Positions 1-64,000 of a stretch of 64,000 bases of DNA are shown piece after piece. The position numbers and the translations under genes were made by a program. Source of the stretch: Egibacter rhizosphaerae (GTDB lineage: Bacteria > Actinomycetota > Nitriliruptoria > Euzebyales > Egibacteraceae); the NCBI RefSeq assembly GCF_004322855.1, contig NZ_CP036402.1, positions 2,418,001-2,482,000 of the forward strand, written 5' to 3'. Numbering within the stretch: position 1 is the first letter of the stretch; every line of letters begins with the position of its first letter. The notes below the pieces were generated by a model. The model did no database searches. It saw nothing but the letters and a program-made list of their open reading frames with translations, and was not told the origin of the DNA.

Positions 1-90
1 ATCCGTCCCTGTGGAAGGCTCCAGACGCGCGATCACCGGCATGCGGTGCAGCATGGGCGGCATCCGAGGCCGGTGTCCGGGATGAGCAGC

Positions 91-150
91 CCCGGGACCA
101 GCCGCCCCGGGACCAGCCGGCCCGGGACGAGCCGCCCCGGGATGCGCTGG
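91..150. repeat. 15-bp short tandem repeat
   Basis: Four head-to-tail 15-bp units begin at 91, 106, 121 and 136. The first two are CCCGGGACCAGCCGC and a copy differing only in the last base; the third and fourth are more diverged. A weaker fifth unit may precede them at 76-90. The array lies just beyond the 3' end of the minus-strand gene 162-530. GC-rich slippage is enough to explain it. Confidence 0.7.
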
Positions 151-161
151 CCCCTGGTAGC

Positions 162-530
162 TCAGAGAACGTCGCAGTCCTCGGCCACGGTGATCCGACG
201 GACGCCCGCCGAACCGCCGCCACGAGTCTCCAGGACCTCCACGGGCACGCGCTGATCAAGGGCCTGCACCCGCCGAAGCCGTGCGCGCAGCTGCTCGGGC
301 GAGGCATCGACGAGGTCGTCGGCAGTCAACACGACGAGCTCGTTGTGTACGCGCACGCGGCTGGCGCCGTCGGTGGTGAGCTCGACCCCGTGTCCGTCGC
401 CGACGAGTCGGACGCGCTCGTCGCACGACACGACGCGCATGATCAAGCGAAGCTGCACCAGCCTCGCGTCGGTGGCGACGCCGGCCTCATGGGCTCGCTG
501 GCCGAGCGTCGGCTCGGGTGGTGTGCTCAC
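162..530 (-). CDS. Hypothetical protein, 122 aa
   Basis: I do not recognise this protein. A GTG start at 530 is chosen because a purine-rich GAAGGGA ribosome-binding site lies about seven bases upstream, whereas the longer open frame to 608 begins in arginine-rich sequence of shadow character. The product is soluble, with no signal peptide or membrane segment. The middle alternates short hydrophobic strands with charged turns (RVRVHNELVVLTADDLVDAS) and the C-terminus ends EDCDVL. It is transcribed away from the downstream GAP-like membrane gene on the same strand, with about 150 bp between them, so it may or may not share that transcript. Function unknown. Confidence 0.5.
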   Translation of the reverse strand: MSTPPEPTLGQRAHEAGVATDARLVQLRLIMRVVSCDERVRLVGDGHGVELTTDGASRVRVHNELVVLTADDLVDASPEQLRARLRRVQALDQRVPVEVLETRGGGSAGVRRITVAEDCDVL

Positions 531-684
531 GACGGTCCCTTCGCCTGGACGCGCCCGTGCGCGGATCCTTGACGGTACCCAGGGTGCCGCCTCGGTCCAC
601 CTCCCCACATGAGGCGGTGGTCCCTGCTTCTACGGGCCGATGGCCCGGATCGTCGTTCGAGTCCGCCACCTGCCGCTGCGGCGT

Positions 685-1236
685 TCACGGTGGCGTGGGG
701 GCCGGAGGTGCCGGGCGGCGGAGGGCCAGTACGGCGTAGGCGCCCATCGCGATGAGGAGCGGGAGCGCGTAGACGAGGTTGAACCAGGCGAGCCAGACGA
801 CCTGCTCGCCCATCGTCGGCACACTCGCGGCGATGCGCGCGGCCGCCAGGTGGTATGGCAGGTCGAAGGCGAGGTCGGCCAGCGAGACCACGACCCCGAG
901 CCCGAAGGTCGTCGGCAGCGTGAGCGACGCCGGGGGGCGGAAGCGGGCACCGCCGCGGCGCCACCGCACGATCGCGAGCACGAGGATCGCCGCGATCACG
1001 CCCCACTCGATGACGGACCACCATCGCGGCGGGGTGATCGGCACGAAACCCCATCCGACGACGAGGAGCACCCCACCCGCGAAGTGGGTGCCGATCAACC
1101 CGGCGACGAACGTCGCCGTGCGCCGGAACGGTTGCTCGGTGCCGAGCAGGTAGACGGCCGCGGCGATGGCCAGCAAGTGCAGGCTGTCCGCGAGGGCGAG
1201 GGCGGTCAGGGTGCTGAACAACGGGGCTCCCGTCAC
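685..1236 (-). CDS. GAP-family-like integral membrane protein
   Basis: The 183-residue product is almost entirely hydrophobic, with about six predicted membrane helices (near residues 8-30, 40-60, 72-90, 105-125, 145-175) and a proline-rich cytoplasmic tail. The pattern, including an N-terminal helix with ALADSLHLLA and a basic stretch RWRRGGARFRPP between helices 3 and 4, resembles the GAP/Sap family of actinobacterial membrane proteins (relatives of the sulfolipid-addressing protein and LysE-type exporters). The true substrate is unknown. The start is GTG at 1236 with a weak ribosome-binding site. It is divergent from the YCII/sigma unit beginning at 1487. Confidence 0.6.
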   Translation of the reverse strand: MTGAPLFSTLTALALADSLHLLAIAAAVYLLGTEQPFRRTATFVAGLIGTHFAGGVLLVVGWGFVPITPPRWWSVIEWGVIAAILVLAIVRWRRGGARFRPPASLTLPTTFGLGVVVSLADLAFDLPYHLAAARIAASVPTMGEQVVWLAWFNLVYALPLLIAMGAYAVLALRRPAPPAPTPP

Positions 1237-1486
1237 GTCGCACGGTCAGCGCAGTGTCGCCCGGGCGCACCCGCTGGCCAAGGGCGTGACCGCTTGGGAC
1301 GGAGGGTGCTCATGGGCGAGCCCGCGCAGGCCGAGGCCGCCCCCCGGCACGAGACCGCTGTCGACGGGACCGCCGCTGATGCCGCGCTCACACCGAGACA
1401 TTCCTCGGCGCGTGGTGTCGAATCCGCCGGGAGGTGTTCGACGCACCGGGTGTACGTCGCACACGACCAGAAAGGAAGGCGACGAG

Positions 1487-1918
1487 ATGCGCTTCATGAT
1501 CATTCGCAAGGCGGATGCCGCCACCGAGGCCGGTGAGCTGCCGACCGAGGACCAGATGGAGGCGATGACCGCGTACAACGAGGAGCTCCTCAAGGCCGGG
1601 GTGCTCGCCGGCGGCGAGGGGTTGCAGCCCTCCTCCAAGGGCGCGCGCGTGACGTTCTCCGGAGGGACGCCGTCCGTGGTCGACGGGCCGTTCACGGAGA
1701 CCAAGGAGCTGATCGCCGGGTTCACGCTGATCGAGGTGCGCTCCCGCGAGGAGGCGATCGAGTGGGTCAAGCGCTGGCCCGAATCCGATGTCGAGCTCGA
1801 GCTGCGGCAGGTGTTCGCACCCGAGGACTTCGGCGACGCGTACACGCCCGAGCTCGAGGAGCGAGAGACGCGGATGGCCGAGCAGCTCGATGAACGCTCG
1901 GCGGACGAGACGTCGTAG
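1487..1918 (+). CDS. YCII-related (DGPF) domain protein
   Basis: The 143-residue protein starts MRFMIIRKAD and carries the family signature DGPFTETKELIAGFTLIEV near residues 65-83, which identifies a YCII/DGPF dimeric alpha-beta barrel protein. The ATG at 1487 has a strong AAAGGAAGG site 6-8 bases upstream; the longer open frame has no such site. The next gene, 1930-3204, is an ECF sigma factor of the type that habitually neighbours YCII proteins (ECF42-like), with only an 11-bp gap, so the two are probably one operon. In such pairs the YCII protein is assumed to act with the sigma factor, but its chemistry is not established. The acidic last 30 residues are extra to the domain. Confidence 0.88.
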   Translation: MRFMIIRKADAATEAGELPTEDQMEAMTAYNEELLKAGVLAGGEGLQPSSKGARVTFSGGTPSVVDGPFTETKELIAGFTLIEVRSREEAIEWVKRWPESDVELELRQVFAPEDFGDAYTPELEERETRMAEQLDERSADETS

Positions 1919-1929
1919 GGGCCCGCCGA

Positions 1930-3204
1930 ATGGCAGGCGGCGACCAGCAGGCGACGCGCGAGACGATCGAGGCCGTCTGGCGCATCGAGTCGGCGAAGTT
2001 GGTCGCCGCCTGCGCCCGGATCGTTCGCGACCTGGGCGTTGCCGAGGAGCTGGCGCAGGACGCCCTCGTCGCGGCACTCGAGCAGTGGCCCGACGAGGGG
2101 ATTCCCTGCAACCCGGCTGCCTGGCTCATGGCGATCGGCCGGCGGCGGGCGATCGATCACGTCCGCCGCAACGACCGGCACGCCCACAAGCTGGCCGAGC
2201 TCGGCGCGCAGGCCGCGGTCGCGCCCGACGACGATCCCGAAGCCGACGTCGACGCGCGGCTCGATGGCAGGGTGGACGACGACCTCCTGCGGGTGGTGTT
2301 CACCGCCTGCCACCCCGTGCTGCCCACGACGGGGCGGGTCGCGCTGACGCTGCGCCTGGTCGGGGGCCTGACCACCGACGAGATCGCCCGCGCGTACCTC
2401 CTCCCGCGGGCGACCGCCGCGCAGCGCATCGTGCGGGCCAAGCGCACGCTCGCCGAGGCACGGGTGCCCTTCGAGCAGCCCTCGCCGTCCGAGCTGCCGG
2501 AGCGGCTCGCCTCGGTCCTCGAGGTCGTCTACCTGGTCTTCAACGAGGGGTACGCGGCGACCTCCGGCGACGCCGTCATCCGCGGCGACCTGTGCCACGA
2601 GGCACTGCGCCTCGGTCGCATCCTCGGCGAGCTGCTCTCCGAGGAGCCCGAGGTGCACGGCCTGGTCGCGCTGATGGAGTTGCAGGCCTCGCGGCTGCGC
2701 GCCCGCGTCGACGGCGCGGGCCGGCCCGTGCTGCTCCACGACCAGAACCGGGCCCACTGGGACCAGCTGCTCATCCGACGCGGACTCGCGGCTCTCGCGC
2801 GGGCGGAGGCCCTCGGGGGTGCGCTGGGCCCCTACGGGTTGCAGGCGGCGATCGCGGCCTGCCACGCCACGGCGCGCACGCACGAGGAGACGCCGTGGGA
2901 GCGCATCGCCGCGCTCTACGACGCGCTGGCCCAGGTCGCGCCCTCCCCGGTGGTGGAACTGAACCGTGCCGTCGCGCTCGGCCGGGCCTTCGGTCCGGAG
3001 GCGGGCCTCGAGATCGTCGATGCGCTCGCCGACGAGCCAGCACTGGCGCGCTACCACCTGCTGCCCAGCGTGCGCGGCGACCTCCTCGAACGTCTCGGTC
3101 GTGCCGCGGACGCGCGCGCCGAGTTCGAGCGGGCCGCTGAGCTCACACAGAACGCCCGGGAGCGTGAGCTCTTGCTCGAGCGGGCGGCGAACTGCGTGCG
3201 CTGA
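1930..3204 (+). CDS. ECF RNA polymerase sigma factor, ECF42-like, with TPR-like C-terminal domain
   Basis: At 424 residues this is twice the usual ECF length. Sigma region 2 spans about residues 10-80 (VAEELAQDALVAALEQWP and WLMAIGRRRAIDHVRRN) and region 4 about 125-180 (LTTDEIARAYLLPRATAAQRIVRAKR). The remainder has the DUF6596/TPR-like layout (YLVFNEGYAATSGD, then helical repeats to the end), which is typical of the group paired with YCII/DGPF proteins. No anti-sigma gene is adjacent, consistent with control through the C-terminal extension in this group. It follows the YCII gene by 11 bp. A long GC-rich hairpin at 3273-3326 probably terminates the operon. The targets are not predictable from this sequence. 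Confidence 0.93.
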   Translation: MAGGDQQATRETIEAVWRIESAKLVAACARIVRDLGVAEELAQDALVAALEQWPDEGIPCNPAAWLMAIGRRRAIDHVRRNDRHAHKLAELGAQAAVAPDDDPEADVDARLDGRVDDDLLRVVFTACHPVLPTTGRVALTLRLVGGLTTDEIARAYLLPRATAAQRIVRAKRTLAEARVPFEQPSPSELPERLASVLEVVYLVFNEGYAATSGDAVIRGDLCHEALRLGRILGELLSEEPEVHGLVALMELQASRLRARVDGAGRPVLLHDQNRAHWDQLLIRRGLAALARAEALGGALGPYGLQAAIAACHATARTHEETPWERIAALYDALAQVAPSPVVELNRAVALGRAFGPEAGLEIVDALADEPALARYHLLPSVRGDLLERLGRAADARAEFERAAELTQNARERELLLERAANCVR

Positions 3205-3272
3205 CTCGGAGCGCCTCCGCTGGGTGGTGTCACGGAGACCGCGTCGGCGTCCGTGCCTTCGTGTGCCGTCGT

Positions 3273-3326
3273 GGTGGCCCGTCGGGCGCCGCCTCCCCCC
3301 ACGAAAGTCGGCGCCCGACGGCCACC
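3273..3326 (+). terminator. GC-rich hairpin after the YCII/sigma operon
   Basis: The arms 3273-3291 and 3309-3326 are complementary over 18 bp with a single bulged C, and enclose a 17-nt loop. No T-tract follows, which is common for terminators in high-GC genomes. It lies about 70 bp beyond the sigma-factor stop. Confidence 0.6.
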
Positions 3327-3497
3327 GCGGCCGCGGAAACGGGCCGCTCGGGAGCGAGGACGTGAAGCGTCGGTGCTCCCGGAAGTGTGACGCGTTCGCG
3401 GCGCAGAACTCATCGGTGCAATCCCTGAGCGGCATGGGTGATCGTCCCGGCGCGCGGTGGGGACCCGCCCGGCTCACCCGGTGAACCGGAGGTTGCA

Positions 3498-3533
3498 TAT
3501 CGTTTATCGATACCTTATCGTTATTCGATAAGG
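3498..3533. promoter_or_regulatory. Tandem operators TATCG-N5-CGATA before the DUF2975/XRE operon
   Basis: Two dyads of identical design lie side by side: TATCG-TTTAT-CGATA at 3498-3512 and CCTTATCG-TTATT-CGATAAGG at 3513-3533, where the second has 8-bp perfect arms. The TATCG cores start 18 bp apart. They are an A+T-rich island in very GC-rich DNA, 22 bp before the DUF2975 start. The small XRE regulator encoded second in the operon is the obvious candidate ligand, which would make the operon autoregulated. Confidence 0.7.
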
Positions 3534-3555
3534 CGTCGGGTGGAAGGGGCTGGAG

Positions 3556-4239
3556 ATGTCGGATGAGCAGGTGGGAGGCCGGGACGGGGAAGCGACCGAG
3601 CCGGAGGAGCCGACCGAACCGGATGAACCCGTCGAGCCGGTCGGCGGCGGGCGGCTCTTGGCGGGGTTCGTGATGTTCGTGGCCGTCGTGGTGCTCGTCG
3701 CCGTGGGAGTCGAGGCCGTGGTGGCGGTCGGGAGCTCGGGCGCCGACGTGGCGGTGGGGGTCGAGGATGTGCTGCTCGACGAGGCCGCCGTCGAGGATGG
3801 ACTGCCTGACGGAACCCACCTGGAGGCCGATGAGGCGCGCTACCGGCTGGTCGCCGACACGCTCCCCCTCGCACTTCGGCTCCTCACCGTCGCGGGCACC
3901 CTCGTCGGCGGCCTGCTGGGCGTGACGGGCGCGTGGCTACTGGCTCAGGTCCTCCGGGACATCGGCTCCGGGCGGCCCTTCACGGGCGCCGCACCGGGTC
4001 GCTTGCGCTGGCTGGCCGTGGTCGTGCTCGCGAGCGCGCTCTTCCCCAGGATGCTGGACGGGGCTGCCGCCGCCGCGGTGTTCGACCACCTGGGCATCGC
4101 GGAATCGCCGGCGTCGCTGAGCTACACGATCCTGCAGCTGGACGCGGGGTGGCTCCTGCTCGCGGCTGTCCTCATGGTGCTGGCACAAGCGTTCGCGCAC
4201 GGCCAGCGTCTCGCGCAGGACGTCGAAGGGCTGGTCTGA
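3556..4239 (+). CDS. DUF2975 family membrane protein
   Basis: The 227-residue protein has an acidic, glutamate- and proline-rich N-terminal tail (residues 1-35), then four membrane helices near 36-60, 105-130, 150-170 and 188-212. This four-helix layout, with LAQVLRDIGSGRPF between helices 2 and 3, is that of DUF2975. Such proteins are usually encoded immediately before a small YozG-like XRE regulator, and the stop here overlaps the start of exactly such a gene (TGATG). The job of the family is unknown; a membrane partner that sequesters or signals to the regulator is a reasonable inference. The start has a GGAAGGGGCTGGAG ribosome-binding region. Confidence 0.85.
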   Translation: MSDEQVGGRDGEATEPEEPTEPDEPVEPVGGGRLLAGFVMFVAVVVLVAVGVEAVVAVGSSGADVAVGVEDVLLDEAAVEDGLPDGTHLEADEARYRLVADTLPLALRLLTVAGTLVGGLLGVTGAWLLAQVLRDIGSGRPFTGAAPGRLRWLAVVVLASALFPRMLDGAAAAAVFDHLGIAESPASLSYTILQLDAGWLLLAAVLMVLAQAFAHGQRLAQDVEGLV

Positions 4240-4496
4240 TGCCGCCGGACCACGGCACCGGTGAGCACCGGGTGCGCTGCCACCTCGACGAGCTGCTGGC
4301 CGCTCGCGGCATGACCCTCACCGAGCTCGCCGAGCGGGTCGGGGTCACCGTGGTCAACCTGTCGGTGTTGAAGAACAACCGGGCCAAAGCCGTGCGCTTC
4401 ACGACCCTGACCGCCCTGTGCGAGGCGCTCGCGTGCCAGCCGGGCGACCTCTTCAGCGTCGACCAGCCAGCGACGGACGAGGCGGGGGGTTCGTAG
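4239..4496 (+). CDS. Small XRE-family (YozG-like) transcriptional regulator
   Basis: The 85-residue protein is essentially one helix-turn-helix domain: LDELLAARGMTLTELAERVGVTVVNLSVLKNNRAKAVRF, followed by FTTLTALCEALACQPGDLF. The LSVLKNNRA recognition region and CQPGDLF ending are typical of the YozG/Cro-like partners of DUF2975 proteins. Its ATG overlaps the DUF2975 stop codon, so translation is coupled. The tandem dyads at 3498-3533 are its likely operators. Confidence 0.88.
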   Translation: MPPDHGTGEHRVRCHLDELLAARGMTLTELAERVGVTVVNLSVLKNNRAKAVRFTTLTALCEALACQPGDLFSVDQPATDEAGGS

Positions 4497-4552
4497 CTCG
4501 CTCATGCGCGATCCTGGCACTGAGAGAGCTTCGACGCGAAGGAGCGCCCGTC

Positions 4553-5659
4553 GTGGACGCCGTCTGGGTGCAGGTGCTGATCGTGGCCGTCCTGGTGCTG
4601 ATCAACGCGCTGCTGTCGGGCAGCGAGATCGCGCTCATCAGCCTCCGGGAGGGTCAACTGGCCCGTCTCGGTGAGCGCGGTCGGGCCGGCAGTGCGCTCG
4701 CGCGGCTGGCCCCCGATCCCAACCGGTTCATGTCCACGGTGCAGATCGGGATCACGCTGACCGGCTTCCTCGCCTCGGCCACCGCGGCCGTGACGCTCGC
4801 GGAGCCGCTCGTCGGGCCGCTCGCGCCGCTGGGAGCCGCGGCGCGTCCCACCGCGGTCGTGCTCGTGGTGCTCGCGTTGACGTTCGTCGCCCTCGTCGCC
4901 GGCGAGCTGGTCCCCAAACGCTTGGCGATGCAGCGCGCCGAGGCCTGGGGCCTGCTGGCGGCGTGTCCCCTGGCCGTGCTCGCTGCGGTGGCCCGCCCGG
5001 TCATCTGGGTGCTCGGCCGCATCACCGACGCGGTCGTGCGGGCGCTCGGTGGTGACCCCACGCTCGATCGGCAGGCCGTGACCGAACAGGAGCTGCGGGA
5101 CATGGTGGCGGCCCAACCGGACCTGGACGCGCATCGACGGGCCGTCATCGAGGGCGCCTTCGCGGTTGCCGACCGCACGTTGCGGCAGATCCTCGTCGCG
5201 CGCCCGGACATCACTGCCCTGCCCGACGACGCGGACGTCAGCGTTGCAGCGCGTCGACTCGTGGAGACCCGCCACTCGCGCGCTCCGGTCTATGCCGGCG
5301 ACCTCGACCACGTCGTCGGGATCGCGCACCTGCGGGACCTGTACGACGCGACCGGACAGGTCGGCGACGTTGCGCGGCCCCCCGTCGTGCTCCCCGAGAC
5401 CCTCGGAGCGCTCGGCCGTCGGCGAGGGCCTCGCGCTCGGTGGATGACGCCTCGAGGTGGCGCAAGCGAGTGCCCGCCGCATCCACCGCGTCCACCTGGT
5501 CCCGTCGCATCCTCCGGACCCACCGCCGGGCTCCTCCGAGCCCTGACCGCTTGTCCACGCACGCTCAGCTCTCGTCCGGCGACGCCCGCGCGGCCTCCCC
5601 GAGCAGGTCGATCAGCGTCTCGGCGTTGCGCGGCGCGTGGCCCTGGTGGTCGTTGTTGA
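4553..5659 (+). CDS. CNNM/HlyC-like transporter, C-terminally truncated
   Basis: The first 285 residues are a CNNM (DUF21) transporter: membrane helices near 5-25, 65-85, 100-125 and 130-155, the family motif GELVPKRLAMQRAE, and a first CBS repeat (ITALPDDADVSVAARRLVETRHSRAPVYAGDLDHVVGIAHLRDL). These are CorC/HlyC-like proteins associated with divalent-cation export. After VVLPETLGAL (about 5410) the similarity stops: the second CBS repeat and the CorC/HlyC domain are missing, and the last 80 residues are low-complexity sequence antisense to the DUF72 gene. No other frame carries the missing part, so the end was deleted rather than frameshifted. The GTG at 4553 has a GAAGGAG site. Probably a pseudogene. 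Confidence 0.75.
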   Translation: MDAVWVQVLIVAVLVLINALLSGSEIALISLREGQLARLGERGRAGSALARLAPDPNRFMSTVQIGITLTGFLASATAAVTLAEPLVGPLAPLGAAARPTAVVLVVLALTFVALVAGELVPKRLAMQRAEAWGLLAACPLAVLAAVARPVIWVLGRITDAVVRALGGDPTLDRQAVTEQELRDMVAAQPDLDAHRRAVIEGAFAVADRTLRQILVARPDITALPDDADVSVAARRLVETRHSRAPVYAGDLDHVVGIAHLRDLYDATGQVGDVARPPVVLPETLGALGRRRGPRARWMTPRGGASECPPHPPRPPGPVASSGPTAGLLRALTACPRTLSSRPATPARPPRAGRSASRRCAARGPGGRC

Positions 5660-6329
5660 AGAACGCCCACGCCGGTGTGCCCTGATCGGCGACGTCGCGC
5701 AACCGTTCGGCCCACGGTTCCAGCTCCTCGCGCGAGTAGTCGTAGCGGTACGGCTCCTCGGGGTCGAGGCCGTGGAAGCGGACATAGACGTGGTCGCCGG
5801 TGGCGACGAGCTCGTGTGAGCCGGTGAGGCTCGACGACAGCCACACGTTCGCCACGCCGTGCCGATCGAGCACCTCGTAGGTCTCCTCGTGGAACCAATC
5901 GTCGTCGCGGAACTCGACCGCGTAGCGGTGCCCCGTCGGCAGGGCCGTCAGGAACTGGTCCAGACGCTCTGCGTTGCGCCGCCACCTGCCCGGCAGCTGC
6001 CACAGGATCGCCGCGGTGCGGTCGAGTACCGGGCCGAGCGGCTCGAAGAACCGCTCGAGGGCCTCGGTCGGCTCGTTGAGCTTCTTCTGGTGGGTGATGA
6101 ACCGGCTGCCCTTGAGGACGAACTCGAACTCATTCGGTGCGGCGTCCCGCCATTCGGCCACGGTCGACTCGCGTGCGAGGCGGTAGAACGTCGAGTTGAC
6201 CTCGACGGTGGGGAACCGCGCGGCGTAGTGCGCGAGCCAGCGCCGTTTCGGCACGTCGTCGGGGTAGACGACGCCGCGCCAGTCGTCGTACTGCCAGCCG
6301 CTCGTGCCGACCCGGATCTCTCCCGACAC
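5565..6329 (-). CDS. DUF72 family protein
   Basis: The 254-residue protein begins with the DUF72 pattern EIRVGTSGWQYDDWRGVVYPDDVPKRR split over residues 3-30, and continues with FPTVEVNSTFYRL, AVEFRDDDWF, YVRFHG and WAFFNNDHQGHAPRNA, which are the conserved TIM-barrel strands of the family. DUF72 proteins are widespread and of unsettled function. The GTG at 6329 is preferred because GAGGAG lies seven bases upstream; the in-frame GTG at 6335 is too close to that site. Its 3' end overlaps, antisense, the frayed end of the truncated CNNM gene. Confidence 0.88.
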   Translation of the reverse strand: MSGEIRVGTSGWQYDDWRGVVYPDDVPKRRWLAHYAARFPTVEVNSTFYRLARESTVAEWRDAAPNEFEFVLKGSRFITHQKKLNEPTEALERFFEPLGPVLDRTAAILWQLPGRWRRNAERLDQFLTALPTGHRYAVEFRDDDWFHEETYEVLDRHGVANVWLSSSLTGSHELVATGDHVYVRFHGLDPEEPYRYDYSREELEPWAERLRDVADQGTPAWAFFNNDHQGHAPRNAETLIDLLGEAARASPDES

Positions 6330-6514
6330 GTTCACGCTCCTCGCGATCCTCGCCGGGGCACGGTACCCGGCTTGCCCGCTTCCTCCACCGGTGCCGCGTC
6401 GACCGCGGGAGGTCGAGCGGGCGCGTCGGCCAGGGGATCGACGGCACCGGGCCGGTGCGCACACACTGCCGTCAGGGTGGGACAGCCCACCCCCGACGGG
6501 AGGGGCCAGCGCGG

Positions 6515-8173
6515 ATGGCCGAGCAGGCCACGGCAGCGGGCGACGAACTGGCGGCCGGGCGCGACGCCTTGGCTCGGGGCGCGTGGGAGCACGCGCGGAC
6601 ATCGTTCGAGTCGGTCCTCGAGCAGGGAGAGAACCCTGCCGCCCTCGAGGGGCTCAGCTGGGTGCATTGGTGGCAGGAGGACCTCGACGCCTGCCTCGCT
6701 GCGCGCGATCGCGCGTTCCGGGCGTACCGGGTGACGGGCGACCGGCGAGGCGCTGCGCGCATGGCCCTGTGGGCCGGCGACGATCACCTGTTCTTCCGGG
6801 GGGCGGGGGCCGTTGCCGACGGCTGGTTCGCTCGCGCCCGGAAGCTCCTCGACGACCTCCCCGAGTGCCCGGAACACGGGTGGCTGGCGGTGTTCGAGGC
6901 GCACGTCCGGCTTCGCGCGGCTGACCTCGAGGCGGCGCGGGGACTCGCCCGCGAGGCGCAGCGGATCGGTCGGGCGCAGGAGGCGGTCGACCTCGAGATG
7001 TTCGGCCTCGCCACCGAGGGCACGGTCCGCCTCGAGCAGGGAGCCGTGGATGACGGGCTCCGATGCCTCGACGAGGCGGCTGCCGCCGCGCTCGCCGGCG
7101 AGTACGAGCAGCTCGCTCCGGCGGCGTGGGCGTGCTGCCTGCTGCTGTCGGCGTGCGAGGAACTGCGCGACGTCGATCGCGGTGCGCAGTGGTCCCACGA
7201 GGTCATCGCACTCGGCCACCGCCTCGGCGGCGGCTTCGTGCTCGGCAACTGCCGTGCGCACCACGGCAGCATCCTCACTCGCTGCGGCCGGTGGGACGAG
7301 GCCGAGCGCGAGCTGACGGCCGCGCTGCGCAGCCTCCCCCGTGGCCCGGTGTCGTGGCAGCGCGACGCGGCGGCCCGGCTCGGCGAGCTGCGGCGCCGGC
7401 AGGGACGGTACGACGACGCGGCGCGCGCGTTCGAGCAGGCCGGTGAGCACCCGTTGGCACTGGTGGGGCTGGCCGAACTGCGCCTCGGGGACGGCGATGC
7501 CGCCGGCGCGGCCGGCCTCGCCGAGCGCGGGCTGCGCCAGACCCCGGCGCACAGTCCCCGCCGCGCGGACGCGCTGGAGGTCGCGATGCGCTGCCGTATT
7601 GCGCTGGGCGAGCTCGACACCGCCGCCGGCTACACCGAGCAGTTGCGTGCCATCGCCGAGGTCGTCGCGACCGGTCCCGTGCGAGCGAGCGCCCGCCTCG
7701 CCGAGGCGAGGTTGTTCGCTGCACGCGGGGAGTTCGCGGAGGCTGGCGAGCGGTACGCCGACGCCGTGGCGGCGTACGAGGGGGCCAGTGCACCCCTGGA
7801 GGCGGCACAGGCGAGGCTCGAGCTCGCGCGAGCGTTCTCGGCGGACTCGCAGGCAGGGCTCGCCGAGGTGGAGGCCCGCCGCGCCCACGCCGAGCTGTCC
7901 GGACTGGGCGCCCAGGCGGAGGCCGCTCGGGCCGCGGCGCTCGTCGAGGAGCTTGGCAGTGGTCCGGCGGGCGGCCGACCGGCGCCGCTCACGGCGCGGC
8001 AGGTCGAGGTCCTGCGGCTCGCGGCCGAGGGACTCACCGAGCAGGAGATCGCGGCACGGCTCGTCCTGAGCGAGCACACCGTCCACCGCCACCTCGCGAA
8101 CATCTACACGCGGCTCGGCTGCTCGTCGCGGGCGGCCGCGGTCGCCCGGGCCGGTCGCCTCGGCGTGCTCTGA
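6515..8173 (+). CDS. TPR-rich transcriptional regulator with LuxR-type HTH
   Basis: The 552-residue protein is made of helical pairs resembling TPR repeats over residues 1-470, with no ATPase motif, followed by a LuxR DNA-binding domain at about 490-550 (LTARQVEVLRLAAEGLTEQEIAARLVLSEHTVHRHLANIYTRLG). It therefore resembles the C-terminal half of a LAL regulator. The N-terminal half probably senses a protein or small-molecule signal. The ATG at 6515 follows a GGGAGGGG site by nine bases. A methyltransferase gene follows after 120 bp; the pair occurs in one direction but need not be an operon. Confidence 0.85.
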   Translation: MAEQATAAGDELAAGRDALARGAWEHARTSFESVLEQGENPAALEGLSWVHWWQEDLDACLAARDRAFRAYRVTGDRRGAARMALWAGDDHLFFRGAGAVADGWFARARKLLDDLPECPEHGWLAVFEAHVRLRAADLEAARGLAREAQRIGRAQEAVDLEMFGLATEGTVRLEQGAVDDGLRCLDEAAAAALAGEYEQLAPAAWACCLLLSACEELRDVDRGAQWSHEVIALGHRLGGGFVLGNCRAHHGSILTRCGRWDEAERELTAALRSLPRGPVSWQRDAAARLGELRRRQGRYDDAARAFEQAGEHPLALVGLAELRLGDGDAAGAAGLAERGLRQTPAHSPRRADALEVAMRCRIALGELDTAAGYTEQLRAIAEVVATGPVRASARLAEARLFAARGEFAEAGERYADAVAAYEGASAPLEAAQARLELARAFSADSQAGLAEVEARRAHAELSGLGAQAEAARAAALVEELGSGPAGGRPAPLTARQVEVLRLAAEGLTEQEIAARLVLSEHTVHRHLANIYTRLGCSSRAAAVARAGRLGVL

Positions 8174-8295
8174 CTCGACAGATGGCCCGATCGGGCCACA
8201 CACCGTCGCGCCGAGGTTGGCCCGCGCAGGCGAAGCCTTCGGGCGGTGCCTCGCTGACACTCCCGCTCCGTCATCCACGAGCGAGGAGGGTCAGC

Positions 8296-9108
8296 GTGCA
8301 GGAAGTTGCGGACGTCAAGGACGCCGCGCGCTCGGTGTGGGCGCTCGGCGACTACGACGCGATGATGCGCGCCGAGGGGCTCTACGAGGTGGGTGCACGC
8401 TTGGTGCGCCGGCTCGGCGTCGCCGCCGGTGAACGGGTCGTCGACGTCGCCTGCGGTACCGGGAACGCCACCCTCCCTGCCGCCCAGGCGGGTGCGCGGG
8501 TGACCGGGGTGGACCTCTCACCGGCGATGCTCGAGGGCGCGCGCACCCGCGCCGAGCGCGCCGGGGTGGCCGTCGAGTGGGTCGAGGGCGACGCCGAGGA
8601 TCTGCCGCTGCCCGACGGGCACGCAGACGTCGTGCTGTCGACGTTCGGCTGCATGTTCGCTCCCCGCCACGAGGTCGTCGCCGACGAGCTCGCGCGGGTG
8701 CTCGCCCCCGGCGGGCGGATCGGGCTGTGTGCCTGGACCCCCGACGGGGTGTTCGGCGACTTCTTCCGCACCGTGGCCGGATACCTGCCGCCCGATCCCG
8801 AGTTCGTCGACCCGCCGCTCGGATGGGGCGACGAGGGCCGTGTCGCCGAGTTGTTCGAGGGCACCGACGTCACGCTCGGCTTCGCGCGGGAGACGTGGGA
8901 GATCGCCCATCCCTCGGTCGAGGCCGCGGTCGCCTGCTACGTCGACAATCTGGGGCCGGTCGTGCAGGCCCGCACGCTCGCCGAGGCCGACGGCCGCTGG
9001 CCGGCCCTGCAGGCCGAGCTCAGCGAGTTGTTCGCCGCGCAGACCGCCGACGACGGCCGCGTCGTGTTCCCCGCCGAGTACGTGGTCATCACCGGACAGC
9101 GCCGGTGA
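8296..9108 (+). CDS. Class I SAM-dependent methyltransferase
   Basis: The 270-residue protein has the standard Rossmann methyltransferase motifs: ERVVDVACGTGNATLPAAQAGARVTGVDLS (motif I and the acidic end of strand 2), VEGDAEDLPLPDGHADVVLS (motifs II-III) and ARVLAPGGRIGL (post-motif). It belongs to the UbiE/Methyltransf_11 type, but the substrate cannot be read from the sequence. The GTG at 8296 is chosen for the GAGGAGG site seven bases upstream. It lies 120 bp beyond the TPR-LuxR regulator and is followed by a perfect 12-bp hairpin terminator. Confidence 0.88.
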   Translation: MQEVADVKDAARSVWALGDYDAMMRAEGLYEVGARLVRRLGVAAGERVVDVACGTGNATLPAAQAGARVTGVDLSPAMLEGARTRAERAGVAVEWVEGDAEDLPLPDGHADVVLSTFGCMFAPRHEVVADELARVLAPGGRIGLCAWTPDGVFGDFFRTVAGYLPPDPEFVDPPLGWGDEGRVAELFEGTDVTLGFARETWEIAHPSVEAAVACYVDNLGPVVQARTLAEADGRWPALQAELSELFAAQTADDGRVVFPAEYVVITGQRR

Positions 9109-9147
9109 GCCGCGGCCGCGTGGCGACCGGTACGCATGGTCACCACG

Positions 9148-9175
9148 CCCTGCACCGGTCACGACCGGTGCAGGG
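9148..9175 (+). terminator. Perfect 12-bp hairpin after the methyltransferase
   Basis: CCCTGCACCGGT at 9148-9159 pairs perfectly with 9164-9175 around a CACG loop, 40 bp after the methyltransferase stop. No T-tract follows. It is the best terminator candidate for the unit starting at 6515 or 8296. Confidence 0.7.
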
Positions 9176-9310
9176 GGTCAAGTGGTCGTGGCGAGATCGA
9201 ACCGGTCTGCTCCGTAGGGCTCGGCGGTTCCGAACGCGAACACCGTCGTCAGCATCATCCGGTAGGCGTGCCACGGCGGCGGACCCGCTGACGGGCCTTG
9301 CCGAGTTGCA

Positions 9311-9347
9311 GCCTTACATCTATCATCGCCGATTATAGATGTAAGGC
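9311..9347. promoter_or_regulatory. 13-bp inverted repeat, likely ArsR-family operator
   Basis: GCCTTACATCTAT (9311-9323) is repeated exactly in inverse orientation at 9335-9347 around an 11-bp centre. The dyad is AT-rich against its surroundings and lies 24 bp before the ArsR-like start at 9372, the expected place for an autoregulatory operator. Confidence 0.75.
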
Positions 9348-9371
9348 AGGCGACCCGAGGAGGGCTCGCGG

Positions 9372-9716
9372 GTGGAGCGGTCCGAGGCGGAGGAGTACGC
9401 GCGCTGGTTCCGTTGCTTGGCGGACGCGACGCGATTGCAGCTGCTGCGTGTCCTTGCCGAGGGCGGGGAGCCGATGACCGTCGGGGAGCTCGTCGAGGCC
9501 GTGGGCGTGGGACAGTCTTCGGTCTCCGGTCACGTGCGGCGACTCGCGGCGGACGGGTTCGTGTGGGTGGAGCGTGTCGGCACGGCGACGTACGTGCGGA
9601 TCAACGAGGACTGCCTGATCGCGCTGCCGGCCGCGGCCGCGGCGATCATGGGCGGTGACCGCGAGAACGACGCACGCGCCGCTGTCGAAGGGGCGGGCCC
9701 CGAGGCGGCCTCGTGA
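9372..9716 (+). CDS. ArsR-family transcriptional regulator
   Basis: The 114-residue protein is a winged helix of the ArsR/SmtB type: EYARWFRCLADATRLQLLRVLAEGGEPMTVGELVEAVGVGQSSVSGHVRRLAADGFV. It has a single cysteine near the start (FRCLADATR) and no CxC metal motif in the recognition region, so the inducer may not be the classic arsenite or cadmium. The start is GTG with GAGGAGGG upstream. Its stop overlaps the start of the permease gene (GTGA), giving a two-gene operon behind the dyad at 9311-9347. In many ArsR pairs the regulator represses the efflux gene beside it. Confidence 0.88.
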   Translation: MERSEAEEYARWFRCLADATRLQLLRVLAEGGEPMTVGELVEAVGVGQSSVSGHVRRLAADGFVWVERVGTATYVRINEDCLIALPAAAAAIMGGDRENDARAAVEGAGPEAAS

Positions 9717-10660
9717 CTCTGAACATGCGCGGTCTCGCGGCCGAGTTCGGGCTCCTGTTCGTCGAGCTCTTGGTGATGCTCGCGGTGGTCTCGACCGTGC
9801 TCGCGTTGGCCGTGCGTTGCACGGGCCTGGGGCGCCTGCAGCGGTGGCTCGGCGGCAGCGCTCGCTCCGCGGCGCTCAAGGGCCTGGGGCTCGGGTTCAT
9901 CGTGCCGTTCTGCACCTACTCGGCGATCCCGATGCTCGTCGGGATGGTCGACGCCCGTGTGCGCACCGCCACATGGGGCGCCTTCCTGCTGGCTGCGCCG
10001 CTGCTCGACCCGATCGTCCTGGCCGTGCTCATCATCCTGTTCGGATGGCAGGCCACGGTCGGCTATACCGCCTTCATCGCCGCGGCCGTCGTCGTGCTCG
10101 CGCTCCTCGCCGATGCCGCGGGGGTGGAGCGCTGGCTCCGACCCGCGCCTCGCCGCGTGGGTGCCGGCACCGGGCGAGCGACCGGCGGGTCCGCCGCGGC
10201 GGCGTGTGTGGGGGACCCCTTCGTCGATGAACGCCCCTGGCGAGGCCTGCGCCGCGAGATGCCGCTGGCCGGGAAATACGCCTGGGAGCTGGTCCGCGCC
10301 TTGGCGGTCCCGATGGCGGTGGCCGTGGCGATCGCCGCGACCATCGTCGGCTTCGTCCCCGACCAGCTCGTCGCTCGACTGGCGGGACCGGACAACCCGC
10401 TGGCGGTCCCCGCGGCCGCCGTCCTGGGAGCCCCCTTCTACGTCTCCACCGAGGCGTTCCTGCCGATCGCGTCCGCGCTTCACACCAACGGGATGGGGCT
10501 GGGCGCTGCGTTCGCCCTGGTGATCTCCGCCGCTGGCATCAATCTTCCGGAGCTCGCGCTCCTCGCCAGGACCATGCGTCCCCGGCTCCTGTTCGCGTAC
10601 GCCGCAGCTGTGGTCGGCGCGGCGATGTTCGCGGGCTATCTCGTCCCGCTCGTCGCTTGA
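9713..10660 (+). CDS. UPF0718/YraQ-type permease
   Basis: The 315-residue protein has about eight membrane helices in two halves, separated by a soluble stretch near residues 140-175. The first half carries GLGFIVPFCTYSAIPM, the counterpart of the PFCSCSTIP motif of YraQ/ArsP-type permeases, and the second half carries VPAAAVLGAPFYVSTEAFLPI and GAAFALVISAAGINLPE. ArsP members export organoarsenicals, but here the second cysteine of the motif is tyrosine, so the substrate is uncertain. It is translationally coupled to the ArsR gene, which supports an efflux role under that regulator. Confidence 0.85.
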   Translation: MTLNMRGLAAEFGLLFVELLVMLAVVSTVLALAVRCTGLGRLQRWLGGSARSAALKGLGLGFIVPFCTYSAIPMLVGMVDARVRTATWGAFLLAAPLLDPIVLAVLIILFGWQATVGYTAFIAAAVVVLALLADAAGVERWLRPAPRRVGAGTGRATGGSAAAACVGDPFVDERPWRGLRREMPLAGKYAWELVRALAVPMAVAVAIAATIVGFVPDQLVARLAGPDNPLAVPAAAVLGAPFYVSTEAFLPIASALHTNGMGLGAAFALVISAAGINLPELALLARTMRPRLLFAYAAAVVGAAMFAGYLVPLVA

Positions 10661-10797
10661 CTGCCAGCCCGCGGAGCCGATCCCGGCTGCTCGCCCCCAC
10701 GGACTCTCCGCTCTCGTGTGTCCGGGGTCGGAGGTGAGTGCGCGGTGAAGACCCGCAACCGTTCCCGGGTGGCCGACGCCCACCGGTGGACCGCGAG

Positions 10798-10988
10798 GTG
10801 TGGACGAGTCGGCGCGTCCCACGTGCCGAACCGTCCACGCGCGACTCTGTGAGGGCCAGTCGTCCTCGGGGTGTGGACACGGCCGTCGGGAGGAACCGGT
10901 GGTTTGCTCCACACCTCGGTGGAGGCCGCGGCCGTCGGGGCCGGGTGTGGACCACACCGGTGGAAGAGGGGGGCCGTCGTGTCCACAC
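10798..10988. promoter_or_regulatory. Cluster of DnaA-box-like sequences in a gene-free stretch
   Basis: The 346 bp between the permease stop and the GAF-ANTAR gene contain no credible gene. TGTGGAC recurs at 10799, 10872 and 10946, about 73 bp apart, and once inverted at 10981. Read as TTGTCCACA-type nonamers, four sites match at 8 of 9 positions. One is centred on a GTGTGG-A-CCACAC palindrome at 10945. GGCCGTCG also recurs at 10881, 10930 and 10972. No dnaA or dnaN lies nearby, so this is not presented as an origin. Confidence 0.35.
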
Positions 10989-11006
10989 CTGTCGGCTCAA
11001 CGCGTG

Positions 11007-11768
11007 TCAGTCGAGCCGCATCGTGCGGTTGACGACGTCGTAGGCGACCTCGGCGAGGGACCGCTGCTGTTCGCCCGCGAAGGCGCGGAGTCGCCTGGCC
11101 GCTTCGGTGATAGACACGTCGAGTTGGGAGGAGACCATGCCGGTGGCCTGCTCGATCGCGGCGCGGTCACCGGAGAGATCAGCGATCTGGGCCGGCAGCG
11201 ATCCCGGTTCGGCCTGCGCCTGCATGGCGAGGACTTGGCGGGCGATCATCGCGGCGAGCAGGCGGGCGTCGTCGGCCTGGTCGTCGTCGAGCCCGCCGGG
11301 TGTGTCGCGGTACAGGTTCAGCGCACCGAGCGCAGTGTCGTCGAGTTGCAGGGGGAAGCTGAACAGCGCCTGCATGCCCGCGTCCAGTGCCGCGCGGGCG
11401 AGCACCGGCCATACCCGCGCGCCTCGGCCGGCGAGGTCGGGCTCGAGCACGGGCCGGCCGAGGGTGTAGGCGTCGATGCACGGTCCCTCCGCGGCGGCGT
11501 TCTGCAACTCCTCGAGTGAGGAGATGCGCTCGTCGGTCGCGTGGATGGTGCCCTGGTGGACGCGATCGGACATCAACATGACGCCGGCACCGGTCACGGG
11601 CAACAGGTCCACGGCCGCCCGGCACGCGGCTTGCAGGCGGCCGAACGGACGCGCGTCGCCGTCATGGCTGGCCACCAGGGCGTAGATGCGATCGAGGCGG
11701 TCAGGCTCGTCGGGGACACCGGAGCCGTCCAAGTGCCGGTCGGGTCCACGGCCAGCGCCGTCACTCAC
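11007..11768 (-). CDS. GAF and ANTAR domain protein
   Basis: The 253-residue protein has a GAF domain at about 40-180 (AACRAAVDLLPVTGAGVMLMS, AEGPCIDAYTLGRPVLEPDL, FSFPLQLDDTALGALNLY) and a C-terminal ANTAR domain at about 195-250 (LSGDRAAIEQATGMVSSQLDVSITEAARRLRAFA). ANTAR domains bind paired hairpins in nascent RNA and cause antitermination, and the GAF domain would sense the signal. The GTG start lies inside the end of the preceding GAF-only gene (GTGAGTGA, 8-nt overlap), so the two are coupled. No double-hairpin target is obvious here. Confidence 0.9.
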   Translation of the reverse strand: MSDGAGRGPDRHLDGSGVPDEPDRLDRIYALVASHDGDARPFGRLQAACRAAVDLLPVTGAGVMLMSDRVHQGTIHATDERISSLEELQNAAAEGPCIDAYTLGRPVLEPDLAGRGARVWPVLARAALDAGMQALFSFPLQLDDTALGALNLYRDTPGGLDDDQADDARLLAAMIARQVLAMQAQAEPGSLPAQIADLSGDRAAIEQATGMVSSQLDVSITEAARRLRAFAGEQQRSLAEVAYDVVNRTMRLD

Positions 11769-12066
11769 GTGCGGGTTCCAGTTCCTCGACCTGTACTCCG
11801 CCCTGGAAACACTCGACGCTCGGCCCCTGTTGGCGGGCCAACTCGTGCAGCTCCATCAGCCGCGCAGGCTCGTCCGTGGAGGCCAGGAGCTGCAGCTCGC
11901 CTCGACGGTTGGACAGCATCACGCCGCCGGCTTCGGCTTCCAGCACGTTGGCGGATCGATGGAGCAGTAGGTCGAGGTGCTCCAGCAGGTCGTATTCCGA
12001 GACCAGCGTATCCGCCAGTTGGATGAGCGTGGCCGACACCGCGGCCTGTCGGTCCGTTGCCGTCAT
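11761..12066 (-). CDS. GAF-domain protein, truncated to the N-terminal half
   Basis: The 101-residue product opens like actinobacterial GAF-ANTAR proteins (ATLIQLADTLVSEYDLLEHLDLLLHRSANVLEAEAGGVML, SNRRGELQLLASTDEPARLMEL) and reaches the GPSVECFQGG motif near residue 85, where a normal GAF domain continues for another 80 residues. Here it stops 15 residues later, just inside the following GAF-ANTAR gene. It is therefore either a remnant of a tandem pair or a short regulatory subunit. The ATG at 12066 has a GGAGCAGG site. Confidence 0.65.
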   Translation of the reverse strand: MTATDRQAAVSATLIQLADTLVSEYDLLEHLDLLLHRSANVLEAEAGGVMLSNRRGELQLLASTDEPARLMELHELARQQGPSVECFQGGVQVEELEPARE

Positions 12067-12592
12067 CCGACCTGCTCCGGGACGGAGGACTGCCGGCCTG
12101 GTCCCGCCAACGCTCGGCGTGCTCGCGACCCGACCACACCTTCGAATGTCTGTAGTGCAACACATCGCCCCTGGGAGGGAGTCGGGGAGCTTCCGGCTGG
12201 GTGTCGATCCCGGGCCGGTGGCCCAACGAACGAGGAGCGCAATCCGAGAGGGGAGCCTCTCCAGGTACTCGGTGCACCGGGTATCCGGGCAACGCACCGT
12301 CCGCAATGTCTGGAGACGGACTCGACGGGTCCGACCGTAGCCGAGACGTGACTACGGGACCTATTACGTACAATCAACAAGCTAGCCGTCAGACAGTGAC
12401 CTATCAACTCGCCGCGAATACCGCATCGAGGAGCACGTTCGCGACGAACACTCGACGTGCCTTGGCTCCTGGAGCCGATGATCGAACGCTGCGGCTTCGG
12501 ATCGAGCGCGTCGAGTGCTCGCCCGACAGCTTCTGCGGCAAGTATCTCGCACGTGCCCGTGACCCTGGGCGCGATCAGGCCAGGATGGAGCT
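12067..12592. other. 526-bp divergent intergenic region
   Basis: This separates the minus-strand GAF genes from the plus-strand HD-GYP gene. No open frame in it resembles a protein. A lower-GC patch near 12358-12395 (CTATTACGTACAATCAACAAG) is the most promoter-like part. A small GAGAGG-GGAG-CCTCTC hairpin lies near 12248. I see no RNA gene. Confidence 0.4.
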
Positions 12593-14152
12593 GTGGAACT
12601 CGGAACCGTGCGGCTGGCGGACCTGGTGGCCGGGTTGTCCCGCCTGGCCGATCTCGGCTTCGGTCTGCAGGCGGGCGAATCGTTGCGCGCGTCCGCACTC
12701 GCCGCCGCGCTCGCCCGCTCGCTCGACCTGCGGGCAGACGACGTGCGGGCCGCGCTCTACACCGCGTTGCTATTCCACATCGGCTGCGTCGGCTACGCGC
12801 ACGAGACCGCGCGGCGGTTCGGTGATGAGCACGTCGTGCACCTCGCCGGGGAGCGCACGAACGTCGCCTCCCCACGTGACGTCGCCACCACCCTCGTACC
12901 GGCGCTGACACGCAACCGCTCCGCGCGTGAGCAACTCCGGATCGCAGCGTTCCTGCTCGCCCGCGGGCCGCGCTTCGGCCGCGCGTTCGACACCGCCTCC
13001 TGCGAGGTCGGACGAGAGGCCGCACGCCGCCTACGGCTGCCGACGGAGGTGCAACGAGGCGTCTACCATTCCTCCGAGTGGTGGAACGGCAGGGGCGCCC
13101 CGGAAGGACTCGCGGGCGAGGACATCCCGGTGGGTGCCCGGGTAGCGCAGCTCAGCCACACCGCGGTGCTGTTCGATACCCTCGGGGGGCCCGATCTCGT
13201 GGTCGAGGCGGTCCGCGAACGCGCTGGCGGCATCCTCGACCCCACCATGGTCGAGCATCTCGCGCGTCGTGCCGCACCGATGCTCGGCGAGCTCGATGCC
13301 GTCGACCCCCTGCAACTGGTGCGGGAGGCCGAACCGCGGCCGACGGCGACGCGGTCGAGTGCGGAGCTCATCGAAGTCGCGGCGGTGTTCGGCGATCTCG
13401 CCGACCTGAAGACGCCCTTCACACATGGCCACGCCAGCGGGGTCGCGGCGCTGGCGCGCACCGCGGGCGAGCGGCTGCGGCTCGGATCCTCCGAGGCCGC
13501 CGACCTCGAGGCGGCCGCCCACCTGCACGACGTCGGGCGCGTGGCGATCTCGAACAACCTCTGGGAGAAGCCCGGGCCGCTGACCGCGCACGAGTGGGAG
13601 CAGGTCCGCCTGCACGCGTACCACTCGGAGCGCATCGTCACGGCCTCCCAGCCGCTCGCCGCCCTCGCCCCGATCGTCGGCATGCACCACGAGCGCTGTG
13701 ACGCTAGCGGGTATCACCGCGCCTGCGGGCCCGCGGCGCAGCCACTGGCCGCCCGTGTGCTCGCCGCCGCGGACGTGTACCAGGCGATGACCCAGTCGCG
13801 ACCACACCGCTCGGCGTGGGCTCCCGAGCAGGCAGAGCAGCGATTGCGTGTCGAGGCCCGCGCCGGCCGGCTCGACGCGGACGCGGTCGCGGCCGTGCTG
13901 TCGGCGGCCGGCCACGACGCGGTGGTCGGCGGGCGGCGACCGGGTGGCCTCACCGACCGGGAGGTCGAGGTGCTCGCGCTCGTCGCCGAGGGCTGCACGA
14001 ATGCAGGGGTGGCCGAGCGCCTCGTGATCTCGCGCCGCACGGCCGAGCAGCACCTGCAGCACGTCTACCGCAAGCTCGGCGTCTCGAGTCGGGCCGCGGC
14101 GGCGCTGTTCGCGATGGAGCACCACCTTCTCCCCCGCCCCAAGGATCAGTAA
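12593..14152 (+). CDS. HD-GYP-type phosphohydrolase fused to a LuxR HTH
   Basis: The 519-residue protein has an all-helical N-terminal part, an HD-GYP-like domain at about 275-425 and a LuxR DNA-binding domain at about 450-512. The HD core is visible (THGHASGVAALARTAGERL, AAHLHDVGRVAISNNLWEKPGPLTAHEWEQVRLHAYHSERI split, VGMHHERCDASGYHR), but the GYP signature reads GYH. The second half ends GLTDREVEVLALVAEGCTNAGVAERLVISRRTAEQHLQHVYRKLG in pieces, a clear LuxR motif. If active, the HD domain would degrade a cyclic dinucleotide or another phosphoester and the HTH would bind DNA. The start is GTG with GGAG upstream. Confidence 0.85.
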   Translation: MELGTVRLADLVAGLSRLADLGFGLQAGESLRASALAAALARSLDLRADDVRAALYTALLFHIGCVGYAHETARRFGDEHVVHLAGERTNVASPRDVATTLVPALTRNRSAREQLRIAAFLLARGPRFGRAFDTASCEVGREAARRLRLPTEVQRGVYHSSEWWNGRGAPEGLAGEDIPVGARVAQLSHTAVLFDTLGGPDLVVEAVRERAGGILDPTMVEHLARRAAPMLGELDAVDPLQLVREAEPRPTATRSSAELIEVAAVFGDLADLKTPFTHGHASGVAALARTAGERLRLGSSEAADLEAAAHLHDVGRVAISNNLWEKPGPLTAHEWEQVRLHAYHSERIVTASQPLAALAPIVGMHHERCDASGYHRACGPAAQPLAARVLAAADVYQAMTQSRPHRSAWAPEQAEQRLRVEARAGRLDADAVAAVLSAAGHDAVVGGRRPGGLTDREVEVLALVAEGCTNAGVAERLVISRRTAEQHLQHVYRKLGVSSRAAAALFAMEHHLLPRPKDQ

Positions 14153-14227
14153 TTCTACGAATGTGCTCCGGGAAGCCGCCCCGCACGCTCCTCGTCGACG
14201 GTACCTCGCCCACCAAGGAGCACTCTG

Positions 14228-15067
14228 ATGCCCGCCGACCGTGAACACCGCGCAGTGTCCCCCGACGGCACCGAGATCGCCGGCTCCGTCCATGGAGTCG
14301 GGCCACCGCTCGTCCTCGTGCACGGGGCGATGGCCGACGGCGAATGCGAGTGGGCAGCGGTCGTCCCGTTCCTGCGTGATCGCTTCACCTGTCACCTCGT
14401 GAGCACCCGCAACCGGGGAGCGAGTGGCCGGAGCCCCGACCTCGCCCCGCAGCGCCTCGCCGAGGACGTGACCGCCTACGTGGAGAGCATCGGCGAGCCG
14501 GTCCGCCTCGCAGGGGTCTCGGGAGGGGGCATGTGGGTCCTCGCGGCAGCGGCTCAGAGCGCGGCGGTGTCCGCGGTCGCGGCGCACGAGCCGGTGGTGT
14601 TCGAGGTGATCGACGGTGACACGCTGGCGGGATTCGAGGAGGCTCTCGAGGCGATGGTTGAGGCGGCTGCCGCTGGTGATCACGCCGAGGCCGCCCGGAT
14701 CTTCCTCGAGGGGGTCACCAACGACGACGAACTCGCGGTGATTGCTGCCAAGCCGGGCTACCTGGACGCCGCTGGGCGGAACGTCCACGTTGATCTCGAG
14801 GAGATCCGCCAGACCGCCCGTTCCGAGGGCTTCAGCGCTACCGACCCATCACGGCTCGCACGCATCAGCGTGCCCGTGTTGCTCACGTACGGCGCGGCGA
14901 CACCGATGCCCTGGTTCCGCGACGGCGTGCAGCACGTCGCCGCGCACGTCGCCGATCCGCGCCTCCGCGAACTGCCCGGCTGCGGTCACCTGGCGACCGC
15001 CGCTCATCCGGATCAGCTCGCGGGCGAGCTCGCCGCGTTCTTCGAGCGGGCGCCCGCCCGGGCCTGA
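14228..15067 (+). CDS. Alpha/beta hydrolase
   Basis: The 279-residue protein has the alpha/beta-hydrolase landmarks: the oxyanion strand PPLVLVHGAMADG (residues 27-39), the nucleophile elbow AGVSGGGMWVL with Ser near residue 98, an acid-strand region VPVLLTYGAATP and a C-terminal histidine in LPGCGHLATAAHP. The natural substrate is unknown. It starts 75 bp after the HD-GYP gene with an AAGGAG site. A close paralogue at 35205-35753 has the same N-terminus (MPADR.HRA.S.DGTEIAG.VHG) and C-terminal half but has lost the segment containing the nucleophile. Confidence 0.9.
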   Translation: MPADREHRAVSPDGTEIAGSVHGVGPPLVLVHGAMADGECEWAAVVPFLRDRFTCHLVSTRNRGASGRSPDLAPQRLAEDVTAYVESIGEPVRLAGVSGGGMWVLAAAAQSAAVSAVAAHEPVVFEVIDGDTLAGFEEALEAMVEAAAAGDHAEAARIFLEGVTNDDELAVIAAKPGYLDAAGRNVHVDLEEIRQTARSEGFSATDPSRLARISVPVLLTYGAATPMPWFRDGVQHVAAHVADPRLRELPGCGHLATAAHPDQLAGELAAFFERAPARA

Positions 15068-15120
15068 GCGCCATTCAGCCGGGTTCGCGTGGTCGATGGC
15101 GGCGTTGAGCGGACCCTCGT

Positions 15121-15498
15121 TCAGGCGCCGAGCGCGATCCCGACCGCCCATGCGAGGTAGACGATGTGGATGAGCAGCCGGGCGACGACCCCGCTCGGCC
15201 GGTCGAGCCATCGCTCCTGCTGTTGGGAGGCACGCAGGGCCGCGTCGCCGTGCACGGCCACGGTGTAGACGGCGAACAGCGCTGCCGTCACCCAGGCGCC
15301 CGCGGCGCGTGTCGCAGGTACCAGGACGGCGATTCCGAGGGCGATCTCGAGCGCGCCCGTGGCGGCGACCGCTGCGGTCGGGGTCCGCATCCACGGAGGC
15401 ACCAGCGAACGGAAGTAGCGCGGGAGAAGGAAGTGCGCGATCCCGACGAGGATCAGGAACGCGCCCAGCGCGATGGCGACGGCGTCCAGCGCGGTCAC
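15121..15498 (-). CDS. DoxX-like membrane protein
   Basis: The 125-residue protein has four membrane helices (about 5-25, 45-68, 72-92 and 105-124) and the DoxX-type opening AIALGAFLILVGIAHFLLPRYFRSLVPPWM, then AAVAATGALEIALGIAVLVP. DoxX-family proteins are small membrane proteins linked in some bacteria to oxidative stress or quinone chemistry; a precise role is not established. The GTG at 15498 follows a GGGGA site and removes an arginine-rich pseudo-N-terminus. It converges on the alpha/beta hydrolase, with 53 bp between the stops. Confidence 0.8.
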   Translation of the reverse strand: MTALDAVAIALGAFLILVGIAHFLLPRYFRSLVPPWMRTPTAAVAATGALEIALGIAVLVPATRAAGAWVTAALFAVYTVAVHGDAALRASQQQERWLDRPSGVVARLLIHIVYLAWAVGIALGA

Positions 15499-15689
15499 GA
15501 TGTCCCCGTTCCTGCCTCGATGTCTCCGGCGAGGTAGTGCTGCACGGTGGGCGCGAGGCACTCATCGGCACACCACCGTGTCGAAAATGACCTCGTCCAC
15601 TCTGGCCGCGACGGTGGGGACCCGTGCCGCCACCCCAGCGGCCGCGAGGCACCCCTCGATCTTGCGGGCTGACGCTTTCAGGCGGTGCA

Positions 15690-18287
15690 TCAAACGAGGC
15701 CGGCGAGCTCGTCTCGTCCGCGGACACCGAGCTTGGCGTACACGCGGTGGAGGTGGTTGTCGACCGTGCGCACCGAGATCGTCAGGTGCTCGGCGATCTC
15801 GGGACTCGTGAGGTGCCGCACGGCGAGCCGTGCGATCTCGAGTTCCCGGTCGGTGAGCTCCGGCGGCGGTTCCTCGAGGACCAGCGTGAACACGTCGTCG
15901 CACGTGCGCGTGAGCTGGCGCATGCGCGCGGTGGCTCGGGCTGGCCCCTGCGACCCGGTGTGACGGTGCGATGCCGCTGCCTGGCCGGCCGCCTCGGCCG
16001 CGAGCAGGGACGATCCCGCCTCGTCGAACCGGTCGGCGACGGCCAGGAGCGCCTCGCCGTTCTCCTCCTCGAGCGCGGTCGCGTGCGCGGCGAGCGTGGC
16101 GACGTAGGGGGTGTCGATCCGCTCCACGGCGCGGCGCAGGGCGGCCCCGGCGGGGCCGGGAAGCCCCAGGCGGACGAGGTCGTGGTGCGACCACAGGGCC
16201 CACACGTGTTGCTGGTGCGCCTCGGCCCAGGCCGCGCCCTGCCGGGCGTGCTCGCCGGCGCTCTCGAGATCGCCCTCCGCGGCGGCGAGCCACGTGAGCC
16301 CTCGGTCGCGCCACGACATGAACCGGTGCTCGCCCGGCTCGTGAGCGTGGTCGAGCCGCCCGAGCGCTGCCCGGGCGTCGTCCACCGCGCCGAGTAGGGC
16401 CGCGGCCTGTGCCCGCAGGCCCAGACAAGCGGGCATGATGCCGAACCGGTCGTGCTGTTCGAGGGCGGGAGTGACCTCGGCGAGGCGGTGCGCGGCCTCG
16501 GCCACCCGGCCCCGCTCGACGAGCACCGCGGCCAGCCAGACCCCCCATCCGCCGATCAGGTCGACGGCGTCGGCGTCGATCGCTCGCTGGTAGCCGCCTC
16601 GGGCGATCCGCTCGGCCTCGTGCACACGTCCCAGGGTCCACAGCGCCCACATGCGGCTGATCCCGAGGAACGTCTCCGCCCAAGGGAGCTCCTCGCGAAG
16701 GCGGGGGACGAGCGCTTCGGACCGTTCGATGCTGCGCAGCGCCGCGCTCGGCTGGCCGAGCATGGCCTGTGACAGTGCGACGATCAGCCCCATCGACAGG
16801 CGAGCCCGGTCGCTGACGTCGTGTTGGAACAGCACCGGCTCCGCGATCCGCAGCACCGCGTCGAAGTCCCCTGCGAAGCTCACGAACATGGCTTCGGCGG
16901 ACGCGAGCTCGGCACGCAGGCGGGGATCGGTGCATGTCGCGCGCGCCTCGTCCAGCATCGCCAGCGCTGTGTCGAGGCGGTGCTCGCCGTAGAGGAGGTG
17001 CTCGGCCTTCGAGATCACCGCCGCGATCTGCTCGCGCTCGCCGGCCGCGTGCGCCGCGGCGATCGAGAACGCCCGTTCCGCGGCGTCGCGCCTGCCGGCC
17101 CCCGCCAGTGCCTCCCCGAGGGCGATGCGAGCGATCGCGCCGCCGGTGTCCAGGGCGCCCTCCGCGAGCCGCACTGCCTGCTCGGGTGCGCCGGCAAGGA
17201 GCGCGCCCCGGGAGGCCTCGACCAGGACCCCCGGCTCGACCACCCCACCTGCCTCGAGTCTCCACTCCCCGAGCCGCAGGCGATCCTCGCGTCGGCGCAT
17301 GCCCGTGAGCTCCAACCCAACGGCGAGTGCACCGCAGTGCTGCCTCCGGCGCGCGTGGGGCATGCCCGCCCGCAGGACCTCGCGGTGCAGCGGGTGCGCG
17401 GCGTGCGCGTTGCGTCGCCGGCCGTTCTCGCGTATACGCAGGAGGCCGCGCTCCTCCAGCTGCACCACGCGGGACGTGCCGACCAGGCGCTCGAGCAGCG
17501 CATGCTCGATCGGTTCACCAACGGCGATCAGCTCCAGGGCGCTCCGCTCGGCAGCGGGGAGGCGGTTGAGACGCTGCTCCACGAGCGCGGCGAGCCGCCC
17601 CGTGGACGCGAGTGAGCCGCGGTGTTGCCACACCCCGTCCCGGTGATACAGCAGGCCGCTGTCCAGGCCGCCTTCCACGGTCTCGCGCACCACGAGGGGG
17701 TTGCCGCGACTCAAACGCCATAGCTCGGCGGTGGTCGCCGAGGCCACCGGGCCGTCCAGCGCGGCGCTGATCAGGCGCTCGACCGCGCCTCGATCGAGGG
17801 GTTCCACGTCGAGTCGCTCGACACGGCCTGAGGTCCAGAGTTGCTCGACTTCCCGAGGCATGGGTGCGCCCGCGCGGACGGTCAGCACGAGGCCGATGCC
17901 GCGGACGTCGGCGAGCAGGTTCAGTACTGCCGTCGACGGGCCGTCGAGCAGGTGCGCGTCATCGACGACGAGAACGACGCGTCCTGCGTTCGCCCGGGCC
18001 TGCAGAACGCGCACCGCCTGCTGGGCGAGGGCCAGCTCGTCGTTCCCGGAGTCCAGGTCGAGAACGACCGCGAGCGCGCCCAGCGGGATGCTCGCGAGCG
18101 CCTCCGTGGCGGTCGCGTGGACCGTCGTGCCGGCGCGGTGGCGGGCGTGGTCGAGGCATGCCTGCGCAAGGCGCGTCTTGCCCACTCCAGCGGCGCCGCA
18201 GAGCAGGACCCCACGCTGTTCCCTCAGCGCCCCCAGGATCCGGTCGCGCTCGACCTCGCGACCGACGAGCGGCCACCGAACAGCCAT
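15690..18287 (-). CDS. LAL-type LuxR family regulator with AAA ATPase domain
   Basis: The 865-residue protein has an N-terminal ATPase domain with Walker A GAAGVGKT (residues 31-38) and Walker B VVLVVDDAH near 105, a long helical TPR-like middle, and a C-terminal LuxR HTH at about 805-862 (LTDRELEIARLAVRHLTSPEIAEHLTISVRTVDNHLHRVYAKLG). This is the MalT/LAL architecture, in which a ligand bound by the helical part drives ATP-dependent oligomerisation on DNA. The ATG at 18287 is preferred because WPLVGRE.ERD lies at the N-terminus of relatives; a start at 18359 is also possible. It is divergent from the SnoaL-like gene, a plausible target. Confidence 0.9.
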   Translation of the reverse strand: MAVRWPLVGREVERDRILGALREQRGVLLCGAAGVGKTRLAQACLDHARHRAGTTVHATATEALASIPLGALAVVLDLDSGNDELALAQQAVRVLQARANAGRVVLVVDDAHLLDGPSTAVLNLLADVRGIGLVLTVRAGAPMPREVEQLWTSGRVERLDVEPLDRGAVERLISAALDGPVASATTAELWRLSRGNPLVVRETVEGGLDSGLLYHRDGVWQHRGSLASTGRLAALVEQRLNRLPAAERSALELIAVGEPIEHALLERLVGTSRVVQLEERGLLRIRENGRRRNAHAAHPLHREVLRAGMPHARRRQHCGALAVGLELTGMRRREDRLRLGEWRLEAGGVVEPGVLVEASRGALLAGAPEQAVRLAEGALDTGGAIARIALGEALAGAGRRDAAERAFSIAAAHAAGEREQIAAVISKAEHLLYGEHRLDTALAMLDEARATCTDPRLRAELASAEAMFVSFAGDFDAVLRIAEPVLFQHDVSDRARLSMGLIVALSQAMLGQPSAALRSIERSEALVPRLREELPWAETFLGISRMWALWTLGRVHEAERIARGGYQRAIDADAVDLIGGWGVWLAAVLVERGRVAEAAHRLAEVTPALEQHDRFGIMPACLGLRAQAAALLGAVDDARAALGRLDHAHEPGEHRFMSWRDRGLTWLAAAEGDLESAGEHARQGAAWAEAHQQHVWALWSHHDLVRLGLPGPAGAALRRAVERIDTPYVATLAAHATALEEENGEALLAVADRFDEAGSSLLAAEAAGQAAASHRHTGSQGPARATARMRQLTRTCDDVFTLVLEEPPPELTDRELEIARLAVRHLTSPEIAEHLTISVRTVDNHLHRVYAKLGVRGRDELAGLV

Positions 18288-18470
18288 CCCGCCCCCGAAC
18301 GCCAGGTCCAGTGCTCTGAGTAGTGAACCACAACGCGGATTGAGTAGGTAGGCGCTCATGCGGCCCGTGCTGGCGTGAGTGAACGTGACGCACCGCGGGC
18401 GCGATCACACCTTGCGGCCTGCGGGATCGCACCACGACACGAGCCGGTATCGAGCGAGGAGGGGAAGGCT

Positions 18471-18911
18471 ATGACCGATGCGACCAAGGAGACGAGGTCG
18501 GTGGCCGAGCTGCACGCGAGGACCGCGGACGCGTTCAACCGTCGCGACTGGGGTGCCCTGCGAGCGATGGTCGCCGCGGATGCGACCTACACCGATCACG
18601 CCCAGGGGGTGACCGCCCACGGGCCCGACGAGGTCGTCGGCCTGCTGGCTACGTGGAGCGCGGCCTTCTCCGACGCCCGCATCGAGGACGCCACGTACCT
18701 CGAGGCGGGGGATGTGTCGGTGAGCCGCTTCGTCGGGCGCGGCGTCCAGGACGGGCCGCTGGGCCCGTTCCCGCCGTCGAACATCCACACCGAGACCGCG
18801 TTTTGTGAGGTGGTGCGCTTCGACGGCGGCGGGAAGACCGTCGCGGGCGACGTGTACTACGACCAACTCGGGCTGCTCACCCGCCTGGGGCACATCCCCG
18901 CCCCCGAGTAG
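18471..18911 (+). CDS. SnoaL-like (NTF2-fold) protein
   Basis: The 146-residue protein has the compact NTF2/SnoaL pattern: an amphipathic first helix with AFNRRDWGALRAMVAADATYTDHAQG, followed by a strand-rich half (FVGRGVQDGPLGPF, TAFCEVVRFDGGGKTVAGDVYYDQLG). Members include small polyketide cyclases, isomerases and ester-cyclase-like proteins, and catalytic residues cannot be assigned here. The ATG at 18471 has an unusually strong GAGGAGGGGAAGG site. Its divergent partner is the large LAL regulator. Confidence 0.85.
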   Translation: MTDATKETRSVAELHARTADAFNRRDWGALRAMVAADATYTDHAQGVTAHGPDEVVGLLATWSAAFSDARIEDATYLEAGDVSVSRFVGRGVQDGPLGPFPPSNIHTETAFCEVVRFDGGGKTVAGDVYYDQLGLLTRLGHIPAPE

Positions 18912-19147
18912 CCCGCACCGAGTGCCAGCCGCCTCACGGAGGCTGGGTGCGGTTGGGTGTGGACTGGACCGTGGGGGCGGGGGAGCGGTCGTGTCCACAC
19001 TGCGGGCGGTGGGGGACGGCGGCGGGCGCTCGCCCGGACAGCCGGTTCGCCCGAAACGTTCGGGGAGCGCCCGCCGCGCGTCCCACCGGCGACCGTCAAA
19101 ATCCGCGGTCGCCGGTGGTGGCGTCTCCGCCGCGCTGCCGCCGCGCC

Positions 19148-21232
19148 TCAGGGTGTCTGGGGCGGGCGACCTCCTCCGGGTGGCCTCACCCCACCTCCGC
19201 CCCCGGGACCACCGCCGCCGGGACGTTGGGCTTCGAGCGTGAACCGCACCCCCTCGGACCATCCGGATGTGCGCCCGGAGCGATTCCGGGCGCGTGCCCG
19301 AGCCTGGAAGACGCCCTCCAGCGGTGTGCGGTAGCCCGTCGAGGCGGTGGCCTTCGGACCGTCGAGCCAGTCGGTCTCCTCGGTGACGCCACCGGTGAAC
19401 GAGTCCTGGGCACGCACGACCTCGAACTGGAGCTTGAGATCCTGCCCGTTCGGGTCCTCCGCGGTCGCTGTGAGGCTCGCGCCCTGGCTGGTCCCGGGCG
19501 GTCCAATGGAGGACTGCGTCGCCTCGACGTCGGTCGGCGTGGTCGGTGGCTCCACCGAGTCGGGGTCGGGCACGAAGATGAACTCGACGGTGTGGCTCGG
19601 CAGCTCGTCCCACGGTGTGAAGGGGCACGCGGACGCGATGGAGACCTCCAGACGGTCGCCCGGATGCGCGGACAGCTCCAGCGTCGTCCAGGGGTTGGGT
19701 CGCCCGAGGGCCCCACGATGATCCCGGCGCGTCCTGAGCTCGCCGTTCCCGTCGAGCTCGGCGGAGACCTCCCACGGCTCGGGTAGCGTCGCGGCGATCA
19801 GCGAGAGCCGCACCTCGCTCGGGCCGCCGGCGGGCACGACGATGTCCTCCCCGGCCTCCGAGGCCTCGTCGGCATCGAGGTGGGCGTGCCCGGACTCGCC
19901 GGAGTCCCGCTCGACGGCGAACAGCAGCTGGCCTTGGGGCAGCGCGTCGCGGATGCCGTTCGTGAGCGCCTCGCGGCAGACCGCGCAGAACGGTGCGGTG
20001 ACCGGCGAGCTCTCCATCACGCAGTCCTCGGCCGGCCGCCAGACGCCCTCGCCGAAGTAGCCGCCCCCCTCGAACCCCTCGATCGGGCGCGTGTCCCACT
20101 CCGGCAGCTTCCCGGAGGCGCCCTGCCAGCGCTCCCACTTGTCGAGGTCCGAGTCGCTCGTGAGGTTGGGCACGGCGCGGGGCTGTCCCTGGTACTCGAC
20201 GTCCCCGCGGCCCGACTCGACGTACTCGTCGCCGAGGCGGCCGAGCGGCGTGTGCCCGAGCTCGTGGAGGAACACGTCGGCGTAGTCCGCGCGGACCGGC
20301 TGGAGGATCAGGTTGCCGAGCGCCATCGCGCGGGGCGGCCCGTTCGGGAAGTGGTCCGCGTCGGCGTTGGCGACGAACGTGAGGATCGTCGGGCCCGGCC
20401 ACGCCTGCTCGGCGACTCGCCCGATCGCGGCGAGACGTGCGAGGTTCGCCAGCGCCACGCGCTCGGACCCTCCCCGCGTGTAGCTGCCGACGACGTGGTC
20501 GCCGTCGGGGGTCTGCTCTGGCTTGATGGTCCAGAAGTGCAGCGCGGTCTTGAAGCTGTGGAACGGCTCGTTCGCGTGGTCGTCGGCCGCCGCGAGGAGG
20601 CGGTCGCGGCATTGCTCCACCAGCTCGTCGAACTGCTCGAGGTCGTCGGAGGAGAAGCCGTCGGGCACGAACACGAGGTTGATGCCGTCCTCGAGCAGCT
20701 CTCGGTCGGGGAAGACGAGCTCGGCCTCGGGGATGTCGGGCACCGCGTCGCGGTCGTAGCGGGCGCTCGAGAAGAAGACCAACTCGTCACGGAGATCGCC
20801 TTCCTCGAACCCCTCCCGGACCTCGTCCATCCAGTTCAGGAGCGCATCCCAGAAGCTTCCGCGACGGTTGGTGTCCACGTTCATGTCGACGTCGAGCTTG
20901 GGCTCGGCGTCGGGTGAGATCGCCAGCTCGAGGCCGAGCTCGACCGTGATGCGCGGCCGTGGCCGCAGGTACGCGATGCGTGTCTCCAGCGTGTTCACAC
21001 CGCTGTCCGGAATGTGGAGCTTGACCCCGGCGCTCCCGTCGGGCCTGAAGGCGGGCGGCGCCGACAGGTCGAGCCGTGTCCGCGACCGCGACAGCCGGAA
21101 CGGTCCCGGGAGTTCGTCCGAGGAGTCGGCGACGGCCTCGTGTGTCACGTCCGCGCCGATCACATCGGTTGCGAGGGGCCAAAGGTCTTTGACGAAGCGG
21201 TCGAGATACTTGACGTCGTCTGCTCGGGTCAC
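19148..21232 (-). CDS. M64-family zinc metallopeptidase
   Basis: The 694-residue protein carries the motif FLHELGHTPLGRLGDEY with zinc ligands His323 and His327, catalytic Glu324 and a downstream acidic ligand in GDEY, as in IgA-peptidase M64. Upstream, LLEDGINLVFVPDGFSSDDLEQF and FHSFKTALHFW are also typical of M64. A fibronectin-like or beta-sandwich part follows (VEPPTTPTDVEATQS, LKLQFEVVRAQ), then a glycine/proline-rich tail. The GTG at 21232 is chosen for its GGGGGAGGA site. No signal peptide is visible with this or any longer start, which is odd for a family usually secreted. Four cysteines cluster near AEDCVMES and FCAVCREAL. Confidence 0.88.
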   Translation of the reverse strand: MTRADDVKYLDRFVKDLWPLATDVIGADVTHEAVADSSDELPGPFRLSRSRTRLDLSAPPAFRPDGSAGVKLHIPDSGVNTLETRIAYLRPRPRITVELGLELAISPDAEPKLDVDMNVDTNRRGSFWDALLNWMDEVREGFEEGDLRDELVFFSSARYDRDAVPDIPEAELVFPDRELLEDGINLVFVPDGFSSDDLEQFDELVEQCRDRLLAAADDHANEPFHSFKTALHFWTIKPEQTPDGDHVVGSYTRGGSERVALANLARLAAIGRVAEQAWPGPTILTFVANADADHFPNGPPRAMALGNLILQPVRADYADVFLHELGHTPLGRLGDEYVESGRGDVEYQGQPRAVPNLTSDSDLDKWERWQGASGKLPEWDTRPIEGFEGGGYFGEGVWRPAEDCVMESSPVTAPFCAVCREALTNGIRDALPQGQLLFAVERDSGESGHAHLDADEASEAGEDIVVPAGGPSEVRLSLIAATLPEPWEVSAELDGNGELRTRRDHRGALGRPNPWTTLELSAHPGDRLEVSIASACPFTPWDELPSHTVEFIFVPDPDSVEPPTTPTDVEATQSSIGPPGTSQGASLTATAEDPNGQDLKLQFEVVRAQDSFTGGVTEETDWLDGPKATASTGYRTPLEGVFQARARARNRSGRTSGWSEGVRFTLEAQRPGGGGPGGGGGVRPPGGGRPPQTP

Positions 21233-21480
21233 GATGTCCTCCCCCTGATCGCCTGGCGGCCCCTTCAGACCGCCCCGTGGCCGTGCGGTCCCTCGTCCGA
21301 TGCCGCGGGCTGCTCGCCTCGTCGCCCTCGACATCGCGAACGGGATCCAACGTGGAGGGCATCGACGACGGCCGTTTGATTGCGTCCGGCGCAGGTTCGT
21401 CCGCGGTCCGCACGCCGGTGATGTCGTCAGTTGTCGGGATCCCCACGCCGTCGCGGGGAGCGCGCGGTTAGGTTGGCCGC

Positions 21481-22029
21481 ATGATGAACACGGATGGTGA
21501 GGACTACCAGCGCCGGATCGCTGAGCGACTGGCCGACGAGGAGGACCCGCACGGGGAGGTGCGGTTCGTCGAGCGCTACGCGCCCGGTACGGTGCTCGAC
21601 GCCGGCTGCGGCACCGGACGAGTGGCCATCGAGCTGGCCCGGCGCGGCTACCAGGTGGTGGGCGCCGACGTGAGCGAGTCCATGCTGTCCACCGCGCGAC
21701 GCCTCGAGCCCGCGATCGAATGGGTGTGCGCCGACCTCTCCGACCTCGATCTCGCGCGCCGGTCCGACGTCGTCGTGATGGCCGGGAACGTCCCGCTGTT
21801 CACCGCGCCGGGCACGACGGCCGGGGTCGTGGCCGGTTGCGCCCGGCACCTCACGTCTGGCGGGTGGCTCATCACCGGCTTCCAGCTCGACAAAAGCTAC
21901 GACCTCGCCACCTACGACGCCGAGGCCTCGGCAGCAGGGCTCTCGCTGGTCGAGCGGTATGCCACCTGGGACCTCGACCCCTTCGAGGCTTCGAGCGAGT
22001 ACGCCGTCTCGGTGCACCGCGCCGCGTGA
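21481..22029 (+). CDS. Class I SAM-dependent methyltransferase
   Basis: The 182-residue protein is a minimal Rossmann methyltransferase: APGTVLDAGCGTGRVAIELARRGYQVVGADVS (motif I to strand 2), WVCADLSDLDLARRSDVVVMAGNV and HLTSGGWLITGFQL. The substrate is unknown. The tandem ATG codons at 21481/21484 are both possible starts; upstream GGTTAGGTT gives only weak guidance. It converges with the GNAT gene, separated by 59 bp. Confidence 0.85.
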   Translation: MMNTDGEDYQRRIAERLADEEDPHGEVRFVERYAPGTVLDAGCGTGRVAIELARRGYQVVGADVSESMLSTARRLEPAIEWVCADLSDLDLARRSDVVVMAGNVPLFTAPGTTAGVVAGCARHLTSGGWLITGFQLDKSYDLATYDAEASAAGLSLVERYATWDLDPFEASSEYAVSVHRAA

Positions 22030-22088
22030 ACGGTTGAGGGTTCGCGACAGCGGCCCGGTGTGTCGGTGGGCAGCGAGGGCGATCGTCC

Positions 22089-22703
22089 CTAGCCAGGCCG
22101 CCCCGGTTCACGCCACATCAACCACAGCGTCGGGCCGCCATCGGGCAGAGTGACCTCGCGCATCGTGTCGAAGCCGTGCCGCTCGTACAGGCGTCGGTTG
22201 TGCACCGTCGAGGCCTCGAGATAGGCGGGCGTGCCGCTCGCATCGCAGCGCGCGAGCACCGGCGCCAGCAGTTGGCTGCCCAAGCCGCGTCCCTGGTGGT
22301 TGGGCTCGACCCCGATGAGCTGCAGGTACACCCACGGCTGGGCGGGGTGGTGCTCGGCGAACACCTCTCCGACCGTGAGGAAGCGCTGGGTCTCGGCCTC
22401 GTCCAGGAGCGCGGCCATGCGCTGGCCGAAGGCCTCCCCGGCTGCGCCGTCGAAGGGGTCGACGTGTGCCGGCGCCCAGATCGCCGCGCCCGTCCCGCCT
22501 TCGGTGAGGTAGATCTCCTCGTGTGGCAGGTAGAGCTTGGCGAAGGCGGTGAACACCGTCGGCAAGCGCGCACGCCGCCGGTCCGGATCGGGGATGCTCC
22601 AGGTGAACACGGGATCGTCCTGGAAGGACCGGGCGAGCACGCCGGCCACCATGGGGACGTCGGCCGTCGTGGCGTGGGGCACGGGGACGGTCGCTTCCGA
22701 CAT
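22089..22703 (-). CDS. GNAT-family N-acetyltransferase
   Basis: The 204-residue protein shows the GNAT acetyl-CoA-binding motif in WVYLQLIGVEPNHQGRGLGSQLLAPVLARCD (Q-G-R-G-L-G-S), followed by YLEASTVHNRRLYERHGFDTMRE. The acceptor substrate is unknown. The ATG at 22703 has a strong AGGAGGAG site, and the 41 residues of the longer open frame are disregarded. An inverted repeat TGCACG-AC-CGTGCA at 22793-22806 lies 90 bp upstream. Confidence 0.9.
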   Translation of the reverse strand: MSEATVPVPHATTADVPMVAGVLARSFQDDPVFTWSIPDPDRRRARLPTVFTAFAKLYLPHEEIYLTEGGTGAAIWAPAHVDPFDGAAGEAFGQRMAALLDEAETQRFLTVGEVFAEHHPAQPWVYLQLIGVEPNHQGRGLGSQLLAPVLARCDASGTPAYLEASTVHNRRLYERHGFDTMREVTLPDGGPTLWLMWREPGRPG

Positions 22704-22792
22704 GCTCTCCTCCTGGATCGGTCGCACGTCGGGGACGAGGTTCCCTCGTGCCGTGCGGAACGGATAGACAGTACGGACGTGCGATCTAAGTG

Positions 22793-22806
22793 TGCACGAC
22801 CGTGCA
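22793..22806. promoter_or_regulatory. Palindrome TGCACG-AC-CGTGCA upstream of the GNAT gene
   Basis: A 14-bp dyad with 6-bp perfect arms lies 90 bp before the GNAT start, in the only lower-GC stretch between that gene and the small membrane gene at 22956-23183. It could be an operator, and no cognate regulator is apparent. Confidence 0.35.
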
Positions 22807-22955
22807 ATCTCGTCAAGGGATGGCACGAGCGAATACTGGGTGGTGTCCGAGAGCCCGCACTCGGCCGGCTGCGCGAGCGCGTGCGGGACGAGGCGTGCTC
22901 GAGTGGGCCTCGCCGCCTTCCGATCACGCGTCCGTGGCGGCGGTCGGGCGGCGCG

Positions 22956-23183
22956 CTACGCCTTGTCCTTCCGCTCCCGGTGCGGCCACGCGGAGTCGAT
23001 GATGTCGACGGCCGTCTTCTCGATCTCGTCCGGATGCGCTGGGCTGGCAAGGAGCCCGCGGATGCGTTCGGCACGCTCGTCCGGCGCGACCAGCCGGGCT
23101 TCGTAGCGAGCGACCAGCAGCACGAGGGCCATCATCCCCAGCGGGGTCGCGAAGGCGGCCAACAGGCTCATCCAAGCACTCAC
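22956..23183 (-). CDS. Small single-pass membrane protein
   Basis: The 75-residue product has one membrane helix (residues 5-24: MSLLAAFATPLGMMALVLLV) followed by a charged cytoplasmic tail (PDERAERIRGLLASPAHPDEIEKTAVDIIDSAWPHRERKDKA). I do not recognise it. It starts at GTG 23183 or at the in-frame ATG 23171. Its real-gene status rests on the coherent helix-plus-amphipathic layout and codon usage. Confidence 0.5.
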   Translation of the reverse strand: MSAWMSLLAAFATPLGMMALVLLVARYEARLVAPDERAERIRGLLASPAHPDEIEKTAVDIIDSAWPHRERKDKA

Positions 23184-23362
23184 GGTTCACTCGACTTTCT
23201 CGGCTACCAGCCCCGACGCTTCGACGGGGCGCAATTGCGCGACGTTGGTCCGGTCGGCACTCCAGTGGATGGCCCACAGGCCACCCCGCTGGTCCGCCGT
23301 CCGATCACTGCCCGAGGCTTTCCGCCGCGAGGCCGGTCAACACGCTCCCGCGCCGAGGCTGC

Positions 23363-23866
23363 TCACCGGATGACGGCGGTTCCCGCGAACTCGTCGTGTT
23401 TGCCGCGGTGGGTGTCGCTCGTGGCGATGGTGACGGCGATGATGATCACGGCGACCAGCTGGACGAGCCCACCCACCAGCGGGACGAGGCCGAAGAGGAG
23501 CCACACGTTGCGGATCGTCGCCGCCGTCACGCTCGGGTGACCTCCGTCCGGCCCCACCACGTGTAGCCCCAGGAGCCGCTTGCCGAGCGTCGTGCCCAGC
23601 TGCGCTTCGGTCGCCACGTAGTAGGCGAGCCAGATCCCCGAGGTGACCGCGGCGGTGGTCCACGCGTCGAGACCGCCGAGCCCCATGGTGGGCGGGGGGA
23701 GGCCGAGCACCGGCGCGAGGATGCTGATGGCCACCCCCACGAGGATGCCGTCCAGCAGGCGGGCGAGGAATCGCCGCCCCAATCCGGCGCCAGCAACGGG
23801 CATGCCTCCCGAGCCACCCTCGCCGGGCGGGGGGCCACCCTCGGGTGGCGTGGGTTCCTGGGCCAT
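23363..23866 (-). CDS. RDD family membrane protein
   Basis: The 167-residue protein has a proline/glycine-rich cytoplasmic N-tail (residues 1-28), then the RDD signature GLGRRFLARLLDGILVGVAIS, a second helix pair ending in GTTLGKRLLGLHVVGPDGGHPS, and a last helix LFGLVPLVGGLVQLVAVIIIAV. The arginine and two aspartate positions of RDD proteins read R-L-L-D here. The function of the family is poorly known. The ATG at 23866 follows GAGGAGGAGG by seven bases. It lies between two small unknown membrane genes on the same strand. Confidence 0.88.
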   Translation of the reverse strand: MAQEPTPPEGGPPPGEGGSGGMPVAGAGLGRRFLARLLDGILVGVAISILAPVLGLPPPTMGLGGLDAWTTAAVTSGIWLAYYVATEAQLGTTLGKRLLGLHVVGPDGGHPSVTAATIRNVWLLFGLVPLVGGLVQLVAVIIIAVTIATSDTHRGKHDEFAGTAVIR

Positions 23867-23913
23867 ACGGGGCCTCCTCCTCGATCGCGCTCGGTCGGCA
23901 GGTCCCGATGCCG

Positions 23914-24099
23914 TCAGAGAAGGCCGCTGAGGAGCGCAGCGACACCCAGCACGGCGAAGACCACGGCCCACAGCCGGCGGGCCCGCGGGGACCAGCGCGA
24001 GAGGGACGTCGAGCGCTCCCGCTGCTGCTTCTGGAACAGCTTCGCGTCCTTCTCGGTTCGGGTCGCCACGCTGCGCCCGCTACCTCCGAGACCTGCCAT
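23914..24099 (-). CDS. Small tail-anchored membrane protein
   Basis: The 61-residue product has a basic, glutamine-rich cytoplasmic part (RTEKDAKLFQKQQRERSTSLSRWSPRARR) and a C-terminal helix LWAVVFAVLGVAALLSGLL. A GGGGTGG site precedes the ATG. I do not recognise it. It lies 47 bp upstream of the RDD gene and could share its transcript. Confidence 0.55.
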   Translation of the reverse strand: MAGLGGSGRSVATRTEKDAKLFQKQQRERSTSLSRWSPRARRLWAVVFAVLGVAALLSGLL

Positions 24100-24231
24100 C
24101 AGCCACCCCAGACCGTTGGTGACGCCGACTCACGCTAACGCTTCCCTTCCGCGAGAACATCAAGGCGGTCCCTCAGCGGGGTCATGGCCTCTCGTGCGGT
24201 GGGTGCGCGGCAACCCGCAGCGGGGCTCGCC

Positions 24232-24783
24232 TCAGGATCGGCCCCCCGGGCGACCGGACCGCACCACGGCTGCGGCGGTGGCCACGGTCGGGAATCGCAA
24301 GGTGCTGGCCATGAGCGTCGCGAGCAGGGCGGTGCCCAGCAGCGCGGGCACGACCGGTGTCCAGAACGCCAGCAGCATGACCAGGATCCCGGCGGCGGGC
24401 GTCGGGAGCCCGACGAAGTGGTCTCGCCGCTGCAGCAGTGCGAAGCGGGCGAGTCGCCACGCTCCTGCCAGCAGGAACAGGCCGGCGATGATCGACCCGG
24501 CGGAGGCGGTCAGTGGCTCCGCGACCTGGTACAGCGCGAAGGCCGGGACGACGCAGAAGCACAGCAGATCCGACAGCGAGTCCAGTTGCGCCCCGAACGT
24601 GAGATCGCCGCCGCGGCGCCTGGCCAGCCAACCATCGACGCCGTCGAGTGCGGCCGCGACGACTACGAGGATGGTGGCCGCCAGGGGCCGTGCCGGGACC
24701 AGGAGCAGCGCGGCGAAACCGGCGGACAGGCTCACGCTGGTGATCAGGTTCGGGAAGTTGAGGTGCTCGCGCATGGCGCTCAC
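24232..24783 (-). CDS. pssA: CDP-diacylglycerol-serine O-phosphatidyltransferase
   Basis: The 183-residue integral membrane enzyme carries the CDP-alcohol phosphotransferase motif DG-x2-DG-x2-AR-x8-G-x3-D-x3-D, read as ALDGVDGWLARRRGGDLTFG followed by AQLDSLSD. About five helices surround it. In this operon it would condense CDP-diacylglycerol with serine to give phosphatidylserine. Its start codon overlaps the psd stop by four bases (ATGA), so translation is coupled. A phosphatidylglycerophosphate-synthase-like role is less likely given the psd neighbour. Confidence 0.88.
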   Translation of the reverse strand: MSAMREHLNFPNLITSVSLSAGFAALLLVPARPLAATILVVVAAALDGVDGWLARRRGGDLTFGAQLDSLSDLLCFCVVPAFALYQVAEPLTASAGSIIAGLFLLAGAWRLARFALLQRRDHFVGLPTPAAGILVMLLAFWTPVVPALLGTALLATLMASTLRFPTVATAAAVVRSGRPGGRS

Positions 24784-25418
24784 CGGTCCTTGAGCCGTGC
24801 GAGGCGGGTGACGCCGGCGCGGACTCGATCGCCGGGCGAGACGAGCACGTCAGCGGTACCCGCCGGCAGCAGCACGTCGGTGCGGGACCCGAAGTGGATC
24901 AGCCCGACTCGTTGGCCGGCGGCGAGCTCGTCGCCCGTGCGCACCCAACAGCTGATGGTGCGGGCGATCGCTCCCGCGACCTGGACGAGGACGACGGGTT
25001 CGCCCGGCCCCTCGAGCAGGAGCCGATTGCGGTGGTTGTCCTGCGCTCTGCGCAACAAAGCTGGCGCGAAGCCCGCCCCGAGGCGCTCCATCCGCTGCAC
25101 CCGCCCGGGGAGCGGGCTGCGGTTGACGTGCACGTCGGTCAAGGAGAGGAACACCGTGATCCGGGTCGCTCGTCCCTCCGGCAGCCACGGTTCCTCGACG
25201 TGGTGGTCGACCGCCGCCACGAACCCGTCCGACGCGGCATAGGCCACGCCGGGTTCGCGCGGCAGCGGCCGGGCGGGGTCCCGGAAGAACGCCATCACGC
25301 CAGCCGCCAGCCCGACCAGGGGCCAGCCGACGCGCCGTCCCGACCGGACCAGCAGGGCGCCGGCAGCCAGCGCGGGGACGGCGTAGCGACACGCCAGCGG
25401 CCAGGTGCGCCGGCTCAT
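24780..25418 (-). CDS. psd: Phosphatidylserine decarboxylase
   Basis: The 212-residue protein is of the short Psd type: an N-terminal helix pair, MAFFRDPARPLP, YAASDGFVAAVDHH, VFLSLTDVHVNRSPLPGRV, and the C-terminal self-cleavage site FGSRTDVLLP, where Gly-Ser would yield the pyruvoyl prosthetic group. It would turn phosphatidylserine into phosphatidylethanolamine at the membrane. The ATG at 25418 overlaps the stop of the methyltransferase gene (ATGA) and lacks its own ribosome-binding site, which fits translational coupling. It overlaps pssA in the same way downstream. Confidence 0.92.
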   Translation of the reverse strand: MSRRTWPLACRYAVPALAAGALLVRSGRRVGWPLVGLAAGVMAFFRDPARPLPREPGVAYAASDGFVAAVDHHVEEPWLPEGRATRITVFLSLTDVHVNRSPLPGRVQRMERLGAGFAPALLRRAQDNHRNRLLLEGPGEPVVLVQVAGAIARTISCWVRTGDELAAGQRVGLIHFGSRTDVLLPAGTADVLVSPGDRVRAGVTRLARLKDR

Positions 25419-26086
25419 GAGGAGGGTCCACTGGCGAGGCCGGGTGCATCTTGCCCGTCGTCGGCGGGTCGCGGATCGCGACAGGCGAAGAGGAACGCGG
25501 GCGGCACGTTGCGCAGGCACATCTTGCGACGCACCCAGCCGAAGCGGCGGGTCAGCTCCGAGGTGATCAGAGGGGAGTACTGCAGGACCAGCAGCACACC
25601 GCCCGGGGCCAGTGTCCGCGCCGTGCGGTCGAGGATCGCGGTGCCGGCGCCCGCGGGCAGCGACGTGAACGGCAACGCCGAGACCACTACCTGGGGACGT
25701 TGACCGTCGAGGTGGTGTTCCAGCTCCTCGGCCGAGGCCGTGACCACCTCCAGTCGGGGGTCGGGCAAACGCTCGCGCACCGTCGCGGCCATCGCGGGGT
25801 CGATCTCGAAGGCCACCAGGCGCGCCCGGGCCCCCAGCTGCGACAGGATGGCCCGCGTGTGCGAGCCCGTGCCCGCTCCGAGCTCGGCCACCAGCTCGGC
25901 CTGTCCGAGCTCGGCCATCGCCAGCATGGATTCCACCGCACGGCGCGACGTCGGGAGCACCGCTCCGACTCGTCGGGGGTGCGCGGCGAAGGAGCGTAGG
26001 AACAGCAGCTTGTCGGACAGATCGGACCCAGCGCTCGGGGTGGTTGCACTTCCAGCGTGACAGGGTGCCACCAGGAATCTCATCAT
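25415..26086 (-). CDS. Phospholipid N-methyltransferase (PmtA-like)
   Basis: The 223-residue protein looks like a PmtA/KsgA-type methyltransferase: AAHPRRVGAVLPTSRRAVESML, VAELGAGTGSHTRAILSQLG (SAM motif), LVAFEIDP, VVVSALPFTSLP and LVLQYSPL, ending in LRNVPPAFLFACR. The GAVxPTS and NVPPA segments are typical of bacterial phosphatidylethanolamine methyltransferases. Being translationally coupled to psd and pssA strongly supports a lipid substrate, and the product may be mono- or dimethyl-PE or phosphatidylcholine. The exact start is uncertain: ATG-ATG at 26086/26083 lacks a clear ribosome-binding site. Confidence 0.78.
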   Translation of the reverse strand: MMRFLVAPCHAGSATTPSAGSDLSDKLLFLRSFAAHPRRVGAVLPTSRRAVESMLAMAELGQAELVAELGAGTGSHTRAILSQLGARARLVAFEIDPAMAATVRERLPDPRLEVVTASAEELEHHLDGQRPQVVVSALPFTSLPAGAGTAILDRTARTLAPGGVLLVLQYSPLITSELTRRFGWVRRKMCLRNVPPAFLFACRDPRPADDGQDAPGLASGPSS

Positions 26087-26336
26087 CGTGCCATGCCATG
26101 CCACCGAGGTGCAGCCGCATCCTGGCCGACGCGACCCGCTCACCGTCTTTCGACATGGAAACCGGTCCGGCCTGCTCGTGCCCGCTGATCGTTCGGGGTC
26201 TCGGCAGCGCTGCGCAGAATGCCACCTCCCCCGAGTCGCGCCTCACGGCCACGGGCCGAGTGTCGGCAGCGCTGGGCAGGGATGCCACCCGCTTTCAGTG
26301 GGGACGCTGCGCCCGTGCCCGATGAGGAGGTGCCGT

Positions 26337-27266
26337 GTGCGCGCTGCCGTCGCGGACGACTACGGAGCTCCCGACGTCCTCGAGGTCCGCGAGGTCGACG
26401 ACCCGAAGGTGGGGCCGGACTACGCGCTCGTGCGCGTCCACGCCGCGAGCATCAACCCGGTCGACTACAAGATCGTGGAGGGCGGCCTCGACGCGGCGTT
26501 CCCGGTGATCTGGCCGCTGATCACCGGGTGGGACGTCGCCGGGGAGGTCGTCGGGGTGGGCCCCGCCGTGCGCCACGTCGAGCCAGGCCAGGCCGTGTTC
26601 GGCTACGCCCGCAAGGACTTCGTGGGCGCGGGCACGTGGGCCGAGCAGGTCGCGGTGCCGGCCCGTGGAATCGCGCCCGCGCCGCGGCAGCTCGACGCAG
26701 TCGCGGCGAGCTGCCTGCCGCTGGCGGGCATGACGGCCTGGCAGGCGCTGGTCGAGGATCTCGAGGTCGGCCGTGGCGACACCGTGCTCATCCACGCCGC
26801 GACCGGCGGGGTGGGCCACCTCGCGACGCAGATCGCCCTCGCTCGAGGCGCCCGTGTGGTCGGGACCTGCCGCGAGGCCAACCACGACGTTCTTCGCGAG
26901 CTCGGGGGCGAACCGGTGACCTACGGTGAGGGGCTCGCCGACCGCGTTCGAGAGGTCGCGCCCGACGGGGTCGACGCCGTCGCGGACTTCTCACCGCAGG
27001 GGTCGCTGGCGGCCAGCGACCCCGTGCTGCGCAGCCCGGGGCGGGTCGTGAGCGTCCGCGACCCGCAGGCTGCGTACGAGCGCGGCGGCACGTACGTGTT
27101 CGTCCGCCCGGACGTCGACCACCTGCGCTCGCTCGCCGAACTCGCCGATGCTGGCCGGCTCGCGCCCCGCGTCCAGTCGGTTCACGAGCTCGCCGACGTC
27201 AGGGCCGCCGTCGCCGAGGCCTCGGAGGGAACCGTCCGCGGGAAGGTCGTCCTGCGCGTCGAGTAG
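26337..27266 (+). CDS. Quinone-oxidoreductase-like MDR (zinc-independent ADH) protein
   Basis: The 309-residue protein has the medium-chain dehydrogenase layout: GroES-like part (VRVHAASINPVDYKIVEG, WDVAGEVVGVGPAV) and Rossmann part with the nucleotide motif ATGGVGHLATQIALARGARVVGT. It lacks the structural-zinc cysteines and fits the NADPH:quinone reductase subgroup. The GTG at 26337 is chosen for a GAGGAGG site six bases upstream. It stands alone, divergent from the phospholipid operon and converging with the ABC ATPase gene. A related gene lies at 41107-42063. Confidence 0.9.
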   Translation: MRAAVADDYGAPDVLEVREVDDPKVGPDYALVRVHAASINPVDYKIVEGGLDAAFPVIWPLITGWDVAGEVVGVGPAVRHVEPGQAVFGYARKDFVGAGTWAEQVAVPARGIAPAPRQLDAVAASCLPLAGMTAWQALVEDLEVGRGDTVLIHAATGGVGHLATQIALARGARVVGTCREANHDVLRELGGEPVTYGEGLADRVREVAPDGVDAVADFSPQGSLAASDPVLRSPGRVVSVRDPQAAYERGGTYVFVRPDVDHLRSLAELADAGRLAPRVQSVHELADVRAAVAEASEGTVRGKVVLRVE

Positions 27267-27363
27267 ACCAGCGCGCCGAGACGGTCTGCGGAGCGAACGT
27301 TGGCGGCGCCTCAGTCCTGACCCCCAGCTCTTCGCGGTACTGCAGTCGAAGAACAGCCTCTCC

Positions 27364-28062
27364 CTAGGTTCGAGCCGCCTGAACGCCCCGCCCAGGCCGC
27401 GAGCCCGCGCTGGCGCCGGGTTGCTCGTCCACGGGCCGCGGGGCCGAGAGCTCGAGTACGGCATCGCATCGGCTCCAGATCGAGGGCGTGTGGCTGGCGA
27501 TGAGCACGGCGGCGCCGGCAGCGCTCATCTCCCGTAGCGCGTCCATCACGACGGCGGCGTTGGCGCGGTCGAGGGCACCGGTCGGCTCGTCGGCCAGGAT
27601 CACCGACGGCTGCTTGACCAACAGCCGGGCGACCGCGACGCGCTGCTGTTCACCGCCGCTGAGGTGATGGATCCGCTCGTTCTCGTGTCCCGCCAGCCCC
27701 ACGTGGTCGAGCGCGTCGCGCAAGACCGCGCGTCGCTGCCCCTTGGGAGCCATCGTGACCCTGAGGTTCTCGGCGACCGTGGCGGTCTCGATGAGCGCGT
27801 AGCTCTGGAACAGATAGCCTAGGACGTCGCGTCGGAACCGACGTCGTGCTCGCGGGCCGAAGCGGGTGATGTCGGCGCCGCGGCACAGGATCTGGCCGTG
27901 GGTGGGCCGCTCGAGCAGGCCGATGCAGTTGAGCAGGGTCGACTTGCCCGCTCCGCTGGGGCCGGTCACGGCCAGCATCTCACCGTCAGCGACACGGCAG
28001 TCCAGGTTGGACCACAGTGTGCGCGGGCCGAAAGACTTCGCCAGGCCATTGATCGTGATCAT
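27364..28062 (-). CDS. ABC transporter ATP-binding protein of the bacteriocin locus
   Basis: The 232-residue protein has Walker A GPSGAGKST, the Q-loop FQSYALIETATVAENL, the signature LSGGEQQRVAVARLL and Walker B VILADEPTGALD. It belongs to the MacB/LolD-like group used with large MacB-type or DUF1430 membrane partners. The membrane partner is the next gene upstream on the same strand (13 bp away), and the lactococcin-972-like gene follows that, so the pair probably exports the peptide or confers immunity. The ATG at 28062 has GAGG nearby; GTG at 28071 is an alternative. Confidence 0.92.
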   Translation of the reverse strand: MITINGLAKSFGPRTLWSNLDCRVADGEMLAVTGPSGAGKSTLLNCIGLLERPTHGQILCRGADITRFGPRARRRFRRDVLGYLFQSYALIETATVAENLRVTMAPKGQRRAVLRDALDHVGLAGHENERIHHLSGGEQQRVAVARLLVKQPSVILADEPTGALDRANAAVVMDALREMSAAGAAVLIASHTPSIWSRCDAVLELSAPRPVDEQPGASAGSRPGRGVQAART

Positions 28063-28075
28063 GGACCTCACCCCC

Positions 28076-30169
28076 TCAGGCGTCGGCTGCGTGCTCGGCG
28101 ACGATGCGTCGGTGGATGAGGCCTGTGGTGGCCATCAACAGGGTCGTCGCGACCACCGCGACGCCGGCAGCGGCAGCGAGCTGCCACCAGTCGGCTTGTG
28201 GGAGGTTGGGCGGCGGTGGGACACCGCGCTCGGCAAACTGCTCGACCCGGTTGATCGTCGCCCAGATGCTCTGGCCGACCCACGTCACGAGCGCGCTCGC
28301 GACGAGCGCATCAAGAAGGAACAGTTTCCGGTGGGTGGCCCAGAAGGACCAGCCGCTGACGTGCTTGGCGAAGATGGCCTGGGCGCCGTGACGGCCGTAG
28401 ATGCCAGCCACTGCGAGCCCGGTGACGAACAGCACGAGCACCGCCGTCGTCAGGCTCAGCACGTTGATCCGGCGCTCGTGCATCGCGTCCGCATGCTCGG
28501 CGGCGGCGCGATGGCCCACCGGGGCGAGGCCGGCGACGTGCTCAGCTGACACCTCCTCCCCAAGCGCGGACAACGCGTCGTCACGGTCCGGGAAGATGAT
28601 CCCGTCACTGGTCGCCATCGCCGTGTAATTGGCTGGCGAGGTCACCGACGACCCGTTGGGAACCACGATGACCACGGGATCGTCGACCAGCACCCTGCCG
28701 AGACTGTTGGTGTTCTGCTCGGACTGGAGGGTCGCCACGGTCTGGCCATCCCTCGACCACGCTGGCTCGACGTCGGACACTGGGGCTCCCGCCTGCTCGG
28801 GATCGACGAGCTCCGGCACGCGCTCAACGATGGCGTCGGCGTGGTCCTGCAGCGACTCCGGGATCAGGACCCGCACCGCCTCGTTGTCCCGATCGGGGGC
28901 GTGGCGCTGCCCGGAGGCATCCAGGATGGGCTGCTGCCGGAGGAACGTCTCGTTGACGCGGAGCACGCGGCGCTCTGGAAGGCCGACCTCTGGCAAGACT
29001 TGCGCCATGGGCCACTGATACGAGGCGATGATCTGATCCCGCTCGTCGGCCCGGCGGAGCCACTCGCCGACCTCCTCGGACATGGCCTCTGCTGCCTGCC
29101 GCGTGCGACTGCCGGGCAGCGCCACGTAGGTCGCGTCCTCTCCCAGCGCCGCGAGCTCCTCCTGACTGCCCTCATGTTGTGAGGTCCGCTGCCAGGACTC
29201 CACAGCGCTCTCGCTCAACAGCAGCACCAGCAGTGCCGCGCAGAGCCGCACCAGATAGACGCCCACCATGGACGGCTTGGTCGGGATACCCCCCTTCAAG
29301 GCACGCAGCGCTTTCGTGCTGCTCGCCGCGACGAGCGCCCCCACATGCGCGACCGCGGCGACCGCGCTCAACACACCGGCCAGAGCGGCCGCGACGGCGA
29401 GGAACAAGCCAGCGCGCGCGAACCCGTTGTAGAGAGCCAACACGATCGACGTCACAACCACCACGCCGGCGGCGGCGAACACCCAGAACGGCAGCACCCG
29501 AGCCGCCTCATGCCACAGCATTCGCGGAAACGACGTCCCATGCAGACGCAGCACCGCGTAGTCCCTCGCGCCCAACAGCACGCTGGCCCCGACCGTCAAC
29601 GCTGCCCCGAGGGCCACCACCGCGAACAGCAGCCCGAGGGGAGCCCCGGCCCCGGCCTGGTACAGGAACCGTTGCCTGAGGTCGAACGGCGCCACCACCT
29701 CTCCACTGAGTCCCAGGCCAGTGAGCTCATCCTGCAGGGCGGCGGCGGCCTCCTCGGACCCGTAGACGTGGTAGACGCCGCGGGCATCACCTTGGCTGAT
29801 GGCCTCGAACGCGTGCACGTGGACGTCCATGCGGTGGCCGAAGGGAACGTGGCCCTCTGCCAGCCAGGACGCCGGCGCCGACTCGGGATTGCCTGCCGCG
29901 ACATAAAGGTGCGTCACCGTGTCGGGCTCAGCCGGGTCGGCTTCCTCGCGCACCACCGAGACCCCGTGCGCTCGAGCGAATGAGCTGACAGCCCTGGCTA
30001 CCTGCGCAGTCTCCGCGGAGCCGTCGCTGCCGGTGATCCAGACGTCGCCGTCGCTGCCGAGGACGCGGACGTCGTCGAGGTCTTGCAACGACAGGAACGC
30101 GAAGAGGCTCGACGCGGCGAGCAACACCAGATGGGTGAGCTTGATGGTGCGGTATCGCAGAAGGACCAC
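28076..30169 (-). CDS. DUF1430 bacteriocin-associated integral membrane protein
   Basis: The 697-residue protein has one N-terminal helix (residues 10-27), a 130-residue extracytoplasmic part, a group of four helices (about 175-320), a second large extracytoplasmic part (about 330-560) and a final helix group to the C-terminus (LTTAVLVLFVTGLAVAGIYG, VVATTLLMATTG). This is the layout of the large membrane proteins encoded with lactococcin-972-type bacteriocins. It is flanked by the ATPase gene and the bacteriocin-like gene, and would form the export or immunity ABC transporter with the ATPase. Confidence 0.88.
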   Translation of the reverse strand: MVLLRYRTIKLTHLVLLAASSLFAFLSLQDLDDVRVLGSDGDVWITGSDGSAETAQVARAVSSFARAHGVSVVREEADPAEPDTVTHLYVAAGNPESAPASWLAEGHVPFGHRMDVHVHAFEAISQGDARGVYHVYGSEEAAAALQDELTGLGLSGEVVAPFDLRQRFLYQAGAGAPLGLLFAVVALGAALTVGASVLLGARDYAVLRLHGTSFPRMLWHEAARVLPFWVFAAAGVVVVTSIVLALYNGFARAGLFLAVAAALAGVLSAVAAVAHVGALVAASSTKALRALKGGIPTKPSMVGVYLVRLCAALLVLLLSESAVESWQRTSQHEGSQEELAALGEDATYVALPGSRTRQAAEAMSEEVGEWLRRADERDQIIASYQWPMAQVLPEVGLPERRVLRVNETFLRQQPILDASGQRHAPDRDNEAVRVLIPESLQDHADAIVERVPELVDPEQAGAPVSDVEPAWSRDGQTVATLQSEQNTNSLGRVLVDDPVVIVVPNGSSVTSPANYTAMATSDGIIFPDRDDALSALGEEVSAEHVAGLAPVGHRAAAEHADAMHERRINVLSLTTAVLVLFVTGLAVAGIYGRHGAQAIFAKHVSGWSFWATHRKLFLLDALVASALVTWVGQSIWATINRVEQFAERGVPPPPNLPQADWWQLAAAAGVAVVATTLLMATTGLIHRRIVAEHAADA

Positions 30170-30281
30170 CTCTCTGGATAGCCGCCGGCGGCCATGGCCG
30201 CAAGGGTGACGCCAGCTCGAACAACTCCGGACGCCACCCCTGCGACCCTATCGGTCTTCGCGCCGAACGATACAGATCAAA

Positions 30282-30638
30282 TCAACCACAACTGTTCGTC
30301 CAGAAGGCGCGAATGGTGTTCACACCGTCCCGCTCTACGTCGGCGGTTGCCCAGAGACCAGCCGGCACCCCATGGTCGCGCTGGAAATTGTCTCCCGACT
30401 GCGCGGACGATCCGTGACAGTTCTCCTCGTGGAGATAGTTCGAGTACCCCGAGAACCAGTTCGTGCCATACTGCCAGAGGCCGCCCCCCACTAGCTCGCT
30501 GTTGTCCGCGGGGGCGACCCTGCTATCGGGGTCCATCTCGACTTCGCCGCTGTCGGCCATCGCGGTTCCGGCGCCCCCGATCACAAAAGCTCCAGCAGCG
30601 ACGACTGCAAGGAGGTTGCGGGCGAGTGATTTAGACAT
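30282..30638 (-). CDS. Lactococcin-972-family secreted peptide
   Basis: The 118-residue precursor has a Sec signal peptide (LLAVVAAGAFVIGGAGTAMADS, cleavage expected after AMA) and a mature part with the lactococcin-972 pattern: GGGLWQYGTNWFSGYSNYLHEE (GG.W.YG...), a central CHGSSAQ matching the THGSS motif, and a C-terminal aromatic strand. Two cysteines (CHGSS and the C-terminal NSCG) could form a disulphide, which the archetype lacks. Lactococcin 972 blocks septum formation through lipid II. The location upstream of the DUF1430/ATPase pair supports a bacteriocin-like role; activity is inferred. Confidence 0.85.
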   Translation of the reverse strand: MSKSLARNLLAVVAAGAFVIGGAGTAMADSGEVEMDPDSRVAPADNSELVGGGLWQYGTNWFSGYSNYLHEENCHGSSAQSGDNFQRDHGVPAGLWATADVERDGVNTIRAFWTNSCG

Positions 30639-30843
30639 AAAGCCCTCCGATTCTCGTCCAGCTTCTGCTCATGGTCGACTCTCTTTTGCTCAGTACTCGA
30701 CGTGGTGCTGGGCACGGACTATGTCATTTGCCACCCCCTGTGTGGATTCGTCGATGCGGCGGACAAGACACCCCAATCGGCGCCTCCCATGCATCAGGGC
30801 TGTCGGCTTCTGCGGATCCGTCGAGACATCGAGGCGCGGGCGG

Positions 30844-31029
30844 TCAGTCGTCAAAGAAGGGCCAGTTGCCGCCGCCCTTGCCGGACGTGGCGTCCTCCGC
30901 CATGACCGCGGTTGGCGCTCCCTGGGTGGCCGCCCCGTCCGCCGGGCTCACGGGCTCGATCAGTGGCGTCAGCACCATCGCGAAGGATGAGGCGGCTGCC
31001 GCGACGCTTCGGGGAATCCGGACTGTCAT
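30844..31029 (-). CDS. Small secreted peptide of the bacteriocin locus
   Basis: The 61-residue product begins MTVRIPRSVAAAASSFAMVL, a plausible signal peptide, with candidate cleavage after VSPADGA or later. The mature end is short and distinctive: KGGGNWPFFDD. A GAGAGAGGG ribosome-binding site lies six bases before the ATG, and a TATAAC -10-like box lies about 30 bp upstream. It is the first gene of the minus-strand locus, 205 bp before the lactococcin-972-like gene. I recognise no family. A second bacteriocin component, an immunity peptide or a signalling peptide for the divergent regulator are all possible. Confidence 0.55.
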   Translation of the reverse strand: MTVRIPRSVAAAASSFAMVLTPLIEPVSPADGAATQGAPTAVMAEDATSGKGGGNWPFFDD

Positions 31030-31352
31030 GTCATGCCCTCTCTCTTGGCGTGACTGGCGTTATACCTCGAGAGTCTGGACGTCGACACAACCCGTGTCAA
31101 CCCCGTCAGTAACCGCGGTCATCTCCGTCGCATGGAAGCCTCGCAACCACCGACGTATCGGCGCGCACCGTCACCCATCTGTGTACTTGAGCAGCGACTG
31201 AACTCCTCGCGTAGACGCGACGATGTGCCGTGTGCATGGCGCGACCTCACCACAGTTGTGTTTGTGTTCACGAAGATGACAGAGGCTAGGTTGCGGTGTA
31301 GGCTTACTGTGGTTGTAGTGCGGATCGGTCCCCATGGGTCGGAGCTCTTGAG
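31030..31352. promoter_or_regulatory. Divergent promoter region of the bacteriocin locus
   Basis: This 323-bp stretch lies between the small secreted peptide gene and the XRE/TPR regulator. A TATAAC box (minus strand, 31059-31064) lies just before the peptide gene. ACCACAGT at 31249-31256 recurs inverted at 31306-31313, and the first copy sits inside CACAGTTGTG. The region is markedly less GC-rich than its surroundings. The inverted octamers are candidate sites for the divergent regulator. Confidence 0.5.
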
Positions 31353-32732
31353 GTGCAGCGTCCGGGTGAGGTAGGCGTCAGGGGGCTCGAGCAGCCCTAC
31401 CTGGGACAGCGGCTCCGGCGGCTGCGGATCGAACGCTTCCTGACGCAGCGGCAGGTCGCGGGGCAGGCCATGACCGCCAGCTACGTGTCGCTCGTCGAGG
31501 CGGGGCGGCGCACGCCGACGCTCGACGCGGTGGTGGCGATGGCTCATGCGCTCGGCGTGTCGCTGGGTGACCTGCTCAGCGTGGAAGGGCTGGCCGACCT
31601 TGGCCTGGCCACGGGGGGAATCACTGAACAGGCCCCGCACGCCCGCGACGCCCCGCTGGACACGCTCATCCACGAGTGGCTGGCTGACGACGCCATGCAG
31701 GTGCGCGACCATGCGACCGCGGCGGCCATATTGACGGGGGCCTTCGACAAGGCCCGCGACCGCGGCGACCACCTGGCGGCGATCGCGACGGGCCGACGTC
31801 TCCAGGGGGCGCTGGCCGCTACCAACCAGCATCAGCGGCGCGCAGAGCTGCTGACCGACCTGCTCGACCTCGTCGTCGACCAGCGCTCGGTGGACCTGGA
31901 GGTGCTGGTGCGCAGCGACCTCGCCGGCGCGTTGCGCGACATCGACGACATCGACCGAGCGTTGGCGTGCACTCGTGCGGCCCTGGCCCGGCTGCCGGCC
32001 TCGTCGCTGGCCGACACCTCGGCGTACCTGCGCTTGATGACGGTGCACGTGTCGGTCCTGGTCGAGGCCGACGACCACGACGAATTGCCAGGCGCGCTGT
32101 CCCAACTGGGCGACGCCGTCGACAAGGTCGACAGCGCGGAGCTGAGGGGCCGCGCCCACTGGGTCGCCAGCCGCGGCCATGCCGTGCTGGGCAACGCCGG
32201 CCATGCCAGCCAGCATCTGGCGCAGGCGCATGCCTTGCTGTCGCCCGCCTCCATGCCGCTGCTTGAGTGGCTGCGGTTCTGTCGCTCCGCGGCGATGGTC
32301 GCGCTCGAGGCCACCGACACCGACACGGCGCGGCGATGGGTTGAGGACGCGGACGCTGCCGCCGCGGCACTGGGCGTCGAGGCGGAGCGTCGCGAGGTCG
32401 ACGTGCTCAGGGCCCGGTGCCTGCTGCAGGCCGGACACGCCGAAGCGGCCCGCGACTTCCTCGCCAAGGCGCTCGAGGGCACCGAGCCCGCGCCGGACGC
32501 GGAGCACGCCGGGTCGTTACCCCACCTGACCACACAGTTGTGGCTCCTCCACGCGCAGGCCGCCCACGAGTGCGGTGACACGACCCACGCTGCCCAACTG
32601 CTGCGCCAAGCCGCCGACCACGCGGAGTCCAAAGGCCACTACGAGACGGCACTGCGCGCGCTTCGCGTCCGCGACGCGCTCAACTCCGAGCCGCCTGACA
32701 CCTCGGTGCTCGATGTGTCGGAGTTCCTGTGA
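31353..32732 (+). CDS. XRE-family regulator with TPR-like sensor domain
   Basis: The 459-residue protein has an N-terminal XRE helix-turn-helix (LGQRLRRLRIERFLTQRQVAG, YVSLVEAGRRTPTLDAVVAMAHALGVSLGDLL) and about 370 residues of helical repeats resembling the TPR sensors of peptide-responsive regulators. Such proteins often respond to small peptides or to cell-envelope cues. It is divergent from the bacteriocin-like locus across a shared regulatory region, so local control is likely. GTG at 31353 has GGAG eight bases upstream. An overlapping minus-strand frame is a shadow. Confidence 0.85.
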   Translation: MQRPGEVGVRGLEQPYLGQRLRRLRIERFLTQRQVAGQAMTASYVSLVEAGRRTPTLDAVVAMAHALGVSLGDLLSVEGLADLGLATGGITEQAPHARDAPLDTLIHEWLADDAMQVRDHATAAAILTGAFDKARDRGDHLAAIATGRRLQGALAATNQHQRRAELLTDLLDLVVDQRSVDLEVLVRSDLAGALRDIDDIDRALACTRAALARLPASSLADTSAYLRLMTVHVSVLVEADDHDELPGALSQLGDAVDKVDSAELRGRAHWVASRGHAVLGNAGHASQHLAQAHALLSPASMPLLEWLRFCRSAAMVALEATDTDTARRWVEDADAAAAALGVEAERREVDVLRARCLLQAGHAEAARDFLAKALEGTEPAPDAEHAGSLPHLTTQLWLLHAQAAHECGDTTHAAQLLRQAADHAESKGHYETALRALRVRDALNSEPPDTSVLDVSEFL

Positions 32733-32800
32733 GGAGGGCGCCGACCCCGAGGGCAATCGAGGTGGTTAGGCCACTCGAGTGCGTGGGCGGCGTCGGCCAC

Positions 32801-33852
32801 TCACCCCACGGCTGATGGGGCCACCGCGCGCAGGGCCGGGTTGTGCTCGGCGGGCACGCGCTCGTCCTCCGGCGGCGCCGGCGGGGGCGTGCCCTCCCCG
32901 AAGGGAGTGCCGCCGAGTTCCTCGCGGCCGTGGGGCTGCGCCCATCCGTGCAGGTCGGGGCCCGCCGGCACGATCCCCGAGGGGTTGAGGCCGGTGTGCA
33001 CGAGGTAGTAGTGCTGCTTGATCTGCACGAAGTCGGTGGTGTCGCCGAATCCGGGGGTCTGGAACAGGTCGCGGGCGTAGGCCCACAGGACCGGCAGCTC
33101 CGCCAGCTTCGATCGGTTGCAGCGGAAGTGGTTGTGGTAGACGCGTCGAAGCGCGCGAGGGTCGTGAACAGCCGGATGTCGGCCTCGGTGATGTGGTCGC
33201 CGACGAGGTACCGCTGGTCGGCCAGGCGATCCGAGAGCCAGTCGAGGCGGTCGAACAGCCGTTGGTAGGCGTCCTCGTAGGCGGCCTGACTGCCGGCGAA
33301 CCCCGCCTCGTACACACCGTTGTTGACGTCGCGATAAACCAACTCCGCCACGCCCTCGATCTCGTCCCGGCGGTGCTCGGGGTACAGATCGGGCGCGCCC
33401 GACCGGTGGTGGGCGCGCCACTGGGTCGACAGGTCCACGGTGATCTGGCGGAAGTCGTTCGTGACGACCTGCCCGGAGGGGACGTCGACGATGGCGGGCA
33501 CGGTGATGCCCCGGTCGTAGCCGGGTTCACGCGCCTCGAAGGCCTCGCGCAGCCGGTGGATGCCGAGGACCGGATCGACCTCCCCGGGATCGAGGTCGAA
33601 CTTCCAGCTGCGCCAGTCGTGGGTGGGGGCGGCGATGCCCATCGGCAGTGCGTCCTCCAGCCCCAGCAGGCGGCGCACGATCACCGCGCGGTTGGCCCAC
33701 GGGCACGCGCGTGCCACCACGAGCCGGTAGCGGCTGGGCTCGACCGGCCACCGCGCCTGGGGGTCGTCGAGGATGCGGTCGCTGAGGTAGTTCGTGTCGC
33801 GCTCGAAGCGACCGTCGTCGACCGTGGCGGTCGTGCCGCGTTGTTCGCTCAT
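32801..33852 (-). pseudogene. Glutathionyl-hydroquinone reductase-like gene with a frameshift
   Basis: Two frames together encode one omega-type GST (YqjG/ECM4-like): the first runs from ATG 33852 through VVARACPWANRAVI, the Cys-Pro active-site motif, to DIRLFTTLARFDA; the second continues VYHNHFRCNRSKLAELPVLWAYARDLFQTP to 32801. The switch occurs at 33142-33148, where adding one G (GCG-GTC in place of GCGTC) restores the frame. The family reduces glutathionyl- or mycothiol-type quinone conjugates. A single missing base in an otherwise well-kept gene can be recent inactivation or a sequencing error. A GAGG site precedes the start. Confidence 0.85.
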
Positions 33853-33969
33853 CGCCTCGAGCCTAGCCGTCGGCGGACTCGACCATGCATGCCGACCCAC
33901 CATGACCGTGACCGCGCCTGGCCTGCTGCCGGGCACAGGAGCGCGCCACGAGCGCCGAGTCCACGGTGT

Positions 33970-34542
33970 TCATCCGTGAGCAGCGGGAGCGGACCGCGCG
34001 GCGACGGCGCTGCCGGCTACCCACCCGGCCGCGAACGTCAGCACCAGCACGAGGGCGCCCACGAGCCACCCCGGCTTGTAGACCATCAGGGCGACCTGGC
34101 CGACGCCGACCCCGACGAGCGAGTGGACGGGCCCCCAGAGCGCGGGGCTGCGGGCGGCTCGGTGCAACCGCTCGGAAGCGGTCGACTCCCCGAGTTCGGC
34201 GGCCGCCTCGGCGAGCCGGCGGAATCGTCGCTCGCCGACGGCGGGACCGATGGGCACGAGCACGATCAGGCCGACGAGGCCGAGGGTGATGAACGGATTC
34301 GCGAACCCGCCGGCCTCGCCACCCCAGACCGCGCCGGCGAGGTGCCCGCCGGTCAGCAGCGACAGGGCTGCGGAGGCCGCGACGAGCCACCCCGCCGTGC
34401 GGGTGAAGCGCGTCCAGGCGAGGAGCTCGCTCCCGCTTTCGGCGGTGCGCAGACGTGACCCGGCCATCACCTGGGCGAGTCCCCCGGCCACGAGGCCGAT
34501 GGCCGCCAGCACGTGCAGGAACAGCGAGGTGAGGTCGATCAC
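33970..34542 (-). CDS. DUF2269-like membrane protein
   Basis: The 190-residue product has about five membrane helices: residues 3-25, 45-65, 72-95, 135-155 and 160-180. The first helix (LTSLFLHVLAAIGLVAGGLAQV) and the ITLGLVGLIVLVPIGP segment resemble predicted integral membrane proteins of the DUF2269 type. No catalytic residues are evident. The GTG at 34542 has a GGAGGACCCC site, which dismisses the eight extra residues of the longer frame. It lies between two frameshifted genes but appears intact. Confidence 0.7.
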   Translation of the reverse strand: MIDLTSLFLHVLAAIGLVAGGLAQVMAGSRLRTAESGSELLAWTRFTRTAGWLVAASAALSLLTGGHLAGAVWGGEAGGFANPFITLGLVGLIVLVPIGPAVGERRFRRLAEAAAELGESTASERLHRAARSPALWGPVHSLVGVGVGQVALMVYKPGWLVGALVLVLTFAAGWVAGSAVAARSAPAAHG

Positions 34543-34680
34543 GGGGTCCTCCAAGCGCCTGGACACGCTCCGGACGGGGAAGGACGGGCGCGCCGGCTTC
34601 CCGATCCGAGCAGGTTCGCGCCGAGCCTACCGGGGCGCGGACCACCCGACCGCCTGGACGCCGGGGCGCGGACCTCGGGC

Positions 34681-35030
34681 TCAGCCGTCCAGCGCCGACC
34701 AGTCGACGCTCTGGGCGAAGTCGATGAACACGCAGGGTTCGTCACCGACCGTCCACGCGTCGTGCCCCGGCGCGATGACCATCACCTCCCCGGGCCGCCC
34801 TCCGCCGTGCTGCCGTCGTCCATCGCCACGTGCAAGGTGCCGGAGACGATGTAGGCCGCGTGCGGAGCCGTGCACGGGTCTGGCTCGAAGTGCTGCGTGT
34901 ACCGCCAGCCCGGTTCGAACACGAACCGCCACACGCTGACGCCGCTGACGTTGATCCGCTCCGCCGTCGCCTTCTCGACAGGAATGGTCTCGTCTGGTTG
35001 CTCGAACGTGCCGACCTGCACCCCGCTCAT
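34681..35030 (-). pseudogene. Cupin-domain gene with a frameshift
   Basis: The first frame starts at ATG 35030 (GAGGAGG site) and encodes MSGVQVGTFEQPDETIPVEK through WRYTQHFEPDPCTAPHAAYIVSGTLHVAMDDG, a cupin first motif. The rest of the cupin (PGEVMVIAPGHDAWTVGDEPCVFIDF) is in another frame ending at 34681. The junction is the run CCCGGGG near 34795-34801, where one additional base restores the frame. Metal ligands are H33-like and the second-motif histidine (PGHDAW). The catalysed reaction is unknown. Either a pseudogene or a sequencing indel. Confidence 0.8.
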
Positions 35031-35204
35031 CTGCGCCTCCTCACCGAACTCGTTCGCCCCGGCCACCCGTGGTCTTGCCCGGGTGGCCCTCGCGGGAGTG
35101 TCGCAGCCTCTCCCCGGTTGACCAGGGTCGCACGGGGCTCTGGTGCCCCGGGCCCCTGTCGGCCCGGATGGCGCACCGGGGCGTCGGTGGCGGGTCCAAG
35201 AGCG

Positions 35205-35753
35205 TCAGGCCCTTACCGCCGCCGCATGGGGCGGGCCAGCTGCTGGAGAGGAGGCGAGGAAGCCGATCAGCTCCTCGGCGACCGCGTGGGGCTCGATGAC
35301 GGGGGCACCGTGTCCGGCACCGGCGATCTCGCGGACCTCGCTCTCGGCGGTGTGTGCCGCGACGTGGCCGACCGCGTCGGTGAACCAGCGCAGGGGGGTG
35401 CGGCTGCCGTGCAGCAGCAGGACCGGGGCGGTGATCTCGGCGAGGGCCGCGGGACTGGTCGGGCTGAACGCCTCGGGCTGGGACTCGAGCTGGATCTCCT
35501 GCAGCAGGGTCGGGGCGTACGTCGCGACGTCTTCGACGTAACCCGCGGCCTCCAACGTGGCCATCTCTTCGTCGTTGGCTGGCAGGTAGCAGGTGAATCG
35601 GTCGGTCAGGTGCGGCAGCAACGCGGCCCAGTCGAGGTCGCCGTCGCCGGTCTGGCCGTGGACGAGCACCACTGGTGGTCCCTGACCGTGGACGCGGCCG
35701 GCGATCTCGGTGCCATCGACGGAGCGGGCGCGGTGGATCCGGTCGGCGGGCAT
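35205..35753 (-). pseudogene. Alpha/beta hydrolase with an internal deletion
   Basis: The 182-residue product keeps the oxyanion strand PPVVLVHGQTGDGDLDWAALLP and the C-terminal half (TAPVLLLHGSRTPLRWFTDAVGHVAAH, GAGHGAP) of the hydrolase at 14228-15067, but jumps from DRFTCYL directly to PANDEEMATLEAAGY. About 100 residues are lost in frame, including the Gly-x-Ser-x-Gly elbow with the nucleophile. It is therefore unlikely to be an active hydrolase. ATG 35753 matches the paralogue (MPADR) and has GGGGAGG upstream. It is divergent from a TetR regulator. Confidence 0.75.
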
Positions 35754-35796
35754 CTGGAGCACCTCCCCCTGCGAGGCCGAGCCTCACAACCATAGA

Positions 35797-35832
35797 TGGA
35801 ACAACTGTGCGCAAAAGGTGGGACAGGTGTGC
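35797..35832. promoter_or_regulatory. Direct repeats between hydrolase and TetR genes
   Basis: TGGAACAACTGTGC (35797-35810) and TGGGACAGGTGTGC (35819-35832) agree at 11 of 14 positions and lie 22 bp apart, about two helical turns, in the short divergent gap. The second copy abuts TAGCTT (35833-35838), a -10-like box placed seven bases before GTG 35846. They are likely binding sites of the TetR protein. Confidence 0.5.
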
Positions 35833-35845
35833 TAGCTTGTCAAGG

Positions 35846-36532
35846 GTGTCGTCACGAGAGGTGATGGGCCGCGCGATGGACGAACCCCGACGCCGCTCCG
35901 ACGGCGAGCAGACTCATGCGACCATCCTCGAGACCGCCATGCGGCTGGCCTCGATCGAGGGCCTGTCGAGCCTGACCATCGGTCGCCTGGCGCAAGAGGT
36001 CGGGGTGAGCAGGAGCGGGGTGTTCGCCCACTTCCGCTCCAAGCAGCGGTTGCAGCAGGAGACCATCGCCGCCGCGCAAGAGGTCTTCGAACGCGAGGTC
36101 CTCGGGCCGGGGCTCGACGCCCCCGAGGGGCTCGCCCAGCTGGAGGGCTTCTGCGAGGCCTACCTGTCCTACGTCGAGCGGGGGGTGTTCCCCGGCGGCT
36201 GCTTCTTCGCGCAACTACTGGCCGAGTTCGACGGGCCCGACGGGCCGATCCACGACGAGGTCGCCACCTTCCAACAAGGCGGCGTGGCCCTGCTCGAGGG
36301 CCTGATCACCACCGCCCAACAGCAGGGCGAACTCGACGCCGGCGTCGATCCGGGGCAACTGGCGTTCGAGCTCTACGCCGCCCTCGAGCTGGCCAACTAC
36401 TTCTCGACCCTGCACCGCGATCCCGCGATCGTCGACCGAGGCCGCACTGCCGTGCAGGCCACGATCGCCAACGCGCGACCCGCGGCCAGCACCCCCCAAG
36501 CCGACGCGACCGGTCCGACGAACACGGTGTAG
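35846..36532 (+). CDS. TetR/AcrR-family transcriptional regulator
   Basis: The N-terminal helix-turn-helix is clear: THATILETAMRLASIEGLSSLTIGRLAQEVGVSRSGVFAHFRSKQRLQQETI. The C-terminal part (YLSYVERGVFPGGCFFAQLLAEFDG, ELYAALELANYFSTL) resembles the TetR_C_16/YxaF-like ligand domain. GTG 35846 lies seven bases after a TAGCTT -10-like box, so a leaderless transcript is possible; ATG 35864 or 35876 are alternative starts. It is divergent from the deleted alpha/beta hydrolase gene, its probable target. Confidence 0.9.
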   Translation: MSSREVMGRAMDEPRRRSDGEQTHATILETAMRLASIEGLSSLTIGRLAQEVGVSRSGVFAHFRSKQRLQQETIAAAQEVFEREVLGPGLDAPEGLAQLEGFCEAYLSYVERGVFPGGCFFAQLLAEFDGPDGPIHDEVATFQQGGVALLEGLITTAQQQGELDAGVDPGQLAFELYAALELANYFSTLHRDPAIVDRGRTAVQATIANARPAASTPQADATGPTNTV

Positions 36533-36670
36533 CGCTCGGGCTCGAGGGCCTGCACTTCGGCGCGGACCGTTAGATCCGGCGATTGCCGAGCCGGGGCAGC
36601 TCGAGGTCACATGCGCCGCTGGCGAGCGTCCGGGGCCGTCGGGGCCGGCGCGGCAGCCGATGCGACGGGG

Positions 36671-37051
36671 TCACTGGTCCTCGAGGACGGCCAGTGTGTT
36701 GCCGGCAGGGTCGATGAACCAGGCGATGAGTGGGCCGTGGCCTTGCGGCGGGCGGACGATACCTCGGTCGTCCTGGGCGATGTGGTCGTAGCGCAGCAGC
36801 GTGACATCGCGGGCGGCCAGCTCGTCGACTGCCGTGTTGATGTCGTTGACGGGGAAGTTCAGGATCGTGAACGTCGCCGGCACGTGACCGGGTTTGGGAT
36901 AGATCAGGACGTCGGTCCCGCTGCCCAGGTGCAGGGTCGCCAGCCCGTGCTGCTGGGACACCTCGAGCTCGAGCGTGTCGCGGTAGAAGGCCTCGGCCGC
37001 GGCCAGATCGTTGACCGCGAAGCCACTGAACGCACTACTGTTGGTGAACAT
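36671..37051 (-). CDS. VOC-family (glyoxalase-like) protein
   Basis: The 126-residue single-module protein shows the vicinal-oxygen-chelate pattern: SAFSGFAVNDLAAAEAFYRDTLELEV, LHLGSGTDVLIYPKP, FPVNDINTAVDELAARDV and FIDPAGNTLAVLE. These beta-alpha-beta-beta-beta proteins include glyoxalases, dioxygenases and antibiotic-binding proteins. The usual metal ligands are not all obvious. ATG 37051 has a GAGGAGG site about nine bases upstream. It is divergent from a sigma-factor gene. Confidence 0.9.
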   Translation of the reverse strand: MFTNSSAFSGFAVNDLAAAEAFYRDTLELEVSQQHGLATLHLGSGTDVLIYPKPGHVPATFTILNFPVNDINTAVDELAARDVTLLRYDHIAQDDRGIVRPPQGHGPLIAWFIDPAGNTLAVLEDQ

Positions 37052-37378
37052 CTCAGGCGCCTCCTCAGGGGGTTTGCATCGCGGCACACGGTGCGCGTCG
37101 GACACGTCGTCGCGGTGGTCGGACGTCGCCGCCTCACTTTGAGACGGATCCGCACGGTTGGGCGAACTCATCGCGCGAAGACCGTGGAGGCCGACGTCGG
37201 CGGGTGTACAGGGCTTGTAGATGTGCCCATGCGCAACTCCACCATCGTCGGTCGGCACGTTCCGTCGATGTGGACCCGTCGGAGTCCCCGGATTCATCCA
37301 TACGGTCTCGACCGATGAGTTCCGGGCCGCTGCGCGGGTCTATCCCATCCAAGAGACACCAGCGGCAAGGGGTCTTGG
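37052..37378. other. 327-bp divergent intergenic region
   Basis: This lies between the VOC gene and the sigma-factor gene and should contain both promoters. I find no reading frame with protein-like composition, no RNA gene and no strong inverted repeat. Confidence 0.4.
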
Positions 37379-38452
37379 ATGGGCACGGGGGTCTCGCACG
37401 AGGAGACGACACGGGCGCAGCGCCGGGAGCGCGCACGGCTGGACGCTGCTCACAGCGGCGACGAGCGCGCGTTCGTGGACTTGGTCGCGCCGTACCGGCG
37501 GGAACTGCACGCCCACTGCTACCGGATGCTGGGATCGGTTCACGACGCCGATGAGGCGCTCCAGGAGACGTTGGTGCGGGCGTGGCGAGGTCTTCCGGGG
37601 TTCTTGGGCCGAAGCTCTCTACGGACGTGGCTGCACAAGATCGCCACCAACGCCAGTCTGCGCCTGCTCGAGCAGCGTTCTCGGCGAGCCCTTCCTGTCG
37701 ACTACGGACCGGCCGCCGATCCCCATGACGCCGAGTGGTGGGCCGTCGAGGCCGGCTGGGTGGAGCCCTACCCGTCCGATCGGCTCCATGTGGACACGGG
37801 CCGTGCCGGACCGGCTGCGCGGTATGAGCGCACCGAGAGCGTCGAGCTGGCCTTCGTTGCGGCGGTCCAGCACCTGCCGCCCAATCAACGCGCGGTACTG
37901 GTTCTTCGGGAAGTCCTCGGGTTCTCAGCTAAAGAGACCGCCGCGGCGCTGGAGACGACAGTGGCGGCGGTGAACAGTGCCCTGCAGCGCGCCCGCGGCA
38001 CCCTCCGGCGGCGTCTGCCCGAGCGCAGCCAGCAGGCGAGCCTGCGCACGCTCGGCGACGTCCGGCTGCGCGAGCTCGTGCAGGGCTACGTCGACGCCTG
38101 GGAGCGGGGCGACGCCGCAGCGATCCTGGACCTCCTCGCCGAGGACGCCACATTCTCCATGCCGCCGTTTGCGGCCTGGTACCGCGGTCGTGAGGCCATC
38201 GCCGCGTTCCTGCCCCGAGGGCCGCTGCGCGAACGATGGCGCCTGCTTCCGGTTCGCGCCAACGCGCAGCTTGCCTTCGGCTGCTACCGCTGGAACAGCG
38301 ACGAGCGGAGCTACGTCGCCCACTCAATCGACGTGGTCGCCGTGGCCGAGAGGCGCATCGATCAGATCACCGCGTTCCTGGACGCCGGGTTGCTCGCCGA
38401 CTTCGATTTGCCGCCCAGGCTGCACACCGGCGTCGCGGCAGCCGCTCCGTAG
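37379..38452 (+). CDS. ECF sigma factor with SnoaL-like C-terminal domain (SigX5-like)
   Basis: The 357-residue protein has sigma region 2 at about 30-95 (YRRELHAHCYRMLGSVHDADEALQETLVRAWRGL), region 4 at about 160-215 (LPPNQRAVLVLREVLGFSAKETAAALETTVAAVNSALQRAR) and a SnoaL/NTF2-like domain at about 230-345 (YVDAWERGDAAAILDLLAEDATFSMPPFAAWYRG). This layout is that of the ECF41/SigX5 type, where the C-terminal domain tunes polymerase binding. No anti-sigma gene is adjacent. ATG 37379 has an AAGGGG site. The divergent VOC gene and the downstream MFS gene are possible targets. Confidence 0.92.
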   Translation: MGTGVSHEETTRAQRRERARLDAAHSGDERAFVDLVAPYRRELHAHCYRMLGSVHDADEALQETLVRAWRGLPGFLGRSSLRTWLHKIATNASLRLLEQRSRRALPVDYGPAADPHDAEWWAVEAGWVEPYPSDRLHVDTGRAGPAARYERTESVELAFVAAVQHLPPNQRAVLVLREVLGFSAKETAAALETTVAAVNSALQRARGTLRRRLPERSQQASLRTLGDVRLRELVQGYVDAWERGDAAAILDLLAEDATFSMPPFAAWYRGREAIAAFLPRGPLRERWRLLPVRANAQLAFGCYRWNSDERSYVAHSIDVVAVAERRIDQITAFLDAGLLADFDLPPRLHTGVAAAAP

Positions 38453-38613
38453 GCGCCACCCTGTCGCTGCCGGGTCGAGACGCGAGCTCGGCGCCCTCAG
38501 GGGCCCCACCTCCGGTAATCGGGGCCCGGGAATCGCCCGCGCAGCCGATGAACTCTCCCACCCGGGCCGGATCTGCCTACGCGACTGCAAGTCGACACGG
38601 GAGACGTGGAATC

Positions 38614-40040
38614 ATGATGAGCGAGCAGCCCCCTGCACGGGGGCGCAAGGCACGTGAGACGGATCCCGGCCCTCGTCGCGGGTGGGGGCTGGTCGTGTTG
38701 TGCGCGGCGTTCTTCGTTGTCGTCAGCGACAGCACGATCGTGTACACCGCCCTGCCAGCGATCGAGAGGGAACTGGGGTTCTCGCCCGGGCGCGTGCAGT
38801 GGGTGATCATCGCGTACGCCCTGACGTCGGGTGGGCTTCTGCTGCTCGGCGGCCGTTGCGCCGATCTCCTCGGACACCGCCGCGTGTTCACCTCCGGGGT
38901 CGGTGCCTTCACGGGCGCGTCGCTGCTGTGCGGCCTGGCCTGGTCGAGCGGCGTTCTGGTCGCCGCTCGGGTGATCGAGGGCCTCGGCGCGGCGGTCATG
39001 GTGCCCGCCGCCCTATCGCTGCTCATAAGAACCTTCCCGGAAGGTGCCGAGCGCAACAAGGCACTCGGCGTCTGGGGATCGCTGGGCGGCATCGGCGCCA
39101 CTGCCGGCCTGCTGCTCGGTGGGCCGCTCACCGACGGGCTGGGATGGCCATGGATCTTCTTCCTCAACATCCCAGTCGGTGGGGCCGTGCTAGCGCTGGC
39201 CCCGCGACTGCTGCCCGATTCACGCGACCCGCGTCACCAGAACAGCCTCGACATCCCCGGGGCGCTCACGATCACCCTGGCGCTGCTCACGCTCATCTAC
39301 GCCGTGGTCGAAGCGCCCAATGTCGGGTGGACGGCAGCCCGTACCGTCGCACTGCTGGGCGTCGCCGTGGCGCTGGCGGGCCTGTTCGTGCTCGTCGAGC
39401 GCCGCGCAACCGCCCCCTCGTACCGCTGCGCATCTTCCGCTCGAGGACGCTGGTCGGGGGCAACCTCGTGGTGCTGACCGCGGGCATGGCCGTCGACGGT
39501 GTGTTGTTCACCTTCACCCTGTTCGCCCAGCAGGTCCTCGGGTATTCGGCCGTCCGATTCGCCTTGGCCATGGCCGTCATGACCGTGACGTCGTTCGTCG
39601 GCGTGTTCGTCGGACAGGGCCTCGTGACCCGAGCCGGACCCCAGCGTGTGGCCTTGGCTGGGATCACGCTGATCGGATTCGGGTCCGTCCTGTTGGCTCA
39701 GGGGACTGCGGGCGAGGCGTTCATCGGCGTGCACATCCTCGGCTTGGTCGTGTTCGGCGCAGGGCTGGGAGCCGCCTTCGTCGCCGCCCAGATCGCCGCG
39801 CTGACCGGCGTCGCCGAACGCGACGCGGGATTGGCCTCAGGAGTCGAGGAGACCACATTCACGATCGGCAACGCACTGGGCGTTGCGATCCTGTCCACCA
39901 TCGCGATCTCCCAGCCGGGGCCCCTGACCGGAACGCGCGCAGCCTTCGCTGGTGCCGCGGTGATCGCCACGCTCGGAGGGGTCGCAGCGTTGACACTGTT
40001 GCGACAGACGCGGCCCCGCCAGGAACGCCCAATCGACTAG
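38614..40040 (+). pseudogene. MFS drug exporter (EmrB/QacA-like) with a frameshift
   Basis: Two frames together give a 14-helix exporter of about 475 residues. The first runs from the ATG at 38614/38617 through motif A-like GGRCADLLGHRRVF and motif C-like LGGIGATAGLLLGGPLTDGLGW to LVERRATAP. The second continues PLVPLRIFRSRTLVGGNLVVLTAGM to the stop at 40040. The switch falls in a run of five C at 39413-39417; one more C restores the frame. It lies between a sigma factor and a TetR regulator. A sequencing error in a homopolymer is as likely as true decay. Confidence 0.88.
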
Positions 40041-40181
40041 CACGAGGGCCGCTCCCGTCATCACGTTGGAAAACGCACACCAACCCGACGAGAGGCGATC
40101 CTGGCCGACTCGGTGGGCCTCGCCCGTCCCGTCGGCAACGGCCCGTGTGGCCCTGAGCCGAACCAGCCGAGCACTGCGCCG

Positions 40182-40868
40182 CTACTGGGCTGATCGCGGT
40201 TGGTAGATGCGCAGGAACGCGTCGACGCCCTCGGTCACGAGATCGTCGACGTCGGCGTCGTCGAGGTCGAGGACGCCGAAGAACGACCGTGATTGGGGCG
40301 GGTTGCACACCAGGGCGGTGAGGTGTCGCGCGGCGACGGTGCTGTCGGCGATGTCGAGCAGGCCGGCGGCGGTGAGCGCGTCGAGTCGTTCAGCTAAGGC
40401 GTCCTGGCTCGGGCCGGCACCGGCGGTGCGCCAGGCGTCGATCACCTCGGGCATGTGGGTCGCTTCGGCGATCACGAGCCGCAGCAGCGCGGCGTGGTCG
40501 GGGAACAGCACGGTCGTGTGCACCCAGTCGCGACCGAACCGCACGAGTGTCTCGCGCAGGTCATCCGGTCTCACGTCGGCCAGGTGCCATTCGAGGAGCG
40601 CCAGGAACTCGTCGAGGACCGGCGCCACTGTGTCGGCCAGAACCGCGAGGAACAGCGCCTGCTTGTCGGGGAAGTGGTTGTAGACGGTGCGCTTGGACAC
40701 CGACGCCGCCTCGGCGATCGCGTCCATGCTCGCCCGCGTGAAGCCCTCCCGCAGGAACATCGTGCGGGCCGCATCGACGATCGCCCAGCGCTTGGTAGGC
40801 CCTCTACGCACCCCGGTCGCGGTCAACTGGCTTTTGACCTCCGCTTTCGTTGCAGATGTAAACTGCAC
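40182..40868 (-). CDS. TetR-family transcriptional regulator
   Basis: The 228-residue protein has the HTH AIVDAARTMFLREGFTRASMDAIAEAASVSKRTVYNHFPDKQALF and a TetR_C_7-like (AefR) C-terminal domain (GFVHTTVLFPDHAALLRLVIAEA-like stretch, then VCNPPQSRSFFGV). GTG 40868 lies five bases after a TAAACT -10-like box, suggesting a leaderless transcript, and both elements lie within the perfect dyad at 40857-40881. This geometry implies strong autorepression. It converges with the MFS gene and is divergent from the oxidoreductase at 41107. Confidence 0.9.
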   Translation of the reverse strand: MQFTSATKAEVKSQLTATGVRRGPTKRWAIVDAARTMFLREGFTRASMDAIAEAASVSKRTVYNHFPDKQALFLAVLADTVAPVLDEFLALLEWHLADVRPDDLRETLVRFGRDWVHTTVLFPDHAALLRLVIAEATHMPEVIDAWRTAGAGPSQDALAERLDALTAAGLLDIADSTVAARHLTALVCNPPQSRSFFGVLDLDDADVDDLVTEGVDAFLRIYQPRSAQ

Positions 40869-40881
40869 GGTGTAGTTTACA
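40857..40881. promoter_or_regulatory. Perfect dyad TGTAAACT-N9-AGTTTACA, TetR operator
   Basis: Eight-base arms at 40857-40864 and 40874-40881 are perfectly complementary around nine bases. The dyad overlaps the TetR start codon (40868) and, on the minus strand, its TAAACT -10-like box, so a bound dimer would block initiation directly. Confidence 0.8.
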
Positions 40882-41106
40882 GCTCGATGAGCCGGCCTGG
40901 ACGACCATCCCGCGACCCGCGGTCACCATCCGCGACACCCTCAGCTTCCACTGGGCGCACCGTCAGTTCGGCCCCGACGGGTCGCTGCGGGATCCCTCCG
41001 GTCGCAGCCACCAAGACGCTCCTCGACCAGCTCACCTGGTGGGCACGCGCGCTGCGCGACGCGCGGCAGGCACGCCCCTATGCGTCCTGATCGTGAGGTT
41101 GCCGTG

Positions 41107-42063
41107 ATGAGCATCGTCGTGGTGTTCGACCGCTACGGGCCTCCCGAGGTGCTGCGGCCCGCCAGCGTCGACGTCCCCGCGCCCGGTACGGGCGAGGTGC
41201 GCGTCCGCGTCATCACCGCCGGTGTCAACCCAGTCGACGCCAAGGTCCGGCGCGGTGACCTCGCCCACGTCATGGACCCGACCTTCCCCCAGACCCTCGG
41301 TAACGAGTTCGCCGGCATCGTCGAAGCCGCCGGCGCCGACGTCACGGATCTCAAGCGGGGACAGGACGTGCTCGGGTTCACCACGCTCACCGCCTACGCC
41401 GAATCCGTCACCGTCCCCGTCGGCGACGTGACCCCCAAGCCGGACGCACTGCCCTGGCGCGTCGCCGGTGCGCTGTCGGCCGCAGGTCAGATGGCCCACC
41501 ACGCCATCGACACACTCGAGGTCGGCCCGGGCGACACGCTCCTCGTGCACGCCGCCGCCGGTGGCGTCGGCACCGTCGCCGTCCAGCTCGCACGCCGGCG
41601 CGGCGCCACGGTCCTCGGCACCGCAAGTCCCCGCAACCACGACTACCTGCGCTCCCTCGGGGCACTCCCGATCAGCTACGGGGCCGGGCTCACCGACCGG
41701 ATCCGCGACCAGGCACCACACGGCGTCGACGCCGTCCTCGACGCCGCCGGCCGCGGCGCGCTCGACGCCTCGCAGCCGGTCGCCGCCGACCCCGCGCGCA
41801 TCGTCACCACCGTCGACGACACCGCTGCGGCGCGGCTCGAGGCGCAGCGCCTGCGCGGCGCCCGCTCCGCCACCGTACTCGCCGAACTCGCCGGCCTGGC
41901 CGCCGCCGGCGACCTGCAGCTACCGATCCATTTGTCCGTCCCCCTCCGCGACGCCGCCCGCGCCCACCGCGTCATAGGCGGCGGCCACCTTCGGGGCAAG
42001 GTCGTCCTCGAGGTCTCACCACCAGCAAGGCACGGCGGCACCGAGCCCTGGCATGACTCATGA
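41107..42063 (+). CDS. NADP-dependent oxidoreductase (MDR family)
   Basis: The 318-residue protein is a zinc-independent medium-chain dehydrogenase/quinone reductase: VRVRVITAGVNPVDAKVRRG, TLGNEFAGIVEAAGADV, and the nucleotide motif AAAGGVGTVAVQLARRRGATVLGT. ATG 41107 has a GAGG site upstream; nine residues of the longer open frame are discarded. It resembles the gene at 26337-27266 in length and layout. The dyad and TetR gene lie 230 bp upstream on the other strand, so it may be that regulator's target. The organic substrate is unknown. Confidence 0.9.
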   Translation: MSIVVVFDRYGPPEVLRPASVDVPAPGTGEVRVRVITAGVNPVDAKVRRGDLAHVMDPTFPQTLGNEFAGIVEAAGADVTDLKRGQDVLGFTTLTAYAESVTVPVGDVTPKPDALPWRVAGALSAAGQMAHHAIDTLEVGPGDTLLVHAAAGGVGTVAVQLARRRGATVLGTASPRNHDYLRSLGALPISYGAGLTDRIRDQAPHGVDAVLDAAGRGALDASQPVAADPARIVTTVDDTAAARLEAQRLRGARSATVLAELAGLAAAGDLQLPIHLSVPLRDAARAHRVIGGGHLRGKVVLEVSPPARHGGTEPWHDS

Positions 42064-42092
42064 CCGGTCATCGGGCCGGACGCAGGCCGGTC

Positions 42093-42737
42093 TCAATCGT
42101 CGCGCCCGGCACCGCGATCGGGTGCACTCATGTCCCCCGAGCCGGGCGTGCCATCGGCGAGCCCGTAGCGCAGGAGCACGATGCCATTCGGACTGGCTGC
42201 GGGCGGTTCGAGGAGGATGACGTTCGTGGGCACCGCGCCGCCGTCGAACACCTTCTTCCCGACACCGAGCACGATCGGGTGCACCCAGAGGTCGAGGCGG
42301 TCGAAGAGCTTCTCGCGCAGCAGGGTCTGCACGAGGTTCAGGCTCCCGACGACCTTCACGTGCTCGTGCCGGTCGCGGATCTCGCGCACCGCGTCGGCCA
42401 GTTCTGGGCCGAGCTGCGTGGAGCCGGCCCACGAAAGGTCAGGCTTGCCGCGGGAGGCGACGTACTTGGGGACGCCGTTGAAGATCGTGGCGATCTCATC
42501 GTCCTCGCTGCCCCCCTGGTACGGCCAGTACGCGGCGAAGATGTCATACGTTCGCCGGCCGAGTAGAAGAGCGTCCGTGCCTTCGTACGCGGCACCGACC
42601 TGCGTAGCGGCGACCTCGTCCAGCAGGGGCGCCTGCCAGCCGCCCAAGGGGAACCCGACCGGGTCCTCGTCGGGGCCGCCAGGTGACTGCCCGACGAGGT
42701 CGAGTGTTGCGAACAGCTCGATGTCAATGAGTCCCAT
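42093..42737 (-). CDS. Dihydrofolate-reductase-like (RibD_C) family protein
   Basis: The 214-residue protein has the RibD_C/DHFR-like pattern of YyaP/YwjB proteins: IDIELFATLDLVGQSPGGPDEDP, GTDALLLGRRTYDIFAAYWP, KYVASRG, VKVVGSLNLVQTLLREKLFDRLDLWVHPIVLG. Such proteins bind NADPH-like cofactors but are rarely true DHFRs. ATG 42737 is used; a GTG one codon earlier is equally possible. It converges with the oxidoreductase. A second family member lies at 46309-46881. Confidence 0.88.
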   Translation of the reverse strand: MGLIDIELFATLDLVGQSPGGPDEDPVGFPLGGWQAPLLDEVAATQVGAAYEGTDALLLGRRTYDIFAAYWPYQGGSEDDEIATIFNGVPKYVASRGKPDLSWAGSTQLGPELADAVREIRDRHEHVKVVGSLNLVQTLLREKLFDRLDLWVHPIVLGVGKKVFDGGAVPTNVILLEPPAASPNGIVLLRYGLADGTPGSGDMSAPDRGAGRDD

Positions 42738-43062
42738 CACTTACTCCGGCGAGGTAGTTGCCTCGGTCGGGAGGTTGGACCTGTGGGCACGCTCAGACTC
42801 ATCGCTTCGACTGGGACCCAGACTCGCCGAGGCAGCCGACCTTCATGCCGTGACTCGAGTCGCCGTGGCTCAGCTCGTCACCCTGCCGAATCACGGGACG
42901 CGATCTAACCCTGTGCGGGTCCCTTCTGACACCCCCGGAGGCGAAACCCATGGAACCGCTACCGGCAGGTCATATCAGCCGGGTAGGCCGGACACGGGGG
43001 CAGTTGAACAGCTGACGGGGCCGCGGCGAGCTGAGCAGCCACTTGGCGCCCTGAGGGCTACG
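42738..43062. other. 325-bp intergenic region at the left edge of the accessory region
   Basis: No credible gene is visible. At 42745-42781 the sequence TCCGGCGAGG...GGTTGGACC resembles the ends of the 46-bp repeat described elsewhere in this table, in opposite orientation and about nine bases shorter. The rest should contain the hicBA promoter; I cannot place it with confidence. Confidence 0.35.
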
Positions 43063-50694: not shown

Positions 50695-51117
50695 ATGGCA
50701 GGGCACAAAGGTTACGGGATCTCGCTGGCCATCGACTTCCTTTCTGGGATCCTGCCCGGCAGTGCCTACGGCGCCGGCGTGGGGAGTCCCTTCGACCCCG
50801 ATGGCAAGAGCGGCTGCGGGCACACGTACGTCGCCGTCTCGATCGATGCCGTGCGCGGCTGGGACGCGTTCGTCGCCGACGCCGAGGCCCTTATCGACGA
50901 AGTCAAGTCGACACCGCTCGCTCAGGACTCCGACGAGATGCTGTTCCCCGGTGAGAAGGAAGCGCGAGCGGAGATCGCCGCTCGGCGGGACGGCATCACC
51001 CTCCCAGCCCGGACCCGCGCCCAGCTCATCGAACTCGCTCACGAGCTCGGCATCGACTTCGGGGGTGAGCGCTTCGCTTCCCGTCCCGCCCGCTGCAGGG
51101 ACAGATCGGAGATTTTG
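50695..51117 (+). pseudogene. C-terminal fragment of a malate/L-lactate (Ldh-family) dehydrogenase
   Basis: MAGHKGYGISLAIDFLSGILPGSAYGAGVGSPF matches the C-terminal part of the NAD-dependent Ldh2/MDH2 family (GHKGYGLAL.VDLLAG.L.GA), followed by FVADAEALIDEVKSTP and RRDGITLPARTRAQLIELAHELGI, the usual end of such enzymes. The N-terminal 200 residues are absent and the stop is lost: the frame runs on without interruption into the racemase-like gene at 51118. It is a fragment lodged between a PIN remnant and that gene. Confidence 0.75.
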
Positions 51118-51720
51118 ATGACCCCACTCGTCGCGCTCGTGCACGCCACCCCAGCCGCGTTCGTGCCGGCACGGGACGCCTTCGCGGCGCACTTTCCCGA
51201 GGCCGATCTCTGGAACCTCCTGGATGATCGTCTCATGTCGGCAGCGACCAGTGGGGGTGGCCTCACGCCCACCCTGCGCCGACGTATGTACGCCCTCATC
51301 GACCACGCGCACGAGCAGGGCGCGGCGGGGGTATTGCTCACCTGCTCCATGTATGGGCCGGCCGCTCGCGCGGCTTCGCCTCTGTTCGCCCCACCCGTGC
51401 GCGGCTCGGACGACGCGCTTCTGGCCGAACTTGCCGACACTGACACCGAGCACCTCCTCGTCGCCGGCAGCGCATCCGCATCGGTGGACGACGCGATTGA
51501 CCGGTTCCACCGAGACTGGTCAGAGGCGGGAAAGGAATCGGGTCCGAAGGTGGAGAGCGTCGTCGTGGACGGCGCAGCCTCGGCGGTCGCCGCCGACGAC
51601 GTCGCCGCACTCGCCGAATCGGTCGTTTCGGCGTGTCGCCCGCACGTGCAGACCTCAACATCCGTGTGGTTGGCCCAGTACTCCCTGCGTCCGGGCGGAC
51701 AGGACTGCGAGGGGACCTGA
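51118..51720 (+). CDS. Aspartate/glutamate racemase-like protein, C-terminus shortened
   Basis: The 200-residue protein resembles Asp/Glu/hydantoin racemase-superfamily proteins: LVALVHATPAAFVPARDAFAAHFPEADLWNLLDDRL, GVLLTCSMYGPAARAASPLF with the first catalytic cysteine, HLLVAGSASASVDDAI, and VWLAQYSL near the end. The region that normally holds the second cysteine is missing after that strand, so activity is doubtful. ATG 51118 has GGAG six bases upstream, supporting independent initiation despite the open frame continuing from the Ldh fragment. Its stop overlaps the sigma-factor start (TGATG). Confidence 0.65.
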   Translation: MTPLVALVHATPAAFVPARDAFAAHFPEADLWNLLDDRLMSAATSGGGLTPTLRRRMYALIDHAHEQGAAGVLLTCSMYGPAARAASPLFAPPVRGSDDALLAELADTDTEHLLVAGSASASVDDAIDRFHRDWSEAGKESGPKVESVVVDGAASAVAADDVAALAESVVSACRPHVQTSTSVWLAQYSLRPGGQDCEGT

Positions 51721-52346
51721 TGTGGTCAGGCTCCTATGAGGTCACTGCCCGCTCGGCCGGTGAGCCATCTCGGTGCTGCCGCCCCGAACGGCCGACAAGT
51801 CAACCCCAGGACACCACGGTCGGTCGTTGGAAGGGTCAGACCGCCGGAGCGGCAGCAAGCGGAACATCGCAGTCGTTGGAGCACGCGCTCGCCGACTACT
51901 ACGACGCGGGCCTGCGCCTGGCCTGGCTGCTGCTCGGCGACCGCGAGCTCGCCGAGGACGCCGTCGGTGAGGCTCTCGCCCGGACGTGGCGCCGTGCCCG
52001 CCGCGGGGGTATCGACAATCCGCGTGCCTCCTTGCGGCAGGCGATCGCCAACGAGTCCCGCAGCCGCATCCGACGGCTTGTGCGGGAGCGGCGGGCGCGG
52101 GAGCGCCGCGACGGGAATGACCGCGGCGGCCGAGCGGCGGACGAGCAGGTCGCCGACGCCGACGCGCTCGGTCGCGCGTTGCAGCGCCTGCCCGCGCGCC
52201 AGCGGACCGCGGTGGTGCTCTTCTACTACGAGGACTTCCCCCAGGAGGAGATCGCCCGCGTCATGGGCTGCGCGGTCGGCACGGTCAACAGCAGCGTCTC
52301 CCGCGGGCTCGAACGGCTGCGAACCGAACTCGGAGAGGTGGGTTAG
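51720..52346 (+). CDS. ECF-type RNA polymerase sigma factor
   Basis: Region 2 is at about 52-115 (YYDAGLRLAWLLLGDRELAEDAVGEALARTWRRARRGGIDNPRASLRQAIANESRSR) and region 4 at about 150-200 (LPARQRTAVVLFYYEDFPQEEIARVMGCAVGTVNSSVSRGLERLRTEL). It is SigE-like. The first 50 residues are not conserved, so the true start is uncertain; ATG 51720 is used. The next gene begins two bases after the stop and encodes a membrane-anchored protein that may act as its partner. Confidence 0.88.
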   Translation: MWSGSYEVTARSAGEPSRCCRPERPTSQPQDTTVGRWKGQTAGAAASGTSQSLEHALADYYDAGLRLAWLLLGDRELAEDAVGEALARTWRRARRGGIDNPRASLRQAIANESRSRIRRLVRERRARERRDGNDRGGRAADEQVADADALGRALQRLPARQRTAVVLFYYEDFPQEEIARVMGCAVGTVNSSVSRGLERLRTELGEVG

Positions 52347-52348
52347 CC

Positions 52349-53758
52349 ATGGGCGAGCAGGAGTCCGAGCGGCTGCGCGCCCTGCTTCGAACCCGGGCGC
52401 AGGGCGTGAGCGCCAGCCCCGACGCGGTCGACGACGTGCGTCGTCGCGCGCGGCGCCAGGACGCGGTGCGGCGCGGGGGGACGGCGATCGTGGCGCTCGC
52501 CGTTCTCGCGGTCGCGCTGCCCGTCGGCGCGGCGCAGCTCCCGATGGGCGACGAGGGGGCGGTGGTCCTCGACGACGAGCCGAGCGCGGCGGGCCAGGTC
52601 GAGGGGCAGGCACCCCCAGACGAGCCCCGCGAGGACGACGGCGACGGCGCAAACGCCGAGGCCGACGAGGACGGCACTGGCGACACCGAGCCCGCCGAGG
52701 ACGGGGACGGCGCGGGCGCGCACGACGCGCCGGCCTCGGATGCGGGGGACACCGACACGCCGCTCGCGGAGTGGGAGCCGGAGACCTGCACCGACGAGGC
52801 GGCCGGCCTCGAGATCCGCTACCCGGGCGACTGGGAGACCGCCGAGCTCGTCGACGGGACCCCGTGTCGCCTCTTCGATCCCGAGCCGATCGATGTCGGC
52901 GAGCAGGCCACCGACGACGTCGATGCCGCGGTGGTCGTCGACGTCCTCGCCGACGACCTCGACACGTTCCTCGAGCGACGCGGCACCGAGGGCGCCGAGG
53001 TGGAGCACGCCGAGTTCGAGGGCCGGGAGGCGGTCCGCATCGCGGACGAGGTGGCCGACGGCGGCTTGCTCCCGCAGGGCACCGAGACCCTGACGTGGGC
53101 GGTCGCGCTCGACGGCGACACCACGGTCGTGCTGTCGGCCTCCGACCACCCCGACCGGGCGACGTTCGAGGCCGCCCGCGAGATCGTCGACGGGATGGCC
53201 GCCAGCGTGCGTCCCCAGCGCGACGCCGAGGAGGAGGCCGGGTGCTCGGCAGAGGATGTCGAGCGCGTGGCCCCCGCCGAACGCGACGCGCTGCCGGAGC
53301 CGGCGGCGCAGACGCGCACGGCGATCCTCGAGGCGTCCCGCGCCTGCGACGTCGAGCGCCTGGCCGAGCTCGCGAGCGCGGAGCGGTTCGTGGCGACCGA
53401 GGGCTTGCACGATCCCGATCCGGCCTCGACCTGGCGGGCGCTGGAGCGCGAGGGCGCGGAGCCGCTCGCGTTGTTGGCCGACCTGCTCGCGGGACCGCCC
53501 GCGCAGGTCCGCCAGGACGGCGAGATCCGCTACGAGTGGCCCCTGGCGTTCTCCTACGGGTCGTGGGACGACATCCCCGCCGAGGAGCGTGAGGCCGCGC
53601 AGGCCCACTTCGACGACGAGGAGATCGCGCACTTCCGCGAGCGCCGCGGGACCTACCTGGGCACGCGCGTCACGATCACCGCCGAGGGCGAGTGGATCGC
53701 CTTCGCCCCAGGAGAAGAAGCGCCGGGCGAGGAAGCCCCGGGAGAGGAGGCCCCGTAG
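52349..53758 (+). CDS. Membrane-anchored acidic protein in operon with the sigma factor
   Basis: The 469-residue protein has a cytoplasmic 43-residue N-terminus rich in arginine (RLRALLRTRAQG, DDVRRRARRQDAVRRG), one membrane helix (TAIVALAVLAVALPVGAAQ), an acidic low-complexity linker (about 75-145) and an extracytoplasmic part with two folded regions (LEIRYPGDWETAELVDG to about 300; then RTAILEASRACDVERLAELAS to the end). It ends with three PGEEA repeats. Position two bases after an ECF sigma gene suggests an anti-sigma or co-sensor role, but no ZAS motif is present. I recognise no other family. Confidence 0.7.
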   Translation: MGEQESERLRALLRTRAQGVSASPDAVDDVRRRARRQDAVRRGGTAIVALAVLAVALPVGAAQLPMGDEGAVVLDDEPSAAGQVEGQAPPDEPREDDGDGANAEADEDGTGDTEPAEDGDGAGAHDAPASDAGDTDTPLAEWEPETCTDEAAGLEIRYPGDWETAELVDGTPCRLFDPEPIDVGEQATDDVDAAVVVDVLADDLDTFLERRGTEGAEVEHAEFEGREAVRIADEVADGGLLPQGTETLTWAVALDGDTTVVLSASDHPDRATFEAAREIVDGMAASVRPQRDAEEEAGCSAEDVERVAPAERDALPEPAAQTRTAILEASRACDVERLAELASAERFVATEGLHDPDPASTWRALEREGAEPLALLADLLAGPPAQVRQDGEIRYEWPLAFSYGSWDDIPAEEREAAQAHFDDEEIAHFRERRGTYLGTRVTITAEGEWIAFAPGEEAPGEEAPGEEAP

Positions 53759-53764
53759 GCGCGG

Positions 53765-53955
53765 GAGCGGCCAGTCGAGGTCGGCGGCGATCTGGCTGAC
53801 CTGGCTGCGTGAGAAGCTGGTGATGGCCAGCTGGGCCCCGCGCGTCCTCGACCTCGCGGGTGGACACGCCCTCCACGTACGCCTGCGCGACCACGCCACA
53901 CAGCGCCCGTTCGGCGCGGGGCGCCTCGAGAAGGTCGCACTCCACTCTTGCTTGC
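53765..53955 (-). pseudogene. IS256-family transposase remnant
   Basis: Read on the minus strand, two frames give APRAERALCGVVAQAYVEGVSTREVED and GAQLAITSFSRSQVSQIAADLD, the adjacent conserved segments of Mutator/IS256 transposases (QAYVKGVSTRKVD ... SKSQVSRI). One frameshift separates them, near 53855, and both ends of the gene are missing. It sits directly after the sigma/membrane-protein operon. No flanking inverted repeats are apparent. Confidence 0.7.
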
Positions 53956-54047
53956 CTAGACCTACCTAACGAGTCGCGGCTCACCCTTGAAAACGCTCGA
54001 CGCGTCACATGTATCGTCCGAGGCGGCAATCTACCGGGGGGCACACC

Positions 54048-55333
54048 ATGCAAGAGGTGCCTAGGCCGAGAGTCTCAAGGATCCTCACACGCCGTCGGAC
54101 CCTGCTGATAAGTGCCGCGTCCCTCCTTCTTGTCGCCGGTAACGTTCCAGCGGCGTCCTCCGCGGAGCCAGACGAGGATCATCGTGACAACCACGGTCCT
54201 GAGGTCGACGACCTTATGGAGGAGTTCGGTCACTCGCTCGGCGAGGCGCAGCATGTGCTTGAGCGTCAAGCCGTGCGCTACGAGATCGCCGAGGCTCTCG
54301 CAGAAGCGCTTGACGACCGTCTCGTGGGCCTGTGGGTGGACCATGGGCAGGAGCGCGACCTCAAGGTCGGGGTAGTCGATGACGGGGCGGAGGTGCAGGC
54401 GCAGGTAGAAGCGGTGTTCGAGGGCGACAGTGAGTTCGCGCCCTATCAGGACGACGTCGCATTGGTATCACAAGAGCACGAGTCCGAGACGCTGATGGAG
54501 GCCTACGACCTCGCCAGCGAGCGGCTCCCCCAGATCGAGGAGGAGCTCAGAACACAGGCAACGCTCGCATACCGGCCATCGGACAACATCATCCGGCTCG
54601 GTGTCGATTCGCCTGATGCACGAGCGCAGCGCGTGGTCGAGGATGTCCTCGGCTCCTGGAGCCGCCATTTCGTGCTCGAGGAGCGCGAGCCGGAGGCTGA
54701 GTCGTGCAGTCGGGAGGATTGCACAGGGCATGATCTGCGGGGTGGGCTGGCATCGGAACCAGGATGCACACTGGGCTTCAGTGCATCGAACGGTTCCAAC
54801 AGGCGCTACATGATGTCCGCTGGGCATTGTTTCGACCAGGGTGATTGGGTGGGTCACAGCGGCACGACCGTAGGTGGAGTCCCGAATGCTGGCAACGCCT
54901 CGGTTAACGGTCCCCGGGTCGACGCGGCCAGGATCGACATCGGTGCCGCTTGGGGTCAGACCAACACACCGCACATCTACGACAGTCCGACCACCCGCTA
55001 CATTAGCGTCGACAGAGTAATGTCATCAACTATGGTCAGGGAGTCGTGGTGCGACGAACCGGGAAATCGGGTGGCCTCGAGACAGGTCCCATATCGGACA
55101 CATTGATCACAGCAGAGGGGGCTGATCGGTTGTTCGAATTCGAAGCACGTACCTGCAAGGGCGACAGTGGGGGACCTGATATCGAAGACGTTACGATGGC
55201 GTACGGAATCGTCTCAACCCGCCGAGGGGACTCCGCCCCAGGAGGTGCCTACGGACCGTGCAGTGAGAAGGGAACGGCGAGCCATCTCTCCTCGGTGCAG
55301 GACGCCATTGAAATCGACGTCATAACGGATTAG
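54048..55333 (+). pseudogene. Secreted chymotrypsin-like serine protease (streptogrisin-like) with a frameshift
   Basis: ATG 54048 (GGGGGG site) opens a twin-arginine-like or Sec signal (ILTRRRTLLISAASLLLVAGNVPAASSA), a pro-region of about 180 residues, and a protease domain with His in MMSAGHCFDQG and Asp in NGPRVDAARIDIG. The frame breaks near 55048-55055 after VRESWC; the other frame resumes RTGKSGGLETGPISDTLIT and holds the catalytic Ser in CKGDSGGPD, ending at 55333. One missing base (or two extra) accounts for the shift. If it is not a sequencing error, the protein lacks its nucleophile. Confidence 0.85.
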
Positions 55334-55374
55334 GCGAGGGTGAGGGCTTCTCCTTGTCGCCACCCGAGAAGGCG

Positions 55375-55947
55375 ATGACGTTGCGACACGGTTGTCCACG
55401 CAGTGTCCAGGTCTTACAGCTCGGCCTGGCCTGCGTCATCCCTGTGCTGGTGTTGGCGGCGTGTACGGACAGCGACCCGGGCGACGACGAACCCGAGGAG
55501 CCGGGGGACGGCACGGCGCGCGCAGAGAGCGAGATCGAGGAGGGAACCGAGGGCGAACTCGGGGCGCTGCAAGGTGAGTGGACGCTGGTTGACGGCGAAG
55601 GGCCGGACGGTGGTGACCCACTTCAAGGCGCTGAGGCCACCGCAACGCTGATCATCGAGGGCACCCAGGCGCGCGGCCAGGACCCGTGCGGCATCGGGTA
55701 CAGCTACATCGACGACGAGCAGCCCGACGGCGATGACGTGCCGGGCGTGCGAGTGGACGGCGACGAGATCGAGTTCGGCCTCTTCGATAAGGAGGCAATG
55801 GAGTGCCCGAACGATGACGCAGCGCGGGCGAACCGCGCGTTCGAGCCCGTACTCGAGAATGCCGAACGGTTCACCCGCGACGGCGACGAGTTGCGCATCA
55901 CCGGACAGGAGGGCTTCCTCGTCTTCGCGCGTGAGGACGCCGGCTAG
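55375..55947 (+). CDS. META-domain-like lipoprotein
   Basis: The 190-residue protein has a lipoprotein signal with lipobox LVLAAC (acylated Cys near residue 30), an acidic linker, and a beta-rich domain resembling META/HslJ (LQGEWTLVDGEGPDGGDPLQG, ATLIIEGTQARGQDPCGIGYSYI, RFTRDGDELRITGQEGFLVFARE). ATG 55375 is used with AGAAGG upstream; TTG 55354 is an alternative. The role is unknown, and such proteins are often envelope stress factors. It follows the frameshifted protease by 41 bp. Confidence 0.75.
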   Translation: MTLRHGCPRSVQVLQLGLACVIPVLVLAACTDSDPGDDEPEEPGDGTARAESEIEEGTEGELGALQGEWTLVDGEGPDGGDPLQGAEATATLIIEGTQARGQDPCGIGYSYIDDEQPDGDDVPGVRVDGDEIEFGLFDKEAMECPNDDAARANRAFEPVLENAERFTRDGDELRITGQEGFLVFAREDAG

Positions 55948-56264
55948 CCTCGATTGTTCGTGCGGGTTCGGCGAGAGAGTGGGTCAGGGCCGGTAGCACC
56001 AAGCTCCCACCCGATCGTTCTGGTCTGACACATCCGCGGGTCCTTGCCTGCCCCGCGTGACACACCCGGTGTGCAGGCTTGTTGCATGCCGCGCCGGGTC
56101 TAGCACGTCTAGCACCGACCCGGCATGCGACGAACTCACCACCGCGACCGTGTCCGCTGCGGCCTCCAGGCCGCCGATGATCGCGCCCCGATTCCGTGCA
56201 ACTTGTTGGGGGGTGTGTACGTCTCTTCGGCGGGATGCTGGCATGCCACCGGGGAGACCAGGCC
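55948..56264. other. 317-bp intergenic region with a hairpin
   Basis: No gene is apparent. GCCGGGTC at 56093-56100 pairs perfectly with 56117-56124 around a 16-nt loop. Inside and around it the 9-mers TCTAGCACG and TCTAGCACC are tandem, and GCATGC occurs on both flanks. It may be a terminator, or an end or target of one of the decayed mobile elements nearby. Confidence 0.4.
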
Positions 56265-56740
56265 ATGGCTGTTGCGAACACGAGGCGGGTCGGGGCGTTA
56301 GCGACCTTCGCTTGCGGCGCCGTGCTGGCGGCGGGGCTGGGCGGCTGCGAGGACGAGCAGGCGTGGAGGACCTACACGGCCGACGACGGACTTGCCCACG
56401 ACGCGGTCGAGTCGGTGGAGATCGGTCCGGGCGGTGTCGTGTGGGCCGGCACCCACGCGGGCGTATCAAGGTTCGACGACCAGGAGTGGACGACCCTCTC
56501 GCACCAGCAGGCGGCGCCCATCGGCAGCCGCGCCGACCAGGTGGCGGTGGGCCCCGACGGCGGGGCATGGGTGGCCTCCTGGGAAGGGGTGGCGTCCTTC
56601 GACGGTCAACGGTGGAGCGCCCACGGCGAGGCCGACGGCCTGCCGGACTGGCCGGTGACAGCCGTCGCAGTGACCGACGACGAGGAGGTGCTTGCTGCCA
56701 GCGAAAGCGTCTACCGGTTCGATGGGCGACGATCGCTAGA
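56265..56740 (+). pseudogene. Lipoprotein with propeller-type repeats, truncated
   Basis: ATG 56265 (GGGGAG site) starts a lipoprotein signal (LATFACGAVLAAGLGGC). The mature part has two-component-regulator-propeller-like repeats: TYTADDGLAHDAVESVEIGPGGVVWAGTHAGVSRFDDQEW, then DQVAVGPDGGAWVASWEGVASFDGQRW and a third beginning. Similarity stops at about 56735 (YRFDGRR); the open frame continues to 57008 but is antisense to an IS110-like fragment. A full propeller would need at least twice as many repeats. Confidence 0.75.
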
Positions 56741-56789
56741 TTCCGCCCCGTCACACCGGGGCCACTTCAGCCTGTCACTCCCAGGTGCC

Positions 56790-56985
56790 GGTCTGGGCCA
56801 GAGCAGGTCGGGCCGCCAGGAGGCGATGAGTCGATGCAGCGCGGTCTCGTGTTCGGACGCTTCGGCCTCCAGGCTGCGGATGCGGCGGGCGAGCCTGCGC
56901 AACATCCCGATGGCCTCGACAGTCTCTGCGCCGTGGCAGGCGCGAACCCGCGGGCGCAGCGAGGTTGACTGCCGAGCCGGCGCCC
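56790..56985 (-). pseudogene. IS110-family transposase fragment
   Basis: On the minus strand the sequence encodes MLRRLARRIRSLEAEASEHETALHRLIASWRPDLL, the helical segment that precedes the LPGVGP motif in IS110/IS1111 transposases. The motif itself is not readable in the continuing frame, and the gene is otherwise missing. The fragment interrupts the propeller-type lipoprotein gene. Confidence 0.55.
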
Positions 56986-57042
56986 CAGCGGGGGGTCGCG
57001 GCTCTTGAGCCGCCCCCTCTCGCGTGCGCAATACTGCGACGG

Positions 57043-57485
57043 ATGAAGGCACCGTATGCGAGCGAGCTCGCCGCACTCGAGAGAACCTACGCCTGTGCGC
57101 TGACCGCCGACGTCGGCGAGCTGCGCGCGGCCGTTCGAGATGTCGGTACAGGCCCGGCGTTGTTCGCGGGGGCGGGTGGATCAATGGTGATCGCTCAGCT
57201 TGCTGCGCTCCTGCATGAGGAGTCCTGTCGCCAGCCGGCGCGGGCGTGTACGTCGCTGGAGATGCTGGACGCGCCTAGCTTGTTGCACCGCGCGGCGGTG
57301 CTCTTCTCCTCAAGCGCCAAGCATCCCGATGCCCATAGTGTGATGCGAGAGTTCCAACGCAAACGCTTTGCCCCGGCCGTGCTGGTCACACATCGACTCC
57401 GGTCCGATGTTCAGGAGCTCGGGGGCGCCGACTGTCGTGTGGTTAGCCTACCGCCGCTCGCCCAACCCGACGGCTTTCTGGCTAG
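57043..57485 (+). pseudogene. SIS-domain protein, 3' truncated
   Basis: ATG 57043 starts MKAPYASELAALERTYACALT, followed by a SIS (sugar isomerase) fold: GPALFAGAGGSMVIAQLAALLHEE, RACTSLEMLD, HRAAVLFSSSAKHPDAHSVMREFQRK and PAVLVTHRL. After ADCRVVSLPPLAQPDGFLA the sequence joins unrelated DNA; related proteins continue with ATNSLLA and another 250 residues. The open frame itself runs to 57627 but its end is not SIS-like. What the intact protein did is unknown; the SIS fold usually binds phosphosugars. Confidence 0.65.
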
Positions 57486-57499
57486 CTGCGGCCAACCGG

Positions 57500-57865
57500 G
57501 TCGCATCATGCCGGAAGGTGTCCGCCAAGCTCGACCAGCCCTTCTACTGGGGCAGCCGCAAGTGGAGGGCCTCCTACGACCGGCGTACCTACGTCGAGGG
57601 GTTCTTCGGCAACGTCCAGAACGCTAGCGCCGAGAACCTACGCCGCGGGTTCGTGCGCACCACTGGGCTGGGGCCGATCCGGCTGATGCTCGCGATCACG
57701 GCGGCGGCGTGCAACGTCCGCCAGCTGCGCAACTGGCACGCCGACACCGGGCTGGGTGACCCCGAGCATCCCCTACTCGCGCCTGACGAGGCCAACCACG
57801 GGTTCGTCGAGCTCACCGCCGACCAGGCCGAGACGCTCGACCGCGCCTACCTCGACGCTGCCTGA
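57500..57865 (+). pseudogene. Transposase-like C-terminal fragment
   Basis: The frame reads LDQPFYWGSRKWRASYDRRTYVEGFFGNVQNASAENLRRGFVRTTGLGPIRLMLAITAAACNVRQLRNW (in pieces). The RRTYVEGFFGN...AENLRRG...LMLAITAAACN pattern resembles the end of DDE transposases or of proteins encoded with transposons, but I cannot name the family. It begins where the SIS gene breaks off and ends just before a strong terminator. The C-terminus (LTADQAETLDRAYLDAA) looks natural. Confidence 0.5.
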
Positions 57866-57894
57866 GGCCGCCCCGCCTCTACCCGAGACGTACC

Positions 57895-57923
57895 GGCGCC
57901 CCCGCCCTCGCAGCGGGGGCGCC
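57895..57923. terminator. Strong bidirectional-type hairpin
   Basis: GGCGCCCCCGC (57895-57905) and GCGGGGGCGCC (57913-57923) pair perfectly over 11 bp around a 7-nt loop. It lies between the transposase-like fragment and tRNA-Gly. A TTTT run follows at 57951, somewhat distant. Confidence 0.65.
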
Positions 57924-57991
57924 GTCGTCTCGCCGCTCGTAGCCGGCCGGTTTTCCGCCAACAGTCGGCCGATTTTTTCGCTAAGACCCCA

Positions 57992-58065
57992 TGGAGCGGG
58001 TGAGGGGAATCGAACCCCCATTGCGAGCTTGGGAAGCTCGTGTTCTGCCATTGAACTACACCCGC
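57992..58065 (-). tRNA. tRNA-Gly (anticodon CCC)
   Basis: Read on the minus strand it starts GCGGGTGTAGTTCAATGGCA and folds as a full cloverleaf: acceptor GCGGGTG/CACCCGC, D-stem GTTC/GAAC, anticodon stem CGAGC/GCTCG with loop TTCCCAA (anticodon CCC), T-loop TTCGATT, and an encoded CCA 3' end. It marks the right edge of the region rich in mobile-element remnants; tRNA genes are common integration sites. Confidence 0.95.
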
Positions 58066-58168
58066 GGTACGGGTCCCGACTGTACAGCGCCGGGGGTGGG
58101 ACCAGCAATCGACGCTGCGGCGACCGCGTAGGATGCACGAGACCTGTGCGCCGACCGCGGAGCCCGTC

Positions 58169-58750
58169 GTGATCCTCTCCGACCGCGATATCCGTGCGCA
58201 GCTCGACAAGGGTGCCCTCGTCATCGACCCGCTGGCCGACCATGCCATCCAACCGGCGAGCGTTGACGTGCGTATCGGGGACGGCTTCCGCGTCTTCGCG
58301 AACCATCGTCATCCGTACATCGACACGCGGGCGCCGCAGCCGGACCTCACCGAGATCGTCGAGGTCGCGCCCGGGGAGTCGTTCGTCCTTCACCCGGGTG
58401 AGTTCGTGCTCGGGGCCACGTACGAGCGCGTCAGCCTCCCGGGCGATCTCGTGGCCCGCTTGGAGGGGAAGAGCTCCCTCGGCCGGCTCGGCCTGCTGGT
58501 GCATGCGACCGCGGGCTTCATCGACTCGGGGTTCTCCGGGCAGCTGACGCTGGAGCTCTCGAACGTCGCGAACCTGCCCATCGCGATCTACCCCCACATG
58601 AAGATCGGGCAAGTCGCGCTGTTCCAGCTCTCCTCGCCGGCCGAGCACCCGTACGGCAGCGCCGAGCTCGGCTCCAAGTACCAGGGCCAGCAGGGTCCGA
58701 CAGCGAGCCGCTTCTACGAGAACTTCGGGGAGGCCGGCGAGCGCGGATGA
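58169..58750 (+). CDS. dcd: dCTP deaminase
   Basis: The 193-residue protein matches Dcd along its length: [117 protein letters not shown], and [18 protein letters not shown]. It converts dCTP to dUTP (or, in bifunctional forms, directly to dUMP) for thymidylate synthesis. The GTG at 58169 has GGAG six bases upstream. It is divergent from tRNA-Gly. Confidence 0.97.
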
Positions 58751-58777
58751 GACCGCTCCGTGGGCAACGCCGCCAGT

Positions 58778-58853
58778 CGTTGCACACGCAACGCCGTGGC
58801 GACCATCGTTGCGCGTGCAACCAGGCCGCGACCGCACCCTGCGTTGCACATGC
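58778..58853. promoter_or_regulatory. Array of TTGC-N4-GCAA boxes before the YigZ-like gene
   Basis: CGTTGCACACGCAACG at 58778-58793 is a perfect 6-bp-arm dyad, GTTGCGCGTGCAAC follows at 58808-58821, and a half-degenerate TTGCACATGCAT lies at 58844-58855, running into the YigZ-like start codon. Centres are about 29-36 bp apart. The form TTGC-RCRY-GCAA suggests LacI-type or another dimeric regulator. Confidence 0.55.
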
Positions 58854-59503
58854 ATGACGAGCCCGAGCCGCTCGACACGATCGCCGGCGAGGTGCGCCGC
58901 GAGACCTGCGTGACGAAGTCGCGGTTCATCGCGACGCTCGCGCCGGTACCCGACGAAGCGGCCGCGCAGCAGCGCATCGCCGAGGTCCGCCGCGAGTTCC
59001 ACGACGCTCGCCACCACTGCACCGCGCTCATGGTCGGACCCGACGGGGCCCGCCAGCGCTCCAACGACGACGGAGAGCCGTCGGGGACGGCCGGTGCGCC
59101 GATGCTCGCGGTGCTGCAGGGTGCGGAGATCACCGACGTCGTCGCGATCGTCACCCGCTACTTCGGCGGGACGCTGCTCGGCGCGGGTGGCCTCGTGCGC
59201 GCCTACGGCGACGCGGTGCGTGCGGCACTCGACGACGCCCCTCGGGTCACGCGGCGGCGAGTGCACGTCGTCGAGGTGCGGGCCTCCCACGCCGAGGCGG
59301 GGCGCCTCGAGCACCGGCTGCGGCAGTGGGCGGCCCGCCACGGGGCCGACATGGCCCCGGGCGCCTACGACGCGACGGGCGCGGCCTACGAGCTGGCGGT
59401 CCCGGCCGGGGCGCTGGACGAGCTGCACGCGATGCTCGGCGAGGTCGACGCGGCGGCCGACCTCGCCGAGCGCGGGACCGAGATCCGCGACATCCGGCAG
59501 TAG
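58850..59503 (+). CDS. YigZ/IMPACT-family protein
   Basis: The 217-residue protein has the UPF0029/IMPACT domain: ETCVTKSRFIATLAPVPDE, HHCTALMVG, SNDDGEPSGTAGAPMLAVLQG and VAIVTRYFGGTLLGAGGLVRAYGDAVRAAL, then a ferredoxin-like C-terminal domain. The function of bacterial YigZ is not settled; eukaryotic IMPACT acts in translation control. ATG 58850 coincides with the third operator-like box, so binding there could block translation or transcription start. Confidence 0.9.
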   Translation: MHDEPEPLDTIAGEVRRETCVTKSRFIATLAPVPDEAAAQQRIAEVRREFHDARHHCTALMVGPDGARQRSNDDGEPSGTAGAPMLAVLQGAEITDVVAIVTRYFGGTLLGAGGLVRAYGDAVRAALDDAPRVTRRRVHVVEVRASHAEAGRLEHRLRQWAARHGADMAPGAYDATGAAYELAVPAGALDELHAMLGEVDAAADLAERGTEIRDIRQ

Positions 59504-59548
59504 GCCCCGCGCCGCTCTCGAGCAACGCGCGGCGGCCGGGTGGGGTCC

Positions 59549-61753
59549 TCAGCGAGGTCCGTCGCCGTCGTCCGCTCCCGGGGCGGTGTCCGCCTGGTCG
59601 GCCTCCCCCGGCGCGACCGAGGGATGCGACCCGTTACCGTTGACCTGCGCCACCGGGAGCATCGAGTCGGCGAGGATCTGGCTCACGTCGACCACCCGGA
59701 CGTCGCCCTCGCCGAGCTCGCCCTTGCCGGTCTTGTCCTGGACGGCGTCGTCGAGCATCACCATGCAGAAGGGGCACGCGGTGGAGACGAGGTCGGGGCG
59801 CTGGTCGAGGGCCTCGTCGATCCGCTCGTGGTTGACGCGCTTGCCGATGTCCTCCTCCATGAAGAAGCGCGCGCCGCCGGCACCGCAGCAGAACCCGTGG
59901 TTGCGGCAGCGCGGCATCTCCACCTTCTCGAGCCCCTCGACCCCGTCGACGACCGCGCGCGGCTCGTCGTACTTCCCGTTGTGCCGGCCCAGGTAGCAGG
60001 GGTCGTGGTAGGTCACGCGCTTGGAGATCGGCTGCTCCGACGCGAGGCGGCCCTCCTCGACGAGCCGGGACAGCAGCTCGGTGTGGTGGATGACCTCGAA
60101 GTGCCCGTCGAAGTCCGGGTACTCGTTGCGGATCGTGTTGAAGCAGTGCGGGCAGGTGGCCACGATCTTCGTCGCCCCGACCTCGTTGAGCGTCTCGACG
60201 TTCTGCTCGGCCATCATCTGGTACAGGTACTCCATGCCGACCCGGCGCGCGGGGTCGCCGGTGCAGGTCTCGCCCGGCCCGAGCACCGCCCAGTTCACGC
60301 CGGCGGTGTTGAGCAGCTCGGCGACGGTGCGCGTGACCTTCTTCGCGCGGTCCTCGAACGCGCCGGCGCAGCCGACCCAGAACAGGTACTCGACGTCGTC
60401 GTCGAGCGGGCCGTCGGCGACCTGCACGTCCAGGCCCTCGGCCCACTCGAGCCGCTTCGACGAGCCCGCGCCCCACGGGTCGCCGGAGTTCTCGAGGTTG
60501 CGGAGCATCCCCGCGGCCTCCTCGGGGAAACTCGACTCCATCATCGCCTTGTAGCGGCGCAGGTCCATTATGTGGTCGACGTGCTCGATGTCGACCGGGC
60601 ACTCCTCTACGCACGCGCCGCAGGTCGTGCACGACCATAGCACGTCGTAGTCGATGACCGGGCCCTCCTCGCCGGGCGCGTCGCCGACGAGCATCTGCTG
60701 CAGCACCGGCACGTTCTCGTGGCCGCCGGCGGCCTCGGCCTTCGACTCGTCGAGCAGGTACGGCCCCTTCGCGTAGAGGTGGTCGCGAAGGTCCATGATC
60801 AACAGCTTGGGGTTGAGCGGCTTGCCGGTGTTCCACGCCGGGCACTGGCTCTGGCACCGGCCGCACTCGGTGCACGAGTACATGTCGAGGAAGCGCTTGA
60901 ACCCGAAGTCCTCGATCCTGCCGACGCCGAGCTCGTCGTCCTCGTCCATCTCCTCGATGTCGATCTTCTCGGACTCGAGCTTGCCGAGGCCCTTCGGGAA
61001 GCGGCTGAACGCGACCTGGAAGGGGATGGAGAAGACGTGCAGGTGCTTCGAGTGCAGCGTGAACAGCATGAACCCGACGAACACGGCGAGGTGGGCGAGC
61101 AGGAACACCGCGCCGAGCAGGTCGAGCACGGCCGGGTCGAGGTCGCCGAAGAACTGACCCATCCAGTTGGACACGAACGCGCCGTCGCCGTAGGGCAGCA
61201 TGCCCTTGGCCGACCGCGCGCCGCGCAGCACGAGCGCGGTGTACAGCAGCGCGAACTCGGCGATCAGGACGTACCAGCCCTCGTCGAGGTTGGACCCGGC
61301 GAACCGCGACCCGCGCCCGGTGCGGTCGGGGTGCTGGGTGAAGCGGATGATCGCGAAGCCGATGATCGCCACCAGCACCAGGAGCGCGAACAGGTCCTGG
61401 GTGAACCCGAGCACCTCGGCGCGGACGGTGCCCGCGGGGAAGCCGGGGATGTGGAAGGCGGGGTCGAAGATCTCGCCGACGGCCTCGAGCGTCTTGGTCT
61501 GCAGGACGATGAAGCCCCAGAAGATCAGCGCGTGCAGCCAACCGTTGGCGTTCCACTGCAGGATCTTCTGCTGGGCGAGCACGTGGGTCACGAGGTACTT
61601 GACCTTTTCGCCCCACCCGTGCATGCGCTCGGGCATCGGCTGTGCGACGAAGAGCAGGCGCACGAGGAAGACGATCCGGCGTGCTGCAAGGCCGAGGCCG
61701 ATCCCGAAGATCGCGATGCCGGCAGCGAGCCGAACGACGTCGAGCGTGTCCAT
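59549..61753 (-). CDS. Membrane-bound (Fe-S) oxidoreductase, EtfD-like
   Basis: The 734-residue protein has an N-terminal membrane part with about six helices (cytochrome-b-like NarI-type region, residues 1-240), a two-cluster ferredoxin domain with CTECGRCQSQCPAW and CTTCGACVEECPVDIEH, and a C-terminal CCG domain pair (WVGCAGAFEDR, TCPHCFNTIRNEYPDF, DPCYLGRHNGKYDEP, RNHGFCCGAGGARFF). This is the architecture of EtfD-type ETF:quinone oxidoreductases, which pass electrons from fatty-acid oxidation to the quinone pool. No etfAB genes are in view. The tail after residue 700 is low-complexity. Confidence 0.92.
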   Translation of the reverse strand: MDTLDVVRLAAGIAIFGIGLGLAARRIVFLVRLLFVAQPMPERMHGWGEKVKYLVTHVLAQQKILQWNANGWLHALIFWGFIVLQTKTLEAVGEIFDPAFHIPGFPAGTVRAEVLGFTQDLFALLVLVAIIGFAIIRFTQHPDRTGRGSRFAGSNLDEGWYVLIAEFALLYTALVLRGARSAKGMLPYGDGAFVSNWMGQFFGDLDPAVLDLLGAVFLLAHLAVFVGFMLFTLHSKHLHVFSIPFQVAFSRFPKGLGKLESEKIDIEEMDEDDELGVGRIEDFGFKRFLDMYSCTECGRCQSQCPAWNTGKPLNPKLLIMDLRDHLYAKGPYLLDESKAEAAGGHENVPVLQQMLVGDAPGEEGPVIDYDVLWSCTTCGACVEECPVDIEHVDHIMDLRRYKAMMESSFPEEAAGMLRNLENSGDPWGAGSSKRLEWAEGLDVQVADGPLDDDVEYLFWVGCAGAFEDRAKKVTRTVAELLNTAGVNWAVLGPGETCTGDPARRVGMEYLYQMMAEQNVETLNEVGATKIVATCPHCFNTIRNEYPDFDGHFEVIHHTELLSRLVEEGRLASEQPISKRVTYHDPCYLGRHNGKYDEPRAVVDGVEGLEKVEMPRCRNHGFCCGAGGARFFMEEDIGKRVNHERIDEALDQRPDLVSTACPFCMVMLDDAVQDKTGKGELGEGDVRVVDVSQILADSMLPVAQVNGNGSHPSVAPGEADQADTAPGADDGDGPR

Positions 61754-61923
61754 CGGCGCTCCTAGAAGTCAGACCGGTACTGTCCGCAGGCTAGAGTCCG
61801 CGGCGCGACGGGTCGAACGATGCGGACGGGCGGCACGTCCGGCGTCCAGGGGTCCCCGCACCGGTGCGTCGGTCGCCGACCCCGTTCGGGGGCTTTGTGC
61901 GCGGAACGCGTATCGTGCCCGGT

Positions 61924-62574
61924 ATGACGCGACGGCGAGTTCGCCCGCACGCCCGCGGCCGCGCCGTGCTGGGCGCGGCCGCGGGGGCGGGCGCGGTGCT
62001 GGCCCTCGCCCTCGCCGGCCTCGCGGGGTGCGCGACGGAGGGCGAGAGCTCGGAGGGTGCCTCGGGCGAGGAAGCCGCGGGGAGTGAGGGAGCCGCGGAG
62101 AGCGAGGGAGCCGCGTCCGACGGGGGGAACGAGGACGCCGCTGGTCCCGCGGGAGCACCCGAACCCGCCGACGTCCCCGACGAGGCCGAGGGCTGGCCGA
62201 CGGACGACGTGGTGCTCACCGGTCCGGACGGAGCCACCGTCCCGCTGCACGTGTGGGTCGCCGACGACCAGGATCGGCGGGCGGTCGGCCTGATGGGATG
62301 GTCCCATCTGCCGGAGGGCACCGGGATGCTGTTCGAGTATCCCGCTTCCCGCGATGGCGGCTTCTGGATGAAGGGCGTGCGGTTCCCTCTCTCGATCGCC
62401 TTCGCGGACGACGCCGGCACGGTGACCGAGATCATCGAGATGGACGTGTGCGACGATGACCCGTGCCCGGTGCACGAGCCCGAGGGGCAGTACCGTCGCG
62501 CGCTCGAGCTCCCCCAGGGGCGGTTCCAGGAGCACGGGGTCGAGCCGGGATGGCAGCTCGAGGTGCGCGGGTGA
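61924..62574 (+). CDS. DUF192 lipoprotein
   Basis: The 216-residue protein has a lipoprotein signal (AVLALALAGLAGC, Cys near residue 37), a serine/glutamate/glycine-rich linker to about residue 85, and a DUF192 domain (VPLHVWVADDQDRRAVGLMGWSHLPEGTGMLFEYP, GGFWMKGVRFPLSIAFADDAG, RRALELPQGRFQEHGVEPG). DUF192 proteins are small exported domains of unknown role. A TATCGT -10-like box lies seven bases before ATG 61924, and no ribosome-binding site is present, so the transcript is probably leaderless. Confidence 0.9.
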   Translation: MTRRRVRPHARGRAVLGAAAGAGAVLALALAGLAGCATEGESSEGASGEEAAGSEGAAESEGAASDGGNEDAAGPAGAPEPADVPDEAEGWPTDDVVLTGPDGATVPLHVWVADDQDRRAVGLMGWSHLPEGTGMLFEYPASRDGGFWMKGVRFPLSIAFADDAGTVTEIIEMDVCDDDPCPVHEPEGQYRRALELPQGRFQEHGVEPGWQLEVRG

Positions 62575-62639
62575 GAGTGCCCCGCACGCCACGGTCCGAG
62601 GGTGACGAGGTCGGGAAGAGGTGGGGAAGGAGAGGGCAG

Positions 62640-62789
62640 ATGGCGATCTGGCTGATGTGGGTGATCGCGATCGTCGTGGTGGTCCTGCCGGCCGTGCTCG
62701 CGGTGGCGTTCAACGGGCGCGATCGGGCGGACGCGCGGGGACGGCGAGTCGACCACCGGTGGCGCGCACCGCGAGTGTCGAAGCAATAA
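62640..62789 (+). CDS. Small single-pass membrane protein, 49 aa
   Basis: ATG 62640 follows a GGAAGGAGAGGG site and encodes MAIWLMWVIAIVVVVLPAVL, one helix, then a basic tail (NGRDRADARGRRVDHRWRAPRVSKQ). I recognise no family. The excellent ribosome-binding site and clean helix make it a likely real gene. It lies between the DUF192 lipoprotein and dnaK. Confidence 0.6.
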   Translation: MAIWLMWVIAIVVVVLPAVLAVAFNGRDRADARGRRVDHRWRAPRVSKQ

Positions 62790-62791
62790 AA

Positions 62792-62812
62792 TCTGAGTGT
62801 GACTGGCTCAAC
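62792..62812. promoter_or_regulatory. HAIR-like operator upstream of dnaK
   Basis: TCTGAGT-N7-GCTCAAC matches the HspR box CTTGAGT-N7-ACTCAAG in spacing and at most core positions (TGAGT, CTCA). It lies directly before the -35 box of the dnaK promoter, as expected for HspR repression in actinobacteria. The gene for HspR would normally follow grpE and dnaJ, beyond this window. Confidence 0.6.
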
Positions 62813-62816
62813 CATG

Positions 62817-62845
62817 TTGTTGCTGCCCGTCGCGAGGGGTAGGCT
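62817..62845 (+). promoter_or_regulatory. dnaK promoter
   Basis: TTGTTG (62817-62822) and TAGGCT (62840-62845) are separated by 17 bp, a good vegetative promoter for this genome. It leads into dnaK after a 50-nt leader. Confidence 0.6.
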
Positions 62846-62897
62846 CGGGTTCGAGAACACGACGTCCCTGAGCGCCTGAGCGGCGCGGAGGTGGTAC

Positions 62898-64000
<1,103 letters not shown>

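Follow-up and report, generated by a model that had tools for sequence, protein, structure and literature searches.

A likely RRNPP-like propheromone and cytosolic receptor pair beside a lactococcin-972 operon in an actinobacterial genome

In the RRNPP systems of Firmicutes, such as NprR-NprX, PlcR-PapR and Rap-Phr, the receptor is a cytosolic TPR protein, which in NprR and PlcR also carries an XRE helix-turn-helix. Adjacent to the receptor gene lies a small gene, whose product starts with a signal-like sequence and ends in a short tail. Related designs are found in the Rgg/SHP and ComR/ComS systems of streptococci, whose very short peptide genes, divergent or adjacent, specify products with a hydrophobic body that ends in an aromatic tail. 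The RRNPP_Detector paper (PMC10075063) presents the signals of actinobacteria as small molecules made by enzymes, and oligopeptides of the RRNPP type as a Firmicutes trait. TPR regulators are also described in actinobacteria, among them the NsdA family and the XRE/TPR regulators of Streptomyces biosynthetic clusters, but neither the papers nor the models searched name a peptide linked to them. Here we analyzed a 64-kb stretch of DNA (the window) from an actinobacterial genome consisting of a single 4.64-Mb contig, and consider it likely that it carries an RRNPP-like propheromone and its cytosolic receptor, attached to and probably controlling a lactococcin-972 bacteriocin operon. The open-access literature searched contained no published description of such a peptide/regulator pair in Actinomycetota.

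On the minus strand the order of transcription is a 61-codon gene, a lactococcin-972 precursor, a membrane protein and an ABC ATPase, with an XRE/TPR regulator divergent from them. An ORF check recovered all five frames named in the first-pass annotation and placed the small ORF first in the locus. The bacteriocin part of the locus is ordinary. The precursor (30282-30638, minus strand; 118 aa, with a signal peptide and two cysteines) reached 57.3 bits against PF09683 Lactococcin_972 (cut-off 22), which places it in the family by domain, and 31.1 bits against TIGR01653, slightly below the cut-off of 32.1. The ATPase (27364-28071, minus strand; PF00005, 119 bits) had L_ocin_972_ABC (TIGR03608) as its best NCBIfam model, at 210.6 bits and under the cut-off of 254.9. 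The bacteriocin-associated membrane protein (28076-30169, minus strand; 697 aa, an exporter or immunity permease) matched TIGR01654 bact_immun_7tm weakly (47.6 bits, E 8.5e-13, cut-off 189) and gave no match to the Pfam DUF1430 model. In pairwise comparison these two proteins reached 62% identity (ATPase) and 49% identity over 696 residues (membrane protein), in both cases to Actinomadura formosensis (L084). The 25 comparison loci came from a scan of GTDB species representatives and belong to Actinomadura, Nocardiopsis, Streptomyces, Kocuria and others; the order precursor, membrane protein, ATPase is kept in most of them, as in the lactococcin 972 operon of Lactococcus. The known gene order claimed earlier for the locus is therefore borne out, and the name DUF1430 for the membrane protein stands by order and homology but not by model. 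The two cysteines, previously remarked on as absent from the archetype, are indeed present but not special, being common in the actinobacterial family (8/9 and 9/9 aligned members), and we rejected them as a novelty. Single-protein scans and the precursor alignment yielded no usable patterns or loci.

The small gene (30844-31029, minus strand; 61 aa) is probably real, judging by its sequence features. As had been noted at first reading, it has a ribosome-binding site of its own, which is a good one (AGAGAGAGGGCATGAC-ATG, six bases ahead of the ATG), and a signal-like start, MTVRIPRSVAAAASSFAMVLTPL. Its product would be a small secreted peptide ending in GKGGGNWPFFDD; the codons for this tail and the stop lie at 30844-30882 (minus strand) and are the proposed source of the mature signal, the exact processing being a prediction. 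GC content by codon position is 0.65/0.61/0.84, and among 194 ORFs of similar size in the window just 2% reach its coding log-odds. It is improbable, in our judgement, that the ORF is untranslated and its Trp-Pro tail a chance occurrence. Its 61 codons are few, its codon signal is weaker than in the regulator and membrane protein genes, and its sequence is unique: direct searches found no relative in plasmids, viral contigs or its own genome, and in a phylum sample gave only weak matches to low-complexity stretches. Against this stand the ribosome-binding site, the high GC at third positions and the coding score, together with the fact that the ORF lies at the position and in the orientation predicted from the regulator family described below, where control windows yield such an ORF in 0.5% of cases.

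Three roles had been proposed for this peptide, namely a second bacteriocin component, an immunity factor or the signal of the regulator, and the third is the one that our comparison supports. No relative of the small ORF was present at the 25 other lactococcin-972 loci (best chance match E 0.085, on the wrong strand), so that conservation of the frame in syntenic loci, the check suggested by the first-pass annotation, failed in 0/25. That check was the wrong one, as the small gene is tied to the regulator rather than to the bacteriocin. The regulator family was also absent from 57 lactococcin-972 stretches (the 25 loci and 32 further ones, most of them short); unlike the window, the lactococcin 972 loci otherwise examined have neither the peptide gene nor the regulator, and the combination of the pair with lactococcin-972 occurs at this locus alone among those scanned. 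A secreted-looking peptide encoded upstream of the precursor and in the same orientation would suit a second bacteriocin component or an immunity peptide, but we give this very little credence: no relative accompanies the precursor, membrane protein and ATPase where these are mostly kept, and small ORFs of the same design lie beside relatives of the regulator throughout the phylum, in loci free of the bacteriocin.

The regulator (31353-32732, plus strand; 459 aa) was rightly described at the outset as divergent and as carrying a TPR-like sensor. It matches the XRE helix-turn-helix model PF13560 with 47 bits, and full-length relatives are found in Streptomyces and, by profile, in the rest of the phylum. 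Against the family profile it scored 425 bits (E 3.4e-127, positions 2-397 of 405), a profile built from nine rows that include the window protein itself; an independent single-sequence match gave 29-32% identity to two members (L039 and L041), and identity to the other family members compared was 18-26%. In the tree it groups, on a long branch, with the Streptomyces members whose peptides carry IDWP and with L242, whose peptide carries GNWPDPM. No NCBIfam model names the family, and the NsdA model weakly matched 13/52 members. An AlphaFold2 model obtained with 52 family sequences as input (mean pLDDT 87.3, pTM 0.78) has an N-terminal helix-turn-helix followed by a long run of helix pairs, that is, a TPR superhelix. 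Its Foldseek matches include PlcR-PapR (E 1.5e-4), ComR (6.4e-4), RapF and NprR, and the fold Z scores were 22.4 for a phage Rap with its pheromone, 20.7 for NprR-NprX and 23.9 for the eukaryotic TPR adaptor LGN. Profile comparison placed RapJ and PlcR among generic TPR proteins; similarity to the RRNPP receptors was seen in the helix-turn-helix and is otherwise confined to TPR repeats or fold, and there is no close sequence relation to the receptors of the Rgg and ComR systems. The modelled fold fits a cytosolic peptide receptor, as a compatibility and not a proof, the matches of the TPR superhelix being generic.

The relation between regulator and peptide became apparent when the surroundings of the family were compared. 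Upstream of 23/62 family regulators, the window counted, and no more than about 0.9 kb away, lies a small ORF whose product starts with a hydrophobic, signal-like stretch and carries Trp-Pro in its C-terminal tail; such an ORF occurred in 7/1318 control windows of the same loci and on the downstream side of 1/62 regulators. With the window's own pair left out, the Fisher p of this association is about 3e-26. This value overstates independence, the regulators being related to one another, and the Trp-Pro motif had been spotted in the same data ahead of the counting. Among the 400 dipeptides, WP ranked first at the tail position, with 23 cases (the next had 13 and the median was 1). The pattern extends over six family-level groups, Streptomyces and at least five others, and in 16 of the 23 cases ORF and regulator diverge, the arrangement also seen in the window. 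Loci of XRE regulators outside the family, used as a negative control, had a WP-tailed hydrophobic ORF in 3/39 cases, none of them resembling a signal-peptide precursor. About two thirds of the family regulators are without such an ORF under this strict filter. That WP-tailed small ORFs accompany this regulator family is well supported, and the small gene of the window, with its upstream position, hydrophobic start and WP near the C-terminus, is likely a member of the group.

The tails vary around the common core. In Streptomyces they have the form I/L-D/E-WP (SIEWP, PIDWP, SIDWP, VIDWP, AIDWP, DIDWP), and elsewhere they read ANWPKH, ANWPHH, AGWPKH, AKWPWG, APWPPCC, PTWPHC, APWPHCC or FPWPK; the GNWPFFDD of the window is identical to no other tail found. 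The L242 precursor holds TIGNWPDPM or a near-copy three times, and IDWP occurs two or three times in the precursors of L166, L167, L168 and L175. Such repetition of the tail is a typical feature of Phr-type pheromone precursors. None of the Pfam models fits the peptides tested. By analogy with the known systems, the WP-tailed small ORFs are likely pheromones. The RRNPP systems of Firmicutes resemble these pairs in the adjacent small gene with its signal-like start and short C-terminal tail, in the tail repeats of some precursors and in the cytosolic TPR receptor, and the window has both a putative receptor that combines TPR repeats and an XRE helix-turn-helix and an adjacent gene for a short propeptide with predicted export. 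The actinobacterial pairs differ in belonging to another phylum, in the Trp-Pro core of their tails and in being mostly divergent. Some members of the group are only 28-36 residues long and in this recall the streptococcal SHP and ComS peptides, whereas the end of the window tail is acidic (FFDD). In addition, a hypothetical protein of the Streptomyces globisporus plasmid SGLP1, WP_158514079.1 (L082, 4846-5013, minus strand), ends in EVEWP and has an internal EDVEWPF; its sequence and its location about 1 kb from an XRE/TPR regulator make it a candidate pheromone precursor. Beside another family regulator (L046), a divergent small ORF at 4519-4686 (plus strand) ends in DRYPWR, possibly a variant of the Trp-Pro tail, so that the peptide family may exceed the count given by the WP filter.

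According to the mechanism that we propose, the 61-residue product would be a precursor that gives rise to a short, linear peptide pheromone. Its hydrophobic signal sequence would direct export, and trimming would leave a short peptide around GNWPFFDD that holds the Trp-Pro core. This peptide would build up with cell density, re-enter the cell through an oligopeptide importer and bind the TPR superhelix of the divergent XRE/TPR protein, which would act as both receptor and transcription factor; binding would alter the contacts of the regulator with DNA in the intergenic region and thereby switch the peptide gene along with the bacteriocin operon that follows it. Export, processing, import, binding, the direction of regulation and the control of the bacteriocin are steps that we infer. 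The pair of the window would then be one case of an actinobacterial family of RRNPP-like Trp-Pro pheromones and TPR receptors. With less confidence, yet still on the favourable side, we propose that a widespread class of linear peptide pheromones built around Trp-Pro, as yet without a name, exists in Actinomycetota, each paired with a cytosolic XRE/TPR receptor encoded next to it, and that one such pair has here captured a lactococcin-972 operon, which would make the bacteriocin density-controlled.

Control of the operon by regulator and peptide is plausible from position, namely from adjacency in one genome. The operon comes immediately after the peptide gene, lies on the strand of that gene and is separated from it by no terminator-like site, and among the 66 genomes of the class both the lactococcin-972 gene and the full-length regulator occur in this one only, other matches to the regulator in the class being partial; such coincidence is expected of a joint arrival. 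These observations argue against the reading that the pheromone pair is genuine but its neighbourhood accidental, with the bacteriocin operon regulated independently, which we hold to be unlikely. That reading draws on the gap of 205 bp between small gene and precursor, with room for a separate promoter, on the absence of the regulator family from the scanned lactococcin-972 stretches (0/57), and on the unrelated genes that adjoin the pair at the other loci examined. A search of 30150-31400 for sigma-70-like promoters and for terminators found none, a result that says little for an actinobacterium.

If the proposed pheromone-receptor relation is correct, a family of peptides and receptors spread over Streptomyces and at least five further groups at family level would amount to a second signalling language in Actinomycetota. 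In Streptomyces, biosynthetic genes are found close to some of the pairs, which would allow synthetic tail peptides to be tried directly for switching silent clusters; the prediction is cheap to test, each tail being short and linear and easily read off the sequence.

Possible control sites were also found. Upstream of the regulators of the Streptomyces branch, the palindrome TGGCAA-N4-TTGCCA occurs 13 times in 32.5 kb, against 13 times in 338 kb elsewhere in the loci, a tenfold enrichment (L044, L047, L166, L168, L175, L177, L178 and others) that suggests autoregulation and makes it the probable operator of this branch. This palindrome was looked for in the region of the window and is absent there. 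The gap between the small ORF and the regulator measures 324 bp, more than in most family members, and in it, before the peptide gene, lies another palindrome, GACACAACCCGTGTC (31084-31098), the sole exact GACAC-N5-GTGTC in the window and a candidate operator. The GC content of 30000-31500 is 64%, against about 71% around it, which may reflect acquired DNA or merely small genes and intergenic sequence. Lastly, a glutathione-S-transferase-type gene (PF13410, 47 bits) lies at 32680-33936 and 32801-33421, both on the minus strand, and seems to be broken by a frameshift, its N-terminal part and a plausible C-terminal part being read in different frames.
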